NCBI GenBank assembly: GCA_025463925.1
Contig: JAODBK010000064.1
Coordinates: forward strand, 1-59,668
Source of the DNA: Acidimicrobiales bacterium
GTDB lineage: Bacteria > Actinomycetota > Acidimicrobiia > Acidimicrobiales > AC-14
Reading direction: 5' to 3'
DNA: 59,668 nt
Positions 1 through 59,668 of the stretch are shown here, in pieces. Position 1 is the stretch's first letter, and the number at the start of each line of letters is the position of its first letter. The notes below the pieces were generated by a model. That model was not told where the DNA came from. It saw nothing but the letters and a program-made list of their open reading frames with translations, and did no database searches. The position numbers were made by a program, and so were the translations under genes.

Positions 1-1
1 G

Positions 2-616
2 TCCGCGCCGATCGACCTGGCCGCGGTCCGCGCCGGCCTTGCCCGCTTGGGCCCGCCGCGGGCGCCGGAGCTGGTGCTGCCCGACAGCCGGCAGGCGGCG
101 GTGCTCATCCCGCTGTTCGAGGAGGACGGTGAGGCCCGGGTGATCTTCACCCGCCGCACCACGACCCTGCCGACTCATCAGGGCGAGGTCTCGTTCCCGG
201 GGGGCAAGTCGATGGCCGGCGAGGCGCCCCGCGCCGCGGCGCTGCGCGAGTCACACGAGGAGATCGGGCTCGACCCGTCGTCGGTCGACGTGGTCGCCGA
301 GCTCGACCATCTCACGACCGTCGCGAGCCGGTTCGTCCTGGCGCCGTTCGTCGGGACGCTCGGCGGGCGCCCGACGCTGGTGCCGAACCCGCACGAGGTG
401 GACGCGGTCCTCGACGTCTCGTTACGGGAGCTGGGGCAGCCGGACGTGTTCCGCGAGGAGCGGTGGGACGTCGCCGCGCTGGCCGATCGGCCGGTCTACT
501 TCTTCGAGCTACCCGGCGGCGAGGACGTGGTGTGGGGCGCGACGGCGCGCATCCTCCACCACCTCCTCACCGTCGTGCTCACCGGGCGAACGGGGCCGGC
601 CCCACCGGCGCTCTGA
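2..616 (+). CDS. NUDIX hydrolase, CoA-pyrophosphatase-like (5' end outside window)
   Basis: The complete Nudix box is visible (GGKSMAGE, then REsHEEIGL, the GX5EX7REUXEEXGU pattern that binds the catalytic metal). The arrangement RQAAVLIPL before the box and VWGATARIL near the C-terminus is typical of NudL/CoA diphosphatase-type enzymes, which cleave CoA to phosphopantetheine and 3',5'-ADP. The frame is open to the first base of the window and the residues before the first TTG (position 47) look like normal coding sequence, so the true start probably lies upstream. The substrate is inferred from family architecture only. Confidence 0.8.
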   Translation, partial: SAPIDLAAVRAGLARLGPPRAPELVLPDSRQAAVLIPLFEEDGEARVIFTRRTTTLPTHQGEVSFPGGKSMAGEAPRAAALRESHEEIGLDPSSVDVVAELDHLTTVASRFVLAPFVGTLGGRPTLVPNPHEVDAVLDVSLRELGQPDVFREERWDVAALADRPVYFFELPGGEDVVWGATARILHHLLTVVLTGRTGPAPPAL

Positions 617-628
617 ACACGACCCCGG

Positions 629-634
629 TAGCCT
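629..634 (+). promoter_or_regulatory. -10 element TAGCCT, leaderless-type
   Basis: TAGCCT lies 9 nt before the ATG at 644, just after the NUDIX stop. The spacing would put the transcription start at or close to the start codon, and no Shine-Dalgarno sequence is seen. Confidence 0.45.
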
Positions 635-643
635 GAGCGCCCG

Positions 644-1027
644 ATGCCGACGCTCAGCTTCGAAGGCGAGACGCACGACGAGATCGTCCGCAAGGTGCGC
701 CGCTGGTTGGCGTCACTCGACGGCGCCGACAGCCACCTCACCGTCACCGAAGCGGTGGAGAAGGCGTCCGAGCTGACGAAGGACGCGCTCACCGTGATCG
801 CCAACGCCGCGCCCGGCCCGGTCGCCAGCAGCGAGGTCGTCAAGGGTCTCACCCGCATGGGCTACGACGTCACCGACTCCACTCGGAAGGCCGTCGTGAA
901 CGGGCTCAACGCGCTGGCCGAGTCGAGCGAGGGGCTGGTGCAGCGGGCCGAGGGCGCGCGCCGGAGCATGGTGTACGAGATGAACGCCGCGGTGGCCAAG
1001 CAGGTGTTGAAGGCGTTGAGGCCGTAG
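644..1027 (+). CDS. Conserved hypothetical protein, 127 aa
   Basis: Not recognised. It is a soluble, mostly helical protein without cysteine pairs, signal peptide or membrane segment. The middle part (about residues 45-105, SSEVVKGLTRMGYDVTDSTR then KAVVNGLNALAE) could be a small winged-helix-like fold, but no catalytic motif is visible. It stands 27 nt after the NUDIX gene with its own -10-like element and 4 nt before the sulfotransferase start, so it may be co-transcribed with the latter. Codon use matches its neighbours. Confidence 0.6.
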   Translation: MPTLSFEGETHDEIVRKVRRWLASLDGADSHLTVTEAVEKASELTKDALTVIANAAPGPVASSEVVKGLTRMGYDVTDSTRKAVVNGLNALAESSEGLVQRAEGARRSMVYEMNAAVAKQVLKALRP

Positions 1028-1031
1028 CCGC

Positions 1032-1949
1032 GTGGTGCACTACCGCGACGTGGTCTCGGACAACGGGCGGTGGGACGGGTTCGCGTTCCGTGACGGCGAC
1101 ATCGTGATCAGCACCGCGGCAAAGTGCGGGACGACGTGGACACAGATGGTCTGCGGGCTGCTCGTCTTCCAGACGCTGGAGTTCGACCGCCCGCTCGACC
1201 GCATCTCGCCGTGGCTCGACATGGTGACGCGCGACCTCGCCGGTGTGGTCGCCGATCTCGAAGCGCAGACGCATCGCCGATTCATCAAGACGCACACGCC
1301 GCTCGACGGCGTGCCATGGGACGATCGGGTGACGTACATCGGTGTCGGGCGCGACCCGCGCGACGTCGCATTGTCGATGGACAACCACATGGCCAATATG
1401 GATCTCGGCGTCCTGCTGGCGGCGCGTGAGCGGGTGGTCGGCAACGACGACCTGGCCGAACTCTTCCCGGACGGCCCGCCCGTCCCGGAGGCAACTGAGA
1501 TCGGGCGGTTCTGGGCATGGGTCGACGCCGAGGACGACGGCCGGGGCAACAGCCTGGCCATCACGCTGCACCACTTCGCCACGTTCTGGACGGCCCGCGA
1601 CCGGCCCAACGTCGTGCTGCTCCACTACGACGACCTGAAGGCGGACCTCGAGGGCCAGATGCGCGGTCTGGCGGCCCGGCTCGGGATCGAGGTCGCCGAG
1701 TCGCGGTGGCCGGCGCTGGTCGAGGCGGCGACGTTCGACCGCATGCGCGCCCGCGCCGACGTCGTGGTGCCGAACGCCGCCGACACGCTCTGGCTCGAGA
1801 ACCGCCAGTTCTTCAACAAGGGCACGAGTGGGCAGTGGCGCGACCTGATCGACGGCGAGGGGCTGGGCCGGTACGCGGCGCGAGTCGACGAGCTCGGCGT
1901 GGACCCCGAGCTGGTCGAGTGGGCCCATCGGGGCCCGATCCTCGCTTGA
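1032..1949 (+). CDS. Sulfotransferase family protein (PAPS-dependent)
   Basis: The N-terminus carries a 5'-phosphosulfate-binding loop, AAKCGTTWTQ (about residues 29-38). The 3'-phosphate-binding motif GRDPRDVALS follows at about 107-116, and the catalytic-type histidine is in FIKTHTPLD (about H88). These are the hallmarks of cytosolic sulfotransferases that move sulfate from PAPS to a hydroxyl or amine. The length of 305 aa is usual for the family. The start is GTG at 1032, 4 nt after the preceding stop. The acceptor cannot be deduced. Actinobacteria often carry several such genes acting on lipids or steroids, but that is only family knowledge. Confidence 0.85.
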   Translation: MVHYRDVVSDNGRWDGFAFRDGDIVISTAAKCGTTWTQMVCGLLVFQTLEFDRPLDRISPWLDMVTRDLAGVVADLEAQTHRRFIKTHTPLDGVPWDDRVTYIGVGRDPRDVALSMDNHMANMDLGVLLAARERVVGNDDLAELFPDGPPVPEATEIGRFWAWVDAEDDGRGNSLAITLHHFATFWTARDRPNVVLLHYDDLKADLEGQMRGLAARLGIEVAESRWPALVEAATFDRMRARADVVVPNAADTLWLENRQFFNKGTSGQWRDLIDGEGLGRYAARVDELGVDPELVEWAHRGPILA

Positions 1950-2021
1950 GTTGGCCCGACCCCTGTCAATCGTTTGACCGGGTGCCTAGGGTGGCCACAC
2001 GGCAACCGAAGGGGTATCGCG

Positions 2022-2411
2022 ATGAGCAAGAAGGACGTCGAAGCAGGCGAGAAGCAGTGGCTCGAGGCGTTCAACGGCGGTGATGCGGCCGGCGTGGCCC
2101 AGCACTACGAGGAGAACGCCCGCTTGATGCCGCCGAACGCGCCGATCCAGCAGGCCCGGGCAGCCATCGAGGCCTACGTCAAGGAGTTCGTGGCCACCGA
2201 GGCGCAGTTGGCGTTCACGCTGCTGACGGTCCACGAGACCCCGGATCTGAGCGTCGCGGTGGGCACGTACGCGATGACGATCCCGGTGCCGGGCGGCGAC
2301 CCGCAGCAGGACGAGGGCAAGTTCGTCGAGGTGTGGCGGCGGCAGTCCGACGGCTCCTGGAAGATCGCCGAGGACGTGTTCAACTCGAGCCTGCCGGCAC
2401 CGGGCGCGTAG
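2022..2411 (+). CDS. SnoaL-like / ketosteroid-isomerase-like (NTF2-fold) protein
   Basis: This 129-aa protein has the pattern of DUF4440/SnoaL-like NTF2-fold proteins: EKQWLEAFNGGDAAGVAQHY at the N-terminus, a central NARLMPPN segment, and a C-terminal KFVEVWRRQSDGSWKIAED. Such proteins are small cone-shaped barrels that act as isomerases or simply bind ligands. I chose ATG 2022 over the upstream TTG at 1974 because a purine-rich GAAGGGG lies about 8 nt before it and the product then begins at the usual helix. No catalytic Asp/Tyr pair can be assigned, so the activity is open. Confidence 0.75.
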   Translation: MSKKDVEAGEKQWLEAFNGGDAAGVAQHYEENARLMPPNAPIQQARAAIEAYVKEFVATEAQLAFTLLTVHETPDLSVAVGTYAMTIPVPGGDPQQDEGKFVEVWRRQSDGSWKIAEDVFNSSLPAPGA

Positions 2412-2447
2412 CGCCGGGCGGTCGCCGGGTACCCGACGGGCGGACGG

Positions 2448-2453
2448 TATCCT
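2448..2453 (+). promoter_or_regulatory. -10 element TATCCT upstream of guaB3
   Basis: TATCCT is followed by a leader of about 25-30 nt that contains AAGGGG before the GTG at 2488. In contrast to many other starts in the window, this would be a leadered transcript. No convincing -35 element is seen. Confidence 0.4.
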
Positions 2454-2487
2454 GACCGTCTTGGTCGGGCGTTCGTAAGGGGTCGCG

Positions 2488-3651
2488 GTGGCTGAAGTCG
2501 AGATCGGAATCGGGAAGTCGGGACGTCGCGCCTACGCGTTCGACGACATCGCCATCGTGCCGAGCCGGCGGACCAGGGACCCCGAGGACGTCGACATCTC
2601 GTGGGAGATCGATGCGTTCCGCTTCGATCTCCCACTGATGGCGGCCGCCATGGACGGCGTCGTCAGCCCGGCGTCCGCGATCGAGGTGGGCCGGCTCGGC
2701 GGGCTCGCGGTGCTGAACCTCGAGGGCCTGTGGACCCGCTACGAGGATCCGGAACCGCTGTTCGAGGAGATCAGCAAGCTCGACACCGAGAAGGCCACGG
2801 CCCGGATGCAGCAGATCTACTCCGAGCCGATCAAGTCCGAGCTGATCACCCGGCGCATCAAGGAGATCAAGGACGCCGGTGTCACGTCGGCGGCGTCGTT
2901 GACGCCGCAGCGCACCGAGATGTTCGCGCCCGCCATCCTCGAGGCCGAGCTCGACGTGTTCGTCATCCAGGGCACGGTGGTCTCCGCCGAGCACGTGTCG
3001 AAGACGGTCGAGCCGCTCAACCTCAAGAAGTTCATCCGCGAGTTCGACATCCCGGTGATCGTCGGCGGCTGCGCCAGCTACCAGGCGGCGCTGCACCTGA
3101 TGCGCACCGGCGCCGCGGGCGTGCTCGTCGGCGTCGGGCCCGGCAACGCGTGCACGACGCGCGGCGTGCTCGGTGTCGGCGTGCCGCAGGCCACCGCCAT
3201 CGCCGACGCCGCCGGTGCCCGCATGCGTCACCTCGACGAGACCGGCGTGTACGTGCAGGTCATCGCCGACGGCGGGATGAGCCGCGGCGGCGACATCGCC
3301 AAGGCCATCGCGTGCGGTGCCGACGCGGTGATGATCGGCTCGCCGCTGGCCGCCGCGCAGGAGGCGCCCGGCCGCGGCTACCACTGGGGCATGGCCACCT
3401 TCCATCCCACCCTCCCGCGCGGCGCGCGGGTCAAGGTGGGCGCGCTCGGCTCCATCCGGGAGATCCTCACCGGCCCGGCGCACGAGAACGACGGCCGCCT
3501 CAACCTGTTCGGCGCGCTGCGGACGTCGATGGCGACGTGCGGCTACCAGACGGTGAAGGAGTTCCAGAAAGCCGAAGTGATGGTCGCGCCGGCGCTGCAG
3601 ACCGAGGGCAAGCAGTTGCAGCGGTCGCAGGGCATCGGCATGGGCCACTAG
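2488..3651 (+). CDS. guaB3: GuaB3-family IMP dehydrogenase-related protein
   Basis: The 387-aa protein begins with the family signature [18 protein letters not shown] and carries the catalytic-loop cysteine in [13 protein letters not shown]. The later [15 protein letters not shown] and [12 protein letters not shown] segments form the phosphate-binding half of the TIM barrel. It lacks the paired CBS (Bateman) domains of normal GuaB, which fits the short GuaB3 group. IMP dehydrogenase converts IMP to XMP; GuaB3 members have been reported with related IMP/GMP redox activity, so the exact reaction here is not certain. Its position two genes before guaA supports a role in guanine-nucleotide supply. 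The start is GTG 2488 with AAGGGG upstream. Confidence 0.88.
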
Positions 3652-3662
3652 CCCGCCCCGCC

Positions 3663-4381
3663 ATGGCCGTCACCGACAGCACGATCGAGGTCCCGACCGC
3701 CGACGGGCCGATGCCGCTGTACGAGGCGAGGCCGGACGGCGACGCCCGCGGCGCGGTCGTCGTCATCCAGGAGGCGTTCGGCGTCAACCCCCACATCGAG
3801 GACGTCACCCGCCGGTTCGCGACTGCCGGCTACCACGCGGTGGCGCCGCACGTCTTCCACCGCAGCGGCGGCGGCAGCGTCGACTACGGCGACTTCGGTC
3901 CCGTCATGGAGCACTTCAAGACGCTGAGCGACGACAAGTTCCTGATGGACGTCGATGCCGCGTTGGCGCACCTGCGAGCGGCCGGCTGGGCCGACGAGCA
4001 GATCGGGATCGTGGGCTTCTGCATGGGCGGCCGGGTGACGTTCCTCGTCGCCGCGCAGCGCCGCCTGGGCGCGGCGGTGGGCTTCTACGGCGGCGGCATC
4101 GTGACGACCCGCTTCCCGCAGTTCCCGGCGCTGGTCGACCAGGCGCCGTCGCTGCAGACGCCGTGGCTGGGCCTGTTCGGATCGGCCGACGAGGGTATCC
4201 CGGTCGAGGACGTCGAGACGTTGCGCGACCAGCTGCTCGAGGCGCCGCTCGACACCGAGGTGGTGCTGTACGAGGGCGCCGAGCACGGCTTCCACTGCGA
4301 CGCCCGCGAGAGCTACCACCCCGAGGCGGCGGCCGACGGCTGGCAGCGCGCCCTCGAATGGTTCGGGGAGCATCTCGGCCC

Positions 4382-4385
<4 letters not shown>
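3663..4385 (+). CDS. Dienelactone hydrolase family protein
   Basis: This is an alpha/beta hydrolase of the dienelactone-hydrolase type: an early [18 protein letters not shown] segment, the nucleophile elbow GFCMGG with Cys in place of the usual Ser (about residue 121), and a late GAEHGFHC carrying the catalytic histidine. Length 240 aa is typical. The family opens lactone rings such as dienelactone in aromatic degradation, but no other degradation gene is nearby. The stop overlaps the guaA start (ATGA at 4382-4385), so the two genes are translationally coupled, which is unexpected for a hydrolase placed between guaB3 and guaA. Confidence 0.85.
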
Positions 4386-5926
<1,541 letters not shown>

Positions 5927-5957
5927 CCGGCCCCGCCACTCCCCCCTCGCGATCTTT

Positions 5958-5992
5958 CGCGTCGAACCCGGAATAGCCACCGGTTTGACGCG
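5958..5992 (+). other. Hairpin covering the zapE start codon
   Basis: CGCGTCGAACC (5958-5968) can pair with GGTTTGACGCG (5982-5992), giving 11 pairs in RNA including one G-U, around a 13-nt loop. The right arm contains the TTG start at 5985. It is either a guaA terminator without a U-tract or a start-sequestering structure. Confidence 0.45.
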
Positions 5993-7004
5993 TCGGCTGG
6001 TCGACCGGTTTCCGGCGCTCCGCGCCGAGGAGCTGGCGTCGCGGTTCAATCCGCCGAAACGGTTCGCGGCGGTGCGGTTCGAGACCTACGTGCCCGATCC
6101 GGGGCATCCGAGCCAGGGCGCCGCCCTGGTCGCGGTCGAGCGGTTCGCGGCGGCGCTGATCGAGGCGGCCGCGCCGCCGGCCCGGCGCTGGTCGTGGCGT
6201 CGGGGGAGCGTCGCCGGCACGGACGCGCCGCCGGGGCGCTATCTCGACGGTGGGTTCGGCGTCGGCAAGACCCACCTCCTCGCCGCGCTCTGGCACGCGG
6301 CGCCGCCGCCCAAGGCGTACCTCACGTTCGAGGAGCTCACCGCGGTGATCGGCTTCATGGGGATGGCGGACGCGGTGTCGTTGTTCGCCGGCTACCGCTT
6401 GCTGTGCGTCGACGAGTTCGAGCTCGACGATGTCGCCAACACGTTGATGGCGGTGACGTTCCTGCGGTCGATCGTCCCGGCGACCAAGATCGCCGCGACA
6501 TCGAACGCGCTGCCCGACAAGCTCGGCGAGGGCCGGTTCTCGGCGGAGGAGTTCCGGCGGGAGATCGCGGCGATCGCCGCCCACTTCGAGGTCGTCCGGA
6601 TCGACGGCGACGACTACCGGGCCCGCACCCGCGCCACCGCCGACCCCGGGCCGTCGCTGGTGGAACTCGCGGGCGAGGTGTCGCGCGACCGGCTCGACGA
6701 GCTGCTGGCCCACCTGCGCGTGATCCACCCGGTGCAGTTCGGCGCGCTGCTCGCCGGCCTGGACGGCGTGACCATCGAGGGCCTGCACCCGATCGGCAAT
6801 CAGGGAGACGCCCTGCTGTTCGTCCAGCTGGTCGACGAGCTGTACGACGCCGAGGTCGCCTTCTCGGCCACGGGCTGCCCCGTCGGCGAGCTGTTCCCGG
6901 CGACGTACCGCCACGGCGGCTACCGCAAGAAGTACGGCCGGGCCGAGTCGCGCCTCGCCGCGATGCTCGCCGAGTCGGCCGGCGTTGTCAGACCCGGCCG
7001 GTAG
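5985..7004 (+). CDS. zapE: ZapE/AFG1-like ATPase
   Basis: The protein (339 aa) opens with the family signature RFNPPKRFAAVRFETY and the PSQGAAL segment. It has a Walker A motif GGFGVGKTHLL (about 89-99), a Walker B CVDEFELDD (D143/E144), and a C-terminal QLVDELYDAEV element characteristic of AFG1/ZapE proteins. In Escherichia coli ZapE acts at the Z-ring during division; related AFG1 proteins act in mitochondrial protein quality control. The start TTG 5985 is the only one that retains the N-terminal signature, and it lies inside a hairpin. The stop codon overlaps the -10 element of the next gene. Confidence 0.85.
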   Translation: MTRRLVDRFPALRAEELASRFNPPKRFAAVRFETYVPDPGHPSQGAALVAVERFAAALIEAAAPPARRWSWRRGSVAGTDAPPGRYLDGGFGVGKTHLLAALWHAAPPPKAYLTFEELTAVIGFMGMADAVSLFAGYRLLCVDEFELDDVANTLMAVTFLRSIVPATKIAATSNALPDKLGEGRFSAEEFRREIAAIAAHFEVVRIDGDDYRARTRATADPGPSLVELAGEVSRDRLDELLAHLRVIHPVQFGALLAGLDGVTIEGLHPIGNQGDALLFVQLVDELYDAEVAFSATGCPVGELFPATYRHGGYRKKYGRAESRLAAMLAESAGVVRPGR

Positions 7005-7007
7005 GGT
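7002..7007 (+). promoter_or_regulatory. -10 element TAGGGT before pcrA
   Basis: TAGGGT overlaps the zapE stop codon and ends 9 nt before the ATG at 7017. A leaderless or near-leaderless transcript is expected. Confidence 0.4.
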
Positions 7008-7016
7008 TGACTGGCC

Positions 7017-9257
7017 ATGCCGACGGCCGACACCCACTACCTCCTGGAGGGGCTGAACCCCGTCCAGCGCGAGGCCGTCATCCACGAAGCCGGGCCGCTG
7101 CTGATCATCGCCGGCGCCGGTTCGGGCAAGACGCGTGTGCTCACCCACCGGGTCGCGTACCTGATCCGCGAGCTCGGTGTCTCGCCGTTCGAGATCCTCG
7201 CCATCACGTTCACCAACAAGGCCGCGGACGAGATGAAGAGCCGCGTCGAGGCGCTCGTCGGGCCGGTGGCCCGCAAGATGTGGGTGTCGACGTTCCACTC
7301 GGCGTGCGTCCGCATCCTGCGGCGCGACGGCAAGCTGCTCGGCTACCCGTCCGGCTTCACCATCTACGACCAGGCCGACGCCGAGCGGCTCACCACGTAC
7401 GTGCTGCGCGACCTCAACATCGACTCCAAGAAGTTCCCGCCGCGCACGGTGCACGCCGTCATCAGCAAGGAGAAGAACGAGCTCGTCGACTTCGAGGTGT
7501 ACGCCGGCAAGGCGCGCACGATCTACGAGCGCCGCATCGCCGACGTGTACCGCGAGTACCAGCGCCGCCTGCTGGCCGCCGGCGCCATGGACTTCGACGA
7601 CCTGCTCATGGTCACCGTCAACCTGTTGCAGGCGGCGCCCGACGTGCTGGCGCACTACCAGGAGCGGTTCAAGCACGTGCTGGTCGACGAGTACCAGGAC
7701 ACCAACCGGGCCCAGAACGAGCTCGTCGTCATGCTGGCCCAGAAGCACCGGAACGTCGCCGTCGTCGGCGACCAGGACCAGTCGGTGTACGCGTTCCGCG
7801 GCGCCGACATCCGCAACATCCTGGAGTTCGAGGAGGCGTTCCCCGACGCCACGACGATCGTGCTGGAGCAGAACTACCGGTCGACACAGACGATCCTCGA
7901 CGCCGCCAACGCGGTCATCGAGAACAACCAGATGCGCAAGCCCAAGGCGCTGTGGTCCGAGCAGATCGGTGGCGAGCTGATCCAGCGGTACCACGCCGAG
8001 GACGAGGGCGACGAGGCGCGTTACGTCGCCCACGAGATGAACCGGCTGCACGACCACGACCACGCCCGGTGGGGCGACATGGCCGTCTTCTACCGGACCA
8101 ACGCGCAGAGCCGGGTGCTCGAGGAGCACCTCGTGCGCATGGGGATCCCGTACAAGGTCGTCGGCGGCACCCGGTTCTACGACCGGCGCGAGGTCAAGGA
8201 CGCGCTGGCGTACCTCAAGGCGGTGGTGAACCCCCAGGACGAGGTGTCGCTGAAGCGCGTCGTCAACATGCCGAAGCGGGGCGTCGGTGACACGTCGATC
8301 GCCAAGCTCGACGGGTGGGCCAACCGCCGTGGCCAGGCGTTCCACGAGGCGCTGCGCGTCGCCGAGTCGGCGGGCGTCGGCGGCAAGGCGCTCGCCGGGA
8401 TCGCGACGTTCAACGAGCTGCTCGATGATTTGCGGGCGATGCTCGCCGCCGAGGATCCCGCCGGCCCGGCCGACATCCTCGAGGCCGCGCTGTCGCGCAC
8501 CGGCTACCTCGCCGAGCTGGAAGCGGCCCACGACGTCGAGTCGCAGGGCCGCCTCGAGAACCTGGCCGAGCTGGTCGGCTACGCGCGCGAGTACGAAGCG
8601 GTCGAGGCGTTCCTCGAAGCGGTGAGCCTGGTCGCCGACGCCGACGAGATCGACGGCGACGACAGCCGGGTCGTGCTGATGACGCTGCACACCGCCAAGG
8701 GCCTCGAGTACCCGGCGGTGTTCATGATCGGGCTCGAGGACGGCGTCTTCCCGCACCTCCGTTCCCTGGGCGAGCCGCACGAGCTCGAGGAGGAGCGGCG
8801 ACTCTGCTACGTCGGCATCACCCGCGCCCGCGAGCGGCTCTACTTGTCGCACGCGTGGAGCCGCATGCTCTTCGGCTCGACGCAGTACAACCCGCCGAGC
8901 CGGTTCCTCAAGGAGATCCCGGCGCAGTTGCTCGCCGAGGTCGAGACGGGATGGCGGCGCAACCGGGCCCGCACCTCGTACGCGTCCGACACCGACGGCC
9001 GCATCTTCGGCGGCGGGAGCCACCGGTCCGACGTCGTCGACGCCGCGCTGCGGGGCCGGAGTGCCACGCCGGCCCGCACGAGCGGTGGCGAGCAGCTGGG
9101 GCTCAATGCCGGGGATGACGTCGTCCACGGCAAGTGGGGCGAGGGCGTCGTGCTCGAGGTGATGGGCGAGGGCGACAAGGCCGAGGCGGTGGTCCGGTTC
9201 CCCGGCGTCGGCGAGAAGCGGTTGCTGTTGGCGTGGGCGCCCCTCAAGAAGGGGTAA
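7017..9257 (+). CDS. pcrA: UvrD/PcrA-family superfamily 1 DNA helicase
   Basis: The motifs of an SF1A 3'-5' helicase appear in order: Q-motif LNPVQREAV, Walker A GAGSGKTRVL (about 33-42), FTNKAADEMKSR (motif Ia), DEYQDTNRAQ (motif II, D224/E225), GDQDQSVYAFRGAD (motif III), QNYRST (motif IV), LMTLHTAKGLEY (motif V) and VGITRARERLYL (motif VI). The C-terminal region holds the PcrA-type KWGEGVVLEVMGEGDKAEAV domain that contacts RNA polymerase in other species. At 746 aa the length is normal. It works in nucleotide-excision and mismatch-type repair and in removing stalled polymerases. Confidence 0.96.
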   Translation: MPTADTHYLLEGLNPVQREAVIHEAGPLLIIAGAGSGKTRVLTHRVAYLIRELGVSPFEILAITFTNKAADEMKSRVEALVGPVARKMWVSTFHSACVRILRRDGKLLGYPSGFTIYDQADAERLTTYVLRDLNIDSKKFPPRTVHAVISKEKNELVDFEVYAGKARTIYERRIADVYREYQRRLLAAGAMDFDDLLMVTVNLLQAAPDVLAHYQERFKHVLVDEYQDTNRAQNELVVMLAQKHRNVAVVGDQDQSVYAFRGADIRNILEFEEAFPDATTIVLEQNYRSTQTILDAANAVIENNQMRKPKALWSEQIGGELIQRYHAEDEGDEARYVAHEMNRLHDHDHARWGDMAVFYRTNAQSRVLEEHLVRMGIPYKVVGGTRFYDRREVKDALAYLKAVVNPQDEVSLKRVVNMPKRGVGDTSIAKLDGWANRRGQAFHEALRVAESAGVGGKALAGIATFNELLDDLRAMLAAEDPAGPADILEAALSRTGYLAELEAAHDVESQGRLENLAELVGYAREYEAVEAFLEAVSLVADADEIDGDDSRVVLMTLHTAKGLEYPAVFMIGLEDGVFPHLRSLGEPHELEEERRLCYVGITRARERLYLSHAWSRMLFGSTQYNPPSRFLKEIPAQLLAEVETGWRRNRARTSYASDTDGRIFGGGSHRSDVVDAALRGRSATPARTSGGEQLGLNAGDDVVHGKWGEGVVLEVMGEGDKAEAVVRFPGVGEKRLLLAWAPLKKG

Positions 9258-9267
9258 GTCCCCGGCG

Positions 9268-9981
9268 GTGATCGACGCGATCGCAGCCATCCCGCATCCG
9301 ACCCTGGGCAACGGCGAGCTCGCCGGCCGGCTGGCGCTGGCCGTCGCGCTCGGCGGCGCCGTCGGGCTCGAGCGCGAGATCTCGGATCAGCCGGCCGGCC
9401 TGCGCACGCACATCTCCGTCGCGCTCGGCTCGACGCTGTTCGGGATCATCTCGACCGTGGGGTTCAACGCCTTCCTCACCACGCGGGAGGCGAGCGATTA
9501 CCAGATCGACGTCACCCGCGTCGCGTCGCAGGTCGTCGTCGGCATTGGCTTCCTCGGTGCCGGCGCCATCGTGAAGGAGGGCTTGTCGATCCGCGGCCTG
9601 ACGACCGCGGCGAGCCTCTGGGTCACCGCGGCGATCGGCCTGGCCGTCGGCATCGGCGGCTACGCGATGGCGTCGCTGACGACGGTGGCGCTGCTCGTCA
9701 GCCTGGCCGGCCTCCGCGGCCCGCGCCGGCTGATCCGCCGGCGGATCGGGCGGGTGAGCGCGACGATCGCCATCCGCCTCCGGCCCGGCGCCGATCCCGG
9801 CCCGGTGATGGCCGCGGTGTCGGACATCGACGGGCTCGACGTCCGCAGCGTCAACCTCCACAAGCGCGACGACGGCGACGCCATCTTCGCCCAGGTGAAG
9901 ACGATGGGCCACGCCGACGCGACTGCGCTCCTCGCCCCCTTGGGCCAGCGGCCCGAAGTGGCCTCGGTCGACGTCGATTGA
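9268..9981 (+). CDS. MgtC/SapB-family membrane protein with C-terminal cytoplasmic domain
   Basis: The N-terminal 150 residues form about four to five hydrophobic segments with the family hallmarks: GLEREISDQPAGLRTH (conserved acidic/arginine stretch), VGIGFLGAGAIVKEG and GLTTAASLWVTAAIGLAVG. The last 80 residues look like a small ACT-like domain. MgtC proteins modulate ATP synthase or magnesium/phosphate homeostasis in some bacteria; others have no known role. The GTG start lies 10 nt after the pcrA stop, so it is probably read through from pcrA. The function here is not otherwise indicated. Confidence 0.85.
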   Translation: MIDAIAAIPHPTLGNGELAGRLALAVALGGAVGLEREISDQPAGLRTHISVALGSTLFGIISTVGFNAFLTTREASDYQIDVTRVASQVVVGIGFLGAGAIVKEGLSIRGLTTAASLWVTAAIGLAVGIGGYAMASLTTVALLVSLAGLRGPRRLIRRRIGRVSATIAIRLRPGADPGPVMAAVSDIDGLDVRSVNLHKRDDGDAIFAQVKTMGHADATALLAPLGQRPEVASVDVD

Positions 9982-9983
9982 CG

Positions 9984-11486
9984 ATGATCACGGCGATGGG
10001 CGCGATGGATCGGATCAGGATGCTGATCGGCGACGAGCCGACGTTGGGTCGGCTGCTCGAGCGGCTGGCCTCGATCCACGGCGACGACCCGTTGGTGGAA
10101 GAGGCCGGCGACCGGGGGCTCCGGCTGTCGTATCGCGAGGGTGCCGAGCGAGTCGACCGGATGGCGGCCGGCATCGCCGCGAAGATCGAACCCGGGGACA
10201 GGGTCGTTCTGAACGTCCCCAACGGCTACGACCTCTTCCTGCTGTGCCAGGCGGCCTGCCGCGCCGGCGGGGTCGCGGTGCCGGTGAACGACAAGATGCG
10301 CGCCGCCGAGATCGAGCACGTGGTCGACGACTCGGGTGCCGCATTGGTGATCACCGACAGTGCGGACGTCCTGGCCGACGAGGGCCTTGGCGACGAGCGC
10401 GCCATGACCGCGCACGCCGACGACGTCGCCGGCATCTTCTACACGTCCGGCACCACCGGCTTGCCGAAGGGCGCGCGCCTGACGCATCAGGCGCTCGTCG
10501 GCACCTCCGCCCGCATGGCGGCGCTGCCGGTGCGCCTGGCGCGCGAAGCCGTCACCGGCATGCCGGTGGCCCACATCGCCGGCTTCACCATCCTCGTCGC
10601 CGCGATGTGCGGCGGCGTCCCGGTGTACCTGCTGCGCGCCTTCCGGCCCACCGACGCGCTCGATGCCATCGAGTCGCGCCGGGCCACCGCGTTCGTGGGT
10701 GTCCCGACGATGTACCGGATGATGGACGAGGCCGGCGCCGCCGACCGCGACCTGCGCTCGATCCGCATGTGGGCGTCGGGCGCCGACGCCATGCCCGACG
10801 ACCTGGTCAAGAAGTTCCAGCGCATGGGCGCGACGGTGACGCTCCCGCTCGTCGGTGTCGACCTGGGCGAGGCGATCTTCGTCGACGGCTACGGGATGGT
10901 GGAGCTGGCCGGCGGGGTGGCCACCCGGGTGTCACTGCCGCGCGTCACGCTGCCACTGATGCCGCTGCCGGGGAACTCGATGAAGGCGGTCGACGAGGCC
11001 GGCAACGAGGTCGGCGTCGGCGAGGTCGGCGAGCTCGTGGTGAAAAGCCGCGGCGCGCTGAAGGGGTACCACGGCAACGACCAAGCGTCCCACGAGGTGC
11101 TCACTGAGGAGGGCTGGGTCCGCACCGGCGACCTGGCCCGCCGCGGGCCGTTCGGGTTGATGACGTTGGCCGGCCGCATGAAGCACGTGATCAAGCACGG
11201 CGGGTACTCGGTGTTCGCGGTGGAGGTCGAGACGCAGTTGGCGCGACACCCCGACGTCGCCGAAGCCGCGGTGATCGGATTGCCCGACGACCGCAAGGGC
11301 GAGGTGCCGGCTGCGGTGGTGCGGTTGCGGCCGGGTGCATCGCTCACCGAGGACGCGCTCATCGCGTGGGCCAAGGAGCAGATGGCGGACTACAAGGTGC
11401 CGACGCGCGTCGCCTTCGTCGACGAGCTGCCGCGCACCGGCACCGACAAGATCCAGAAGGACGCGCTGCCAGACTTGTTCGACTAG
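9984..11486 (+). CDS. AMP-binding acyl-CoA synthetase/ligase family protein
   Basis: A class-I adenylate-forming enzyme of about 500 aa. The P-loop is FYTSGTTGLPKGARLTH, the A5-type motif is DGYGMVE, RTGDLARRG carries the ribose-binding aspartate, and the catalytic lysine of the C-terminal lid is in TGTDKIQKDALP. These enzymes activate a carboxylic acid with ATP and load it on CoA. The substrate is not predictable. ATG 9984 follows the mgtC stop by 2 nt; an upstream TTG (9978) overlaps that stop and later ATGs at 9996 and 10005 are also possible. The gene converges on the minus-strand gene at 11498. Confidence 0.85.
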   Translation: MITAMGAMDRIRMLIGDEPTLGRLLERLASIHGDDPLVEEAGDRGLRLSYREGAERVDRMAAGIAAKIEPGDRVVLNVPNGYDLFLLCQAACRAGGVAVPVNDKMRAAEIEHVVDDSGAALVITDSADVLADEGLGDERAMTAHADDVAGIFYTSGTTGLPKGARLTHQALVGTSARMAALPVRLAREAVTGMPVAHIAGFTILVAAMCGGVPVYLLRAFRPTDALDAIESRRATAFVGVPTMYRMMDEAGAADRDLRSIRMWASGADAMPDDLVKKFQRMGATVTLPLVGVDLGEAIFVDGYGMVELAGGVATRVSLPRVTLPLMPLPGNSMKAVDEAGNEVGVGEVGELVVKSRGALKGYHGNDQASHEVLTEEGWVRTGDLARRGPFGLMTLAGRMKHVIKHGGYSVFAVEVETQLARHPDVAEAAVIGLPDDRKGEVPAAVVRLRPGASLTEDALIAWAKEQMADYKVPTRVAFVDELPRTGTDKIQKDALPDLFD

Positions 11487-11497
11487 CCCTGCCGGGG

Positions 11498-11965
11498 TCA
11501 GGGGAGCTGGTCGGTGTCGGGTGCGGTCTGGCCCGGTTCCACGACCAGGCGGCCCTTGGCGTCGACCGAGACGACGGCGTGCTCGAGCCCGTGCTCGTCG
11601 CCGCGGTAGGTCCGGCCGTGGCAGTCCTTCAGCTGCTTGGTGGCCCGATCGAGGTCGATGCGGCACTTCGGCTCGTTCGGGAGATGGGCCACGACCGCGA
11701 ACCACTGGTCGCCCGGCCGATGGACCAGCCACAGGTCGCGGTCGCCACCGCGGGGGTCGCGGAAGCCGAACGGCCCGTCGGCGTCGGCGAGCTTGGCGTA
11801 CCCCTTGGCGTTGCCGATCACGAACGTCGCCGGCCCCAGGTTGGTCTTGACCTTCGGCGACTGCGCGAGTTGCAGCACCGCCGCGACCACGCAGATGCCG
11901 AGCACGACGGCGAAGACGCCGCCGAGCACGAGCGTGCCGGGGGTCGGCTTCGGTCGGCGGGCCAC
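11498..11965 (-). CDS. Membrane-anchored hypothetical protein with Rieske-like C-terminal part
   Basis: 155 aa: a short basic N-terminus, one hydrophobic segment (about 10-33, ending AAVLQLAQ), then an extracytoplasmic domain. That domain contains FVIGNAKGYAKLAD, a DRDLWLVHRPGDQWFAVVAHLP stretch, C in PNEPKCRID and a later DCHGRTYRGD. The layout resembles a Rieske fold in which the first Cys-X-His box has lost its histidine and the second keeps only CHG. If so, the two cysteines could form a disulfide instead of holding a cluster. It lies 4 nt downstream of the carboxyltransferase gene on the same strand. Function unknown. Confidence 0.6.
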   Translation of the reverse strand: MARRPKPTPGTLVLGGVFAVVLGICVVAAVLQLAQSPKVKTNLGPATFVIGNAKGYAKLADADGPFGFRDPRGGDRDLWLVHRPGDQWFAVVAHLPNEPKCRIDLDRATKQLKDCHGRTYRGDEHGLEHAVVSVDAKGRLVVEPGQTAPDTDQLP

Positions 11966-11969
11966 GGCG

Positions 11970-13367
11970 TTATTGCAACCACTTCTCGGTCACCGTGTCG
12001 AAACGGCGCCGGCGGTCGCCGGGTTCCGCGGCCGCCAGAGCGTCGCTGATCGCGCCGGCCATCGCGTCCGCGTCCTCGGCGACGGTGGCGTCGGCGATCC
12101 CCATCTCGACGAGGTCGCGGCTCGTGAGCCGCAGCCGCTCGGCCAGGTCGGGCGCTTTGCGCACGTCGCGCTCGAGGATCGCCGCCGCGCCCTCGGGCCC
12201 GATCACCGAGAACACCGCGTGGTCCTGCATCAGCAATCGGTCGGCGGCGGCGATGGCCAGCGCGCCGCCACTGCCACCTTCGCCGACGCACACGCTGACC
12301 GACGGCGTCGGCAACTCGGCCATCGCGGCCAGCGTCGACGCGATCTCGGACGCCACGCCGGCCGCCTCGGACTCCGCCGCCGGGTCGGCGCCGGGCGTGT
12401 CGACGAGCGTCAGGAGCGGGAGCCCGACACGACCGGCCAGCGCGATTGCGCGGCGGGCCAGGCGGAAGCCCGCGGGCTTCGTCCGGCCGTCGTCGGCGTG
12501 GCGGTCGTGGGCGACGACGACGAGCCGCCGACCATCGCGCGCCAGTGTGGCCAGCCCGGCCCGCACCGTCGGATCGGCGCCGCGCAGCTCGGTCCACGAC
12601 GAGCACAGCCGCGCCGCCCAGTCGATCCCCGTCGGCCGCCCCGGATCGCGGGCCGCGAGCACCTCGTCCCACGCAACATGTCGTCGATTCGGCACCGTTT
12701 CGGTGCCCGCTTCCGGAAAAGAACGGTGGGGGTCGGGGTGGGGGTCGGGGAGGGGGAGCGCGAGGGGGAGGGCGCGGAGGCCGAGCGCGGCGTCGACCCA
12801 TGTGGCGTGGTCGGGTGGTGCGACCAGGGTGTCGACGAGGCCGGCGGCCCAGGCGGACTCGGCGGTGTGCGAGCCGTCGGGCAGCTTGCGGCCGAGGGTC
12901 AGCTCGACGACGCGCGGGCCGGCGAAGCCGACGGTCGCACCCGGCTCGGCGGCCCGCACGTCCACCAGCGACGCGTACGACGCGAACACGCCACCGGTGG
13001 TCGGCTGCCGGTAGATGGCGAGCGACAGGAGACCGGCCGCGGCGTGGTCGGCGGCGGCCGCCGCGGTGCGGGCCATCTGGATCAGGCTGACCATCCCCTC
13101 CTGCATCCGGGCGCCGCCCGACGACGCCACGACCAGCATCGGCAGCCGCTCGCCGATGGCCCGCCGGAAGGCCCGCACCACCCGCTCGCCGTGGGCCGCG
13201 CCCATCGATCCGCCGCGCACGTCGAAACGCCCCTCAGCGAAGGCGTAGTGCGCCGTTCGCCCGGTGACGACCGACTCCTCGTCGGGTGGTTGGTACCCCG
13301 GCCAGCCGAGCGGGTCGCCCCCGAGGATGTCGGCATCCCACGTCGTCTGGATGGGGTGCGGGGGCAC
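11970..13367 (-). CDS. Fused AccD-AccA acetyl-CoA carboxylase carboxyltransferase
   Basis: The first half (about 1-195) matches the AccD beta subunit: [60 protein letters not shown]. The second half (about 220-465) matches Acc[65 protein letters not shown]. Together they form both carboxyltransferase halves that move CO2 from biotin to acetyl-CoA. The N-terminal zinc ribbon of AccD is absent. The linker (about 198-213) is proline-rich and encoded by a C-rich/G-rich repeat. I prefer GTG 13367 to the upstream start at 13418, which would overlap the divergent gene. No biotin carrier or carboxylase gene is near. Confidence 0.85.
12728..12772 (+). other. G-run tract, candidate G-quadruplex in the AccD-AccA linker
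   Basis: Seven G-runs of 3-5 bases separated by 1-2 nt (one gap is 7 nt) lie on the plus strand, which is the template strand of the minus-strand carboxyltransferase gene. A 7-bp hairpin (12691-12707, GGCACCG/CGGTGCC) lies just beside it. The pattern exceeds the minimal four-run quadruplex rule. Confidence 0.55.
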
Positions 13368-13372
13368 CTGCC

Positions 13373-13378
13373 TAGTAT
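13373..13378 (+). promoter_or_regulatory. -10 element TAGTAT before the B12-binding subunit gene
   Basis: TAGTAT ends 8 nt before the GTG at 13387 and lies only 5 bp from the divergent carboxyltransferase start at 13367. This fixes the start of the plus-strand gene within the 19-bp divergent gap. Confidence 0.45.
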
Positions 13379-13386
13379 GCGCAGCC

Positions 13387-13788
13387 GTGGATCGCCGCTT
13401 TCGAGTCGTGATGGCCAAGCCCGGCCTCGACGGTCACGACCGCGGCGTGAAGGTGATCGCCCGGGCGCTGCGCGACGCCGGCTTCGAGGTGATCTACACC
13501 GGACTCCACCAGACGCCGGAGCAGGTTGCCGAGACGGTGGTGCAGGAGGACGCCGACGCCGTCGGGCTGTCGCTGCTGTCCGGCGCCCACATGACGCTGT
13601 TCCCGCGCGTGATCGACCTCTTGCGCGATCGCGGCGCCGACGACGTGCTGGTGTTCGGGGGCGGCATCATCCCCGACGCCGACATCGTGAAGCTCAAGGA
13701 GCTCGGGGTGTCCGAGATCTTCACCCCCGGGGCCACGATGGCCTCGATCACCGAGTGGCTGCAGCACGCCCTGGAGGGACGCGACTGA
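13387..13788 (+). CDS. Cobalamin-binding subunit of an acyl-CoA mutase (methylmalonyl-CoA mutase C-terminal domain)
   Basis: This 133-aa protein is a stand-alone B12-binding domain: the D15-X-H17-X-X-G20 motif (LDGHDRG) supplies the lower-axial histidine, followed by LSLLSGAHM and VFGGGIIPD loops around the dimethylbenzimidazole tail. Such small subunits pair with a separate MutB-like catalytic subunit of methylmalonyl-, isobutyryl- or 2-hydroxyisobutyryl-CoA mutases. No catalytic subunit is in the window. It lies 4 nt before sucC; succinyl-CoA is the product of methylmalonyl-CoA mutase and a substrate of SucCD, so the link is metabolically sensible. Confidence 0.88.
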
Positions 13789-13792
13789 CGAC

Positions 13793-14932
13793 ATGGATCT
13801 CTTCGAGTACCAGGGCAAGCAGTACTTCGCCCGCTTCGGCATCCCGGTGTCGGCCGGCGACATCGCCGACGACGTCCCGACCGCGGTGGCGGTCGCCGAG
13901 CGTGTCGGCTACCCGGTCGTCGTCAAGGCGCAGGTACAGGTCGGCGGGCGCGGCAAGGCCGGTGGCGTGAAGCTGGCGACCAACGCCGACGAGGTGCGCG
14001 AGCACGCCGGCACCATCCTCGGCCTCGACATCAAGGGCCACGTCGTGAAGCGGCTCTGGATCGAGCACGCGTCGGACATCGCCAAGGAGTACTACGCCAG
14101 CTTCACGCTCGATCGTGGGGCCAAGAAGCACCTCGGCATGCTGTCGGCGCAGGGCGGCGTCGAGATCGAGCAGGTCGCCGAGGAGAACCCCGACGCGCTG
14201 GCCCGCATCGCCATCGACCCGGTCGGCGGGCTGAGCGAGGACGCGGCCCGCAAGTGGGTGCAGACGGCGAGGCTCGACCCCGAGGCCACCGAGGGCGCGG
14301 TCGCGATCCTCCTCCAGCTCTACTCCTGCTACGTCGACGGCGACTGCGACCTGGCCGAGATCAACCCGCTCATCCTCACGCCCGAGGGGAAGGTGCACGC
14401 GCTCGACGCCAAGGTGACGCTCGACGACAACGCGTCGTTCCGGCACCCCGAGTGGGAAAAGTTCCGCGGCCTCGAAGTGCTCGACCCGCGCGACGCGCTG
14501 GCCCGGAGCAAGGGACTGCAGTACATCGGCCTCGACGGCACCGTGGGCATCATCGCCAACGGCGCCGGCTTGGCGATGAGCACGTGCGACATCGTCAACC
14601 AGGTGGGCGGCGAGCCGGCCAACTTCCTCGACATCGGCGGCGGGGCGTCGGCCGACGTGATGGCCAACGCGCTGGAAGTCATCAACACCGACGACAAGGT
14701 GCGGTCGATCTTCATCAACATCTTCGGCGGCATCACCAAGGGCGAGGAAGTCGCCAACGGCATCGTCCAGGCGCTCGGCCGGGTCGACATCAAGAGCCCG
14801 ATCGTGATCCGCCTCGACGGCACCAACGCCGACGAGGGCCGGGCGATCCTGAAGGAGCACGAGTCCGATCGGCTCATCTCGAAGTCGACCATGCTCGAAG
14901 CCGCCAAGACCGCAGTGGAGCTGGCGCAGTGA
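13793..14932 (+). CDS. sucC: Succinyl-CoA ligase, beta subunit
   Basis: MDLFEYQGKQYFARFGIP is the canonical N-terminus. The ATP-grasp domain shows VVKAQVQVGGRGKAGGVKL, ADEVREHA and DLAEINPL, and the C-terminal CoA-ligase-type domain shows GGGASADVMANALE and NIFGGITKGEEVANGI. SucC carries the nucleotide site of the TCA-cycle enzyme that makes ATP or GTP from succinyl-CoA. The 379-aa length is slightly below the usual 385-390. The 3' end overlaps sucD by 4 nt (GTGA). Confidence 0.96.
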   Translation: MDLFEYQGKQYFARFGIPVSAGDIADDVPTAVAVAERVGYPVVVKAQVQVGGRGKAGGVKLATNADEVREHAGTILGLDIKGHVVKRLWIEHASDIAKEYYASFTLDRGAKKHLGMLSAQGGVEIEQVAEENPDALARIAIDPVGGLSEDAARKWVQTARLDPEATEGAVAILLQLYSCYVDGDCDLAEINPLILTPEGKVHALDAKVTLDDNASFRHPEWEKFRGLEVLDPRDALARSKGLQYIGLDGTVGIIANGAGLAMSTCDIVNQVGGEPANFLDIGGGASADVMANALEVINTDDKVRSIFINIFGGITKGEEVANGIVQALGRVDIKSPIVIRLDGTNADEGRAILKEHESDRLISKSTMLEAAKTAVELAQ

Positions 14933-15813
14933 GCATTTTCGTGAACAAGGACACCAAGGTCGTGTACCAGGGGCTGACCGGGAGCCAAGGCCGGTTCTAC
15001 GGGCTGCGCAACAAGGCGTACGGCACCCAGGTCGTCGCCGGCACCAATCCCAAGAAGGCGGGCGAGGACGTCGAGGGCATCCCGATCTTCGCCAACGTCG
15101 CCGACGCGGTGAAGGAGACCGGCGCCGACGTGAGCTGCGTGTTCATCCCGGCGCCGGGCGTCGAGTCGGCCGTCATGGACGCCGCCGAGGGGGGCGTCGA
15201 GCTGATCGTCGTGATCACCGAGGGCGTGCCGGCGCAGGACGAGGCCCGGTTCTACAACCGCCTGCGCCGCGACTTCCCCGACGTGCGGCTGCTCGGCCCC
15301 AACTGCCCGGGCATCATCACGCCGGGCGAGTGCAACATCGGCATCACCGCCGGCGAGATCGCCAAGGCCGGCGGGCCGGTCGGCATCGTGAGCCGCAGTG
15401 GCACGCTGACCTACCAGGCGCTCTACGAGCTGAAGCAGAAGGACATCGGCGTCACCACGTGCGTCGGCATCGGCGGCGACCCGGTGCCCGGCACCACGTT
15501 CATCGATTGCCTGGCCGCGTTCGAGGCCGACCCGGCGACCAAGGCCGTGATCATGATCGGCGAGATCGGCGGGACCGAGGAGGAGAAGGCGGCCGAGTTC
15601 ATCAAGGCCGAGATGCGCAAGCCGGTGGTGTCGTACATCGCCGGGGTGACCGCGCCACCCGGCAAGAAGATGGGCCACGCCGGCGCCATCGTGTCGGGTG
15701 GCAAGGGGACCGCGCAGGGGAAGATGGACGCACTGCGCGACGCCGGCGTGAAGATCGGCCTCAACCCCACCGAGGCCGGCGAACTGATGGCTGAGGTGGT
15801 CAGGAAGCTCTAG
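14929..15813 (+). CDS. sucD: Succinyl-CoA ligase, alpha subunit
   Basis: SucD binds CoA and carries the phosphorylated histidine. The CoA-binding Rossmann segment QGLTGSQGRFYGLRNKAYGT and the phosphohistidine H250 in MGHAGAIVSGGKGTA are present, as is GPNCPGIITPGE. Length 294 aa. The start is GTG 14929, overlapping the sucC stop. The N-terminal motif reads GSQGRFYGLRN, whereas most family members read GxQGxFHT; phenylalanine-tyrosine replaces phenylalanine-histidine here. Otherwise it is a normal member. Confidence 0.96.
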   Translation: MSIFVNKDTKVVYQGLTGSQGRFYGLRNKAYGTQVVAGTNPKKAGEDVEGIPIFANVADAVKETGADVSCVFIPAPGVESAVMDAAEGGVELIVVITEGVPAQDEARFYNRLRRDFPDVRLLGPNCPGIITPGECNIGITAGEIAKAGGPVGIVSRSGTLTYQALYELKQKDIGVTTCVGIGGDPVPGTTFIDCLAAFEADPATKAVIMIGEIGGTEEEKAAEFIKAEMRKPVVSYIAGVTAPPGKKMGHAGAIVSGGKGTAQGKMDALRDAGVKIGLNPTEAGELMAEVVRKL

Positions 15814-15819
15814 TAACTT
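15814..15819 (+). promoter_or_regulatory. -10 element TAACTT before purN
   Basis: TAACTT directly follows the sucD stop and ends 8 nt before the GTG at 15828, so purN-purH-folD can start a transcript of their own. Confidence 0.4.
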
Positions 15820-15827
15820 CGACTCCG

Positions 15828-16379
15828 GTGCGGAGGATCGGTGTACTCGCGTCGGGGAGCGGCTCGATCCTCGACGCCATCCTCGCGGCCGACCTGCCGG
15901 TCGTGGCGGTCGTGGTCGACCGAGACTGCCGGGCGGTCGAGATCGCCGGTGCCTCCGGTGTTCCGGTCGAGCTGGTCGAGCGCAAGGCGGTGAAGGATCG
16001 TGTCGAGTTCACCCACCAGGTCGTCGACGCCCTGCAGCGCCACGACGTCGAGCTGGTCGCGATGGCGGGGTTCATGACGATCCTCGAGAAGCCGATCTTC
16101 GACGCGTTCCCGGACCGGGTGCTCAACACCCACCCGTCGCTGCTGCCGTCCTTCCGGGGCGCGCACGCGGTGGAGGACGCGCTGGCCGCCGGGGTGAAGG
16201 TCACCGGATGCACCATCCACCTGGCCGTGCCCGACGTCGACGCCGGGCCGATCCTCGCCCAGGAGGCGGTGACGATCCGTGCCGGCGACACCGCGGACGA
16301 GTTGCACGAGCGCATCAAGGACGTGGAGCGCCGCCTCTATCCGGACACCATCAAGGGACTGATCGACGCCGATGCCTAG
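15828..16379 (+). CDS. purN: Phosphoribosylglycinamide formyltransferase
   Basis: PurN transfers a formyl group from 10-formyl-THF to GAR, the third step of purine synthesis. The catalytic triad is visible as N100 and H102 in LNTHPSLLPSF and D138 in DVDAGPI. The N-terminus GVLASGSGSIL is the phosphate-binding loop (usually GsGSNL; here Ile replaces Asn). Length 183 aa. The start is GTG and the stop overlaps purH by 8 nt (ATGCCTAG), so the two purine genes are translationally coupled. Confidence 0.94.
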   Translation: MRRIGVLASGSGSILDAILAADLPVVAVVVDRDCRAVEIAGASGVPVELVERKAVKDRVEFTHQVVDALQRHDVELVAMAGFMTILEKPIFDAFPDRVLNTHPSLLPSFRGAHAVEDALAAGVKVTGCTIHLAVPDVDAGPILAQEAVTIRAGDTADELHERIKDVERRLYPDTIKGLIDADA

Positions 16380-17886
16380 GGCCCTGCTCTCCGTGTACGA
16401 CAAGGCCGGGGTGGTCGACCTGGGCCGCGGGCTGGCCGACCTCGGCTGGGACCTGCTGTCCAGCGGGGGCACCGCCACCGTCCTGCGCGACGTCGGGCTC
16501 ACCGTCACCGACACCGCCGACATCACCGGCTTCCCGGCGATCCTGGGCCATCGGGTCGTGACGCTGCACCCGAAGGTGCACGGCGGCATCCTCGCCGACC
16601 GCGACAAGCCCGATCATCAGGCCGACCTCGCCGAGCACGGCATCGAGCCGATCGACCTCGTCGTGGTGAACCTGTATCCGTTCGCCTCCGATCCGTCGAT
16701 CGAGCTGATCGACATCGGCGGCCCGGCGATGGTGCGGGCCGCGGCCAAGAACCACGCATACGTCGGCGTGGTCACCAACCCCTTCGACTACGGCCCGGTG
16801 CTCGAAGAGCTGCGGGCCAGCGGCGCGCTCTCGGCCGAGACGCGGCGCCGGCTGGCCCGGGCGGCGTTCGCGCACACCGCGGCATACGACGCGGCCATCG
16901 TCGGGTGGTTCGACGGGCGCGCTGACGAGCCCGAGACGCTGCCGCCCACCATCCACCTCGCGCTGGAGCGGGCCCAGTCCCTCCGCTACGGCGAGAACCC
17001 GCACCAGGTCGGCGCCCGTTATCGACGGGTCGGCGCCCGGAGTTGGTGGGACGCCGCGGTGCAGCACGGCGGCAAGGAGCTGTCGTACCTCAACCTGTAC
17101 GACACCGAGGCGGCCTGGCGGCTGGTGCACGACGTCGGTGGGGTCGGTGGTGAGCCGGCGGTCGCGATCATCAAGCACGCCAACCCATGTGGTGTCGCGG
17201 TGCACGCCGACATCACGACGGCGTACACGATGGCCCACGAGTGCGACCCGGTGTCGGCGTTCGGCGGCATCGTGGCCGTCAACCGCAAGGTGCCCCGAGC
17301 CCTGGCCGAGGCGTTGGCTCCGGTGTTCACCGAGGTCGTCGTGGCGCCGTCCTACGAGGCCGGCGCGCTGGAGGTGTTCGCGGCCAAGAAGAATCTGCGC
17401 GTCCTCGAGGCGCGGGCGCCCGGCACCGAGCGGTTCGACATGCGCACCATCGACGGCGGCCTGCTGGTGCAGGAGCCCGACCGCTTCATCACGACGCGCG
17501 CCGAGTGGCGCGTCGTGTCGAAGACGCAGCCGACCGACGAGCAGTGGCGCGACCTCGAGCTGTCGTGGCGCATCGCCGGCCACGTGAAGTCGAACTGCAT
17601 CGTGCTGGTCGGGGGCGGTCAAGCCGTCGGCATCGGTGCCGGCCAGCAGAACCGCGTCGACGCGGCGCGGATCGCCGCCGAGAAGGCTGCCGGCCGGGCC
17701 AAGGGTGGCGCCGCCGCCAGCGACGCCTTCTTCCCGTTCCGCGACGGCCTCGATGCTTGCGCGGCGTCCGGCGTGGGCGCGGTGATCGAACCCGGAGGAT
17801 CGGTGCGCGACGACGAGGTCGTCGCCGCGGCCGACGAGCACGGCATCGCCTTGGTGTTCACCGGCGAGCGCCACTTCCGCCACTGA
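16372..17886 (+). CDS. purH: Bifunctional AICAR formyltransferase / IMP cyclohydrolase
   Basis: PurH does the last two steps to IMP. The N-terminal MGS-like cyclohydrolase domain (about 1-195) begins [18 protein letters not shown] and contains [10 protein letters not shown]. The C-terminal formyltransferase domain contains the catalytic pair K268-H269 in [25 protein letters not shown], and [15 protein letters not shown]. Length 504 aa, a little below the E. coli enzyme. Its stop overlaps the folD ATG (TGATG), continuing the coupled purN-purH-folD unit. Confidence 0.96.
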
Positions 17887-18746
17887 TGGCCGCCGTGGTG
17901 ATGGCCGGCGCGCCGGTGGCCGACGCGGTGCTGGCCGAAGTCGCGGAAGACGTCGAGAAGCTGAAGGCCGACGGCGTCATCCCCGGCCTCGGCACGATCC
18001 TCGTCGGTGACGACCCGGCGTCGGCCAGCTACGTCCGCAAGAAGCACGAGGCCTGCGCGTCCGTCGGCATGGCGTCGTTCAACATCGACATCCCGGCCGA
18101 CGCGACCCAGGCCGAGCTCATGGCCGCGGTCGCGCGGTGCAACGCCGATCCGGCGATCCATGCCTATCTCATCCAGAACCCCGTTCCGAAAGGGTTCGAC
18201 TTCAACGAGGCGATGTTCGCCCTCGATCCGGCCAAGGACGCTGATGGCCTCCACCCCGAGAACCTCGGCCGGCTCGCCATGGGCGCCGACGGGCCGCGGC
18301 CGTGCACCCCCGCGGGCATCCAGGCGATGCTCACCCACTACGACGTGCCGGTCGAGGGCCGGCACGTCGTCGTCGTCGGTCGCGGCGTGACGCTCGGCCG
18401 GCCGCTGTCGATGCTGCTCTCGTTGAAGCAGCCGCACGCCAACGCCGCCGTCACCGTGGTGCACACCGGCGTCCCCAACTGGGCCGACTTCACCCGCCAG
18501 GCCGACATCGTCATCGGGGCCGCGGGCGTCGGCAACATGATCCAGCCGGAGCACATCCGGCCGGGCGCCGCGGTGGTCGGCGGCGGGATCACATGGGAGG
18601 GCAAGCGACTGATCAGCGACGTCGACGAGTCGTGCGCCGAGGTCGCCGGGTGGATCACGCCGCGTCTCGGCGGGGTCGGCCCCACGACGGTGGCGATGCT
18701 GCTGCGCAATTGCGTCGCGGCCGCCCGTCGCGGCGTCGTAACCTGA
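17886..18746 (+). CDS. folD: FolD, methylenetetrahydrofolate dehydrogenase/cyclohydrolase, with variant motifs
   Basis: FolD interconverts methylene-, methenyl- and formyl-THF, and so supplies the 10-formyl-THF used by PurN and PurH just upstream. [16 protein letters not shown] carries the catalytic tyrosine and lysine, and [14 protein letters not shown] and TPAGIQAML follow. Two otherwise conserved blocks differ: the QLPLP block reads QNPVPKGFD, and the dinucleotide loop usually GRSxxVGxP reads GRGVTLGRP. Length 286 aa is normal. The changes may affect cofactor preference or simply mark the lineage. ATG 17886 overlaps the purH stop. Confidence 0.9.
18739..18744 (+). promoter_or_regulatory. 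-10 element TAACCT before metF
   Basis: TAACCT overlaps the end of folD and ends 9 nt before the metF ATG at 18754, so an internal promoter inside the folate run is possible. Confidence 0.35.
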
Positions 18747-18753
18747 CCGGCCG

Positions 18754-19620
18754 ATGGCCAGGATCGCCGACCTGCTCGCTGCCGGTCCGACGTACTCGTT
18801 CGAGTTCTTCCCGCCGAAGAACGACACCGAGCAGGCCACGCTCGTGCGCACCCTCCGCGAGCTCGAGCCCCTCGAGCCGTCGTTCGTCTCGGTGACGTAC
18901 CGGGGCGGGCGCGCCAGCCGGCAGCGGACGTACGACCTGGTCGTCGGCATGTTGAAGACCACTGCGCTGACGCCGATGGCCCATCTCACCTGCGTCGCCC
19001 ACACCCGCCTCGAGCTGGCCGAGATCCTCGTCGACTTCCGGAAGGCCGGCATCGAGAACGTGCTGGCGCTCGGCGGCGACCCGGTGAGCGAGCCCGACCT
19101 GCCCGAGGCCGAGCTGCGCTTCGCCGACGAGCTGGTCGAGCTGGCCCACGCCATCGGCGGGTTCTCGATCGGCGTCGCCGCCCACCCCGAGCTGCACCCG
19201 CGCTCGAACGGCGACCGCGCCGCCGACCGGGCCCGCCTCGCGGCCAAGCTGCGGCGAGCGGACTTCGCGATCACGCAGTTCTTCTTCCGCGTCGACGACT
19301 ACCTCGGGCTGGTGGACGACCTGCGCCGCGAGGGCGTCGACAAGCCGGTGCTGCCGGGCATCATGCCCATCACCAACCTGCGGTCGGCGCAGCGCATGGC
19401 CGAGCTCTCGGGCTGCGCGGTGCCGGCCGAGGTGGTGGCCCGGGTGGAAGCCGTCGCCGACGACGCCGACGCGGTGTGGCGCGTCGGCGTCGAGATGGCG
19501 ACCGAGCTGTGCCAAGGCCTCATGGCCGAGGGCGCGCCGGGACTGCACTTCTACACACTCAACCGCTCGACCGCGACGCGCGAGATCTACGCCAACCTCG
19601 GGCTGGCCCCGGCTGCCTGA
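18754..19620 (+). CDS. metF: Methylenetetrahydrofolate reductase
   Basis: MetF reduces 5,10-methylene-THF to 5-methyl-THF for methionine synthesis. The N-terminus [11 protein letters not shown] carries the catalytic glutamate; SVTYRGGR, the LALGGDP flavin-binding loop, [23 protein letters not shown] and a C-terminal [10 protein letters not shown] complete the FAD TIM-barrel pattern. Length 288 aa is normal for the bacterial enzyme. It lies 7 nt after folD, which makes its substrate. Confidence 0.95.
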
Positions 19621-19627
19621 TCGTCCG

Positions 19628-19633
19628 TAGGCT
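19628..19633 (+). promoter_or_regulatory. -10 element TAGGCT before icd
   Basis: TAGGCT ends 7 nt before the ATG at 19641, just after the metF stop; the usual leaderless geometry. Confidence 0.45.
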
Positions 19634-19640
19634 CCGGCCC

Positions 19641-20837
19641 ATGGCCGACAAGATCACCATGGCAGCCGACGGCGCCCTCACCGTTTCCGACGAGCCGATC
19701 ATCCCGTTCATCGAGGGCGACGGCACCGGCGTCGACATCTGGCCGGCCGCGCAACGGGTGATGGACGCGGCCGCGGCGAAGCACGGCAAGAAGATCGCGT
19801 GGAAGGAAGTGCTCGCCGGCGAGAAGGCCTACAACGAGACCGGCGACTGGCTGCCGCAAGAGACGGTCGACACCTTCAAGGAGTACCTGATCGGCATCAA
19901 GGGCCCGCTGACGACGCCGATCGGCGGCGGCATCCGCAGCCTCAACGTGGCCCTTCGCCAGCTGCTCGACCTCTACGTCTGCCTGCGCCCGGTCCGTTGG
20001 TTCCACGGCGTGCCGTCGCCGGTGAAGCATCCCGAGAAGGTCGACATGGTGATCTTCCGCGAGAACACCGAGGACATCTACGCCGGCCTCGAGGTCGAGG
20101 AGGGCACGCCCGAGGCCAAGAAGCTGATCGAGCTGCTGAAGGCCGAGCTGGGTTGGGAGATCCGGCCGGACTCGGGCGTCGGCATCAAGCCCATCTCCGA
20201 GACGGGTTCCAAGCGGCTCATCCGCGCCGCCATCGAGTACGCGGTCAGCCACGGCCGCAAGAGCGTCACCCTCGTGCACAAGGGCAACATCCAGAAGTTC
20301 ACCGAGGGCGCGTTCCGCAATTGGGGCTACGAGCTGACCCGCGACGAGTTCGCCGACGTGGCGGTGGGCTGGGACGACTGCGACGGCAAGCCGGGCGACA
20401 AGGTCCTCGTGAAGGACGCCATTGCCGACATCACGCTGCAGCAGGTCCTCACCCGGCCCGACGAGTTCGACGTCATCGCGACCACCAACCTCAACGGCGA
20501 CTACCTGTCCGACGCGCTGGCCGCGCAAGTCGGCGGCATCGGCATCGCGCCGGGCGGCAACATCAACTACGTCACGGGCCACGGGATCTTCGAGGCGACC
20601 CACGGCACCGCGCCCAAGTACGCCGGTCAGGACAAGGTCAACCCGGGCTCGGTGCTCCTCTCCGGGGTGATGATGTTCGAGCACCTCGGCTGGCTCGACG
20701 CCGCAGCCGACATCGTGCGGGCGCTCGAGGCGACGATCGCCGACAAGATCGTCACCTACGACTTCGCCCGGCTGATGGACGGCGCCACCGAGGTCAAGAC
20801 GAGCGAGTTCGCATCGGCGATCATCGAGCGGCTGTAA
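19641..20837 (+). CDS. icd: Isocitrate dehydrogenase (NADP-type)
   Basis: It converts isocitrate to 2-oxoglutarate and CO2. The E. coli-like signature [13 protein letters not shown] (with the phosphorylatable-position serine), [49 protein letters not shown] and [13 protein letters not shown] are all present. Length 398 aa; shorter than the E. coli enzyme (416) but complete. The start ATG 19641 was chosen because the -10 element immediately precedes it and the family N-terminus (MADKITM) then fits. mdh follows 15 nt later. Confidence 0.95.
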
Positions 20838-20852
20838 GGGGAGAATCCGATC

Positions 20853-21850
<998 letters not shown>

Positions 21851-21854
<4 letters not shown>

Positions 21855-22363
21855 CCTTCGGCATCGACTCCCCGATCGGCGGTCTGCTGGTCGAGGTGGG
21901 GCCGGCCGGAGTGCGCTCGATCGACTTCCTCGCGCCCGGCGAGCCCGTCGACGACGAACGCTCGAAGGCGACCGACGCAATCGCGTCGCGGCTGCGCGCC
22001 TACTTCGACGGCGATGTCGATGCCCTCGACGCCATCCCGGTGGACCTCGACGGTCAGCCGCCGTTCCGGCGAGTCGTGCTGGCGACGTTGCGCGAGGTCC
22101 GCGGCGGTGACGTCGTCAGTTACGGGGAACTGGCGGCGCTGGCCGGCCGGCACGGCAGTCGCGTGCCGCGCGCCGTCGGGCAGGCGGTCGGCCGCAACCC
22201 GGTGCCGATCGTCGTGCCGTGTCACCGCGTCGTCGCGGCCGACGGCAGCCTCGGGGGCTATGGCCTCGGGCTCGACCGGAAGCGCTGGCTGCTGAAGCAC
22301 GAGGGCGTGCCCGACCGTCCCGGCGGTTGGGTCGCGCGCCGGTCGGGCGTCACGCCGCGCTGA
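21851..22363 (+). CDS. ogt: Methylated-DNA--[protein]-cysteine S-methyltransferase
   Basis: This suicide repair protein removes alkyl groups from O6 of guanine. The acceptor cysteine is C124 in [19 protein letters not shown], and the helix-turn-helix segment [22 protein letters not shown] with its arginine finger precedes it. Length 170 aa corresponds to Ogt without the Ada regulatory domain. It is coupled to mdh through a GTGA overlap, an unexplained partnership, and converges on the J-domain gene 6 bp away. Confidence 0.94.
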
Positions 22364-22369
22364 GGAGCG

Positions 22370-22861
22370 TCAACGCCCGAGTCGCGCCAGCCGGCGGTCG
22401 CGGCGGAGCACGAACAGCGGCATCACGAGGAACGACGCGCCGGCGACGGGCAGCAGCACGACCGCCAGCACCCAGAACACCTTCAGCGCCGAGACGAGCG
22501 AGAACGAGAAGCACGCCGCGGCCAGGACAAGCAGGGCCACCGGCACCATGACGAGGTGGTCGCCGGGCGTCCTCGCCGGGCGCGGCGGCCGGTCGGGCTC
22601 GTGCATGAACGCGATGTGCGCGGCATCCGCGGATCCGGTCGGCCGTGGTTGCGGGACCCCGATGCCGAGCTCGGCGTCGTAGGCGCGGCGCCGCGCCGGA
22701 TCGCTCAGCACCGCCCACGCGCCGTTGATCGCTTGCATGGTGCCGGTGTCGCGCACCTCACCGAGATCGGGATGATGGCGCCGCGCCATCGCGTGGTACG
22801 CCCGCCGGATCTCGTCCGCGCCGGCGGACGCCCCGACCCCCAGGACCTCGTAGTGCGTCAC
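22370..22861 (-). CDS. J-domain (DnaJ-like) membrane protein
   Basis: The N-terminal J domain (about 1-66) has the essential HPD motif in RRHHPDLGE and the typical THYEVLGVGASAGADEIRRAYH start. A proline-rich linker follows, then two hydrophobic segments (about 104-125 and 128-150) and a basic tail. It lacks the G/F and zinc-finger regions of true DnaJ, so it would bring DnaK to the membrane rather than bind clients itself. The start is GTG 22861. It faces away from the plus-strand gene at 22899 across a 37-bp gap. Confidence 0.8.
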   Translation of the reverse strand: MTHYEVLGVGASAGADEIRRAYHAMARRHHPDLGEVRDTGTMQAINGAWAVLSDPARRRAYDAELGIGVPQPRPTGSADAAHIAFMHEPDRPPRPARTPGDHLVMVPVALLVLAAACFSFSLVSALKVFWVLAVVLLPVAGASFLVMPLFVLRRDRRLARLGR

Positions 22862-22886
22862 CGGCCATCATCATTGCCGAGACCGT

Positions 22887-22892
22887 TACCAT
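22887..22892 (+). promoter_or_regulatory. -10 element TACCAT before the gene at 22899
   Basis: TACCAT ends 6 nt before the ATG at 22899, inside the 37-bp divergent gap. Confidence 0.45.
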
Positions 22893-22898
22893 CCGGCG

Positions 22899-23807
22899 AT
22901 GGACGACCGGGACGAGCTCCGGCACCCACCCGGCGCCGAACCGTTCTGGAGCGAGTCGTGGTACTTCGACTTCGCCACTCCTGACGGACGCCTCGGTGGG
23001 TACCTGCGGCTCGGCATCATCCCGTCGTTCGGACGGGCGTGGTGGTGGGCCTGCCTCGTCGGCCAGGACCGCCCGCTGGTCGTCGTGCGCGATCACGACG
23101 TCGCGATTCCGGCGGCCGGCCTCGAGATCCGGGGCGAGGGCCTGTGGGCCGACCTCATCTGCGAGACCCCGTGGGATCACTGGAGCGTCGGCCTCGAGGC
23201 GTTCGCCGTCGCGCTCGACGACCCGGCGGACGCGTACCGCGGCGAGTGGGGCGACCGCGTCGCGCTCGGCTTCGACCTGGAGTGGGAGGCGCGGGCCGCG
23301 CCGTACGCGTACCCGGCGGGCATCACGCGCTACGAGGTGCCCTGCCGGGTGCACGGCGAGGTGCTGGTCGGGTCGGAGCGGCTGGCGATCGACGCCATCG
23401 GCGAGCGCGACCACTCGTGGGGCGGGCGCGATTGGTGGGGCACGCCCGGGTGGTGTTGGACCGCCGGCCAGATGGCCGACGGCTCGGCGTTCCACGCGGT
23501 GGCGCCGACCGGCTCGACCCTCTCGCCCGGCTTCGTCCTCGACCCGGGCGCCGACCAGGTGCGGGAGATCGACCTGGACGGTGGCTTCCGCGTCGACACC
23601 GTTCTCGGAGCGGAGGACCTGCCGGTCACGGCGACGATGTCGCTCGCCGGCGTCACCATGGACGTCGCGCCGGTCGCGCACGCGCCGGTGCTGCTCGAAG
23701 CACCCGACGGCCGGATCAGCCGCTTCCCCCGTTCGCTCTGCCGGTTCACGTCGACCGACTCGACCGGCGTCGGCTGGACCGAGTGGCTCCAGCCCGGCGT
23801 CCGCTGA
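22899..23807 (+). CDS. Lipocalin-like / CrtC-like (DUF7064-type) hypothetical protein
   Basis: 302 aa, rich in Trp, Gly and Asp, with alternating beta-strand patterns and no signal peptide. The central motif GERDHSWGGRDWWGTPGW is characteristic of a family related to the carotenoid hydratase CrtC and AttH-like double-lipocalin folds. Members bind or modify hydrophobic substrates; the activity is unknown in most cases. The lone gene has its own -10 element and faces a minus-strand gene. I assign fold similarity only. Confidence 0.6.
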   Translation: MDDRDELRHPPGAEPFWSESWYFDFATPDGRLGGYLRLGIIPSFGRAWWWACLVGQDRPLVVVRDHDVAIPAAGLEIRGEGLWADLICETPWDHWSVGLEAFAVALDDPADAYRGEWGDRVALGFDLEWEARAAPYAYPAGITRYEVPCRVHGEVLVGSERLAIDAIGERDHSWGGRDWWGTPGWCWTAGQMADGSAFHAVAPTGSTLSPGFVLDPGADQVREIDLDGGFRVDTVLGAEDLPVTATMSLAGVTMDVAPVAHAPVLLEAPDGRISRFPRSLCRFTSTDSTGVGWTEWLQPGVR

Positions 23808-23822
23808 CCTCCCGAAAGGGCG

Positions 23823-25082
23823 CTAGCCCGACCAGGAGCGTCGGGCCAACGAGGGGGAGAGGCGGAACTGCGGGGCGTCGCGGATGGCGTCCCACACCTC
23901 CTGGTCCGCGTGCTGCCACGACCAGAACGAGACGCCGGGCGCGCCCTGCGCGGCCGCGGTCGCCATGAAGCGGGACAGCTCGTCCCGGGTGGGGACACCC
24001 GGCCGGCCGCCCTCGGCGGCGCCGTCGTAGGCCTGGCCCACCGGGATGATCGGCTTGCCGAACGGTGCGAGATCGCGCATGGCGCCGGCCACGTCCGAGT
24101 CGGGTTGGCGGTTCAGCCAATAGACCATCGGGGCGACGGCGTCGAAGTGGGCGAGGATCTTGTCGTACGGGTACTTCACCTCGACGGTGTGCGCCGACGG
24201 GCGCGGCGTCACCGCGATGAGCGGATAGTTCTTCGGGATGTACTTGCGCAGCACCGCGCCGTAGGTGTCGGCCGACGCGGTGGTGAGGTACGTGCCCTCC
24301 GACGGCGTCTCGATGTCGGCGGCGAACCCGTCGATGGATTGCCCGTTCGGAGCCCGGAACGTGATGGCGGCCAGCGCGCGGTTCACGTCACTCGGCCAGT
24401 CGAGGAGGCGCGGGAAGTCCCAGCCGAACACCTTGATGTTGGCGGCGTGCGCGACCGGGATGAGCTGGGCGAGGAACGGCGCGCCGTTGAACCCGTCCCA
24501 GGACGACCCGATGCGCACGTAGACGTGGGTGAGGCCGACCGCCTTGGCGCGGGCGACGATGGCGACCGGGTCGCCGCCGTCCGACTTGTCCGGGAGCCAG
24601 ATCCACATGCCCTTGCCGACCGGCAGGTCGGGCCGGACGCCTTGGACGTACGTCGGCAGCTTGGGGACCGGCTTCGGTGCGACGGGCTTCACGACGGACT
24701 TCGGAGCCGAGGTGGTCGACGGATGCTTGGGCACGGTCTTCTTGGAGTGGTACGCCTCGGCCGCGGGATGGTCGGTCGGCGCCGGGACCGCCGCGCCGGC
24801 GCGCGCCAGGCGCACCGTCACCCGACCGGTGGGCCGGGCCTGAAACGCCGCGGCCGCGGTGCCGAAGGTGGCGAGGACGAACGCCGCCATGGCGCACGCC
24901 GCGAGCGACCGGCGCGAGGCGCGGACCCATGCGGCGTCGACGCGGGCGGCGTCGGCCCAGGGCGGGAGCGGGAACGCCGGTCGGGCCGCTTGGCGCTCGA
25001 TGCGGCCGGCGGCGGCGCGCAGCAGCGCGACGAGGCGCAGCAGCACGCGTCGGATGATCTGGTGAAGAAGGCTGTCGTGCAT
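23823..25082 (-). CDS. Membrane-anchored TIM-barrel (glycoside-hydrolase-like) protein
   Basis: About 419 aa from ATG 25082. A basic N-terminal region is followed by one membrane segment (about 64-85, AACAMAAFVLATFGTAAAAF). A Pro/Lys/Thr-rich linker (about 85-145) then leads to an external domain. The domain begins GKGMWIWLPDKSDGG and contains LTHVYVRIGSSWDGF, KVFGWDFPRL, IDGFAADIETP, FDAVAPMVYWLNRQ and GVSFWSWQHAD, a spacing typical of TIM-barrel glycosidase-like domains with acidic residues at strand ends. The substrate is unknown; a peptidoglycan or surface polysaccharide role is inference. The first 12 codons of the longer frame (start 25118) look non-coding. Confidence 0.65.
   Translation of the reverse strand: MHDSLLHQIIRRVLLRLVALLRAAAGRIERQAARPAFPLPPWADAARVDAAWVRASRRSLAACAMAAFVLATFGTAAAAFQARPTGRVTVRLARAGAAVPAPTDHPAAEAYHSKKTVPKHPSTTSAPKSVVKPVAPKPVPKLPTYVQGVRPDLPVGKGMWIWLPDKSDGGDPVAIVARAKAVGLTHVYVRIGSSWDGFNGAPFLAQLIPVAHAANIKVFGWDFPRLLDWPSDVNRALAAITFRAPNGQSIDGFAADIETPSEGTYLTTASADTYGAVLRKYIPKNYPLIAVTPRPSAHTVEVKYPYDKILAHFDAVAPMVYWLNRQPDSDVAGAMRDLAPFGKPIIPVGQAYDGAAEGGRPGVPTRDELSRFMATAAAQGAPGVSFWSWQHADQEVWDAIRDAPQFRLSPSLARRSWSG
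23826..23846. terminator. 7-bp hairpin at convergent gene ends
   Basis: GCCCGAC (23826-23832) pairs with GTCGGGC (23840-23846) around a 7-nt loop, at the very 3' end of the minus-strand TIM-barrel gene and 19 bp after the plus-strand stop at 23807. No U-tract follows, as is common for high-GC terminators. Confidence 0.4.
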
Positions 25083-25242
25083 ATGTGCGGTTCCACCCCC
25101 CGATGGAGACCGCCACAACGCACGGGAGTGCTGCCGGGCGACCGACCTCCGGGTCGTTCGTCGGGGCCGAAGGATACGGCCAACGACATGCCTATCGGTG
25201 GTTGGTCGCGAGAAATGAGCTGATTGACCGGGTTTCCGTGGC

Positions 25243-26331
25243 TCAGCGCTGCGGATCGGTGATCACGCTGCGGATCACCTCGCCGGCCTCCATGGCCCGG
25301 AACGCGTCGTTGACCTCGCCGAGAGCGATCCGCCGGCTGACCATGTGGCCGAGATCCAGGCGCCCGTTCTCGGCCAGGCTGACGAACCTCGGGAAGTCGC
25401 GGTGCACCTGGGCGGATCCGTAGACGCAGCCCAGCAGCCGCTTCTCGTCGTAGAACAGCCCGAAGGCCGAGAACGTCACCTCGGCGTCCCACGACGGCAT
25501 CCCGACGATCGTCGTCGTGCCGCCTCGCCGGGTCATCGCGTAGGCCTGGTTCATCGTCTCGGGCCGGCCGAGGACCTCGAAACCGAAATCGGCGCCGCGC
25601 CCGCCGGTGAGCTGCTGCACCTGCGCGACGGGGTCACCGTCGGCCGGATCGACGAGATCGGTCGCGCCGAAGTCGACCGCCGCCGTGCGCTTCAGCTCGA
25701 CCGGGTCGACGGCGATGATCCGGGCGGCCCCGGCGATGCGTGCGCCCTGGATCACCGACTGGCCGACACCGCCGCAGCCGATCACGGCCACGATGGACCC
25801 GGGCTCGACCCGGGCGGTGTTCAGCGCCGCGCCCACGCCGGTGGTCACGCCGCACCCGATCAGCGCCAGTTGCTCGTCGGGAAGGTCGGTCTCGACCTTC
25901 ACCAGCGCGGACTCGTGCACCGTCATCTGGTCGGCGAACGTGCCGAGGCCGGAGAACGCGGTGAGCGCCGAGCCGTCGTCGCGCGTCGCCTTCGCCGTCA
26001 TCATCCCGTCCATGCCGTGCTCGCAGAGGTGCGTCCGGTCGCGGACGCAGTAGAAGCACCGGCCGCACGCCGGCACGAACGCGGCGATCACCCGGTCACC
26101 CGGCTGCACGCGGGTGACCGCGCTCCCGACGGACTCGACGGCGCCGGCGCCCTCGTGCCCGAGGATGACCGGCGGCGGGATCGGGAGGTGCCCGTGAGCC
26201 AGCGACAGGTCGCTGCGGCACACGCCGCTGGCGCCGACGCGGACGACTGCGTCGTACGGACCGGGGTCGGTCGGCGTGAGCTTCTCCACCGACAGCGGTT
26301 CGTCGACTCCGACGAATACGGCAGCGCGCAT
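25243..26331 (-). CDS. Zinc-dependent alcohol dehydrogenase (class III-like MDR)
   Basis: A 362-aa medium-chain dehydrogenase. Catalytic zinc ligands are C38 (GVCRSD) and H59-E60 (GHEGAGAV), with the class-III style GCGVTTGVGAALNTA cysteine as third ligand. The structural zinc site has four cysteines, C89, C92, C95 and C103. The nucleotide loop is VIGCGGVGQSVIQGA. The fold and GCGV segment resemble formaldehyde/mycothiol- or benzyl-alcohol-type enzymes, but the substrate is not determined. Its ATG follows the sdhB stop by 21 nt with AGGGGGA as ribosome-binding site, so it is probably expressed with sdhAB. Confidence 0.88.
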   Translation of the reverse strand: MRAAVFVGVDEPLSVEKLTPTDPGPYDAVVRVGASGVCRSDLSLAHGHLPIPPPVILGHEGAGAVESVGSAVTRVQPGDRVIAAFVPACGRCFYCVRDRTHLCEHGMDGMMTAKATRDDGSALTAFSGLGTFADQMTVHESALVKVETDLPDEQLALIGCGVTTGVGAALNTARVEPGSIVAVIGCGGVGQSVIQGARIAGAARIIAVDPVELKRTAAVDFGATDLVDPADGDPVAQVQQLTGGRGADFGFEVLGRPETMNQAYAMTRRGGTTTIVGMPSWDAEVTFSAFGLFYDEKRLLGCVYGSAQVHRDFPRFVSLAENGRLDLGHMVSRRIALGEVNDAFRAMEAGEVIRSVITDPQR

Positions 26332-26352
26332 TGGTTCCCCCTGAGATCTCGC

Positions 26353-27057
26353 CTAGACGCGGTTGTACAGAATCGCTCGCTTCACTTCCTCGATCGCCTG
26401 CGTGACCTTGATGCCGCGCGGGCAGGCCTCGGAGCAGTTGAACGCGGTGCGGCAGCGCCAGACGCCGGAGCGCTGGTTCAAGATGTCGAGCCGCTCGGTC
26501 GCGGCTTCGTCACGCGAGTCGAAGATGAAGCGGTGGGCGTTGACGATGGCGGCCGGGCCGACGTACGACGAGTTGCCCCAGTACACCGGGCACGACGTCG
26601 TGCAGGCTGCGCAGAGGATGCACTTGGTGGTGTCGTCGAAGCGCTCGCGGTCCTCGGTCGACTGAAGGCGCTCCTTGTAACCGGGGTCGGTGCCGTTGAT
26701 GAGGTACGGCAGCACGGCGCGGTACTGCGCGAAGAACGGCTCCATGTCGACCAGCAGATCCTTGACGACCGGCAGGCCGCGGATCGGCTCGAGCGTCACC
26801 TTGTGGCCGACCTCGTTGATCAGCGTGGTGCACGCGAGCTTGTTCTCGCCGTTGATGACCATGGCGTCGGACCCGCAGACACCGTGGGCGCACGAGCGGC
26901 GGAAGGTCAAGGTGCCGTCCTGGTGCCACTTGACCTCGTGCAGCGCGTCCAGGACCCGGTCGCTCTCTTCCATGTCCACCGAATAGGACTCCCAGTGCGG
27001 CTTGGTGTCCTGCTCGGGGTTGAACCGCTTGATGCGCAGCTCGACGCTGACGGCCAC
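26353..27057 (-). CDS. sdhB: Succinate dehydrogenase iron-sulfur subunit
   Basis: 234 aa. The [2Fe-2S] site has C56, C61 and C76, with aspartate D64 at the position where many homologues have a fourth cysteine; E. coli SdhB also has Asp there. C146/C149/C152 plus C212 fit the [4Fe-4S] cluster and C156/C202/C208 the [3Fe-4S] cluster. SdhB passes electrons from SdhA to the quinone site. GTG 27057 lies 5 nt after the sdhA stop. No sdhC or sdhD anchor gene adjoins the pair. Confidence 0.96.
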   Translation of the reverse strand: MAVSVELRIKRFNPEQDTKPHWESYSVDMEESDRVLDALHEVKWHQDGTLTFRRSCAHGVCGSDAMVINGENKLACTTLINEVGHKVTLEPIRGLPVVKDLLVDMEPFFAQYRAVLPYLINGTDPGYKERLQSTEDRERFDDTTKCILCAACTTSCPVYWGNSSYVGPAAIVNAHRFIFDSRDEAATERLDILNQRSGVWRCRTAFNCSEACPRGIKVTQAIEEVKRAILYNRV

Positions 27058-27062
27058 CGGTC

Positions 27063-28811
27063 TCAGTACTTCCTCTCCATGGGCTGGTACTTGCCGCCGA
27101 CGACCGGCTTGTGGGCCAGCCGGACCCCGCCACTCTCGGTGCGGTAGGCGAGGGTGTGCTTCATCCAGTTGGCGTCGTCGCGGGTGGGGTGGTCGTCGCG
27201 GAAATGAGCGCCACGACTCTCGGTCCGGGCCAACGCGCCCTCCACGAGGGTGTCGGCCAGGTCGATGAGGAAGCCCAGCTCGATGGCCTCGGTGAGGTCG
27301 TAGTTGTACTTCTCGCCCTTGTCCTGGATCGAGACCTTCTCGTACCGGCCCTTGAGCTCGGTCAACGTCTGTCGCATCGAGCTCAGGCTCTCGTCGGTGC
27401 GGAACACCGACGCCTTGTCCATCATCTCCTCTTGCAGGACCGTGCGGATGTCGGCGACGTTCTCGCCGCCGCTGCCGACCTTCATTCGCTCGATCAGGCC
27501 GCGGGTCTCTTCCTCGACCCCTTTCGGCAGGTCGGGCATGGCCGCCTTCCGCACGAACTCGGCCATGGCGGCACCGCCGCGCCGGCCGAACACGACGATG
27601 TCGAGCAGCGAGTTGGTGCCGAGCCGGTTGGCGCCGTGCACGGACACGCACGCGCACTCGCCGGCGGCGTACAGGCCGGCCATGACGGTGTTGAGCTCGT
27701 CGACGATCACTTCGCCGTTGACGTTGGTGGGGATGCCGCCCATGGCGTAGTGCGCCGTCGGCTGGATGGGGATCTGCGCGGTCTTGGGCTCGATGCCCAT
27801 GTAGGTGCGTACGAACTCGGTGATGTCGGGCAGCTTCTCGTCGATCTGCTCCGGCGGGAGGTGGGTGAGGTCGAGGTGGACGTAATCCTTGTTCGGGCCG
27901 ATGCCCCGGCCCTCGCGGATCTCGGTGAGCATGGCCCGGCTCACCATGTCTCGCGGCGCCAGGTCCTTGACGGTCGGCGCGTAGCGCTCCATGAAGCGCT
28001 CGTTGCTGTTGTTGCGCAGGATGCCGCCTTCGCCGCGCGCCGCTTCCGACAGCAGGATGCCCAGCTTGTAGATGCCCGTGGGGTGGAACTGGAAGAACTC
28101 CATGTCCTGCATCGGGATGCCGCGCCGGTAGAGCAGCCCGGGCCCGTCGCCGGTGAGGCTGTGGGCGTTGGACGACACCTTGAACATCTTGCCGAAGCCG
28201 CCGCTGGCGAACAGCACCGCCTTGGTGTTGAAGACGTGCAGGTCGCCGCTGGCCATCTCGTACGCGATGACGCCGGCGACGCGGCCGTCGGCGAACGCGA
28301 CGTCGAGCACCTGGTACTCGTTGAAGAAGTTGACGTCGCGCGCCACGCACTGCTGGTACAGCGTCTGCAGGATCATGTGACCGGTGCGGTCGGCCGCGTA
28401 GCACGCTCGTCGCACCGGCGCCTCACCGTGGTTGCGGGTGTGGCCGCCGAACCGTCGCTGGTCGATCTTGCCTTCTGGCGTGCGGTTGAACGGGAGCCCG
28501 TAGTGCTCGAGCTCGATGACCGCGTCCACCGCCTCGCGGCACATGATCTCGATGGCCGGCTGGTCGCCCAGGTAGTCCGACCCCTTCACGGTGTCGAACG
28601 CGTGCCATTCCCACGAGTCCTCTTCGACGTTGGCGAGGGCGGCGCACATGCCGCCCTGGGCGGCGCCGGTGTGCGACCGGGTGGGGTACAGCTTGGTGAG
28701 CACCGCGGTGCGGCACTTGCCGGCGGTCTCGATGGCCGCTCGCAGGCCGGCGCCGCCGGCGCCCACGATCACCGCGTCGTACGTGTGGTGGTGCACGTTC
28801 ACGAGGCGCAT
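27063..28811 (-). CDS. sdhA: Succinate dehydrogenase flavoprotein subunit
   Basis: The FAD-binding loop VIVGAGGAGLRAA, the covalent-flavin histidine H47 in TRSHTGAAQGG, the active-site FQFHPTGI, and HYAMGGIPTNVNGEV and the C-terminal TESRGAHFRDDHP are all present; 582 aa is normal. SdhA oxidises succinate to fumarate. It starts only 15 nt after the GH2 glycosidase stop, with GACAGG before ATG, so a polycistronic message with that unrelated gene is likely unless a promoter is hidden in the gene's 3' end. Confidence 0.96.
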   Translation of the reverse strand: MRLVNVHHHTYDAVIVGAGGAGLRAAIETAGKCRTAVLTKLYPTRSHTGAAQGGMCAALANVEEDSWEWHAFDTVKGSDYLGDQPAIEIMCREAVDAVIELEHYGLPFNRTPEGKIDQRRFGGHTRNHGEAPVRRACYAADRTGHMILQTLYQQCVARDVNFFNEYQVLDVAFADGRVAGVIAYEMASGDLHVFNTKAVLFASGGFGKMFKVSSNAHSLTGDGPGLLYRRGIPMQDMEFFQFHPTGIYKLGILLSEAARGEGGILRNNSNERFMERYAPTVKDLAPRDMVSRAMLTEIREGRGIGPNKDYVHLDLTHLPPEQIDEKLPDITEFVRTYMGIEPKTAQIPIQPTAHYAMGGIPTNVNGEVIVDELNTVMAGLYAAGECACVSVHGANRLGTNSLLDIVVFGRRGGAAMAEFVRKAAMPDLPKGVEEETRGLIERMKVGSGGENVADIRTVLQEEMMDKASVFRTDESLSSMRQTLTELKGRYEKVSIQDKGEKYNYDLTEAIELGFLIDLADTLVEGALARTESRGAHFRDDHPTRDDANWMKHTLAYRTESGGVRLAHKPVVGGKYQPMERKY

Positions 28812-28826
28812 CCTGTCACCGGCCTG

Positions 28827-30950
28827 TCAGCTCCGCGCAATCCGGCTGACGTAGCGATTGATGGCCGTCATCTCGCCGGCAGATAGATCGAGCGACAGCG
28901 TGAGCTCGCCCGGCGCGTCCGGTACGACCGCCTGCAGCGTCCCCACGCGCTCGCACCCGTCGGCGGGGATGTCGCCGCCCCATCGCCACCGCTGCTCGTC
29001 GCCGGGCCAGCCGAGCGCCGCCGTCACCTCGGCACCGCGGATGGGCGTCCGCAGGTCGCTGACGACGTGCACGTCGAGCGCGATCGGTTGACCAGGGCGG
29101 TAGGCCGCCGCCGGCCGGTCGGCGACGACGATCACCGGCCGGCAGGCTTCGGCGACCGCGTGGTACCCGGCTTTCGGGGCGCGCTCGTCGTCCAGCACGG
29201 ACCACGCGACCGCCGGGTACGCCTCGCCGAACGAGAACGCGCAGAAGCCGCCCGTCGGCCGGTACTTCAACCGGCGCAACGTCTCGATGTGGTGCTTCAG
29301 CACCGTGGCCTGGTACGCCTGAGTCGCGTCGCGCCACTCGTCGAACGTCGCGTGCTCCGCCGGCGGGACGTGGGTGTCGAACACCCACCGCTGGAGCGCG
29401 TGGCGTCGGGCCAGACGATCCCAATCGAGTTCGGGCCACCGCTCGGGTTCCATGAACGCGGCGTTGGCGGGGACGGCCTGCGCGCCGAACTCGCTCACGA
29501 AGCGCGCCATGCGCGGCCACGCCGCGAGGAAGCCGGGGAGGTCGCGCTCGTTGCCGTGGTACCAGCCGAAGTAGAGGTGGCTGTCCGTGCCGCCGGCGAA
29601 GGGTCCCGGCGGGATCCCGGAATGCGCGACGACCGGCCGGGTGGGGTCGCTCTTCGCCAGCGCGCTCTTGATCGACCGGTCGAGCACCGACTTGTTCCAG
29701 GTCGGGAGCTCCCAACCGGCGACCAGCCGCATCACGGTGCGCCGTCGCTTCTCGACCGGCTGCCCAGGCGTCACGTCGAGCGCGATCGGCTCGTTGTGGC
29801 CGCACCACAGCGCGATCGACGGGTGATGGCCGAGCAGGTCGACCGCCTCGCGCGCCTGGCGCGCCGCCTGCTTGCGCACCCCGGCGGCGTAGCCCCACTG
29901 CAGCGGCAAGTCCTGCCACAGCAGCAGCCCGCCGCGGTCGGCGGCGTCGTACAGGGCCGGCGGGCCGACGTGGGCATGGACGCGGAGGAGGTCGAGGCCG
30001 GCGTCGATGGCCAGCCCGACGTCGCGCTCGCAGTCGGCGACCGAGACGTCGGCCAGCGCCATCCGCTGCGGGCCCTGGTTGGCGCCCTTGACGAACAGCC
30101 GCTCGCCGTTGACGTGCAGCACCCAGTCGTCCATCCGGACCTGGCGGAGGCCGGTGCGGAACGCGCGCCGGTCCGACACGCCGGTGTCGGGCAGCACGAC
30201 CTCGACCGCGACGTCGGCCATCGCCTGGCCACCGAGCGAGCGCGGCCACCAGAGGTCGGGCCGGTCGACGGTGACGGACCATTCGACGCGGTTCTCGCCG
30301 GCCGCGAGTGGCTGGTCGGTGACGTGCTCGGTGCCGCCGATCGTCGTCCGGAAGGCGACCGCCCCGGCCTCGGTCGCGTCGACCTCGGCCCGGAACCTGA
30401 CGACGGCCCGCACGTCCGTCGCCTCGTGCACCAGCGTTCGGAGTCGGGCGATGCGCACCGGCCCGCTCGGCTCCAGCCGCACCGGCTGCCAGATGCCACC
30501 GGGGTTCCACTCCGGGTCGAGACAGTCCCAGTGCTGGAACACGCCGGTGAGGTTGCGCTTGGCGGTGAGGTCGGCCGGCCGGTTGCACGTCACCTCGACT
30601 GCCAGCACGTGCTCGCGGCGCGATCCGACCGCGTCGGTCACCTCGAACTGGTGCGGGAAGAAGTAGCCCTCGGTCGCGCCGACGTAGCCACCGTCGAGCC
30701 ACACGTCGCCTTGGTAGAAGAGCCCGTCGAGCACGAGCCACCACCGCGTGCCCTCGTCCGCGGGCGACGCGAACGAGCGGCGGCACAGCAGCGGGCCGTC
30801 GGAACCCGTGAACTCCTTCGTCGACTGCCAGTGACCGGGGACGTCGATGTCGACCCAGTCGCCGTCACTCGCGTCGACCTGCATGTCGGCGAAGGTGCGG
30901 CGCGCCGCCTCGTCGGCGAGGCGGGCCCGCCACGTCCCCGAGAGGTCCAC
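28827..30950 (-). CDS. Glycoside hydrolase family 2 protein (beta-mannosidase-like)
   Basis: A sugar-binding jelly roll (about 1-165, GHWQSTKEFTG, YQGDVWLDGGYVGATEGYFFPH) and an immunoglobulin-like domain precede the TIM barrel. The barrel shows the acid/base glutamate E387 in LWCGHNEP and a likely nucleophile E487 in FVSEFGAQ. GH2 enzymes cleave beta-linked sugars (galactosides, mannosides, glucuronides, glucosaminides); the substrate is not predictable. No signal peptide, so cytoplasmic. I use GTG 30950 (707 aa): a TACCCT element lies 7 nt before it, while the longer frame start at 31004 falls inside an inverted repeat. Confidence 0.85.
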   Translation of the reverse strand: MDLSGTWRARLADEAARRTFADMQVDASDGDWVDIDVPGHWQSTKEFTGSDGPLLCRRSFASPADEGTRWWLVLDGLFYQGDVWLDGGYVGATEGYFFPHQFEVTDAVGSRREHVLAVEVTCNRPADLTAKRNLTGVFQHWDCLDPEWNPGGIWQPVRLEPSGPVRIARLRTLVHEATDVRAVVRFRAEVDATEAGAVAFRTTIGGTEHVTDQPLAAGENRVEWSVTVDRPDLWWPRSLGGQAMADVAVEVVLPDTGVSDRRAFRTGLRQVRMDDWVLHVNGERLFVKGANQGPQRMALADVSVADCERDVGLAIDAGLDLLRVHAHVGPPALYDAADRGGLLLWQDLPLQWGYAAGVRKQAARQAREAVDLLGHHPSIALWCGHNEPIALDVTPGQPVEKRRRTVMRLVAGWELPTWNKSVLDRSIKSALAKSDPTRPVVAHSGIPPGPFAGGTDSHLYFGWYHGNERDLPGFLAAWPRMARFVSEFGAQAVPANAAFMEPERWPELDWDRLARRHALQRWVFDTHVPPAEHATFDEWRDATQAYQATVLKHHIETLRRLKYRPTGGFCAFSFGEAYPAVAWSVLDDERAPKAGYHAVAEACRPVIVVADRPAAAYRPGQPIALDVHVVSDLRTPIRGAEVTAALGWPGDEQRWRWGGDIPADGCERVGTLQAVVPDAPGELTLSLDLSAGEMTAINRYVSRIARS

Positions 30951-30957
30951 CGGCCGC

Positions 30958-30963
30958 AGGGTA
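30958..30963 (-). promoter_or_regulatory. -10 element TACCCT (minus strand) before the GH2 gene
   Basis: Read on the minus strand, TACCCT ends 7 nt before the GTG at 30950. This decides the start and separates the gene from the inverted repeat upstream. Confidence 0.45.
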
Positions 30964-30980
30964 GTGGCCGCCCCCACCCA

Positions 30981-31035
30981 ACCGTTCTTTGAACGTCGGA
31001 CCACCGCAGAGGTGGACGAGCGTTCAAAGAACGGT
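30981..31035. repeat. Compound inverted repeat, copy 1 (terminator-like)
   Basis: Perfect 15-bp arms ACCGTTCTTTGAACG (30981-30995) and its complement (31021-31035) enclose 25 nt. That interior itself holds a 5-bp hairpin CCACC/GGTGG (31001-31015) and TCG/CGA pairs. Each arm is also a small palindrome (GTTC-TTT-GAAC). The TGA stop of the minus-strand gene (31024-31026) lies inside the right arm. A second copy is at 59179-59233. Confidence 0.75.
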
Positions 31036-31794
31036 GAGGGGACCGTTGAGAGTGGCGTCGAGGACGAGGTGGTCGCCCTCCGGGGTGACGGTGACGCGGA
31101 ACGGCCCCGGCCCGAACGTCAGCATCGTCGCGGTCCTGGTGCCGTCGTTGCGCGTCACGGTGAAGGTGCCGGTGGTGGCGACCTTGCCGGGGCCGGCCAG
31201 CGCGACCGGCCCGGGCTCGAGGTGGACGGTCACCCCACGAGTGACGAGCGTCGTCTGCGCGTCGGCCGTGAAGTCGACGCCGTCGCGAGGCGTCGCCAGT
31301 CCGCCGCGTCCGACCGCGACCGCGGCACCGGCGTGGTAGCGGCCCGCCGAGAACGATCGCGCCGCGCCGTCGAGCGCCCACGTCGCGCCGGTGGGCGTGA
31401 GGTCGACGTGGGCCGGGCCGAGGTCGAGCGTCGCGCCGTCGCCGGCGGTGATCGGGAGGGGTGTCCCGCTGGTCCACACGATCGCGGTCCGGGCGCCGTT
31501 GACGATCGCGTTCTCGATGGTGGCCGAGCCCTGCCCGCGCTCGGCGTTCAGCGTGAGCGGCAACGGCAGCGGATCGGTGACGGCGCCGTCGGCGCTGAGG
31601 GTCCGGGCCTCGCCGCTGACCTCGGCCTGCCCGAGCGGTGGCACGACCGCCGGGTGGCCGGCCGGCGGCAGGGTCGTCACCGTCACGACCCGGACCCGCA
31701 CCTTGACGGGTCGCGACCGCACGCCGAAGACGGCGAGGTCGCAGGCCAGGATGATGCCGGCCGCCCAGATCAACCGAGCGGGGCGCCGTTGCAC
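31024..31794 (-). CDS. Hypothetical protein with N-terminal membrane anchor, 256 aa
   Basis: Not recognised by family. A short basic start (RRPARLIWAAG) leads into one hydrophobic segment (about 6-24), followed by an all-beta extracytoplasmic domain. That domain is rich in Thr, Gly, Val and Ala, with repeated short strands such as GARTAIVWTSG, ATWALDGAARSF and GTFTVTRNDGTRTATML. This layout suggests an anchored beta-sandwich or beta-helix envelope protein, loosely LptC/OstA-like. GTG 31794 is preferred because TACCGT ends 7 nt before it; GTG 31803 is the alternative. The stop lies in the inverted repeat. Divergent from the AAA ATPase gene. Confidence 0.55.
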   Translation of the reverse strand: MQRRPARLIWAAGIILACDLAVFGVRSRPVKVRVRVVTVTTLPPAGHPAVVPPLGQAEVSGEARTLSADGAVTDPLPLPLTLNAERGQGSATIENAIVNGARTAIVWTSGTPLPITAGDGATLDLGPAHVDLTPTGATWALDGAARSFSAGRYHAGAAVAVGRGGLATPRDGVDFTADAQTTLVTRGVTVHLEPGPVALAGPGKVATTGTFTVTRNDGTRTATMLTFGPGPFRVTVTPEGDHLVLDATLNGPLTVL

Positions 31795-31801
31795 GGAGGG
31801 C

Positions 31802-31811
31802 ACGGTAGTTT
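31802..31811. promoter_or_regulatory. Overlapping divergent -10 elements
   Basis: Minus-strand TACCGT (31807-31802) serves the gene starting at 31794 and plus-strand TAGTTT (31806-31811) serves the ATPase ATG at 31819. Both are 7 nt from their start codons and they share 2 bp, so the two promoters cannot be occupied by polymerase together. Confidence 0.45.
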
Positions 31812-31818
31812 CGCGGCC

Positions 31819-33219
31819 ATGTCACGTCCCGCCACCCTCGGTCAGCTCCGCGAGTCGGGTTGGGAGTCGCGCACCGTCAAGGACGAGGTGCGGGCCAACG
31901 CCGCCACGAAGATCGCCGCCGGCGAGCCACTGTTCCCCGGCGTCGTCGGCTACGACGACACGGTCCTGCCGCAGCTCGAGAACGCGTTGCTGGCCGGCCA
32001 CGACGTCATCTTCCTCGGCGAACGCGGCCAGGCGAAGACCCGCATGATCCGGTCGCTCACCAACCTGCTCGACGAGTACATGCCCATCATCGCCGGGTCG
32101 GAGATCAACGACGACCCGTTCAACCCTGTGTCGAAGCACGCGCGCGACGCCATCCGCGAGCACGGTGACGACACGCCGATCGAGTGGTTGCACCGCGACC
32201 TGCGATTCGGCGAGAAGCTCGCCACTCCCGACACGTCCATCGCCGACCTCATCGGTGAGGTCGACCCCATCAAGGTCGCCGAGGGCCGCTACCTCTCCGA
32301 CGAGCTCACGCTCCACTACGGCCTCGTGCCGCGGACGAACCGCGGCATCTTCGCGATGAACGAGCTGCCCGACCTGGCCGAGCGCATCCAGGTGGGCCTC
32401 CTCAACGTGCTGGAGGAGCGCGACATCCAGGTGCGCGGGTACAAGATCCGGCTGCCGCTCGACGTGATGCTCGTCGCCTCGGCCAACCCGGAGGACTACA
32501 CCAACCGCGGCCGCATCATCACGCCGTTGAAGGATCGGTTCGGCGCGCAGATCCGCACGCACTACCCGCTCGACGTGGCGACCGAGCTCGCGGTCGTCGA
32601 CCAGGAGGCGCGCATCGTCGAGCCGGCCGGGCACCGCGTCGTCATGCCCGCCTTCATGGCCGAGATCATCGGCACGCTGTCGCAGCTGGCCCGCCAGAGC
32701 CCCCACATCAACCAGCGCTCGGGCGTGTCGGTGCGGCTCACGATCGCCAATCACGAGACGCTGGTCGCCAACGCCACCCGCCGGGCGCTGCGGTTGGGAG
32801 AGAAGGACATCGTCCCCCGCGTGAGCGACCTCGACGCGCTGGCCGCGTCGACGTCGGGCAAGGTGGAGATCGAGACGATCGAAGAAGGGCGCGACGAGAG
32901 CGTCGTCGAGCGCCTGCTGAAGTCCGCGGTGCTGACGGTGTTCAAGGAGCGGTGCCGCATCGACCAGCTGGCCGAGCTGCTGACGACGTTCGACGGCGGC
33001 ACCATCGTGCACGCGGGCGACGACATCGCGTCGGCGGAGTACGTCGGCATCGTCTCGAAGGTGCCGGCGCTGCGGGCCGCGGTCGCCGACCTGGCCGGCA
33101 GCGAATCACCCGCGGCGGTGGCGAGCGCGGTCGAGTTCGTGCTCGAGGGCCTCCACCTGTCGAAGCGCCTGAACAAGGAGTCGGCCGGCGGCAAGGCCAC
33201 CTATCGGGGCCGCGGCTAG
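31819..33219 (+). CDS. MoxR/magnesium-chelatase-like AAA+ ATPase
   Basis: 466 aa. The Walker A loop reads LGERGQAKTRMIR (K73), with Ala where Gly is usual, and the Walker B region RGIFAMNELPDLAERIQVGLLNVLEERDIQVRGY has Asn where an acidic residue is usual. SANPEDYTNRGRIITPLKDRF gives sensor 1 and the arginine finger region. The family (ChlI/MoxR-like) works with VWA-domain proteins to remodel or load cofactors into partners. The expected VWA partner is at 35104, two genes downstream. There are no Mg-chelatase or chlorophyll/cobalamin genes around, so a chelatase role is unlikely. Confidence 0.85.
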   Translation: MSRPATLGQLRESGWESRTVKDEVRANAATKIAAGEPLFPGVVGYDDTVLPQLENALLAGHDVIFLGERGQAKTRMIRSLTNLLDEYMPIIAGSEINDDPFNPVSKHARDAIREHGDDTPIEWLHRDLRFGEKLATPDTSIADLIGEVDPIKVAEGRYLSDELTLHYGLVPRTNRGIFAMNELPDLAERIQVGLLNVLEERDIQVRGYKIRLPLDVMLVASANPEDYTNRGRIITPLKDRFGAQIRTHYPLDVATELAVVDQEARIVEPAGHRVVMPAFMAEIIGTLSQLARQSPHINQRSGVSVRLTIANHETLVANATRRALRLGEKDIVPRVSDLDALAASTSGKVEIETIEEGRDESVVERLLKSAVLTVFKERCRIDQLAELLTTFDGGTIVHAGDDIASAEYVGIVSKVPALRAAVADLAGSESPAAVASAVEFVLEGLHLSKRLNKESAGGKATYRGRG

Positions 33220-33224
33220 CCCGC

Positions 33225-33230
33225 TACCAT
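33225..33230 (+). promoter_or_regulatory. -10 element TACCAT before the cell-wall-binding gene
   Basis: TACCAT begins 6 nt after the ATPase stop; a leader of about 30 nt with GGGGAGGGGA before the ATG at 33266 would follow, so this gene is leadered, unlike many neighbours. Confidence 0.4.
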
Positions 33231-33265
33231 CTCTCCCAGAACGGCGAATCGGGGAGGGGAACCCA

Positions 33266-34711
33266 ATGAGTTCGGCGACGTTTCGCGCGGGTGCAATCGC
33301 GTGTGTCATGACGTTCGGTGCGTTGGCCACGGGCGTGCCGGCCGCCCATGCGGCCACCCGGACGAGCCTGTTCACGAGGGCCGCGCAGTTCGGCCGCATG
33401 AACTACTCCGGCGTCACCGGCGATTCGATCACCGACCCGAATGACGTGAGCGGCACGCTCGACATCGCGACGGCCACCCGTTCGGGTGACGCGACGTCGG
33501 TGACGATCCTCGTCACGACCTACGACGCCTTCACCGATCAGGACGCGTTGTTCCTTGTGCCCATAGACATAAACGGGGACAACGTGATCGACCACGAGGT
33601 CATCGCCGGGTGGGACGGGACCGCCCTGATCGGCGAGGTCTCGCACGGCACCCCGCACACGCAACTGGCGACCGTCACCCGACCCGACTCGACGTCGATC
33701 TCGATCACGTTCCCCCGCGCCCTGATCGACGGCTCCACCACGTTCGCGTGGGCCGTCGGGTCGCTGGCATTCGTACCGCCCAGCACGATCGTGTTCGACT
33801 CGGCGCCCGACACCGCGTCGTTCGCGCCAGGCCCGCCGGCCACCCGCGTCGCCGGCACCGACCGCATCGGCACCGCGATCGAGTCGTCCTTCTTCAGCCC
33901 GGCGACGGCCAAGGCCGTGGTCGTCGCCCGGTCCGACGACTACGCCGACGCCCTCGCCGGCGCACCGTTGGCGGTGGCGCGGCAGGCGCCGATGCTGCTC
34001 AACCCGACGGCGGCTCTCGACCCGCGGGTGCAGGCCGAGATCGAGCGGGCCCTCCCCAAGGGCGGCACCGTCTTCCTGCTCGGTGGCCTGTCGGCGCTGT
34101 CGCAGTCGGTGCAGGACGCCATCGCGGGTGACGGGTACAACGTCATCCGTTACCAGGGCGCCGACCGGTTCGCGACCGCCCTCACCATCGCCAGCGCCGG
34201 CCTCGGCGATCCCTCCACGCTGTTCCTGACGACCGGCACCAACTTCGCCGATGCCTTGCCGGCCGGCCCGGCGGCGGCCGAGAAGAACGGCGCCATCCTG
34301 CTCACCAACGGGACGACCATGCCGGCATCGGTCCAGGCCTACATCGCCGCCCACTCGGGCGCGACCCGCTTCGCGATCGGCGGTCCGGCGGCGGCGGCCG
34401 ATCCCGCGGCCACGCCCGTCGTCGGCACCGACCGGTACGACACCGCCAAGCGGGTGGCGGCGACGTTCTTCACCAGCCCCGCCGACGTGGGGTTGGCGAG
34501 CGGCGTGGCGTTCCCCGACGCGCTGGGCGGTGGCACGGCCGTCGCCGAGCTGGGCGGACCCCTGCTCCTCACCGATCCGGCGGCCCTGTCGCCGGCGGCC
34601 CAGAGCTATCTGTCGACCAACAAGGCCGGCATCGGCACCGTCTGGATCTTCGGGGGACTGTCGGCCGTCGGCCTGGCGGTCGAGCAGGCGGTGAACAGCA
34701 CCCTTGCCTGA
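33266..34711 (+). CDS. Secreted protein with three cell-wall-binding repeat 2 (CWB2) domains
   Basis: 481 aa with a Sec signal peptide (about 1-29, FRAGAIACVMTFGALATG then AHAA). An N-terminal beta domain (about 30-185) contains an acidic loop DINGDNVIDHE that could bind calcium. Three CWB2 repeats follow at about 192-285, 290-375 and 381-481, each with the hallmarks RxxGxDRxxTA, FxDALxxGxxAA and xxxxxxGGxxAxS. CWB2 repeats attach S-layer and surface proteins non-covalently to wall polymers. The gene sits between an AAA ATPase and its VWA partner, all on one strand. Confidence 0.88.
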   Translation: MSSATFRAGAIACVMTFGALATGVPAAHAATRTSLFTRAAQFGRMNYSGVTGDSITDPNDVSGTLDIATATRSGDATSVTILVTTYDAFTDQDALFLVPIDINGDNVIDHEVIAGWDGTALIGEVSHGTPHTQLATVTRPDSTSISITFPRALIDGSTTFAWAVGSLAFVPPSTIVFDSAPDTASFAPGPPATRVAGTDRIGTAIESSFFSPATAKAVVVARSDDYADALAGAPLAVARQAPMLLNPTAALDPRVQAEIERALPKGGTVFLLGGLSALSQSVQDAIAGDGYNVIRYQGADRFATALTIASAGLGDPSTLFLTTGTNFADALPAGPAAAEKNGAILLTNGTTMPASVQAYIAAHSGATRFAIGGPAAAADPAATPVVGTDRYDTAKRVAATFFTSPADVGLASGVAFPDALGGGTAVAELGGPLLLTDPAALSPAAQSYLSTNKAGIGTVWIFGGLSAVGLAVEQAVNSTLA

Positions 34712-34723
34712 CGAACTCCACAA

Positions 34724-34752
34724 TTGACGAGGAGTGGTTTTTCCCTTACATG
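34724..34752 (+). promoter_or_regulatory. Housekeeping-type promoter TTGACG-N17-TACATG
   Basis: A -35 TTGACG (34724-34729) and a -10 TACATG (34747-34752), 17 nt apart, lie in an unusually AT-rich stretch before the zinc-ribbon gene. A second possible -10, TACCCT, follows at about 34782. This is the clearest -35/-10 pair in the window. Confidence 0.55.
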
Positions 34753-34816
34753 AAGTGACATCGGTGGTGGTATTGGCCTACCCTGACGCCTGGAGCGGAA
34801 CCAAGGAGGAGGGGCC

Positions 34817-35053
34817 ATGGCACTCTTCGGCAAGGGCAAGGCGACCGACACCGAGGCCGATGACGTGGACATCGTGATCGACCTGGAGCCGGCACGGCAG
34901 ACGTGGGGCGGACCGGGACCGTGCCCGGAGTGCACGGGTCGTGGCTATCTCGATCGGATCGACATCCGTGAGCGGGTCATGTTCCAGCACTGCCTCGAGT
35001 GCGGCAACAGCTGGACCGTCACCGAAGCCGAGCTGGCCGACGCCGACGCCTGA
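34817..35053 (+). CDS. Small zinc-ribbon protein, 78 aa
   Basis: Two cysteine knuckles, CPECTGRGYLD (C36/C39) and CLECGNSW (about C58/C61), form a zinc ribbon of the type seen in RNA-polymerase-associated or DnaJ-like zinc proteins. The N-terminal 30 residues are acidic and flexible. A strong ribosome-binding site AAGGAGGAGG (34803-34812) and a well-formed promoter suggest high expression. It lies between the CWB2 gene and the VWA gene; function unknown. Confidence 0.75.
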   Translation: MALFGKGKATDTEADDVDIVIDLEPARQTWGGPGPCPECTGRGYLDRIDIRERVMFQHCLECGNSWTVTEAELADADA

Positions 35054-35088
35054 CGCCTGACGCGGATCCATTCGGGTCGGCGGCGGCG

Positions 35089-35094
35089 TAGGTT
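35089..35094 (+). promoter_or_regulatory. -10 element TAGGTT before the VWA gene
   Basis: TAGGTT ends 9 nt before the ATG at 35104, in the 50-bp gap after the zinc-ribbon gene. Confidence 0.4.
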
Positions 35095-35103
35095 GGGGGC
35101 GGC

Positions 35104-37125
35104 ATGCCCCGCTCATTCAGCTACTCGCGTTGGGACGGGACGCAGGTCGGTTTCGACCTCGACGCGTCCGACGTCCTCTCCGAGATCACCGACGACCTGC
35201 TGTACCACGGTGACCTGAACGCGGCGCTGCGCCGCATGCTCCAATCCGGGTTCCGCGACCGCAACGGCGAGCGGATCGCCGGGTTGCGTGAGCTGATGGA
35301 GCGGCTCCGTCGCCGCCGGCGCGACGCGCTCGAGCAGCACGACCTCGGCGGCGTCTACGACGACATCGCCGAGGAGCTGCGCGATGTCGTCGAGGAGGAA
35401 CGGGCGGGCATCGAGCAGCTCCGCCAGCAGGCGCAGCAGTCGGGCGACCAGCGGCGCCAGGAGATCGCCGAGCGGGTCGCGCAGGACCGGTCGATGGAGC
35501 TCGACCTCCTGCCGCCCGACCTGGCCGGCCAGGTCAAGGCGCTCCAGGAGTACGAGTTCACGTCGCCCGAGGCGCAACAGAAGTTCGAGGCGCTGATGGA
35601 CAAGCTCCGTCAGCAGCTGATGCAGAGCTACTTCAATCAGATGTCGGGCGCGATGTCGGACGTCAGCCCCGAGCAGCTGGCCCGCATGAAGGACATGTTC
35701 AGCGCGCTGAACCGGCTGATGGAGATGCGCGAGGCGGGGCAGGACACGCAGCCGGCGTTCGAGCAGTTCATGCAGCAGTTCGGTGACTTCTTCCCGGCCA
35801 ACCCGCAGACACTCGACGAGTTGCTCGAGCAGATGGCCGAGCAGATGGCGGCCATGCAGGCGATGCTCAACTCGATGACGCCCGAGCAGCGGGCGCAGCT
35901 CCAGGGCCTGGCCGAGGCGCTGCTCGAGGACATGGATCTGCGCTGGCAGGTCGATCAGCTGTCGCAGCACCTGCAGCAGGCGTTCCCGCAGGCGGGATGG
36001 GACCGCCGGTACAACTTCAGCGGCCAAGACCCGTTGGGCTTCGCCGAGGCGGCGCAGCTCATGAACGAGCTGGGCGAGATGGACCAGCTCGAGAACCTGA
36101 TGCGATCGGCGACGTCACCCGGCGCGCTGGCCGAGGTCGACACCGACGCGGCGCGGCGCATCTTGGGCGACGACAGCGCTCGCGCGCTCGAGCAACTGGC
36201 GGAGCTCGCCAAACAGCTCGAGGAGGCCGGCCTCATCGAGACGCGCGAGGGCCGGCTCGAGCTCACCGCCAAGGGCATGCGGCGCATCGGGCAGAACGCG
36301 CTGTCCGACCTGTTCGCCAAGCTGACGAAGGATCACGTCGGCAAGCACGAGGTCGAGCGCACCGGCATCGGGCAGGAGCGGACCTACGAGACCAAGCCGT
36401 ACGAGTTCGGCGATCCGTTCAACCTGTCGATCGAGCGCACCGTCCGCAACGCGATCCAACGCAACGGCGGCGGCGTGCCTGTCCGACTCTCGCCCGACGA
36501 TTTCGAAGTCGAGCGCACCGAGACGCTCACCCGGACGTCGACCGTGCTCATGCTCGACCTCTCACTGTCGATGCCGATGCGCGACAACTTCCTCGCCGCG
36601 AAGAAGGTGGCGATGGCACTCCACTCGCTCATCTCGACACAGTTCCCGCGCGACTATCTCGGCATCGTCGGGTTCAGCGAGGTGGCGCGCGAGCTGAAGC
36701 CGGAGCAGCTGCCCGAGGTGTCGTGGGACTTCGTGTACGGCACCAACATGCAGCACGGCTTCATGCTGAGCCGGCGGATGCTGGCCCGCCAGCCGGGCAC
36801 CAAGCAGATCATCATGATCACCGACGGCGAGCCGACCGCGCATCTGGTGCCCGGTGATCCGGTGCCGTTCTTCAGCTATCCGCCGGTGAAGGAGACCGTC
36901 GACGCGACCCTGCAAGAGGTCGCGTCGTGCACGCGCGAGGGCATCCGCATCAACACCTTCATGCTGGATGCGACGAGCTACCTGCGGACGTTCGTGGAGA
37001 AGCTCACCCAGATGAATCGCGGCCGCGCGTTCTTCACCACACCGGACACCTTGGGCTCGTACGTGCTCGTCGACTTCATCGAGCAGAAGCGCGCCATGCG
37101 GGGCCGCAACCGCCGAGCGGGCTAG
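35104..37125 (+). CDS. VWA-domain protein, partner of MoxR-like AAA ATPase
   Basis: 673 aa. A long Gln/Glu/Leu-rich helical region (about 45-300, many heptad-like EQLRQQAQQ and [11 protein letters not shown] stretches) is likely coiled coil. The C-terminal von Willebrand A domain (about 480-665) carries the MIDAS motif MLDLSLSMP (about D486), the T loop and TDGEPTAH (about D574). Such proteins work with MoxR-type ATPases, as in ChlD/ChlI or RavA/ViaA pairs. The ATPase encoded at 31819 is the obvious partner, though two genes intervene. The stop overlaps the convergent macro-domain stop. Confidence 0.85.
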
Positions 37126-37613
37126 CTCAGCAGCGTCTCGTACCGCGCCGCCGTCTCGTCGTCGAACGCGATCAGCCGCACGACGTCCACGCCGGTCGAC
37201 GCCGACCGCAGGTTCCTGACCGCGATCGCGGCTGCTTCGTTGCGCGGGTAGCCGTAGACGCCGGTGGAGATCGCCGGGAACGCCAACGAGCGCGCGCCGA
37301 TCTCGTCGGCCACTTCGAGCGACCTCCGGTAGCACGACGCCAACAACTCGGGTTCACCGTCGTGACCACCGCGCCAGACCGGTCCGACGGTGTGGATCAC
37401 CCAACGCGCCGGCAGACGGAAGCCGGGCGTCGCCTTTGCATCGCCGGTCGCGCATCCGCCGAGCGCTCGGCACGCGTCGCGCAACTCGGGCCCGGCCGCA
37501 CGATGAATGGCGCCGTCGACGCCGCCACCACCGAGCAACGACGAGTTGGCAGCGTTGACGATGGCGTCGACGGATTCGCGGGTGATGTCCCCTTTGACGG
37601 CCTCGATCCGCAT
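37122..37613 (-). CDS. Macro-domain protein (O-acetyl-ADP-ribose deacetylase-like)
   Basis: 163 aa consisting of one macro domain. [29 protein letters not shown] holds the ADP-ribose-binding and catalytic loop 1, and [12 protein letters not shown] is the diphosphate loop 2. This matches the MacroD/YmdB subgroup, which removes ADP-ribose from proteins or deacetylates O-acetyl-ADP-ribose. No ADP-ribosyltransferase gene is nearby. The TAG stop shares the palindrome CTAG (37122-37125) with the stop of the VWA gene, so the ends overlap by 4 bp. It is divergent from whiB with a 101-bp gap. Confidence 0.92.
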
Positions 37614-37662
37614 CAGCGCCGGAATTGCCCCTTGCGCGCGGCGCCCGGAGAGAGGAACATCA

Positions 37663-37684
37663 CACCATTGTAATTACACCGGTG
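37663..37684. promoter_or_regulatory. Palindromic operator candidate upstream of whiB
   Basis: The perfect 10-bp palindrome TGTAATTACA (37669-37678) is flanked 2 bp away on each side by CACC and GGTG, giving 18 of 22 symmetric positions. It is strikingly AT-rich for this genome and contains a -10-like TGTAAT (37669-37674). It lies in the 101-bp gap between the divergent macro-domain and whiB genes, 31 nt before the whiB ATG. Confidence 0.5.
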
Positions 37685-37714
37685 CCACGAGCCGGCCAGA
37701 AGGGGGCTTTCCCG

Positions 37715-38002
37715 ATGGACCGTGTGATCAACATCAACCCCGGACACGACGGCGAGCGCAGCTGGCAGGACCAGGCCAACTGCATGGGTGTCGACCCCGA
37801 CCTGTTCTTTCCCGAGCGCGGCGCGTCGACGCGCGAGGCCAAGGAGGTCTGCCGCGGTTGTGTCGTCCGTGCCGACTGCCTCGAGTACGCGCTGACGAAT
37901 GGCGAGAAGTTCGGCATCTGGGGCGGCATGAGCGAGCGGGAGCGCCGCCGCATCCGGCGCCAGCGGGCGTTGGCCCGGCGGACGGGCGTGGCGTCGGCCT
38001 GA
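37715..38002 (+). CDS. WhiB-family transcriptional regulator (1)
   Basis: 95 aa. The four cluster cysteines are C23, C46, C49 and C55 (C...CxxCxxxxxC), followed by the GIWGG turn (67-71) and a basic tail SERERRRIRRQRALARR that binds the AT hook/minor groove. These [4Fe-4S] proteins act with the principal sigma factor and sense redox or NO. The start ATG 37715 has AGAAGGGGG about 8 nt upstream; the longer frame from 37625 would run through the operator-like palindrome and is rejected. The subclass (WhiB2/WhmD-like?) is uncertain. Confidence 0.92.
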   Translation: MDRVININPGHDGERSWQDQANCMGVDPDLFFPERGASTREAKEVCRGCVVRADCLEYALTNGEKFGIWGGMSERERRRIRRQRALARRTGVASA

Positions 38003-38010
38003 ACCTGCGG

Positions 38011-38829
38011 TCAATGCGATCTTCCCCCATCGAGGCCCGCCTCTCGCAGGCGGGCCTCGATCGTTCGTGACGGCGCCAGGTCGAGCTCGGCCCACCGATC
38101 GGGCGGGATGGCGCGCAGCACGGCTTCGGGCACGAGCCCAACCAACTCCGCCCCCGCGACCGTGGCGAGCCTGGCCACAGCGTCGTACGCGTCGGCAGGC
38201 CCACACCGGCTTGGATCGGTGAGGTTCATCGACACTTGCGCCCGCCCACCGACGTCGAGCCCGAGGGCGCGCACGCCGCGTTGCGGATCGCGCACCGCGG
38301 TCGCGACGGCGCGTGCCTCGTCGGGTGACGCGTCGAGCCACACGTTGTAGGCCACCAGCACCGGGCGCGAGCCGACCGCGCAGCCACCGGCGGTCGGGTG
38401 CGGCGCCGCCGGCCCGGCGTCGGGAGCCAGCGTGGTGAACGCGCCCCGCCGGACGGCCGGAAGGGTGCGCTCCGGCCCGTAGAGGAAGCACGGCAAGGCG
38501 AGCTCGCGGCCGGCCCACGTCGCGAAGTCGTCGCGCGCCGCGAGCGCGTCGGCCATCGGCGCGTCGGCGAGGGGGACGAACGGCACGACGTCGAGGGCAC
38601 CGATGCGCGGATGCGCGCCGGCGTGGTCGCGGAGGTCGACGCGCGCCACCACGACGCGCGCCACCGCGCGCACGGCCGCCTCCACGTCGGGACCGCCGAT
38701 GGTGACGACCGACCGGTGATGGAAGTGGTCGGTGTGCCGGTCGAGGAACGATCGTCCGGCGGCGGCGTCGAGCGCGGCGAGCACGCCGGCGTCGCGCCCT
38801 TCGCTCACATTGACGACGCACGCCAGCAC
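38011..38829 (-). CDS. Glutamate formimidoyltransferase-like protein
   Basis: 272 aa matching the N-terminal formiminotransferase part of FTCD: CVVNVSEGRDAGVLAAL, DRHTDHFHHRSVVTIGG (catalytic histidine region), and GAHPRIGALDVVPFVPL. The enzyme moves a formimino group from formiminoglutamate to THF at the end of histidine degradation. No hut gene or cyclodeaminase is nearby, so an independent one-carbon role is possible. The start is GTG 38829. The last dozen codons are encoded inside a strong hairpin (38029-38061) that probably ends transcription. Confidence 0.85.
   Translation of the reverse strand: MLACVVNVSEGRDAGVLAALDAAAGRSFLDRHTDHFHHRSVVTIGGPDVEAAVRAVARVVVARVDLRDHAGAHPRIGALDVVPFVPLADAPMADALAARDDFATWAGRELALPCFLYGPERTLPAVRRGAFTTLAPDAGPAAPHPTAGGCAVGSRPVLVAYNVWLDASPDEARAVATAVRDPQRGVRALGLDVGGRAQVSMNLTDPSRCGPADAYDAVARLATVAGAELVGLVPEAVLRAIPPDRWAELDLAPSRTIEARLREAGLDGGRSH
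38029..38061. terminator. 14-bp hairpin between convergent whiB and formimidoyltransferase genes
   Basis: A perfect 14-bp stem (left arm ATCGAGGCCCGCCT, 38029-38042) with 5-nt loop CTCGC. It lies 27 nt after the whiB stop and inside the 3' end of the minus-strand gene, encoding its EARLREAG segment. No U-tract on either side; probably a bidirectional terminator. Confidence 0.6.
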
Positions 38830-38834
38830 GCCCG

Positions 38835-38840
38835 TACGCT
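38835..38840 (+). promoter_or_regulatory. -10 element TACGCT before the LLM oxidoreductase
   Basis: TACGCT ends 9 nt before the ATG at 38850 in the 20-bp divergent gap. Confidence 0.4.
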
Positions 38841-38849
38841 CCCATAGGA

Positions 38850-39833
38850 ATGGAGATCGGCCTCGCCCTCCCGTATGCCGACTACTCCGTGCCGGGCGAT
38901 CGCCCGTTGCGGTGGTCGACGATCGCGGGCACGGCGCGGCGCGCCGAGGCGCTCGGATTCGCGTCGGTCTGGCTGGCCGACCACCTGTTCGGCCGGCTCG
39001 ACCGGTACGGGGGGCCGGCCGACGACTGGGCGACGTACGACCCGATCGTGGCGTTGTCGGGCATCGCGCGTGTCACGAACCGGGTGCGGCTGGGCACGCT
39101 CGTCCTGTGCGCCCAGTTCCGCCCGCCCGCGCTGTTGGCCAAAGTGGCGGCCGGCCTCGACGTCCTGTCGCACGGCCGCGTCGTGCTCGGGTTGGGTGCC
39201 GGTTGGTTCCAAGCCGAGTTCGAGGCTGCCGGCATCCCGTTCGAGCGGGCCGGGGTGCGGCTGCGGCAGTTGGCCGACACCCTCGACGAGGTGCGGGCCG
39301 TGCTCGATGGCTCGGCCGCGGTGCCGTTGTTGCCGGGCCCGGTGCAACGACCGGCGCCACCGCTGTGGGTGGGTGGCCGCGGTGACCGTCTCCTCGGCGT
39401 GGTCGCGGCCCACGCCGACGGGTGGAACACCGTCTGGACAATGACACCGGACGAGTACCGCGGTCGGCTCGACGTGCTGGCGCGCGCGTGCGACAAGGTG
39501 GGTCGCGATCCGGCCACCGTCACGCGGTCGTTGGGCCTGCACGCGCTGGCCGGCGAGAACGAGGCGGACCTCGCGGCGCGCTTCGATCGCCTGCGGGCGT
39601 CGGCCCCGGCCGGGGTGCTGGACGGTGTCGGGCTGGCCGAGTGGCGGCGCGGTCGGCTCGTCGGAACGTTCGAACAGATCGCCGAGCAACTGGCGGCGTG
39701 GCGCGACCTCGGCGTGGCCCACCTGATCCTCAACGACGGTTCGGTGCCCTTCTCGATCACGGCTCCGGACGATCTCGACGCGCTCGCCGCCGCCAGTGGC
39801 TTGGAACCGTCGAGCCACCCTCCGTCGTTCTGA
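38850..39833 (+). CDS. LLM-class F420-dependent oxidoreductase-like protein
   Basis: 327 aa TIM-barrel oxidoreductase of the luciferase-like family: RRAEALGFASVWLADHLF, RVRLGTLVLCAQFRPPALLAKVAAGLDVLS, GRVVLGLGAGWFQAEFEAAGIPF and PPLWVGGRGDRLLGVVAAHADGWNT. In actinobacteria such proteins mostly use F420 rather than FMN; the electron partner is inferred. The substrate is unknown. The stop overlaps the sigma-factor start (TGATG), so translation is coupled to the sigma gene, and a candidate sigma promoter lies inside its last 30 bp. Confidence 0.85.
   Translation: MEIGLALPYADYSVPGDRPLRWSTIAGTARRAEALGFASVWLADHLFGRLDRYGGPADDWATYDPIVALSGIARVTNRVRLGTLVLCAQFRPPALLAKVAAGLDVLSHGRVVLGLGAGWFQAEFEAAGIPFERAGVRLRQLADTLDEVRAVLDGSAAVPLLPGPVQRPAPPLWVGGRGDRLLGVVAAHADGWNTVWTMTPDEYRGRLDVLARACDKVGRDPATVTRSLGLHALAGENEADLAARFDRLRASAPAGVLDGVGLAEWRRGRLVGTFEQIAEQLAAWRDLGVAHLILNDGSVPFSITAPDDLDALAAASGLEPSSHPPSF
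39803..39829 (+). promoter_or_regulatory. Candidate ECF-sigma promoter GGAAC-N18-CGTT
   Basis: GGAAC (39803-39807) and CGTT (39826-39829), spaced 18 nt, lie in the 3' end of the LLM gene just before the sigma ATG (39833). The match to the ECF consensus is good, but the spacing is 1 nt longer than at the whiB promoter and the -10 is very close to the start codon. Would give autoregulation. Confidence 0.35.
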
Positions 39834-40336
39834 TGGCGGACGGTCGCGTCCCCACGTGGGAGGAGGTCGCGCGCGAGCACGGGCGCTTCCTCTACACCGT
39901 GGCCTTCCGCCTGACAGGGAACGAGGACGACGCACAAGACCTCGTGCAGGAGGTGCTGCTCCGGGTGCGCCGGGGGCTGGTCACCTACCAGCCGGGTTCG
40001 ATGGAGGGGTGGTTGAGCCGCATCACGACGAACGCGTTCCTCGACGAGGTCCGGCGACGGCGTCGCCGGCCGGTCGTCGCGCTGCCGGCCGATCCCGATC
40101 AGGTCGTCCCGCCGTCGCCGTCGGCCGACGTCGCGCTGGCGGCATCGGCGCTGCCCGAGAACGTGCAGGCGGCGTTGGCGGATCTGCCGGACGAGTACCG
40201 GGCCGCGGTCGTGCTGTGTGACGTCGTCGGCCTGTCGTACGAGGAGATCGCGACGGCGTTGTCGGTGCCGACCGGCACCGTGCGCAGCCGGATCCATCGC
40301 GGCCGGGCGCTGTTGCGCAAGGTGTTGTCGCCGTGA
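39833..40336 (+). CDS. ECF-family RNA polymerase sigma factor
   Basis: 167 aa with sigma-70 region 2 (about 10-80, HGRFLYTVAFRLTGNEDDAQDLVQEVLLRVRRG, SMEGWLSRITTNAFLDEVRRR) and region 4 (about 110-163, LPDEYRAAVVLCDVVGLSYEEIATALSVPTGTVRSRIHRGRALL); regions 1 and 3 are absent. It resembles the SigE/RpoE-like groups. The next two genes encode a zinc-finger anti-sigma factor and an RseB-like protein, with GTGA overlaps, which fits an envelope-stress switch. Starts at ATG overlapping the LLM stop. Confidence 0.93.
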   Translation: MADGRVPTWEEVAREHGRFLYTVAFRLTGNEDDAQDLVQEVLLRVRRGLVTYQPGSMEGWLSRITTNAFLDEVRRRRRRPVVALPADPDQVVPPSPSADVALAASALPENVQAALADLPDEYRAAVVLCDVVGLSYEEIATALSVPTGTVRSRIHRGRALLRKVLSP

Positions 40337-40770
40337 GTGAGCACCTCGACGATCGGTTGTCCGCCTTGCTCGACGGGCGGCTCGACGCGGCCGACGAAGC
40401 CGCGGCGCGGGCCCACGTCGCCGAGTGCCCGGCGTGTGCCGCCGAGCTGCACGCGGTCGCGGCGACCCGCTCGTGGTTGCGAGCGCTGCCGGCGGTCGAT
40501 CCGCCGACCGGCTTCTACGAGCACATGCTCGGGCGGGGACGGCACCGCATGCCCGTGGGCCTCGGCGTCCTCGCCGCCGGCGCCGCGGCCGCGATCGCGC
40601 TGGCGTCGATGTCCGCTCCGGCGCGCCGGGTGAAGCCGACGATCAACCCGCTCGTCGAGGACCACGTCGTCAGCGCGTCGTTGGTCGATGATCCGGTCGC
40701 ACAGCTCTCGCCGATCGTCGTGCCGACCACCGTGTTCGTGTCGACGTCCACGACGGTGCCACCGCCGTGA
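40333..40770 (+). CDS. Zinc-finger (zf-HC2) anti-sigma factor, membrane-anchored
   Basis: 145 aa. The cytoplasmic anti-sigma domain shows the HxxxCxxC motif (H28, C32, C35 in HVAECPACAAEL) in a region that starts DDRLSALLDGRLDAADE. One membrane helix follows (about 75-93, PVGLGVLAAGAAAAIALAS). The extracytoplasmic tail is Thr/Val/Pro-rich and could be a protease or RseB-contact site. It would hold the sigma factor from the upstream gene inactive at the membrane. GTG start overlaps the sigma stop; its own stop overlaps the next gene. Confidence 0.88.
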   Translation: MSEHLDDRLSALLDGRLDAADEAAARAHVAECPACAAELHAVAATRSWLRALPAVDPPTGFYEHMLGRGRHRMPVGLGVLAAGAAAAIALASMSAPARRVKPTINPLVEDHVVSASLVDDPVAQLSPIVVPTTVFVSTSTTVPPP

Positions 40771-41753
40771 GGTTGATCGCCGTCGCGCTCCTCGCTGCGG
40801 CCGCGGTCGGCGGCACCACCGCGGCGCCGGCCTCCGCAGCTCTGTCCGGTGACAGCCCCATCGACCAGGCGCGTCGGGCGTCGCAGACCATGACGTTCAC
40901 GGGCGTCGTCGTCGTGCACTGGCGCGACGAGTCGGGTGTGCACGACACGCGCGTTTCCGTGGAGGGCGCGGGCGGAACGCTCGTCGTCACCGGTGGCAAT
41001 GCCCTCATGGCGCAGGACACGGTGCGACTTCTGCGGCACACCGGTTCCACGTGGGAGTTGCTGTGGCCGTCGGCGTTCGGCCCCAGTGCCCGGCCCGACC
41101 CCGGTCGCAAGTATCAGCTCTCGACGATGCCCGGTGGGCTCGTCGCCGGCCGGCCGACCACCCTCGTCGAGGTGCGCCGCAATGGCGTGGTGCGCGAGCG
41201 GCTCTCCCTCGACGTTGCCACCAACCTCATGGTGCGCCGCGATCAGCTCGACGAGACCGGGAGCGTCGTGCGCGGCGTCGAGTTCGTCGAGCTCGCTCCT
41301 GGTGCACCGCGGCCACGGGCCACGATCCCGGCTCCGACCGCGAAGCGGACGACGTCGCGCGCCAAGGCGAGCGCGGTCGCGGGCGCGGCGCCCGCGTCGC
41401 TGCTCGACGGCTACCGCCGCATCGGTGTGTACACCCACGGCCGGGTGGTGCAATTGCTCTACAGCGACGGCCTGTACCAGCTGTCGGTGTTCGAGGAGCC
41501 GGGACGCCTCGACCCGACGCGCGTCCCGGCCGGCGGCCGGCCGACGACGCTGGCCGGCGTGGGCGGGTGGCAGTACTCGTGGGCCGGTGGCGAGGTGCTG
41601 CTCTGGCAGGCCGGGCGGTCCGTCTACACCCTGGTCGGCGACGCGCCCACGGCCGAGCTGGCCGAAGTCGCCGGCTCGATGCCGTCGACCCGGAAGGCGT
41701 CATTGGCCCACCGGCTTCGATCCGCCTGCCGGGCGCTCCTCAACGGCTTCTGA
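40767..41753 (+). CDS. RseB/MucB-like periplasmic regulator
   Basis: 328 aa with a signal peptide (about 1-24, MRLIAVALLAAAAVGG then APASA). The N-terminal domain (about 30-190) resembles the LolA/RseB fold: RASQTMTFTGVVVVHWRD, DTVRLLRHTG, VRRNGVVRERLSLDVATNLMVRRDQLD. A smaller C-terminal domain (about 225-320) carries LLDGYRRIGVYTHGRVVQLLYSDGLYQLSVFEE. In Gram-negative bacteria RseB shields the anti-sigma factor from proteolysis until envelope damage; a similar job is inferred from the coupled operon. It ends a sigma/anti-sigma/RseB trio with 4-nt overlaps at both joints. Confidence 0.78.
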   Translation: MRLIAVALLAAAAVGGTTAAPASAALSGDSPIDQARRASQTMTFTGVVVVHWRDESGVHDTRVSVEGAGGTLVVTGGNALMAQDTVRLLRHTGSTWELLWPSAFGPSARPDPGRKYQLSTMPGGLVAGRPTTLVEVRRNGVVRERLSLDVATNLMVRRDQLDETGSVVRGVEFVELAPGAPRPRATIPAPTAKRTTSRAKASAVAGAAPASLLDGYRRIGVYTHGRVVQLLYSDGLYQLSVFEEPGRLDPTRVPAGGRPTTLAGVGGWQYSWAGGEVLLWQAGRSVYTLVGDAPTAELAEVAGSMPSTRKASLAHRLRSACRALLNGF

Positions 41754-41765
41754 GCGCCCCCGACG

Positions 41766-42008
41766 TCAGTGGGACGACGCCGCCGCCAGGCGGCGCTGGC
41801 GGGCGATGCGGCGGCGCTCCCGCTCGGACGCTCCGCCCCACACCCCGTGGTCGACCCCGTTCCGCAGGGCGTACTCCAGGCAGGGCTCCCGCACCGGGCA
41901 GTCGGCGCAGATGCGGCGGGCGACTTCCACGCCGACACCATCGCTCGGGAAGAAGACCGACGGGGGACAGCTCCGGCACAAGCCATCGGCCATCCAGTCG
42001 GTGTCCAT
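41766..42008 (-). CDS. WhiB-family transcriptional regulator (2)
   Basis: 80 aa with cluster cysteines C11, C34, C37 and C43 plus an extra C14, the turn GVWGG (55-59) and a basic tail SERERRRIARQRRLAAA. ATG 42008 has GAGGAGG upstream; the longer frame to 42308 runs antisense through another gene and is rejected. It converges on the RseB-like gene of the sigma operon 12 bp away, and its own promoter region contains an ECF-type GGAAC/CGTT pair, so it is a likely target of that sigma factor. Confidence 0.9.
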   Translation of the reverse strand: MDTDWMADGLCRSCPPSVFFPSDGVGVEVARRICADCPVREPCLEYALRNGVDHGVWGGASERERRRIARQRRLAAASSH

Positions 42009-42037
42009 GTCGCCTCCTCGCGCAGCCATACCCATCC

Positions 42038-42063
42038 AACGGGCGAGGCCGATGTTGGGTTCC
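42038..42063 (-). promoter_or_regulatory. ECF-sigma-type promoter GGAAC-N17-CGTT before whiB (2)
   Basis: On the minus strand, GGAAC (42063-42059), 17 nt, then CGTT (42041-42038), leading to a leader of about 25 nt with GAGGAGG before ATG 42008. This fits the GGAAC/CGTT consensus of SigE/SigH-type ECF factors. Confidence 0.5.
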
Positions 42064-42118
42064 ACCTCGCAGTACGTCACATCCGACGCCGCCGGATCGT
42101 GTTCGGTTCCCTGGCAAC

Positions 42119-42124
42119 TACCAT
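42119..42124 (+). promoter_or_regulatory. -10 element TACCAT before the gene at 42132
   Basis: TACCAT ends 7 nt before the ATG; the expected transcription start coincides with the start codon. Confidence 0.45.
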
Positions 42125-42131
42125 CGATCCG

Positions 42132-42425
42132 ATGTCCACGTCGCCCGAGGAGCTCGAAGCCCCCCAGCCGCCACGCGGCCACGTCCGCGTGGTCTACCTG
42201 GGCCCGGTCGCCCCGCACTGGGACGTCCACTCGGAGTTCGGGGAGCGGGCGGTGATCGAGGAGTTCCGCCAGCGGGCGCTGGCCCGGCTCCTGCTGCTGC
42301 CGCCCCACGACCCCCAGTTCCGGCGCAATCGGGAGCGGGTGGTCCGCGACGCCGAGCGGGAGAACCTCATCCTCGAGTGGGACCTGGGTGTGCCGGACGA
42401 GGAGCTGGAGGAGACGCCGGCCTGA
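42132..42425 (+). CDS. Conserved hypothetical protein, 97 aa
   Basis: Not recognised. Contains GHVRVVYLGPVAPHWDVHSEFG followed by a helical, Arg-rich segment (RQRALARLLLLPPHDPQFRRNRERVVRDAERE) and an acidic C-terminus. No membrane segment or cysteines. It has its own leaderless-type promoter and ends 22 nt before the PHO box of the pst operon, so it is probably transcribed separately from pst. Confidence 0.6.
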   Translation: MSTSPEELEAPQPPRGHVRVVYLGPVAPHWDVHSEFGERAVIEEFRQRALARLLLLPPHDPQFRRNRERVVRDAERENLILEWDLGVPDEELEETPA

Positions 42426-42447
42426 CCGTGCGGGGCTTTCGGCCGCC

Positions 42448-42480
42448 GTTCATCCGGTGTTCACCGGGCGTCCACGCGAT
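42448..42480 (+). promoter_or_regulatory. PHO box: three 11-bp direct repeat units upstream of pstC
   Basis: GTTCATCCGGT (42448-42458), GTTCACCGGGC (42459-42469) and GTCCACGCGAT (42470-42480) are exact head-to-tail 11-mers starting GTTCAY or its variant. This matches the actinobacterial PhoP direct-repeat unit (GTTCAC-like every 11 bp). The third unit covers the -35 region relative to the TACGGT element at 42497, the usual place for an activator. Confidence 0.7.
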
Positions 42481-42496
42481 CGTCGCCTGGACTTCG

Positions 42497-42502
42497 TACG
42501 GT
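42497..42502 (+). promoter_or_regulatory. -10 element TACGGT of the pst operon
   Basis: TACGGT ends 8 nt before the pstC GTG at 42511, 16 nt after the last PHO-box unit. It fixes the pstC start within a long open frame that begins at 42388. Confidence 0.5.
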
Positions 42503-42510
42503 GGCGGACG

Positions 42511-43488
42511 GTGCAGACGCTCGACGTCCACGTAGCCGACGAGGCGCCGCCTGCCCCGCCGATCGAGCGCCTCGGTGACCGGCTCTTCCGCTGGATCACC
42601 ACCGGGGTCGGGCTCGCGGTCACGATCCTGCTGCTCGTCGTCTCGGTCTTCCTGCTGGTCAAGGCGGGCCCGGCGCTGAGCAAGGCCGGCGTCCACTTCT
42701 TCACCGAGAAGCAGTGGTTCCCCGATCTCGAGCCGGCGAAGTTCGGCGTGGCCGCGCTGGTGTTCGGCACCGTGCTGTCGAGCGTGATCGCCCTGGTCAT
42801 CGCGGTGCCGGTCGCCGTCGGGTCGGCGCTCTACGTCTCGGAGTACGCCGGGCCGGCCGCCGGCCGGATCGTCGGCTGGCTCATCGAGCTCCTGGCCGCG
42901 GTGCCGAGCGTGGTGTTCGGTCTGTGGGGCGTGCTCTTCCTCCAGCCGCGCATGATCCCGATGCAGCGCTGGCTCGCCCATCACCTCGGGTTCATCCCGC
43001 TCTTCAAGAACCCGGACAACCAGTTCGGCGGGTCGATGCTGCTCGCCGGTGTGGTCCTGGCGCTGATGGTGCTCCCGATCGTCGCCGCGGTCACGCGCGA
43101 GGTCTTCGCCCAGGTGCCCAACGAGCTGCGCGAGGCGGCCTACGGGCTCGGTGCCACCCGATGGGAGATGATCCGCACCGTCGTGTTCCCGTTCGGACGC
43201 AACGGGATGATCGGCGCGATCGTGCTGGGTCTCGGCCGCGCCCTCGGCGAGACGATCGCGATCGCGCTGGTGCTGGCCGCGACCTACGACGTGAGCTTCC
43301 GCATCACCCGGCCCGGCGGCAACACCATTGCGGCCAACATCGCCACGAAGTTCGGCGAGGCCGGATCGATCGGGCGGTCGGCGCTCGTGGCCAGCGGCCT
43401 GCTGCTGTTCGCGATCACGCTGGTCGTGACGATCGTCGCCCGCGGCGTCGTCACCCGGCAGGCCCGGTTCGCCGAGGGGCGGCCGTGA
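42511..43488 (+). CDS. pstC: Phosphate ABC transporter permease
   Basis: 325 aa, about six membrane helices. The loop ELREAAYGLGATRWEMIRTVVFPFGRNGMIGAIVLGLGRALGETIAIALV is the EAA motif plus the family end signature, and AAVPSVVFGLWGVLFL is the typical PstC helix. It forms the inner-membrane channel with PstA. Start GTG 42511; the stop overlaps pstA (GTGA). The phosphate-binding PstS that should precede it is missing here. Confidence 0.95.
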   Translation: MQTLDVHVADEAPPAPPIERLGDRLFRWITTGVGLAVTILLLVVSVFLLVKAGPALSKAGVHFFTEKQWFPDLEPAKFGVAALVFGTVLSSVIALVIAVPVAVGSALYVSEYAGPAAGRIVGWLIELLAAVPSVVFGLWGVLFLQPRMIPMQRWLAHHLGFIPLFKNPDNQFGGSMLLAGVVLALMVLPIVAAVTREVFAQVPNELREAAYGLGATRWEMIRTVVFPFGRNGMIGAIVLGLGRALGETIAIALVLAATYDVSFRITRPGGNTIAANIATKFGEAGSIGRSALVASGLLLFAITLVVTIVARGVVTRQARFAEGRP

Positions 43489-44510
43489 CCGACCTCCTCA
43501 CCCACGGTCGGCTGCAGCGGTGGCAGGCGGCGGTGTCGGCGGGCGCTGGTGTCGCAGTGGCCGCCGGGTTGTTCGCCATCACGCCGATGCAAGGGCGGGC
43601 CGACTTCGTCGTCGTCGGCTACGCGTGCGCGGTCGCCGGGTACCTCGTCACCGCCGCCCGTATCGAAGGTCGCCGCCAAGCGGTCGACCGGTTCTTCCAC
43701 GCGCTCATCGTCACCGCCGTTGCCACGTGCCTGCTCGCGCTCGGCGCGGTGCTCGTGTACACGGCAGTCCGGGGTGCCGACGCCCTCAAGCCGTCGTTCT
43801 TCAGCAACACGATGGACGGTGTCGGTGTACGCGACACGACGGGCGGCGCGTACCACGCCATCGTCGGCACGATCGAGCAGGTGCTGCTCGCATCGTTGCT
43901 CGCAGTGCCGGCCGGGCTGCTCGTGGCGATCTACTCCGTGGAGTACGGACGCGGCCGCTTGGCGACGATCCTGCGGACCACGGTCGACGTCATGACCGGC
44001 GTCCCGTCGATCGTGGCCGGCCTCTTCATCTACGCGTTCTGGGTCCTCGGCCTGCACCAGGGGTTCTCGGGGTTCGCGGCCGCGATGGCGCTGGCGCTGC
44101 TCATGCTGCCGATCGTGGTGCGGTCGGCCGAGGAGATGCTCCGGCTCGTGCCGACGACGTTGCGCGAGGCGAGCTACGCCCTCGGCGTCCCGCGGTGGCG
44201 CACGGTGCTCTCCGTCGTCCTGCCCTCGGCGTCGGCCGGCATCACCACCGGTGTCATGCTGGCGGTGGCGAGGGTCACCGGGGAGACCGCGCCCTTGCTG
44301 CTGACGTCGTTCGGGAACAACGTGACCAACACCAACCCGCTCAAGGGGCCGCAGTCGGCCTTGCCGCTGTTCGTGTTCCAACAGGCCGGCTCCGCCTTCG
44401 CGACCGCGGTCACGAGGGCCTGGGCGGGCGCCCTCACCCTCATCGTCGTCGTGCTGGTGTTGACGACCATCGCCCGGCTCTTGACCCGCCGCAATCGACT
44501 CGCCACCTAG
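43485..44510 (+). CDS. pstA: Phosphate ABC transporter permease
   Basis: 341 aa. An unusual N-terminal extension of about 95 residues with two extra hydrophobic segments (about 15-32 and 36-52) precedes the normal PstA permease domain. That domain shows [16 protein letters not shown], the EAA motif [24 protein letters not shown] and the [13 protein letters not shown] end. GTG 43485 overlaps the pstC stop. Partner of PstC; ATP is supplied by PstB. Confidence 0.94.
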
Positions 44511-44526
44511 TGACCCGAGAAAGCCG

Positions 44527-45303
44527 ATGATGAAGCGCATCGACGTCACCGACCTCTCCGCCTGGTACGGCAAGACGCAGGCCATCGACGGCGTGACGCT
44601 GTCGCTCGAGCCGAAGCACGTCACCGCGCTCATCGGGCCGTCGGGCTGCGGCAAGTCCACGTTCATCCGCACGCTCAACCGGATGCACGAGGTCATCGCC
44701 GGGACGCGGGTGCAGGGCCGGGTGCTGCTCGACGGCGAGGACATCTACGCCCAGTCGGTCGATCCGGTCTCGGTCCGTCGATCGATCGGCATGGTGTTCC
44801 AGCGGCCGAACCCGTTCCCGTCCATGTCGATCGGCGACAACGTGTCCGCCGGCCTCCGCTTGAACGGCCGGCACCGGCGCAGCGAGCTCGACGACGTGAT
44901 CGAGCGGTCGCTTCAGCAGGCCGGTCTGTGGGGGGAGGTCAAGGATCGCCTCGACCGCCCGGGCGCCGGGCTCTCCGGCGGCCAGCAGCAACGGTTGTGC
45001 ATCGCGCGAGCCATCGCGGTGGAACCGGAGGTGCTGCTTATGGACGAGCCCTGCTCGGCGCTCGATCCGATCTCGACGTTGAAGATCGAGGACCTCATGG
45101 CCGAGCTGAAGGACCGATACACGATCGTGATCGTGACTCACAACATGCAGCAAGCGGCGCGGGTCAGCGACACCACCGCGTTCTTCAACATCGAAGCCAC
45201 CGGTGATCCGGGCCGGCTCGTGGAGGTCGGACCGACCGCCAAGATCTTCACCAAGCCCGACGACGAGCGGACCGAGGCGTACATCACCGGGCGGTTCGGA
45301 TAG
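44527..45303 (+). CDS. pstB: Phosphate ABC transporter ATP-binding protein
   Basis: 258 aa ABC ATPase: Walker [13 protein letters not shown], the PstB-type LNRMHEVI helix, Q-loop [13 protein letters not shown], signature [16 protein letters not shown], Walker [16 protein letters not shown] and H-loop [13 protein letters not shown]. The MFQRPNPFP and [10 protein letters not shown] segments are specific to PstB. It starts 16 nt after pstA with AGAAAG nearby and is followed by phoU after 3 nt. Confidence 0.97.
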
Positions 45304-45306
45304 TCG

Positions 45307-45966
45307 ATGACGACGCGGCTCACGTTCCAGGAGGCGATGGGAGCGTTGCGAGCCGACATCGCGTGGCTCGGCAGCATGGCGGAGGACGCGGTGCGATCGG
45401 CCGGCGACGCGCTGCTGTCCGGCGACCGGGCGCGGGCCGAGGTCGTGATCGCGGGTGATGACGAGCTCGACACCTTGTTCCTCCAGCTCGAGCAGCGCGC
45501 CTACGAGCTGATCGCGCGCAACGCGCCAGTCGCCATCGATCTGCGCTTCCTCGTCTCGTCGTTGCGAGTCATGTCCGACTTCGAGCGCACCGGCGACGGC
45601 GCGGTGTCGCTGGCGAAGATCGCGGTCCTCGACTGGGAACGCGAGCCGGTGTCGGTGAAGCTCCTGACGCAGATGGCCGGCGGCGCGGTGGACCTCGTGG
45701 CCCGGGCCCGCCACGCCTGGCGGGAGCAGGATGTCGAGCTGGCCGCCCGGCTGGAGCTCGAGGACGACGCGTTGGACGAGGCCTACCGCATGCTGACCGC
45801 GCACCTCCTGGTCCAGCACGGGCCCGACGCCAGCGGCCTGGTGCTGCACGCCCTGCTCGCCGGTCGGCACCTCGAGCGCATCGCCGACCACGCCGTGGCC
45901 GTCGGAGACCGGGTGCTGTACCTCATGACCGGCGACCCGGCCTCGCTCGCCGCGGAGATTTCGTGA
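45307..45966 (+). CDS. phoU: Phosphate signalling protein PhoU
   Basis: 219 aa, two repeated three-helix bundles. The family metal-binding signatures appear as DDELDTLFLQLEQRAYELIA in the first half and EDDALDEAYRMLTAHLL in the second, with RFLVSSLRVMSDFERTGDGAVSLAKIA and HLERIADHAVAVGDRVLYLMTG. PhoU damps the PhoR kinase when PstSCAB is saturated. The end overlaps surE by 4 nt (GTGA). Confidence 0.94.
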   Translation: MTTRLTFQEAMGALRADIAWLGSMAEDAVRSAGDALLSGDRARAEVVIAGDDELDTLFLQLEQRAYELIARNAPVAIDLRFLVSSLRVMSDFERTGDGAVSLAKIAVLDWEREPVSVKLLTQMAGGAVDLVARARHAWREQDVELAARLELEDDALDEAYRMLTAHLLVQHGPDASGLVLHALLAGRHLERIADHAVAVGDRVLYLMTGDPASLAAEIS

Positions 45967-46748
45967 CGCGCGTCCTCGTCACCAACGACGACGGCGTCGG
46001 CGCGCCCGGGCTGGCCGTCCTGGCCCGCGCCATGGCGGGCTTCGACGGCTTCGATGTCGTCGTGGCCGCGCCGCTCGACGACCGGAGCGGCAGCGGCGCC
46101 GCCATCGGGCCGGTGCACACCGGCGAGGGCATCCGGGTCAGCGTGGCGAGCATCGCCGACCTCGAGCGGGTGAGCGTGCACGGCGTCGACGGGCCACCCG
46201 GCCTGGCGGTGATGGCGGCCCGCCTCGGCGGGTTCGGTGCGCCGCCCGACGTGGTGGTGTCCGGCATCAATCCCGGGTGCAACACCGGCCGGGCGGTGAT
46301 GCACTCCGGCACCGTCGGCGCCGCCCTCACCGCGGCCAACTTCGGCGTCAAAGGGCTGGCGGTGAGCATCGACGTCGGCGAACCCTCGTGGCTCGACACC
46401 GCGGCCGCGGTCGCGACCGCGGCCGTCGACTGGCTCCTCGACGCGCCGGAACAGACCGTGCTCAACGTCAATGTCCCGAACCTGCCGCTCGGCGAGTTGC
46501 GGGGCGCTCGACCGGCGGCGTTGGCGCCGTTCGGCACGGTGCAGGCGGCGATGGTCAGCAACGCCGAGGGATTGCTGCAGCTGGAACTGCGAGCCACCGA
46601 GAACGAGCTCGAGGCCGGCACCGATACCGCGGTGGTCGCCGCCGGCTGGGTCGCGGTCACCTGCCTCGTCGGGGTCCGGGCGGTCGAGGACCCGAAGCCG
46701 ACCGACGCCGCGGCCGCGGCCATCGCGGACATCCTCGGGCTGGGCTGA
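45963..46748 (+). CDS. surE: SurE-family 5'/3'-nucleotidase
   Basis: 261 aa. The metal-binding N-terminus VLVTNDDGVGAPGL (D9-D10), the phosphate-site serine in DDRSGSGAAI and the asparagine in VVSGINPGCNTGRAVMHSGTVGAA are all conserved, as is the LNVNVPNLP loop. SurE releases phosphate from nucleoside monophosphates and short polyphosphate. Its coupling to phoU puts a phosphate-releasing enzyme under the PHO-box promoter, which makes sense for scavenging. Confidence 0.92.
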   Translation: MTRVLVTNDDGVGAPGLAVLARAMAGFDGFDVVVAAPLDDRSGSGAAIGPVHTGEGIRVSVASIADLERVSVHGVDGPPGLAVMAARLGGFGAPPDVVVSGINPGCNTGRAVMHSGTVGAALTAANFGVKGLAVSIDVGEPSWLDTAAAVATAAVDWLLDAPEQTVLNVNVPNLPLGELRGARPAALAPFGTVQAAMVSNAEGLLQLELRATENELEAGTDTAVVAAGWVAVTCLVGVRAVEDPKPTDAAAAAIADILGLG

Positions 46749-46755
46749 ATGCACG

Positions 46756-46761
46756 TACGCT
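46756..46761 (+). promoter_or_regulatory. -10 element TACGCT before the sensor kinase
   Basis: TACGCT ends 7 nt before ATG 46769, so kinase and regulator can be made without the PHO-controlled message. Confidence 0.45.
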
Positions 46762-46768
46762 CGGCCCG

Positions 46769-47947
46769 ATGAGCGGCGCCGAGGTCGCCATGGTGGCGGC
46801 CACCGGCGTCATCGTCCTGCTCTCCGTGGCGTGGGTGCTCCGCACTCGCCGGGCGGCATCTGCCCAGGTGGCCCGTCTGGAGCGAGCGGTCGACGAGGCG
46901 GCCGGTCGGCGAGCCGCGGCCAGCGTCGTGATCCAGCGCCTCGGCGCCGCCCTCGAGGCGATCCCGCACGGCGTCGTCCTGTGCGACGAGCAGGCCGACA
47001 TCATCCACCGCAACCGTCACGCCGAACCCTTCGTGGCCGCCCGCCACGGCGACGTCCTGGTCGAGCGGGCGCTCGTCGAGCTGATGCACACCGCGGTGGC
47101 CGGTGAGGCGGGTGTGCAGCAGCTCGACCTCTACGGTCCGCCCCGGCGCACCCTCACGATGTCGGCGTCGCCGATCGACGACGGCGAGCGCAGCATCGGC
47201 GCGGTCGTCGTCATCGAAGACGTCTCCGAGAAGCGCCGGCTCGAAGCGGTGCGCCGCGACTTCGTCGCCAACATCTCCCACGAGCTGAAGACGCCGGTCG
47301 GCGCGCTCGGCCTCCTCGCCGAGACCCTCGCCGACGAGGAGGACCAGGCGGTGGCCCGCCGGCTCGCCGAGCGGATGCAGCTGGAGGCGACGCGAGTGGG
47401 GCGGATCATCGACGACCTGCTCGACCTCAGCCGCATCGAGTCGGAGGAGGCGCCCATCCGGGAGCCCGTCCCCGTCCACCGCGTCCTCGCCGAGGCGGTG
47501 GAGCGGGTGCGACCGACCGCCGAGCTGCGCGGCATCACCATCGAGGTGCCGGAGCCGTCGCGTCGCCTGGCGCTGAACGGCGAGCGGCGCCAGCTGGTCT
47601 CTGCGCTCTACAACCTGTTGGAGAACGCGGTGAAGTACTCCGACGACGGCGCGACGGTGGAGATCTCCAGCGCGACCGACGGCAGTTGGGTGGAGCTGGC
47701 GGTGCGCGACCACGGCATCGGCATCCCGGCCCGCGACCTGGAGCGCATCTTCGAGCGGTTCTACCGGGTCGACCGGGCGCGGGCGCGTGACACCGGCGGC
47801 ACCGGCCTCGGTCTCGCCATCGTCCGGCACGTCGCCAGCAACCACGGGGGCGACGTGCGGGTCGACTCCCACGAAGGCGAGGGCTCGACCTTCACGCTGC
47901 GGCTGCCCGCCGGGCCGGGGCCGGTCGCGGTCCGCGAGGCCGGCTGA
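46769..47947 (+). CDS. phoR: Sensor histidine kinase, PhoR/SenX3-like
   Basis: 392 aa. One N-terminal membrane helix (about 8-24), a PAS-like sensor region (about 45-150), then HisKA with phospho-acceptor H171 in FVANISHELKTPVGAL, and an HATPase domain with the N box NLLENAVKYSDDGA, G1 DHGIGIP, F box FERFYRVDRAR and G2 GTGLGLAIVRH. The single helix and PAS domain match the SenX3/PhoR actinobacterial phosphate sensor. It overlaps the response regulator by 1 nt and follows pst-phoU-surE, supporting the phosphate assignment. Confidence 0.88.
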   Translation: MSGAEVAMVAATGVIVLLSVAWVLRTRRAASAQVARLERAVDEAAGRRAAASVVIQRLGAALEAIPHGVVLCDEQADIIHRNRHAEPFVAARHGDVLVERALVELMHTAVAGEAGVQQLDLYGPPRRTLTMSASPIDDGERSIGAVVVIEDVSEKRRLEAVRRDFVANISHELKTPVGALGLLAETLADEEDQAVARRLAERMQLEATRVGRIIDDLLDLSRIESEEAPIREPVPVHRVLAEAVERVRPTAELRGITIEVPEPSRRLALNGERRQLVSALYNLLENAVKYSDDGATVEISSATDGSWVELAVRDHGIGIPARDLERIFERFYRVDRARARDTGGTGLGLAIVRHVASNHGGDVRVDSHEGEGSTFTLRLPAGPGPVAVREAG

Positions 47948-48651
47948 TGGCGAACACGACCGAGACCACCGTGCTGGTGGTCGAGGACGAGGAGAGCTTC
48001 GTCGAGGCGCTCACAGTGGGCCTGAAGCGCGAGGGGTTCCTCGTCCACGTCGCGACCGACGGGCCGGAGGCGCTGCGGCTGTTCGACGAGATCCAACCCG
48101 ACCTCGTGCTGCTCGACGTCATGCTCCCGCGCATGTCGGGCATCGAGGTGTGCCGGCAGCTGCGCACCCGCTCGCAGGTGCCGATCATCATGGTGTCGGC
48201 CAAGACGTCGGAGATCGACACCGTGGTCGGGCTCGAGGTCGGCGCCGACGACTACGTGCCGAAGCCGTACCGCCTCCGCGAGCTGGTGGCCCGCATCCGC
48301 GCCGCGCTGCGCCGGGCGCCGCGGCCCGATCTCGGTCCCGACGATGCCGAGGCCATCGAGGTGGCCGGCGTCCGGCTCGACCCGGCGCGCCACGAGGTCA
48401 GCGTCGGCGGCGAGCCGGTGCTCCTGCCGCTCAAGGAGTTCGAGCTGCTGGAGGTGCTGCTCTTGAACGCCGGCCGGGTGGTCACCCGCGACACGTTGAT
48501 CGACACCGTGTGGGGGTTGCACTACGTCGGCGACACCAAGACGCTCGATGTCCACGTCAAGCGACTGCGGGCGAAGGTGGAGGACGACCCGGGTCACCCT
48601 CGCCGCATCGTCACCATCCGCGGCCTGGGCTACAAGTTCAACGCGTCGTGA
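47947..48651 (+). CDS. phoP: Response regulator, PhoP/RegX3-like (OmpR family)
   Basis: 234 aa. Receiver domain (about 8-122) with acidic pocket VEDEE, phospho-acceptor D57 in LLDVMLPRMSG, and K in DDYVPKPYRLRELVARI. The winged-helix DNA-binding domain (about 138-232) shows LPLKEFELLEVLLLNAGRVVTRDTLIDTVWG and TKTLDVHVKRLRAKVEDDP. It would bind the 11-bp repeats upstream of pstC. Translation is coupled to the kinase gene by a 1-nt overlap (ATG at 47947). Confidence 0.9.
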   Translation: MANTTETTVLVVEDEESFVEALTVGLKREGFLVHVATDGPEALRLFDEIQPDLVLLDVMLPRMSGIEVCRQLRTRSQVPIIMVSAKTSEIDTVVGLEVGADDYVPKPYRLRELVARIRAALRRAPRPDLGPDDAEAIEVAGVRLDPARHEVSVGGEPVLLPLKEFELLEVLLLNAGRVVTRDTLIDTVWGLHYVGDTKTLDVHVKRLRAKVEDDPGHPRRIVTIRGLGYKFNAS

Positions 48652-49588
48652 CGGCGTTCCGACCGCGGAAGCATCCGATCGAGTAGGGGTACTCGAGCGT
48701 CGCGCTGTAGTGGTACGTCGTCACCACGCGGCCGTCGACGCGCACCGGGCTCGTCCGGCCGTGGCACTCGTCGAGGTCGGTGTTCGTCGGGAGGCTCCCG
48801 GCGGCGTCGCGTTCGACGACGATCGGGTACCCGTCGAACGCCCAGCCGACGACGGTGGATGGGCCGGTCGCGGCCGCGCGGATGCACGTCGAGACGTCGT
48901 GGTAGTGATACTCGTTGCCGGGCGCCGGATGGCCTCCGCAAAGATCCTGGGTCTCGTGGGCGGCGGCGTCACGGCCGGGCCCGTCGAGCGCGTCGAACAC
49001 GAACACGCCGTTGGTCAGCACGCCGATTGGCCCGCCCCCGACGCACGTGGGTGCCGACGCCGCCGCCGGCGTCACCGGCAAGGTGATCGTCGTCGGGTGC
49101 TCGGCGATCCGGTTGGGGTTGCGGTCGTACGCCGACGCCGGGTCGGTCGACGCGATCGGGAACAGGCCCGTCTTCTCGTGGGCGGGCAGGTCGTTGGTGA
49201 CGATCGTCCGCGTCGCGCCCCTGATGGTCATCGAGTACGACGCCTGGGGCCAGGCCACCGCGCCTTGCACCACCGCCTTGGCCGTCGAGTCCCAGGTATC
49301 GCCGTGGATCCACGGACCGTCCACCCCGGCGCCGCCGACGCCGCCACCACCGCCGCCGCCGCCGGCGGCGCACGCGAACACGCGGCCGACCATCGCCTCG
49401 GTCGTCGACCGGTGCCCGTCACCGAGCGGGACCTTCGCCGGATCGACCGCCGGTGCCTTCCACGTGTTGACGACGGCGCTCGCCGCCGAGTCCGAGCCGG
49501 AGCCGCCCTTCGAGCACGACGCGAGCGCGATCGCCGCCGCCACCGCCACCGGCACCGTCAGCAGGGCCACCGCGCGATGTCGCGCCAT
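48638..49588 (-). CDS. YHYH-domain lipoprotein
   Basis: 316 aa. A lipoprotein signal (LLTVPVAVAAAIALASC, lipobox cysteine about C24) is followed by a Ser/Gly linker and a run of about eight glycines (ACAAGGGGGGGGVGGAG). The C-terminal YHYH domain shows the family motif GNEYHYHDVSTC, then GWAFDGYPIV and DLDECHGRTSP; these His/Cys clusters probably bind metal. Function is unknown for the family. ATG 49588 has a GGAGG ribosome-binding site; the longer frame to 49636 is rejected. The 3' end overlaps the convergent response regulator by 14 bp. Confidence 0.85.
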   Translation of the reverse strand: MARHRAVALLTVPVAVAAAIALASCSKGGSGSDSAASAVVNTWKAPAVDPAKVPLGDGHRSTTEAMVGRVFACAAGGGGGGGGVGGAGVDGPWIHGDTWDSTAKAVVQGAVAWPQASYSMTIRGATRTIVTNDLPAHEKTGLFPIASTDPASAYDRNPNRIAEHPTTITLPVTPAAASAPTCVGGGPIGVLTNGVFVFDALDGPGRDAAAHETQDLCGGHPAPGNEYHYHDVSTCIRAAATGPSTVVGWAFDGYPIVVERDAAGSLPTNTDLDECHGRTSPVRVDGRVVTTYHYSATLEYPYSIGCFRGRNAVTTR

Positions 49589-49701
49589 CGACAACCTCCG
49601 TTCGCCCGTGGCCGACGGACGGTATCCCGTCGCCATCGGTCCGCGACGAACGGGCGTACGCGTTTTCGCGCGGCCGGCGATTGCGGTTGTCGGATGTTGG
49701 G

Positions 49702-50892
49702 TCAGCCGTCGTCCGGCGGATCCGGGCCGGGTGGCGGGATGAGCCGCTTCTTGCCGGGGACGGGGCTCGGGGCCACCGTCCAGCCCTGGTACGTCTTCTT
49801 GTCGTGCTCGAACGGGCAGAACATGGCACCGTCGCTCAGCATGGTGTGGTGGGTGTCGGCCCAGTCGGTGTGGTGATCGAACTCGAGGCCGTGGCTAACG
49901 GTGCAGCTCTCGCCGCCGCAGGCGGGATACATCCACTCGAGCGCGCTCTGCTGCACCGCGCTCGGCCGCCGGCCGGGGTGGGCCACGGTGAGCACGTCGA
50001 CGCCCTTGGTCACCACCGCGGCCAGGAAGGCGTCACCCGATGCGACCATGCGGGCGATCGTGGTCACCGGCACCGGGCCCACGCCCGCGATCTCGCTCGT
50101 TTCAGCAGGATGGGTGTGGCCCCGCACCAGCGCGGCGTGGTCGATGCGGGCGATGACCTTGGCCGGCACCTTGGCCTTGGTGGTGGTCGTTGCCCCGGCG
50201 CCGACCGCGGCCTGGGCCATGGCGAGCAGGGCGTCGAAGGCGTACGCCGGGCGCGATTCGCGCCGGCCCGCGGTACGGGCCGCTTCGAACACCTGCCGCT
50301 CGAACGGCGCCAAACAGGCCAGCAGCTCGGCCCCCGCGGCGGGGGTGCCCTGGGCTTCGAGCACGAAGCCCCGCCCCGGGTCGGCCCGGTGGCGCAGCCC
50401 CCGAGTCGCATGCTGACGGGCCTCGAGGCCCTCGTCGCCCAACGCCGCGGCCCGGACGCGCTCGCACTCGGCCCGCAGGCCCAGGACCGAGTCGTGCGCC
50501 GCCCGGGCGAGCAGCGCCGACTCGGCGCCGGGGTCGGCGCTGGCCGCGGCCGCGATGGCCACGGCCTGGTCGGCCGACAGCTGGCCGCCGCGCAGCGCGG
50601 CCTCGGTGTCGGGCAGCGACTCCAGCCGCTCGGCGCACTCGAGGGCGCTGCGGGCGTAGCCGACGGTGGTGCCGCCCTTCTTGGCCAGCCAGTGCTCGGG
50701 TGAGCGCTCGCCGGCCTGGCGCCACATCGGCGAGTCGGTCGCTCGGGGCAGCACCAACAGCTCGGCCGCGCCCACCAGGCGCTTGATCTCGACCAGCTCG
50801 TCGAGCACGCGCACCGCGTCGGTGGGCGCGAGCGCGACCGGGTCGAGCCCGTCGACCAGTTGCCGCAGCTCGTCGCGCACCCCAGCGAACAT
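49702..50892 (-). CDS. DUF222/HNH-endonuclease-type protein
   Basis: 396 aa. The N-terminal helical region (about 1-270) has DUF222 features: RDELRQLVDGLDPVALAPTDAVRVLDELVEIKRLVGAAE, AERLESLPDTEAALRGGQLSADQAVAIA. The C-terminal HNH part (about 320-375) reads CGGESCTVSHGLEFDHHTDWADTHHTMLSDGAMFCPFEHDKKT, with Cys pairs and D-H-H. The asparagine is not obvious, so catalysis is uncertain. Such genes occur in many copies in actinobacterial genomes, often near mobile elements; an IS remnant adjoins it here. ATG 50892 is chosen because TAGGCT lies 7 nt upstream. Confidence 0.85.
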   Translation of the reverse strand: MFAGVRDELRQLVDGLDPVALAPTDAVRVLDELVEIKRLVGAAELLVLPRATDSPMWRQAGERSPEHWLAKKGGTTVGYARSALECAERLESLPDTEAALRGGQLSADQAVAIAAAASADPGAESALLARAAHDSVLGLRAECERVRAAALGDEGLEARQHATRGLRHRADPGRGFVLEAQGTPAAGAELLACLAPFERQVFEAARTAGRRESRPAYAFDALLAMAQAAVGAGATTTTKAKVPAKVIARIDHAALVRGHTHPAETSEIAGVGPVPVTTIARMVASGDAFLAAVVTKGVDVLTVAHPGRRPSAVQQSALEWMYPACGGESCTVSHGLEFDHHTDWADTHHTMLSDGAMFCPFEHDKKTYQGWTVAPSPVPGKKRLIPPPGPDPPDDG

Positions 50893-50899
50893 GGCACCA

Positions 50900-50905
50900 A
50901 GCCTA
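50900..50905 (-). promoter_or_regulatory. -10 element TAGGCT (minus strand) before the DUF222/HNH gene
   Basis: Minus-strand TAGGCT ends 7 nt before ATG 50892. Confidence 0.4.
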
Positions 50906-51046
50906 CGAAGGGGGTGAGACAACAACGCCCGGTCAGAGGGGGTGCGCGAAGGAAATTCTCGGCGGACCTTTTACGAGCGAGCACCGCTGGGGTCCCGGCA
51001 CTGCCAATCGGTGCACGAGCTGAACGGTGCACAACCCTCGCATTCG

Positions 51047-51065
51047 CACGACCGTCCCGGTCGTG
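51047..51065. repeat. 8-bp hairpin in the gene-free stretch
   Basis: CACGACCG (51047-51054) and CGGTCGTG (51058-51065) with a 3-nt loop, just outside the left end of the insertion-sequence remnant. CGGTGCAC also occurs twice nearby (51009 and 51025). The rest of 50906-51078 shows no open frame or site that I can support. Confidence 0.4.
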
Positions 51066-51078
51066 GCGATCCCCGTTC

Positions 51079-51605
51079 GCAGGGTGCTGAAAATCGGCTC
51101 AGCTGCGCCCTTACGACCCCGCGGCGGTCGAGTGTGGGCGATTCCACGTCGATTCGACGTTGCCGGGCATCGTCAGGTGCTCGAGTTCGGCGGTCGGCCG
51201 GCGGCCAGCGCGGCCAAAGCCGGACTTGGCTTGCTTCAGACGGCGGTGCGGGCCAGACGCGCCTCGGGATCGGTGCTGGAGCGATGCGTGTCGTTGCTGC
51301 GCCGTTGGCCGTGGTAGTCGACCTCGGCGTTGCGGCCCGGCGACGCCGGCGTTGCGGCCCGGACCCGTCGGCGGGTTTGAAGCTCTTGTGCGACGCCTGT
51401 CCGACCACGATGGCGAAGAACCGATCGGCGATCTCATGGGACAAGAGGCGCTCACGGTTCTTGGTGAAGGTCGTCGCGTCGACAACCCCGCGATACGACG
51501 GATCGGATGACCCGGCGGGATCAGATCCTCGGGGCTCAAGGTCGTCAGCATGACGGCGCCGCCCCCAAAACGCGAGCACCTACCGGGGGTTTTTCAGCAC
51601 CCCGC
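51079..51605 (-). mobile_element. Decayed, internally deleted insertion sequence (IS5/IS1182-type)
   Basis: Inverted ends match at 14 of 16 positions: GCAGGGTGCTGAAAAT (51079-51094) and the complement of TTTTTCAGCACCCCGC (51590-51605). Between them lies a frameshifted transposase fragment. The element is only about 0.5 kb, against roughly 1.5 kb expected for a full copy. Its right end abuts the stop codon of the gene at 51605. A possible short target duplication (CGC) cannot be proven. Confidence 0.7.
51111..51551 (-). pseudogene. Transposase remnant, IS5/IS1182-like DDE family
   Basis: Conserved transposase blocks appear in order but in three frames. The N-terminal LSPEDLIPPGHPIRR is in the frame starting at 51551. 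VVDATTFTKNRERLL with SHEIADRFFAIVV and SHKSFKPADGSGP are in a second frame. GRNAEVDYHGQRRS and DTHRSSTDPEARL, ending at a stop, are in a third. The segment between the first two blocks (about 80 residues) and the part carrying the first catalytic aspartate are missing, as is most of the C-terminal half. A tandem duplication of GGGCCGCAACGCCG (about 51340-51365) causes one frame change. Not functional. Confidence 0.75.
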
Positions 51606-52024
51606 TACCGCTTGCGGAAGGCCATGCGCAACGCGACGAGGCGACCGCCCTGGGGGCGGCGCGTCGGGAGGATGTCGTCCTCGGCCCGTGACCGGCCGGA
51701 CCACGACAGCACCGCCGGGACGATGACCTCGGGCTCGCTCGGTGCCGGCACCGCCGGCTCCGGGTCCGACTCCCTCGCCGGTTGATCGGGGCGACGGGCC
51801 GCGGCCGACAGCTCGGCCATCGCCGCCGGCGCCGAGCGCGCCGTCGGCTTCGAGCCCAGCGCGTGGGTGAGCACGCCGGCCAGGTCGTCGGGAAGCGCCT
51901 TGGCCGGGGCCGCCTTGCTGAACGCGGTCTCGAGGACCTCGTCGTCGGCCCAGTCGTAGACCTGCTCCTCGCCCTCCGGGGTCGATTCCCAGAGGTCGCC
52001 CAACCAGTTGGAGAGCTCGGCCAT
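51605..52024 (-). CDS. Hypothetical protein, 139 aa
   Basis: Not recognised. The N-terminal third (MAELSNWLGDLWES, EEQVYDWADDEVLETAF) is acidic and helical. The middle part is low-complexity Pro/Ala/Ser-rich and the end is basic (GGRLVALRMAFRKR). No membrane segment. The TAG stop lies exactly at the right inverted repeat of the IS remnant, so the natural 3' end may have been altered by the insertion. ATG 52024 is preferred; the longer frame runs antisense into the peroxiredoxin gene region. Confidence 0.5.
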   Translation of the reverse strand: MAELSNWLGDLWESTPEGEEQVYDWADDEVLETAFSKAAPAKALPDDLAGVLTHALGSKPTARSAPAAMAELSAAARRPDQPARESDPEPAVPAPSEPEVIVPAVLSWSGRSRAEDDILPTRRPQGGRLVALRMAFRKR

Positions 52025-52071
52025 GAGACTGTTGCTCGACCGGTCGGGTGCCGGCCTTGAGCGAAAGGTCG

Positions 52072-52536
52072 CTACGGCAGTTGCGCCAGCGCCTTCTCGT
52101 AGTCCTCTTGTGCGCGCGGCGTCTTGAGATCGGCGGACTGGAACGCCGCCGTCACCGTGCCGTCCTTGTCGATCACGAAGGTGCCCCGCATGGCGGCGCC
52201 GATGGCCTCGTTGAACACGCCATAGGCCCGCGACACCTCGCCGTGCGGCCAGAAGTCCGAGAGCAGTGGGAAGGTGAAGCCCTGCTCCTCGGCCCACTTC
52301 TTCTGCGCGTGGGTGCTGTCGCACGACACGCCGTAGACCTGGGCGTTGGCCGCTTCGAAACGGGAGATGTCGTCGCGGAGCGAGCACAGCTCCGCCTGGC
52401 ACACGCCGGTGAAGGTGAACGGGTAGAACACCAGCACCACGTTGTCCTTGCCGCGGTGGTCGGAGAGCTTGTGGGTCTCGCCGTCGGTGCCCTTGAGCTC
52501 GAACTCCGGCGCCGCTTGCCCGGTCTCGATTGCCAT
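52072..52536 (-). CDS. Peroxiredoxin (AhpE/BCP-like)
   Basis: 154 aa thioredoxin-fold peroxidase. The active-site motif PFTFTGVC carries P39, T43 and peroxidatic C46; C51 five residues later (AELCSLRDD) could act in the resolving step. DFWPHGEVSRAYGVF and FVIDKDGTVTAAFQS complete the AhpC/TSA pattern. It reduces hydroperoxides with thiols, possibly mycothiol/mycoredoxin as for AhpE. ATG 52536 has GGGAGGAC upstream. It lies 47 nt before the hypothetical gene on the same strand and is divergent from the MFS gene. Confidence 0.92.
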   Translation of the reverse strand: MAIETGQAAPEFELKGTDGETHKLSDHRGKDNVVLVFYPFTFTGVCQAELCSLRDDISRFEAANAQVYGVSCDSTHAQKKWAEEQGFTFPLLSDFWPHGEVSRAYGVFNEAIGAAMRGTFVIDKDGTVTAAFQSADLKTPRAQEDYEKALAQLP

Positions 52537-52571
52537 CGCCCGTCCTCCCATCGTCTGACCCCGGCACTTCC

Positions 52572-52577
52572 TACCAT
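52572..52577 (+). promoter_or_regulatory. -10 element TACCAT before the MFS gene
   Basis: TACCAT ends 6 nt before the GTG at 52584, within the 47-bp divergent gap; it decides that start over the upstream in-frame candidate at 52530. Confidence 0.45.
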
Positions 52578-52583
52578 GGGCCG

Positions 52584-53900
52584 GTGAAGTCGCGGACCAC
52601 GGGCGGAGGCTGGCAACCGTTACGCGGGCCCGACGGCCGCACCCTGTCGGCGCGCATCATGGCGTCGTCGCCGTTCGGTCGCCTGGCTCTCACCCACGCG
52701 CTCGGCGTCTCGGGCGACACGCTGGTGACGATGGCGCTGGCCGGGTCGCTGTTCTTCTCGATCGACCCGAGCCAGGCCAAGACCAAGGTGGCGTTGTACC
52801 TCGCGCTCACGATGGCGCCGTTCGCGGTCGTGGCGCCGGTGCTGGGCCCGATCCTCGACCACAGCCGGGCCGGCCGGCGCACGATGGTGTTGGGCACCGC
52901 GTTGGGTCGCGCCGCCATCTGCTTCTCCATGGCGCGTCACCTGTCGAGCGCGATCTGGCTCTACCCCGAGGCGTTCGGGTTGCTGGTGCTGACCAAGGCC
53001 TACGCCATCACCAAGAGCGCGTTGGTGCCGTCGGTGGTCGACGCCGAGGGCGAGCTGGTCGAAGCCAACTCGCGCCTTGCGGTCATCGCCGTGGTCGCGG
53101 GGTTCGTCATCGCCATCCCGGGGGCCGCGGTGTTGAAGCTCTCGTTCCTGGGCGCGCCGTGGGTGTTGCGGCTGGCCGGCGTCTTGTACCTCGCGACCGC
53201 GCTGGCCGCGGTGCGGATTCCCCGGGCCCCGGGCGCGGGCGACCGCACTGCGAAGGCCAACGCGGCCGACGCCGCCGACCGGGCGGCGCGGGACGCGATC
53301 AAGGGATCGGGCATCGTGATGGCCGGCGCCGCGGTTGCCGCCTTGCGCGCCGGGGTCGGGTTCTTCACCTTCCTCGTGGCGTTCGGCTTCAAGCGGGCCG
53401 TGCACCATCCATCGTGGTGGTTCGGGGTCGCGATCGCGGCGAGCCTGGTCGGCACGTTCGCCGGCGCGCTCGTCGCGCCCCGCGTCCGCAAGCGGGTGCC
53501 CGAGGAGCGGGTGCTGCTGTTCTCGTTGATCAGCGTCGCCGTCGTTGCGCTGATCTGCGCGCGGTGGGTCGGCACCCGCCCGTCGCACCCGGTGATCGCG
53601 GCGGTGATGCTGCTGGGCGGCGTGATCGGCCTCGCGGTCAGCGCGGGGAAGCTGGCGTTCGACTCGATCGTCCAGCGCGACGCGCCCGACGCCGCCCGGG
53701 GCCGCACCTTCGCCCGGTTCGAGACGCGCTTCCAAGTGGCGTGGGTCGCCGGGTCGTTCCTGCCGGTCGTCATCCCCGTGCCGATCTGGGGTGGGATGGT
53801 CGCCATCGCCCTGGGCATCGCGTTCGCGGCGTTCAGCTATCTCGGCGGCCGGCAGCTCGTGCGCCGCCGGACGGTCGCCGCGCCGGCGTCGACCTCGTGA
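52584..53900 (+). CDS. Major facilitator superfamily transporter
   Basis: 438 aa with about ten to twelve hydrophobic segments. ALGVSGDTLVTMALAGSLFFS is the first, and the loop GPILDHSRAGRRTMVLG between helices 2 and 3 is the MFS D-x-x-G-R-R signature. A charged central loop (RAPGAGDRTAKANAADAADRAARDAIKG) divides the two halves. The N-terminal 30 residues are polar and cytoplasmic. The substrate is unknown; the sequence resembles the drug/metabolite exporter group of actinobacteria. Its stop faces the minus-strand zincin gene 39 bp away. Confidence 0.82.
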   Translation: MKSRTTGGGWQPLRGPDGRTLSARIMASSPFGRLALTHALGVSGDTLVTMALAGSLFFSIDPSQAKTKVALYLALTMAPFAVVAPVLGPILDHSRAGRRTMVLGTALGRAAICFSMARHLSSAIWLYPEAFGLLVLTKAYAITKSALVPSVVDAEGELVEANSRLAVIAVVAGFVIAIPGAAVLKLSFLGAPWVLRLAGVLYLATALAAVRIPRAPGAGDRTAKANAADAADRAARDAIKGSGIVMAGAAVAALRAGVGFFTFLVAFGFKRAVHHPSWWFGVAIAASLVGTFAGALVAPRVRKRVPEERVLLFSLISVAVVALICARWVGTRPSHPVIAAVMLLGGVIGLAVSAGKLAFDSIVQRDAPDAARGRTFARFETRFQVAWVAGSFLPVVIPVPIWGGMVAIALGIAFAAFSYLGGRQLVRRRTVAAPASTS

Positions 53901-53939
53901 GCGGCCGCCCGCCCACCGCCACCGAGCGCGAGCGCGAGA

Positions 53940-55130
53940 TCAGAGGTCGATGCGCGCCAGCCAGAGGCCGGGGGCGTCGATCTCGGCCGGCGTCGGCAGC
54001 GTGGTCTCGTCGGCCCACAACCGCTGGAGGCCCGCCTCGCCGGCGCGGTCGACGACGCCGGCGACGAACGCGGTGCCGCGGTCGTACTGGCGCTGCCCGA
54101 GATCCAGGCCGAGCAGGCGCTCGACGAATCGCGCGCTCTCGCCGGACGTGACCCGACGCCGCCGCTGGACCTCGGTCGTCATCCCGTAGGACGGGATCAG
54201 CTTGGTGCCGATCGTGTCCATGACGTGGTCGACGTAGCCGACGATGGCCGACGTGATCGCCTCGAGCCGCGTCGCGGTCGCGGCCTGCTCGTCGGTCCGC
54301 ATGGCGCCGAGCAGCGCTTCCGGCCGGTCGACCAGCGCCTGCAAGCCGGCCGGGTCCGACGGGTCGACGTCGCCGAACGACGCCTCGAGCGCGCCCGGAT
54401 CGAGGCGGAAGCCGTCGGCGTACGAGCCGAGCAGCGTCTCGAGCCGCTCGCGCACGTGGGGCCGGCCGAGCACCGCGTGGGTCGTCACCTCGTGGAGGCA
54501 GACCCAGAGGCGGAGCTCGTCGTCGGGCAGCGACCACTCCTCGGCCAGCTCGGCCAGGTTGGCGGGGATGACGAGGAGATCGTCGGTCGCCGGCCGCGGC
54601 AACGGCAGGTCGTACTGCCCGAGCGACGTGCGGGCCATGTGCCCGACCATCGAACCGGCGGTCATCCCGAGCATCATCGGGCCCAGCATCTGGGTCAGGC
54701 CGCTGAGCATGCCGGCCATCGGATCGTCGGGATCGTCCGGCAGCTCCGGTCCGTCCGGATCCTCCGACATGCGGGTCAGCGAGCCGGCCAGGCGCTCCAG
54801 CAGGGGGCGGTGGGCGTCGAGGCTGCGGACCGCCCAGTCGGCGCGGGTCACCGGCGTCACCCCGAGCACGCGAGACGCCGGCGCGGTGGCCAGCCCGGTG
54901 GCGTCGGCGACATGCAGATCGGCGACCCGCACGAGCTCGTCGAAGCGCATGCGCTCGATGGGATCGACGTTGGGCTCGCTCTCACCGTCGGTGGCGACCG
55001 CGACCGCCATCTGCCGGGCGACGTCCCATCCGAGCCCGGTTTGGCCCCCCGCCTGCTGCAGCATCCGCATGATGTCCCCGAAGAACGGCACCCCCTCGAA
55101 CGGGTTGCCACTTTCCCCGGATGACGCCAT
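53940..55130 (-). CDS. DUF2342-type zincin-like protein (putative zinc-dependent hydrolase)
   Basis: 396 aa. The layout matches the actinobacterial 'coenzyme F420 biosynthesis-associated' family: FDELVRVADLHVADATGL, a Gly/Met-rich helix (MLGPMMLGMTAGSMVGHMARTSLGQYDLPLP), VIPANLAELAEEWSLP, the metal-type motif, then DTIGTKLIPSYGMTTEVQRRRRV. The putative metal motif reads H213-E-V-T-T-H218, one residue longer than HExxH. The protein may therefore be a non-standard or inactive zincin. No signal peptide. Function unknown. ATG 55130 follows minus-strand TACCAT by 6 nt. Confidence 0.8.
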   Translation of the reverse strand: MASSGESGNPFEGVPFFGDIMRMLQQAGGQTGLGWDVARQMAVAVATDGESEPNVDPIERMRFDELVRVADLHVADATGLATAPASRVLGVTPVTRADWAVRSLDAHRPLLERLAGSLTRMSEDPDGPELPDDPDDPMAGMLSGLTQMLGPMMLGMTAGSMVGHMARTSLGQYDLPLPRPATDDLLVIPANLAELAEEWSLPDDELRLWVCLHEVTTHAVLGRPHVRERLETLLGSYADGFRLDPGALEASFGDVDPSDPAGLQALVDRPEALLGAMRTDEQAATATRLEAITSAIVGYVDHVMDTIGTKLIPSYGMTTEVQRRRRVTSGESARFVERLLGLDLGQRQYDRGTAFVAGVVDRAGEAGLQRLWADETTLPTPAEIDAPGLWLARIDL

Positions 55131-55136
55131 GGAGGC

Positions 55137-55142
55137 ATGGTA
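55137..55142 (-). promoter_or_regulatory. -10 element TACCAT (minus strand) before the zincin gene
   Basis: Minus-strand TACCAT ends 6 nt before ATG 55130. The 17-bp gap to the divergent epimerase ATG (55148) leaves no room for a separate full plus-strand promoter. Confidence 0.45.
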
Positions 55143-55147
55143 GGGCG

Positions 55148-56185
55148 ATGTCGACGATTGCCGTGACCGGGGTTTCGGGGGTGCTCGGCCAGCGGCTGCT
55201 CCTCCGGCTCGCCGACGATCGGTCGGTCGAACGGATCGTCGGGATCGACGCGCGGGACTCGGCAGTGATGCCGGCGAAGCTGGAATTCCATCGCGTCGAC
55301 ATCGCCACCGCCGAGCTGAAGCCGTTGCTGCACGGGGTCGACGCGCTGGCCCATCTGGCGTTCCTGATCGCGCCGCATCGCGACCGGCGGTTGATGACGC
55401 GCATCAACGTCGAGGGCACCCGGCGGGTGCTGGACGGCGCGGGCGCGGCCGGCGTCACGACGATCGTCTACATGTCGAGTGCGCTGGTGTACGGCGCGTG
55501 GCCCGGCAACCCGGTGCCGCTCACCGAGGACGCGCCGATCCGGCCCAACGCCGGCCTGGCCTACGCGGCCCACAAGGCGGAGACCGAGCGGCTTGCAGCC
55601 GAGTGGCGCGACGGCCATCCCGGCTCGACGCTCGGAGTGTTGCGCCCGGTCACCGTGGTCGGGCCCGGCGCCGACAACTGGATCACGCGCCTCGTGCTCG
55701 ACGCGGCGCGCGCCGGGGGCGCCCGGCCGCCGTTGCAGTTCGTGCACGCCGACGACGTCGCGGCCGCGATCCAGCTCGCCATGTCGGCGCGACTCGATGG
55801 TGTCTTCAACGTCGCACCCGACGGCTGGATCGCCGGTGACGAGGCCCGGCAGCTGGCGGGTGGCCGGCGCCTGTCGCTCCCGCCGCGGCTCGCCAGTCGC
55901 TTCGACCGATCGCTCGCCGAGGCCGAGCCGTGGCTCGAGCAGCCGTGGGTCGTCGCCAACGACCGCTTGCGCGCCGCCGGCTGGCAGCCTTCGCACACCA
56001 ACGAGGAGGCGCTCGTCGCCGGCGCGCCCCCCTCGCCGTGGCAGTCGCTCAACGCCAAGCGCCGCCAGGCGGTGGCGCTCGGCGGGGCCGTCGTCGGTCT
56101 GGCCGGCCTGACGGCCGGCGGCGTCGCGCTGGTTCGTGCCGGTCGCCGGCGAGCCGGCGGGCGACGAGCCGGCGGTGACTCGTAG
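55148..56185 (+). CDS. NAD-dependent epimerase/dehydratase family protein with C-terminal membrane tail
   Basis: 345 aa. Extended SDR: Rossmann loop TGVSGVLGQRLL near the N-terminus, D-rich DARDSAVM after the second strand, catalytic S in YMSSALVYG and Y139-AAH-K143. The substrate domain contains VLRPVTVVGPGADNW and FVHADDVAAAI. A hydrophobic stretch (about 309-330, AVALGGAVVGLAGLTAGGVAL) followed by Arg-rich residues may anchor the C-terminus in the membrane, which is unusual for this family. The sugar or steroid substrate is not predictable. Confidence 0.85.
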   Translation: MSTIAVTGVSGVLGQRLLLRLADDRSVERIVGIDARDSAVMPAKLEFHRVDIATAELKPLLHGVDALAHLAFLIAPHRDRRLMTRINVEGTRRVLDGAGAAGVTTIVYMSSALVYGAWPGNPVPLTEDAPIRPNAGLAYAAHKAETERLAAEWRDGHPGSTLGVLRPVTVVGPGADNWITRLVLDAARAGGARPPLQFVHADDVAAAIQLAMSARLDGVFNVAPDGWIAGDEARQLAGGRRLSLPPRLASRFDRSLAEAEPWLEQPWVVANDRLRAAGWQPSHTNEEALVAGAPPSPWQSLNAKRRQAVALGGAVVGLAGLTAGGVALVRAGRRRAGGRRAGGDS

Positions 56186-56269
56186 CGTCGAAGCCGCCGA
56201 GGTCGTCGCGCCACTCGGCCGCGCTCGGTCTCGGGACCTTACGGGATGCTCACCCGGCCGGTTCGCGTG

Positions 56270-57451
56270 TCACGCCGCCAGCTCGCGTGGTCGCTCGGCC
56301 AGCGTCACCCTCATCAGCTTGCGTTCGTGGCCCCGGACGACCGACAGCGTCACGACGTCGCCGGGCTTGTGGCCACGGAGGTCGATCACCAGCTCGCCGA
56401 TCCCCATCACGGTCTTGCCGTCCACGGCGATGATGACGTCGGTGACGTGCAGACCGGCCTTGGCCGCGGGCCCCCCGTCGACCACGCGGCCGACCACCGC
56501 GCCACCGTCGACGTCGAGCGCGGGGTCGATGGTGGTGTCCATGTCCTGACCGTCGAGCCCGATCCACGCGTGGACCACGTGCCCGCGGGCGATGATCTCG
56601 TCGGCGACCGAGCGGGCCACGTCGATCGGCGTTGCAAAGCCCAGGCCGTCGGCGCCGGCGTCACTCACGCCGATCGCGGTCGTGATGCCGACGACGAGAC
56701 CCGAGCTGTCGAGCAGCGCGCCGCCCGACGAGCCGGTCGAGATCGGCGCGTCGGTCTGGATCATGTCGAGCAACGGGCGCCCGTCATCCTTCGCCGAGAT
56801 GTGCCGGTGCAGCGCGCTGATGATGCCGGCGGTCGCCGACGGCCCGCCGGCGAGGCCGAGCGGGTCGCCGATCGTCATGGCGTACTGCCCGACCTTCAGC
56901 TGGGCGGCGCTGCCGAGCACCGCGACCGGGTAGTGGTCGCCGTCGATCTTCAGCACCGCCAGGTCGGTGTCGAGGTCGGTGCCGATGACCTTGGCCGCGA
57001 TCTGCTTGCCGTCGGCCAGGACCACGTGGACCGACTCGGCGCCCAGCACCACGTGGCTGTTCGTCATCACGTGACCGTCGGTCCGGAAGATGACACCGGA
57101 CGCGATGGCGTTGCCGTTGCGGCCGCGGACGATGACCTGGGTGATGGCCGGCCGGGCCTTCTGCGCGATGTCGACCGGCGAGGGGCCCGCGGCCGAGACC
57201 GTCTGCGCCGGCGCGGGGACGCCGAGCCGCTCGACGGTGCGGATCGTGCGGGTGTTGGTGCCCCACGCGACGGCGACCAGGCCGACGGCCAGCGCGGCGC
57301 CGATCAGGCCCGACACGACGGCGACGGCCCACGGCCCGCGCCGGTCGGCGATCGCGACCGGGCCGAGCTCCGACGGATGGCGCCACAGGCGATCGTCGGC
57401 CGGCGGCGGCTCCCGGAAGACGGGACCTTCGTCACCGTCGTCGAAGGGCAT
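56270..57451 (-). CDS. HtrA/DegP-like serine protease with PDZ domain
   Basis: 393 aa from ATG 57451. A cytoplasmic N-terminus (1-39, acidic then RLWRHPSELGP), one membrane anchor (about 41-63), a trypsin-like domain with the triad H133 (TNSHVV), D163 (TDLAVL) and S242 (GSSGGALL), and a PDZ domain (about 295-385, AGLHVTDVIIAVDGKTVMGIGEL). Such proteases degrade misfolded envelope proteins and can act on anti-sigma factors. The longer frame beginning at 57655 is rejected because TACCCT sits 6 nt before 57451. Divergent from moaE. Confidence 0.92.
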   Translation of the reverse strand: MPFDDGDEGPVFREPPPADDRLWRHPSELGPVAIADRRGPWAVAVVSGLIGAALAVGLVAVAWGTNTRTIRTVERLGVPAPAQTVSAAGPSPVDIAQKARPAITQVIVRGRNGNAIASGVIFRTDGHVMTNSHVVLGAESVHVVLADGKQIAAKVIGTDLDTDLAVLKIDGDHYPVAVLGSAAQLKVGQYAMTIGDPLGLAGGPSATAGIISALHRHISAKDDGRPLLDMIQTDAPISTGSSGGALLDSSGLVVGITTAIGVSDAGADGLGFATPIDVARSVADEIIARGHVVHAWIGLDGQDMDTTIDPALDVDGGAVVGRVVDGGPAAKAGLHVTDVIIAVDGKTVMGIGELVIDLRGHKPGDVVTLSVVRGHERKLMRVTLAERPRELAA

Positions 57452-57457
57452 GCGGTC

Positions 57458-57463
57458 AGGGTA
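57458..57463 (-). promoter_or_regulatory. -10 element TACCCT (minus strand) before the HtrA-like gene
   Basis: Minus-strand TACCCT ends 6 nt before ATG 57451; this decides the start. Confidence 0.45.
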
Positions 57464-57508
57464 CCGGCGCGCTTTCTTCCCCGGATCGCGGCCCGAACCG
57501 GGCTGCCG

Positions 57509-57514
57509 TACCAT
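57509..57514 (+). promoter_or_regulatory. -10 element TACCAT before moaE
   Basis: TACCAT ends 7 nt before ATG 57522. An ATG at 57513 overlaps the element, so it is less likely to be the start. Confidence 0.45.
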
Positions 57515-57521
57515 GACTCCG

Positions 57522-57998
57522 ATGCCTCTGCGTCGGCGAGCTCCTGTCGAGGGCGACGACTGGTTCGGTCTGTTCGCCGAGGACCTGCCGGTCGGGGCGG
57601 CGCTCGCCTGGGCGGAGCTCCCGTGGTGCGGGGCGGTGGTGCTCTTCAGCGGCAACGTGCGCGACCACGCCGACGGTCGGGCCGGCGTGAGCGAGTTGGA
57701 GTACGAGGCCTACGAAGAAGAGGTCGGGACGCGGCTGGCGGCGATCGCGGCCGAGGCGCGCGCCCGTTGGACCGACGTCGGGCGGATCGCCATGCTCCAT
57801 CGCGTCGGGCGCCTCGCGGTGGGCGACGCGGCGGTCGTGGTCGTCGTCTCGTCGCCGCACCGGGCCGAGGCGTTCGCCGCCGCCCGGTTCGCCATCGACA
57901 CGCTGAAGGCCACCGTCCCGATCTGGAAGAAGGAGACGTGGGCCGCCGGGTCGGACTGGGGCACCGGCGCGCACACGGTCACCGAGGTCGGCTCGTGA
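57522..57998 (+). CDS. moaE: Molybdopterin synthase catalytic subunit MoaE-like
   Basis: 158 aa. FSGNVRDHADGRAGVSELEYEAYEEE, LHRVGRLAVGDAAVVVVVSSPHRAEAFAAARFAID and the active-site lysines in LKATVPIWKKETW are the MoaE signature. MoaE adds two sulfurs, carried by MoaD, to precursor Z to make molybdopterin. No other moa gene or MoaD is in the window. Overlaps the small membrane protein gene by 4 nt (GTGA). Confidence 0.92.
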   Translation: MPLRRRAPVEGDDWFGLFAEDLPVGAALAWAELPWCGAVVLFSGNVRDHADGRAGVSELEYEAYEEEVGTRLAAIAAEARARWTDVGRIAMLHRVGRLAVGDAAVVVVVSSPHRAEAFAAARFAIDTLKATVPIWKKETWAAGSDWGTGAHTVTEVGS

Positions 57999-58174
57999 CG
58001 CAGCTCGTCTTCCTCGGCGTCGCCATCGTCATCAGCCTCATCGGTTGCGGGCTGCTCTGGCTCCGCCATCGCAAGCCGCGGTCGATGGAAGCGCACATGG
58101 ACGCGTTCTCCCGGGAGTTGCGGGCGCTGGCCCCTGACGACCAGAGCCCCGAGGGAAGGCGGCGAGCTGGCTAG
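57995..58174 (+). CDS. Small single-pass membrane protein, 59 aa
   Basis: VTQLVFLGVAIVISLIGCGLLWL forms one helix at the N-terminus (about 3-24), followed by RHRKPRSMEAHMDAFSRELRALAPDDQSP, a basic then helical cytoplasmic tail. GTG 57995 overlaps the moaE stop, and the TAG stop lies inside the start region of mreB (8-nt overlap). The tight coupling on both sides suggests that it is a real gene, perhaps a membrane partner of MreB; that is inference. Confidence 0.65.
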   Translation: MTQLVFLGVAIVISLIGCGLLWLRHRKPRSMEAHMDAFSRELRALAPDDQSPEGRRRAG

Positions 58175-59168
58175 GGACCTCGCCATCGACCTGGGCACGG
58201 CCAACACCTTGGTGTACGCCCGAGCTCGGGGAATCGTCCTCAACGAGCCCACGGTCATCGCCCTAAACAGTCAGACGCACGACGTCCTGGCCATGGGCCA
58301 GGAGGCGTGGCACATGATCGGCCGGACGCCCGGCTACATCGTCGCCGTCCGTCCGTTGCGCCAGGGCGCGATCACCGACTTCGAGATCACGCAACGCATG
58401 ATCCGCCTGCTGCTCCAGCGCGCCGGGCTCTCGAGATTCCACCGGCCGCGCGTGCTGATCTGCGTGCCGTCGGCGATCACCGAGGTCGAACGGCGCGCCG
58501 TGAAGGAAGCGGCGCGCCAGGCCGGCGCAGCCGAGGCGCAGCTCATCGAGCAGCCGATGGCCGCCGCGATCGGCGCCGGTCTCCCGATCCACGAGCCGCT
58601 CGGCAACATGGTCGTGGACGTCGGCGGCGGCACCACCGAGGTCGCGGTCATCTCGCTCGGCGGCATCGTCGCGCTGCAGGCGATCCGCGTCGGCAGCTTC
58701 GACATCGACGCGTCGATCCAGACCTACGTGCGGCGCGAGTACGGCATCGCCATCGGCGAGCGCACCGCCGAGGAGATCAAGCTCGCCATCGGCTCGGCCT
58801 ACCCGACCGAGGACGAGGTGAAGGCCGAGGTGCGTGGCCGCGACCTGATGAGTGGCCTGCCGAAGACGGTCATCCTGTCGCCCGAGGAGGTGCGGGGCGC
58901 GATCGAGGAGCAGGTGCGGGCGATCGTCGACGCCGTCGTGCAGTGCCTCGGCCAGGCGCCGCCGGAACTGGCTCAGGACCTCATCATGCAGGGCATCAAC
59001 CTGGTCGGCGGCGGCGGCATGCTGCGCGGCCTCGAGCGCCGCATCTCCGAGGAGACGCAGCTGCCGGTCCACCTGGTCGACGCCCCGCTCGAGTGCGTCG
59101 TGCTCGGCGCCGGCAAGTGCCTCGAGGCCTTCGAGTCCCTCCGGGTCCTGTTCATGCAAGGCGGCTGA
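58167..59168 (+). CDS. mreB: Rod-shape-determining protein MreB-like, probable CTG start
   Basis: Actin-like ATPase: phosphate-1 loop ARDLAIDLGTANTLVY, PRVLICVPSAITEVERRAVKEAA, phosphate-2 VVDVGGGTTEVAVISLGG, and adenosine motif LVGGGGMLRGLE. Phosphate-1 begins right after codon 58167. In this frame no ATG, GTG or TTG occurs for many codons upstream, and the first one (TTG 58209) would cut off the phosphate-1 loop. CTG 58167, with GGGAAGG 8 nt before it and an 8-nt overlap with the upstream stop, gives 333 aa, the normal MreB length. No mreC or mreD follows. Confidence 0.85.
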   Translation: MARDLAIDLGTANTLVYARARGIVLNEPTVIALNSQTHDVLAMGQEAWHMIGRTPGYIVAVRPLRQGAITDFEITQRMIRLLLQRAGLSRFHRPRVLICVPSAITEVERRAVKEAARQAGAAEAQLIEQPMAAAIGAGLPIHEPLGNMVVDVGGGTTEVAVISLGGIVALQAIRVGSFDIDASIQTYVRREYGIAIGERTAEEIKLAIGSAYPTEDEVKAEVRGRDLMSGLPKTVILSPEEVRGAIEEQVRAIVDAVVQCLGQAPPELAQDLIMQGINLVGGGGMLRGLERRISEETQLPVHLVDAPLECVVLGAGKCLEAFESLRVLFMQGG

Positions 59169-59178
59169 CCTCCCGGCG

Positions 59179-59233
59179 ACCGTTCTTTGAACGTTGGCCC
59201 ACATCCCCAGGCGAGCGCCGGTTCAACGATCGG
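59179..59233. repeat. Compound inverted repeat, copy 2
   Basis: The left arm ACCGTTCTTTGAACG (59179-59193) is identical to that at 30981. The right arm GTTCAACGATCGG (59221-59233) differs from the perfect complement at 2 of 13 positions. The 25-27-nt interior is different from copy 1. It lies between convergent mreB and the HEAT-repeat gene, whose TGA stop (59223-59225) is inside the right arm. Confidence 0.7.
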
Positions 59234-59668
59234 GGCGGGACAGCTCCTCGGCGGCCTCGCGGACCTGCCAGTCGCGATCGGTGAGGGCGCGGGCCAGGGC
59301 GGCGTCGACGTCGGGTCCTTCGAACGGGGTGAGGGCGATCACGGCGCGGCGGCGGATCGCCGGCTTGTCGGTCGTCGCGGCCAGGATCGCGGCGAGCCCG
59401 GCGGGATCGCCGATCGCGCCGAGCGCCGCCACCGCGGCTTCGCGGCACAGCGGGTCGGCGTGGTCGCCGGCGACGTCGGTCAGCGCCCGCACCGCGCCCG
59501 GCCCGGCGTCCGCGCCGAGCTCACCGAGCGCCCACGCCGCGGCCTCGACGACGGTCGCGTCGCGATCGGCGAGCCGCTCGACCAGCGGGCCCGGCCCGGC
59601 GCCGGTCGCCAAGACCGCGATCACCGCGCGGCGCCGCACCCGCGGGTCGGTGTCGGCCAGCGCGGTCG
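59223..59668 (-). CDS. HEAT-repeat protein (5' end outside window)
   Basis: At least 147 codons open to the window edge. Repeats of about 30 residues (RRRAVIAVLATGAGPGPLVERL, EAAAWALGELGADAGPGAVRAL, CREAAVAALGAIGDPAGLAAIL, RRRAVIALTPFEGPDVDAALARAL) follow the HEAT/PBS-lyase pattern of paired helices with Asp-X-X-Val/Leu-Arg. The family forms protein-protein or phycocyanobilin-lyase-type scaffolds. The GTG at 59639 is not a real start, since TALADTDPRV before it is typical repeat sequence. The stop lies in the repeat at 59179-59233. Confidence 0.8.
   Translation of the reverse strand, partial: TALADTDPRVRRRAVIAVLATGAGPGPLVERLADRDATVVEAAAWALGELGADAGPGAVRALTDVAGDHADPLCREAAVAALGAIGDPAGLAAILAATTDKPAIRRRAVIALTPFEGPDVDAALARALTDRDWQVREAAEELSRPDR

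Follow-up and report, generated by a model that had tools for sequence, protein, structure and literature searches.

A dispersed REP-like palindrome family paired with a Vsr-type nuclease gene in an acidimicrobial genome: a candidate small mobile element

Results

Palindromic elements in the window

The stretch of DNA analysed here (the window, 59,668 nucleotides) is contig 41 of a draft genome in 119 contigs (G000; 4.08 Mb, 96.7% complete), and it holds two copies of a palindromic element, whose placement among the neighbouring genes is given in Table 1. The element has the layout CGTTCTTTG-33 nt-CAAAGAACG and forms a single palindrome of about 51 bp. Pairing at the first site reaches out to 30981-31035, and the perfect 15-bp inverted repeat that the initial annotation had described there, enclosing a smaller hairpin, is real, the inner hairpin being the CCACC/GGTGG centre; at the second site the centre and the right arm are decayed. 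The 15-mer ACCGTTCTTTGAACG lies at 30981-30995 (+), 31021-31035 (-) and 59179-59193 (+), the last being the recurrence that had been reported at 59179 with a decayed right arm, and when up to three mismatches are allowed it gives six matches in the window against 0.75 expected, a number reached by none of 100 shuffles. A covariance model of the family scores 73.6 and 69.7 bits on the two strands of the first element, and 55.5 bits at the second, where the match spans 59177-59238.

Table 1. Coordinates of the elements and adjoining genes in the window
Feature	Position	Strand	Remarks
Glycosyl-hydrolase-2-like ORF	28827-31004	-	PF22666
51-bp palindromic element	30983-31033		CGTTCTTTG ... CAAAGAACG; covariance-model matches on both strands
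259-aa ORF	31024-31803	-	TGA stop (31024-31026) within right arm
Stop codon of plus-strand gene	59166-59168	+	11 bp before second element
Second palindrome copy	59181-59232		Right arm decayed, one base longer
ORF open at contig end	59223-59666	-	TGA stop (59223-59225) within decayed right arm

The two TGA codons that had been assigned to the right arms do lie within them and do end minus-strand ORFs. A stop codon falls in the arm because TGA is contained in CTTTGAAC; of the 13 elements of this genome that were placed relative to genes (two of the 15 were missed by the placement script), 7 are entered for about 10 nt by the end of an adjoining gene, which accounts for the stop codons in the arms. 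The further description of the arms as themselves palindromic (GTTC-TTT-GAAC) holds for the family of this genome but not for most relatives, whose elements have other inner arms, for example CGTTCTTTGTCGG. A Pfam search with the 259-aa ORF returned no match. The first possible start codon of the glycosyl-hydrolase-2-like ORF is inside the element, and its true start is probably further in. Since a plus-strand gene ends just before the second element, this copy lies between convergent genes.

A dispersed family in this genome and others

The exact 13-mer occurs nine times genome-wide, and a longer consensus with up to three mismatches gives 22 genome-wide matches, with no match to the control in either case (a reversed sequence for the 13-mer). 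The genome holds at least 15 distinct full-length elements, from which the covariance model was built by alignment; as the model was scored on 150 of 6263 first-look candidates, this count is a lower bound. Each of the 15 is recovered by the model on both strands. The suspicion that the repeat belongs to a dispersed family of more than a handful of copies was therefore well founded. The next covariance-model match (E below 0.001) is a related 35-bp palindrome on contig C100, which adjoins a nuclease homolog.

Covariance-model matches at E<=0.001 were found in 16 of 60 genomes, mostly of the order and with the present genome included, several of the 16 having only weak or partial matches. Fourteen other genomes, picked because they hold the CGTTCTTTG family, have 1 to 24 exact copies each, with none for the control in any of them; two of these, G069 and G072, have the same contig coordinates as two members of the relatives set, G006 and G054. 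Thirteen of the 14 carry homologs of the nuclease described below, and the remaining one (G070) has an element and no nuclease match found. A wider contig scan returned, among the matches listed, some that are chance or coding (e.g. in Bacteroidota, with a symmetry of about 0.4-0.6). In several Bacteroidota (L238, L243, L244, L246) the pattern matches a homologous, non-palindromic stretch of about 68-71% identity, presumably coding sequence matched by chance, and palindromes of Chryseolinea serpens (L254), a Pyrinomonadaceae MAG (L235) and L184 have a similar outer sequence with another inner design (CTTTGCG repeats), and are possibly unrelated repeat families.

Position relative to genes

We placed 85 elements of seven genomes, of which 34 are flanked by convergent, 32 by co-directional and five by divergent genes, with six inside a called gene and eight at a contig edge, as judged by gene calls from our own, unvalidated codon scorer, which also supplied the control genes. 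Background gaps (n=456) comprise 81 convergent, 305 co-directional and 70 divergent ones, such that convergent gaps hold 34 of 71 elements as compared to 81 of 456 in the background (binomial p 6e-9, a value in which some sites count twice, as G060 and G063 share sites, and in which two of the 85 elements flank the nuclease gene of contig C92), and divergent gaps hold 5 of 71 as compared to 70 of 456. The relation to 3' gene ends that had been surmised from two copies is supported by this enrichment.

Such a distribution, along with the self-complementarity of the elements on both strands, is what would be expected if the palindromes were transcription terminators or stabilizers of mRNA ends, selected as RNA hairpins. 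We nevertheless hold this to be very improbable, and the label of terminator-like, which had been offered for the element, is not supported. There is no T tract after the elements, T making up about 11% of the first eight bases after 57 elements of other genomes, and in the window there is no match to a known Rfam RNA above the gathering score. An intrinsic terminator, i.e. a G+C hairpin followed by a T run, was rejected on the same 57 elements, the right flanks of which are G-rich. In four of six sets of copies, an arm pairs with its partner in the same copy no better than with the arm of another copy, and one-sided changes outnumber compensated ones; across the first 15 copies, compensatory pairing is modest. 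In the other two sets (G061 and the family of the second nuclease gene, C62) within-copy pairing is better, and as these are the only two in which pairing beyond the family consensus is significant, the result argues against a general selection of every single copy as an RNA hairpin. Furthermore, selection of this kind leaves the link to a nuclease gene and the genome-specific sequences of the palindromes unexplained.

In the same 57 elements, the approximately 10 bases to the left are C-rich and the approximately 10 to the right are G-rich, which is a bias of composition without copy-specific complementarity, and may reflect a target preference or belong to the element itself. Insertion into a pre-existing terminator stem was accordingly rejected, the complementarity of the flanks being 0.39 as observed and 0.38 when shuffled (positions 1-12).

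A nuclease gene paired with the palindromes

On contig C92, two elements of the family lie 1 kb apart and enclose a single ORF of 307 aa, the protein of which has an AbiEi-like N-terminal region followed by a DUF559/MTES_1575 (Vsr-fold) nuclease domain. The same arrangement of palindrome, gene and palindrome, with a protein of 38% identity, recurs in a genome from a different family within the order. By sequence, the nuclease domain matches PF18741/PF04480, and the N-terminal half matches AbiEi models of PADLOC (6.6e-24 for the C92 protein, 2e-33 for that of C62). A profile of the nuclease matches, in the PDB, the 'mobile intron protein' 3r3p (E 3.9e-5), which we take to be I-Bth0305I, and also 3hrl, an endonuclease-like protein. 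Of the predicted active-site residues, D236 and E247 do not vary among 16 homologs, and D249 is conserved at 90% or more. The MTES_1575 domain has been described as having a Vsr-type restriction-endonuclease fold (PMC3710099), and we found no role assigned to AbiEi-type DUF559/MTES_1575 nucleases.

The present genome has seven such AbiEi+DUF559 genes, at six of which there is at least one strong palindrome; the gene at L089 has no strong palindrome at either end. Homologs occur in 31 of 41 genomes of the order (E<=1e-5) and in 44 of 198 genomes of the phylum (E<=1e-15), the present genome being included in both, and the gene is often found in several copies per actinobacterial genome. We assembled 95 nuclease loci, seven from this genome and 88 from relatives (36 from the homolog search and 59 from longer matches, with most short or broken matches left out). 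Over these loci the density of hairpins is 3.32/kb at 0-150 bp upstream and 2.2/kb at 0-150 bp downstream of the gene, as compared to 0.11/kb inside the gene and 0-0.28/kb in bins further out. A strong palindrome is present upstream of 47 of the 95 genes, downstream of 36, on both sides of 26, and on at least one side of 57; there is none at either end of 38. At 183 control genes the counts are 12 upstream, 26 downstream and one on both sides, the windows at the gene ends being -200 to 0 and -15 to 120 for the nuclease genes and 150 bp for the controls, and the downstream count of the controls being raised as these loci were mostly chosen for holding an element. In a phylum-wide sample of 30 nuclease loci (a partial Azospira match being left out), at least one palindrome is found at 12 and none at 18, and there are 1.8-2.3 palindromes per kb at gene ends and 0.09-0.15 elsewhere.

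The palindromes detected at the nuclease loci have a median length of 48 bp. Those of the same gene (26 loci) share a median of 53% of their 7-mers (range 8-100%), while palindromes of different loci share a mean of 0.8%, and of the 31 loci with a palindrome on one side only, 12 have a second copy that outscores 200 shuffles. Similarity of palindromes follows similarity of proteins (Mantel r=0.176, p=0.0002, n=57), a signal that comes for the most part from protein pairs with more than 60% identity.

Given that the N-terminal half of the protein matches AbiEi antitoxins, it could be postulated that the protein is an AbiEi-like autorepressor, with the palindromes as its operators and the solo copies as its regulon. 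Upstream palindromes, where present, mostly have their centre 43-112 bp ahead of the projected start of the gene, and the promoters of AbiEi antitoxins carry inverted repeats to which these proteins bind (PMC7319586). We give this reading only a slight chance, however. The matching palindrome is often downstream of the nuclease gene as well, solo copies are enriched between convergent genes and rare between divergent ones, copies come and go between species, and the predicted active-site residues are conserved.

Several observations touch on the range of the nuclease. A MAG filed as Planctomycetaceae CH-Jul18-113 (L431) has a nuclease gene between near-identical palindromes, and the arrangement may therefore cross phyla. 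Nuclease homologs at G006:C30, G030:C139 and G004:C69 each appear as a pair of partial matches next to one another, a pattern that genes which are broken and decaying would be expected to give. A search of viral contigs led nowhere, and one of phages returned two partial matches only; among plasmids there were nine records, one of which, from Tsukamurella, covers most of the query and has no palindrome at the locus.

Palindrome families of two nuclease genes

The second nuclease gene, C62, has a palindrome that differs in sequence from the C92 family. If every nuclease has its own family of palindromes, dispersal is expected of the C62 palindrome too, and this prediction was borne out: it occurs at 15 places in the genome, two at the gene and 13 elsewhere, with none for the control. 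Ten of the 15 could be given a locus, and of these six are convergent, two divergent, one co-directional and one inside a gene, one convergent and one divergent place being the copies that flank the C62 gene itself. Two nuclease genes of this genome thus each have a dispersed family of their own. Among 13 other genomes, six have dispersed copies that match a palindrome at one of their own nuclease genes, with a k-mer margin that is small in some of the six and a tie with the locus of another genome in G060; in the other seven, no cognate gene was recognized for the solo family among the nuclease loci fetched, which are a subset.

It has been suggested of REPs that they are moved by RAYTs (PMC3733652), and the palindrome-moving chemistry of the nuclease is putative. 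On these grounds an unrelated transposase, of RAYT or IS type, might move the palindromes, with the nuclease gene as a passenger. This is again very unlikely in our estimation: the transposase family that was searched for, the RAYT type (PF01797, Y1_Tnp), is absent from the 96.7% complete draft, on which basis the RAYT/REP reading was rejected, with the Y1_Tnp control being positive in 5 of 14 genomes, and two nuclease copies of this one genome go with two different dispersed families.

Nuclease copies on contigs C107, C100 and C66 of this genome (L092, L090, L091) have yet other palindromes, that of the C107 gene being a GGAGTGTTTGTCGGC...GCCGACAAACACTCC palindrome on both sides. A palindrome at L209:5515-5561 resembles that of another nuclease gene in its genome (L321), and the stretches on either side of it match those around the L101 nuclease unit; it is possible that it represents a further family with solo copies.

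Presence, absence and turnover between relatives

Eight of the 15 sites of the MAG G060 were compared with four related genomes, some stretches of G063 being masked. At the site with the cleanest empty counterpart (L241), 102 bp of G060 are exactly missing from the close relative G063 (L341); G071 and G074 are also short here, and G073 is without the palindrome. The difference of 102 bp is twice the 51-bp core, which suggests that more than the palindrome alone may move. Empty counterparts were found for L205 and L197 in G073, for L231 in G071, for L250 in G074 and for L228 in G071 and G074, and occupied ones for L250 in G063 and for L206, L205 and L197 in G071. No clear target-site duplication was seen. 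With 15 copies, enrichment between convergent genes, and presence or absence according to species, the notion of a mobile or REP-like family has held up.

Whole nuclease units likewise have gene-less counterparts, in which both flanks are matched 57 to 438 bp apart (unit/counterpart: L181/L199, L157/L259, L131 and L148/L067, L123/L192, L301 and L323/L293). One of these counterparts, L192 in G063, is a solo palindrome of another family at the intergenic site of the L123 nuclease unit. Such a site would fit a process in which only the whole unit moves, and in which the nuclease gene is lost through recombination between the palindromes at its two ends, with a solo palindrome staying behind as a scar, much as solo LTRs originate. 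The orientation of the flanking pairs bears on this in both directions; among the 26 loci, 13 pairs, and the C92 pair with them, are direct, as such recombination would have it, eight are undecided, and five of the 18 oriented pairs are inverted, which counts against it. Furthermore, 13 solo copies per gene, twice in this genome, would need many past insertions and losses, and an ORF matching the nuclease profile was found in only 1 of 113 element-pattern loci, about 5 kb from the element. We regard the origin of the solo palindromes as scars as unlikely, albeit as the least unlikely of the alternatives considered here.

The sequences of the palindromes at shared sites are themselves informative. 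Between G060 and G071, the inner identity at four shared sites is 0.44, as compared to 0.45 between different sites, and within one genome the inner identity between sites is 0.74-0.75; between G060 and the closer G063, the same-site inner identity is 0.93 (five sites). As such, copies are inherited over the short term and are genome-specific over the longer term. This genome-specific turnover would seem to come from conversion, or from insertions that recurred at one and the same site.

Discussion

Proposed mechanism

From these comparisons we consider it probable that the element in the window is a solo, non-autonomous REP-like palindrome that is spread by its cognate AbiEi-Vsr nuclease. The autonomous form would be the unit of palindrome, AbiEi/DUF559 nuclease gene and palindrome, about 1.1 kb in length, on contig C92. 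A dimer of the nuclease is proposed to use its AbiEi-like N-terminal region to bind the cognate palindrome of about 50 bp, whereupon the Vsr-type domain would cut the DNA at the bound palindrome, and repair from another copy would spread and homogenize the palindromes, and the nuclease gene with them when it is included. Different nuclease copies would in this manner give rise to different palindrome families, and insertions would survive for the most part where convergent genes meet and immediately past stop codons. We postulate dimeric binding, cutting and copying because the layout is REPtron-like and because the target of the 3r3p protein, at nearly 60 bp, is close in length to the palindromes of about 50 bp; we infer that the spread itself may proceed by repair or by transposition.

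A broader statement, towards which we lean only slightly, is that AbiEi-Vsr (DUF559) nucleases, through cutting and copy-repair, generate and sustain families of dispersed palindromes of about 50 bp that are specific to each of them, that they would thereby constitute a new class of prokaryotic mobile element, and that the palindrome sequence of a genome would turn over with the specificity of the enzyme, at shared sites included. The system of palindrome and nuclease would apparently be an undescribed kind of small mobile element in actinobacteria. In the literature searched, with preprints and most subscription papers outside its scope, there was no account of DUF559 genes with palindromes, and, to our knowledge, no palindrome-mobilizing system with homologous parts has been known. 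If the proposal is correct, it would provide a selfish function for a large group of genes that are now annotated as DUF559 or that match antitoxin models. Natural pairs of an enzyme and a sequence of about 50 bp that diverge together would also be useful for studying the evolution of DNA specificity.

Comparison with known systems

Miniature inverted-repeat elements (MITEs) consist of two terminal repeats around a body. The elements described here resemble them in being small, non-coding and dispersed, and presumably in being moved in trans, and differ from them in consisting of one palindrome and in showing no clear target-site duplication. With type IV toxin-antitoxin systems of the AbiE kind there is a likeness in the N-terminal half of the protein, which matches AbiEi models, but here this part is fused to a nuclease domain, and the palindromes occur on both sides of the gene and are dispersed; the neighbours of the C92 gene, viewed by eye for this copy only, included no recognizable toxin gene.

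By sequence, the nuclease domain and its predicted active-site residues are shared with the Vsr/EDxHD homing endonucleases, of which I-Bth0305I dimerizes on a target of nearly 60 bp according to a review (PMC3943268). This long, dimer-bound target is comparable to the palindrome of about 50 bp that is the putative target here. However, the gene of a homing endonuclease interrupts its own site, such that the carrier is immune, whereas here full palindromes, as putative targets, are found on both sides of the gene (26 of 95 loci), and many solo palindromes are dispersed through the genome; neither an intron nor an intein was noticed in passing.

The organization is best matched by that of REPs and REPtrons (GTAG REPs with RAYT transposases; TIRtrons). 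REPtrons combine dispersed extragenic palindromes, an enzyme gene that is flanked by the same palindromes, and enzyme copies that are specific to their repeats (PMC3733652). The present family is alike in having dispersed copies that lie mostly downstream of genes or between convergent genes, and in that copies of its palindrome also bound the gene of the enzyme. It differs in the length of the palindromes (51-53 bp, as compared to 20-40 bp for REPs), and in its ends, as the consensus is paired to the ends of its 51-bp core and has no GTAG or CGTC in its flanks, whereas REPs bear GTAG or CGTC as an unpaired tag on one of their ends. Above all the enzyme differs, being an AbiEi and Vsr-fold nuclease here and an HUH tyrosine transposase there. 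If each nuclease does indeed drive its own family, a REP-like system would have been assembled from unrelated parts, and enzyme-driven amplification of palindromes would have arisen more than once.
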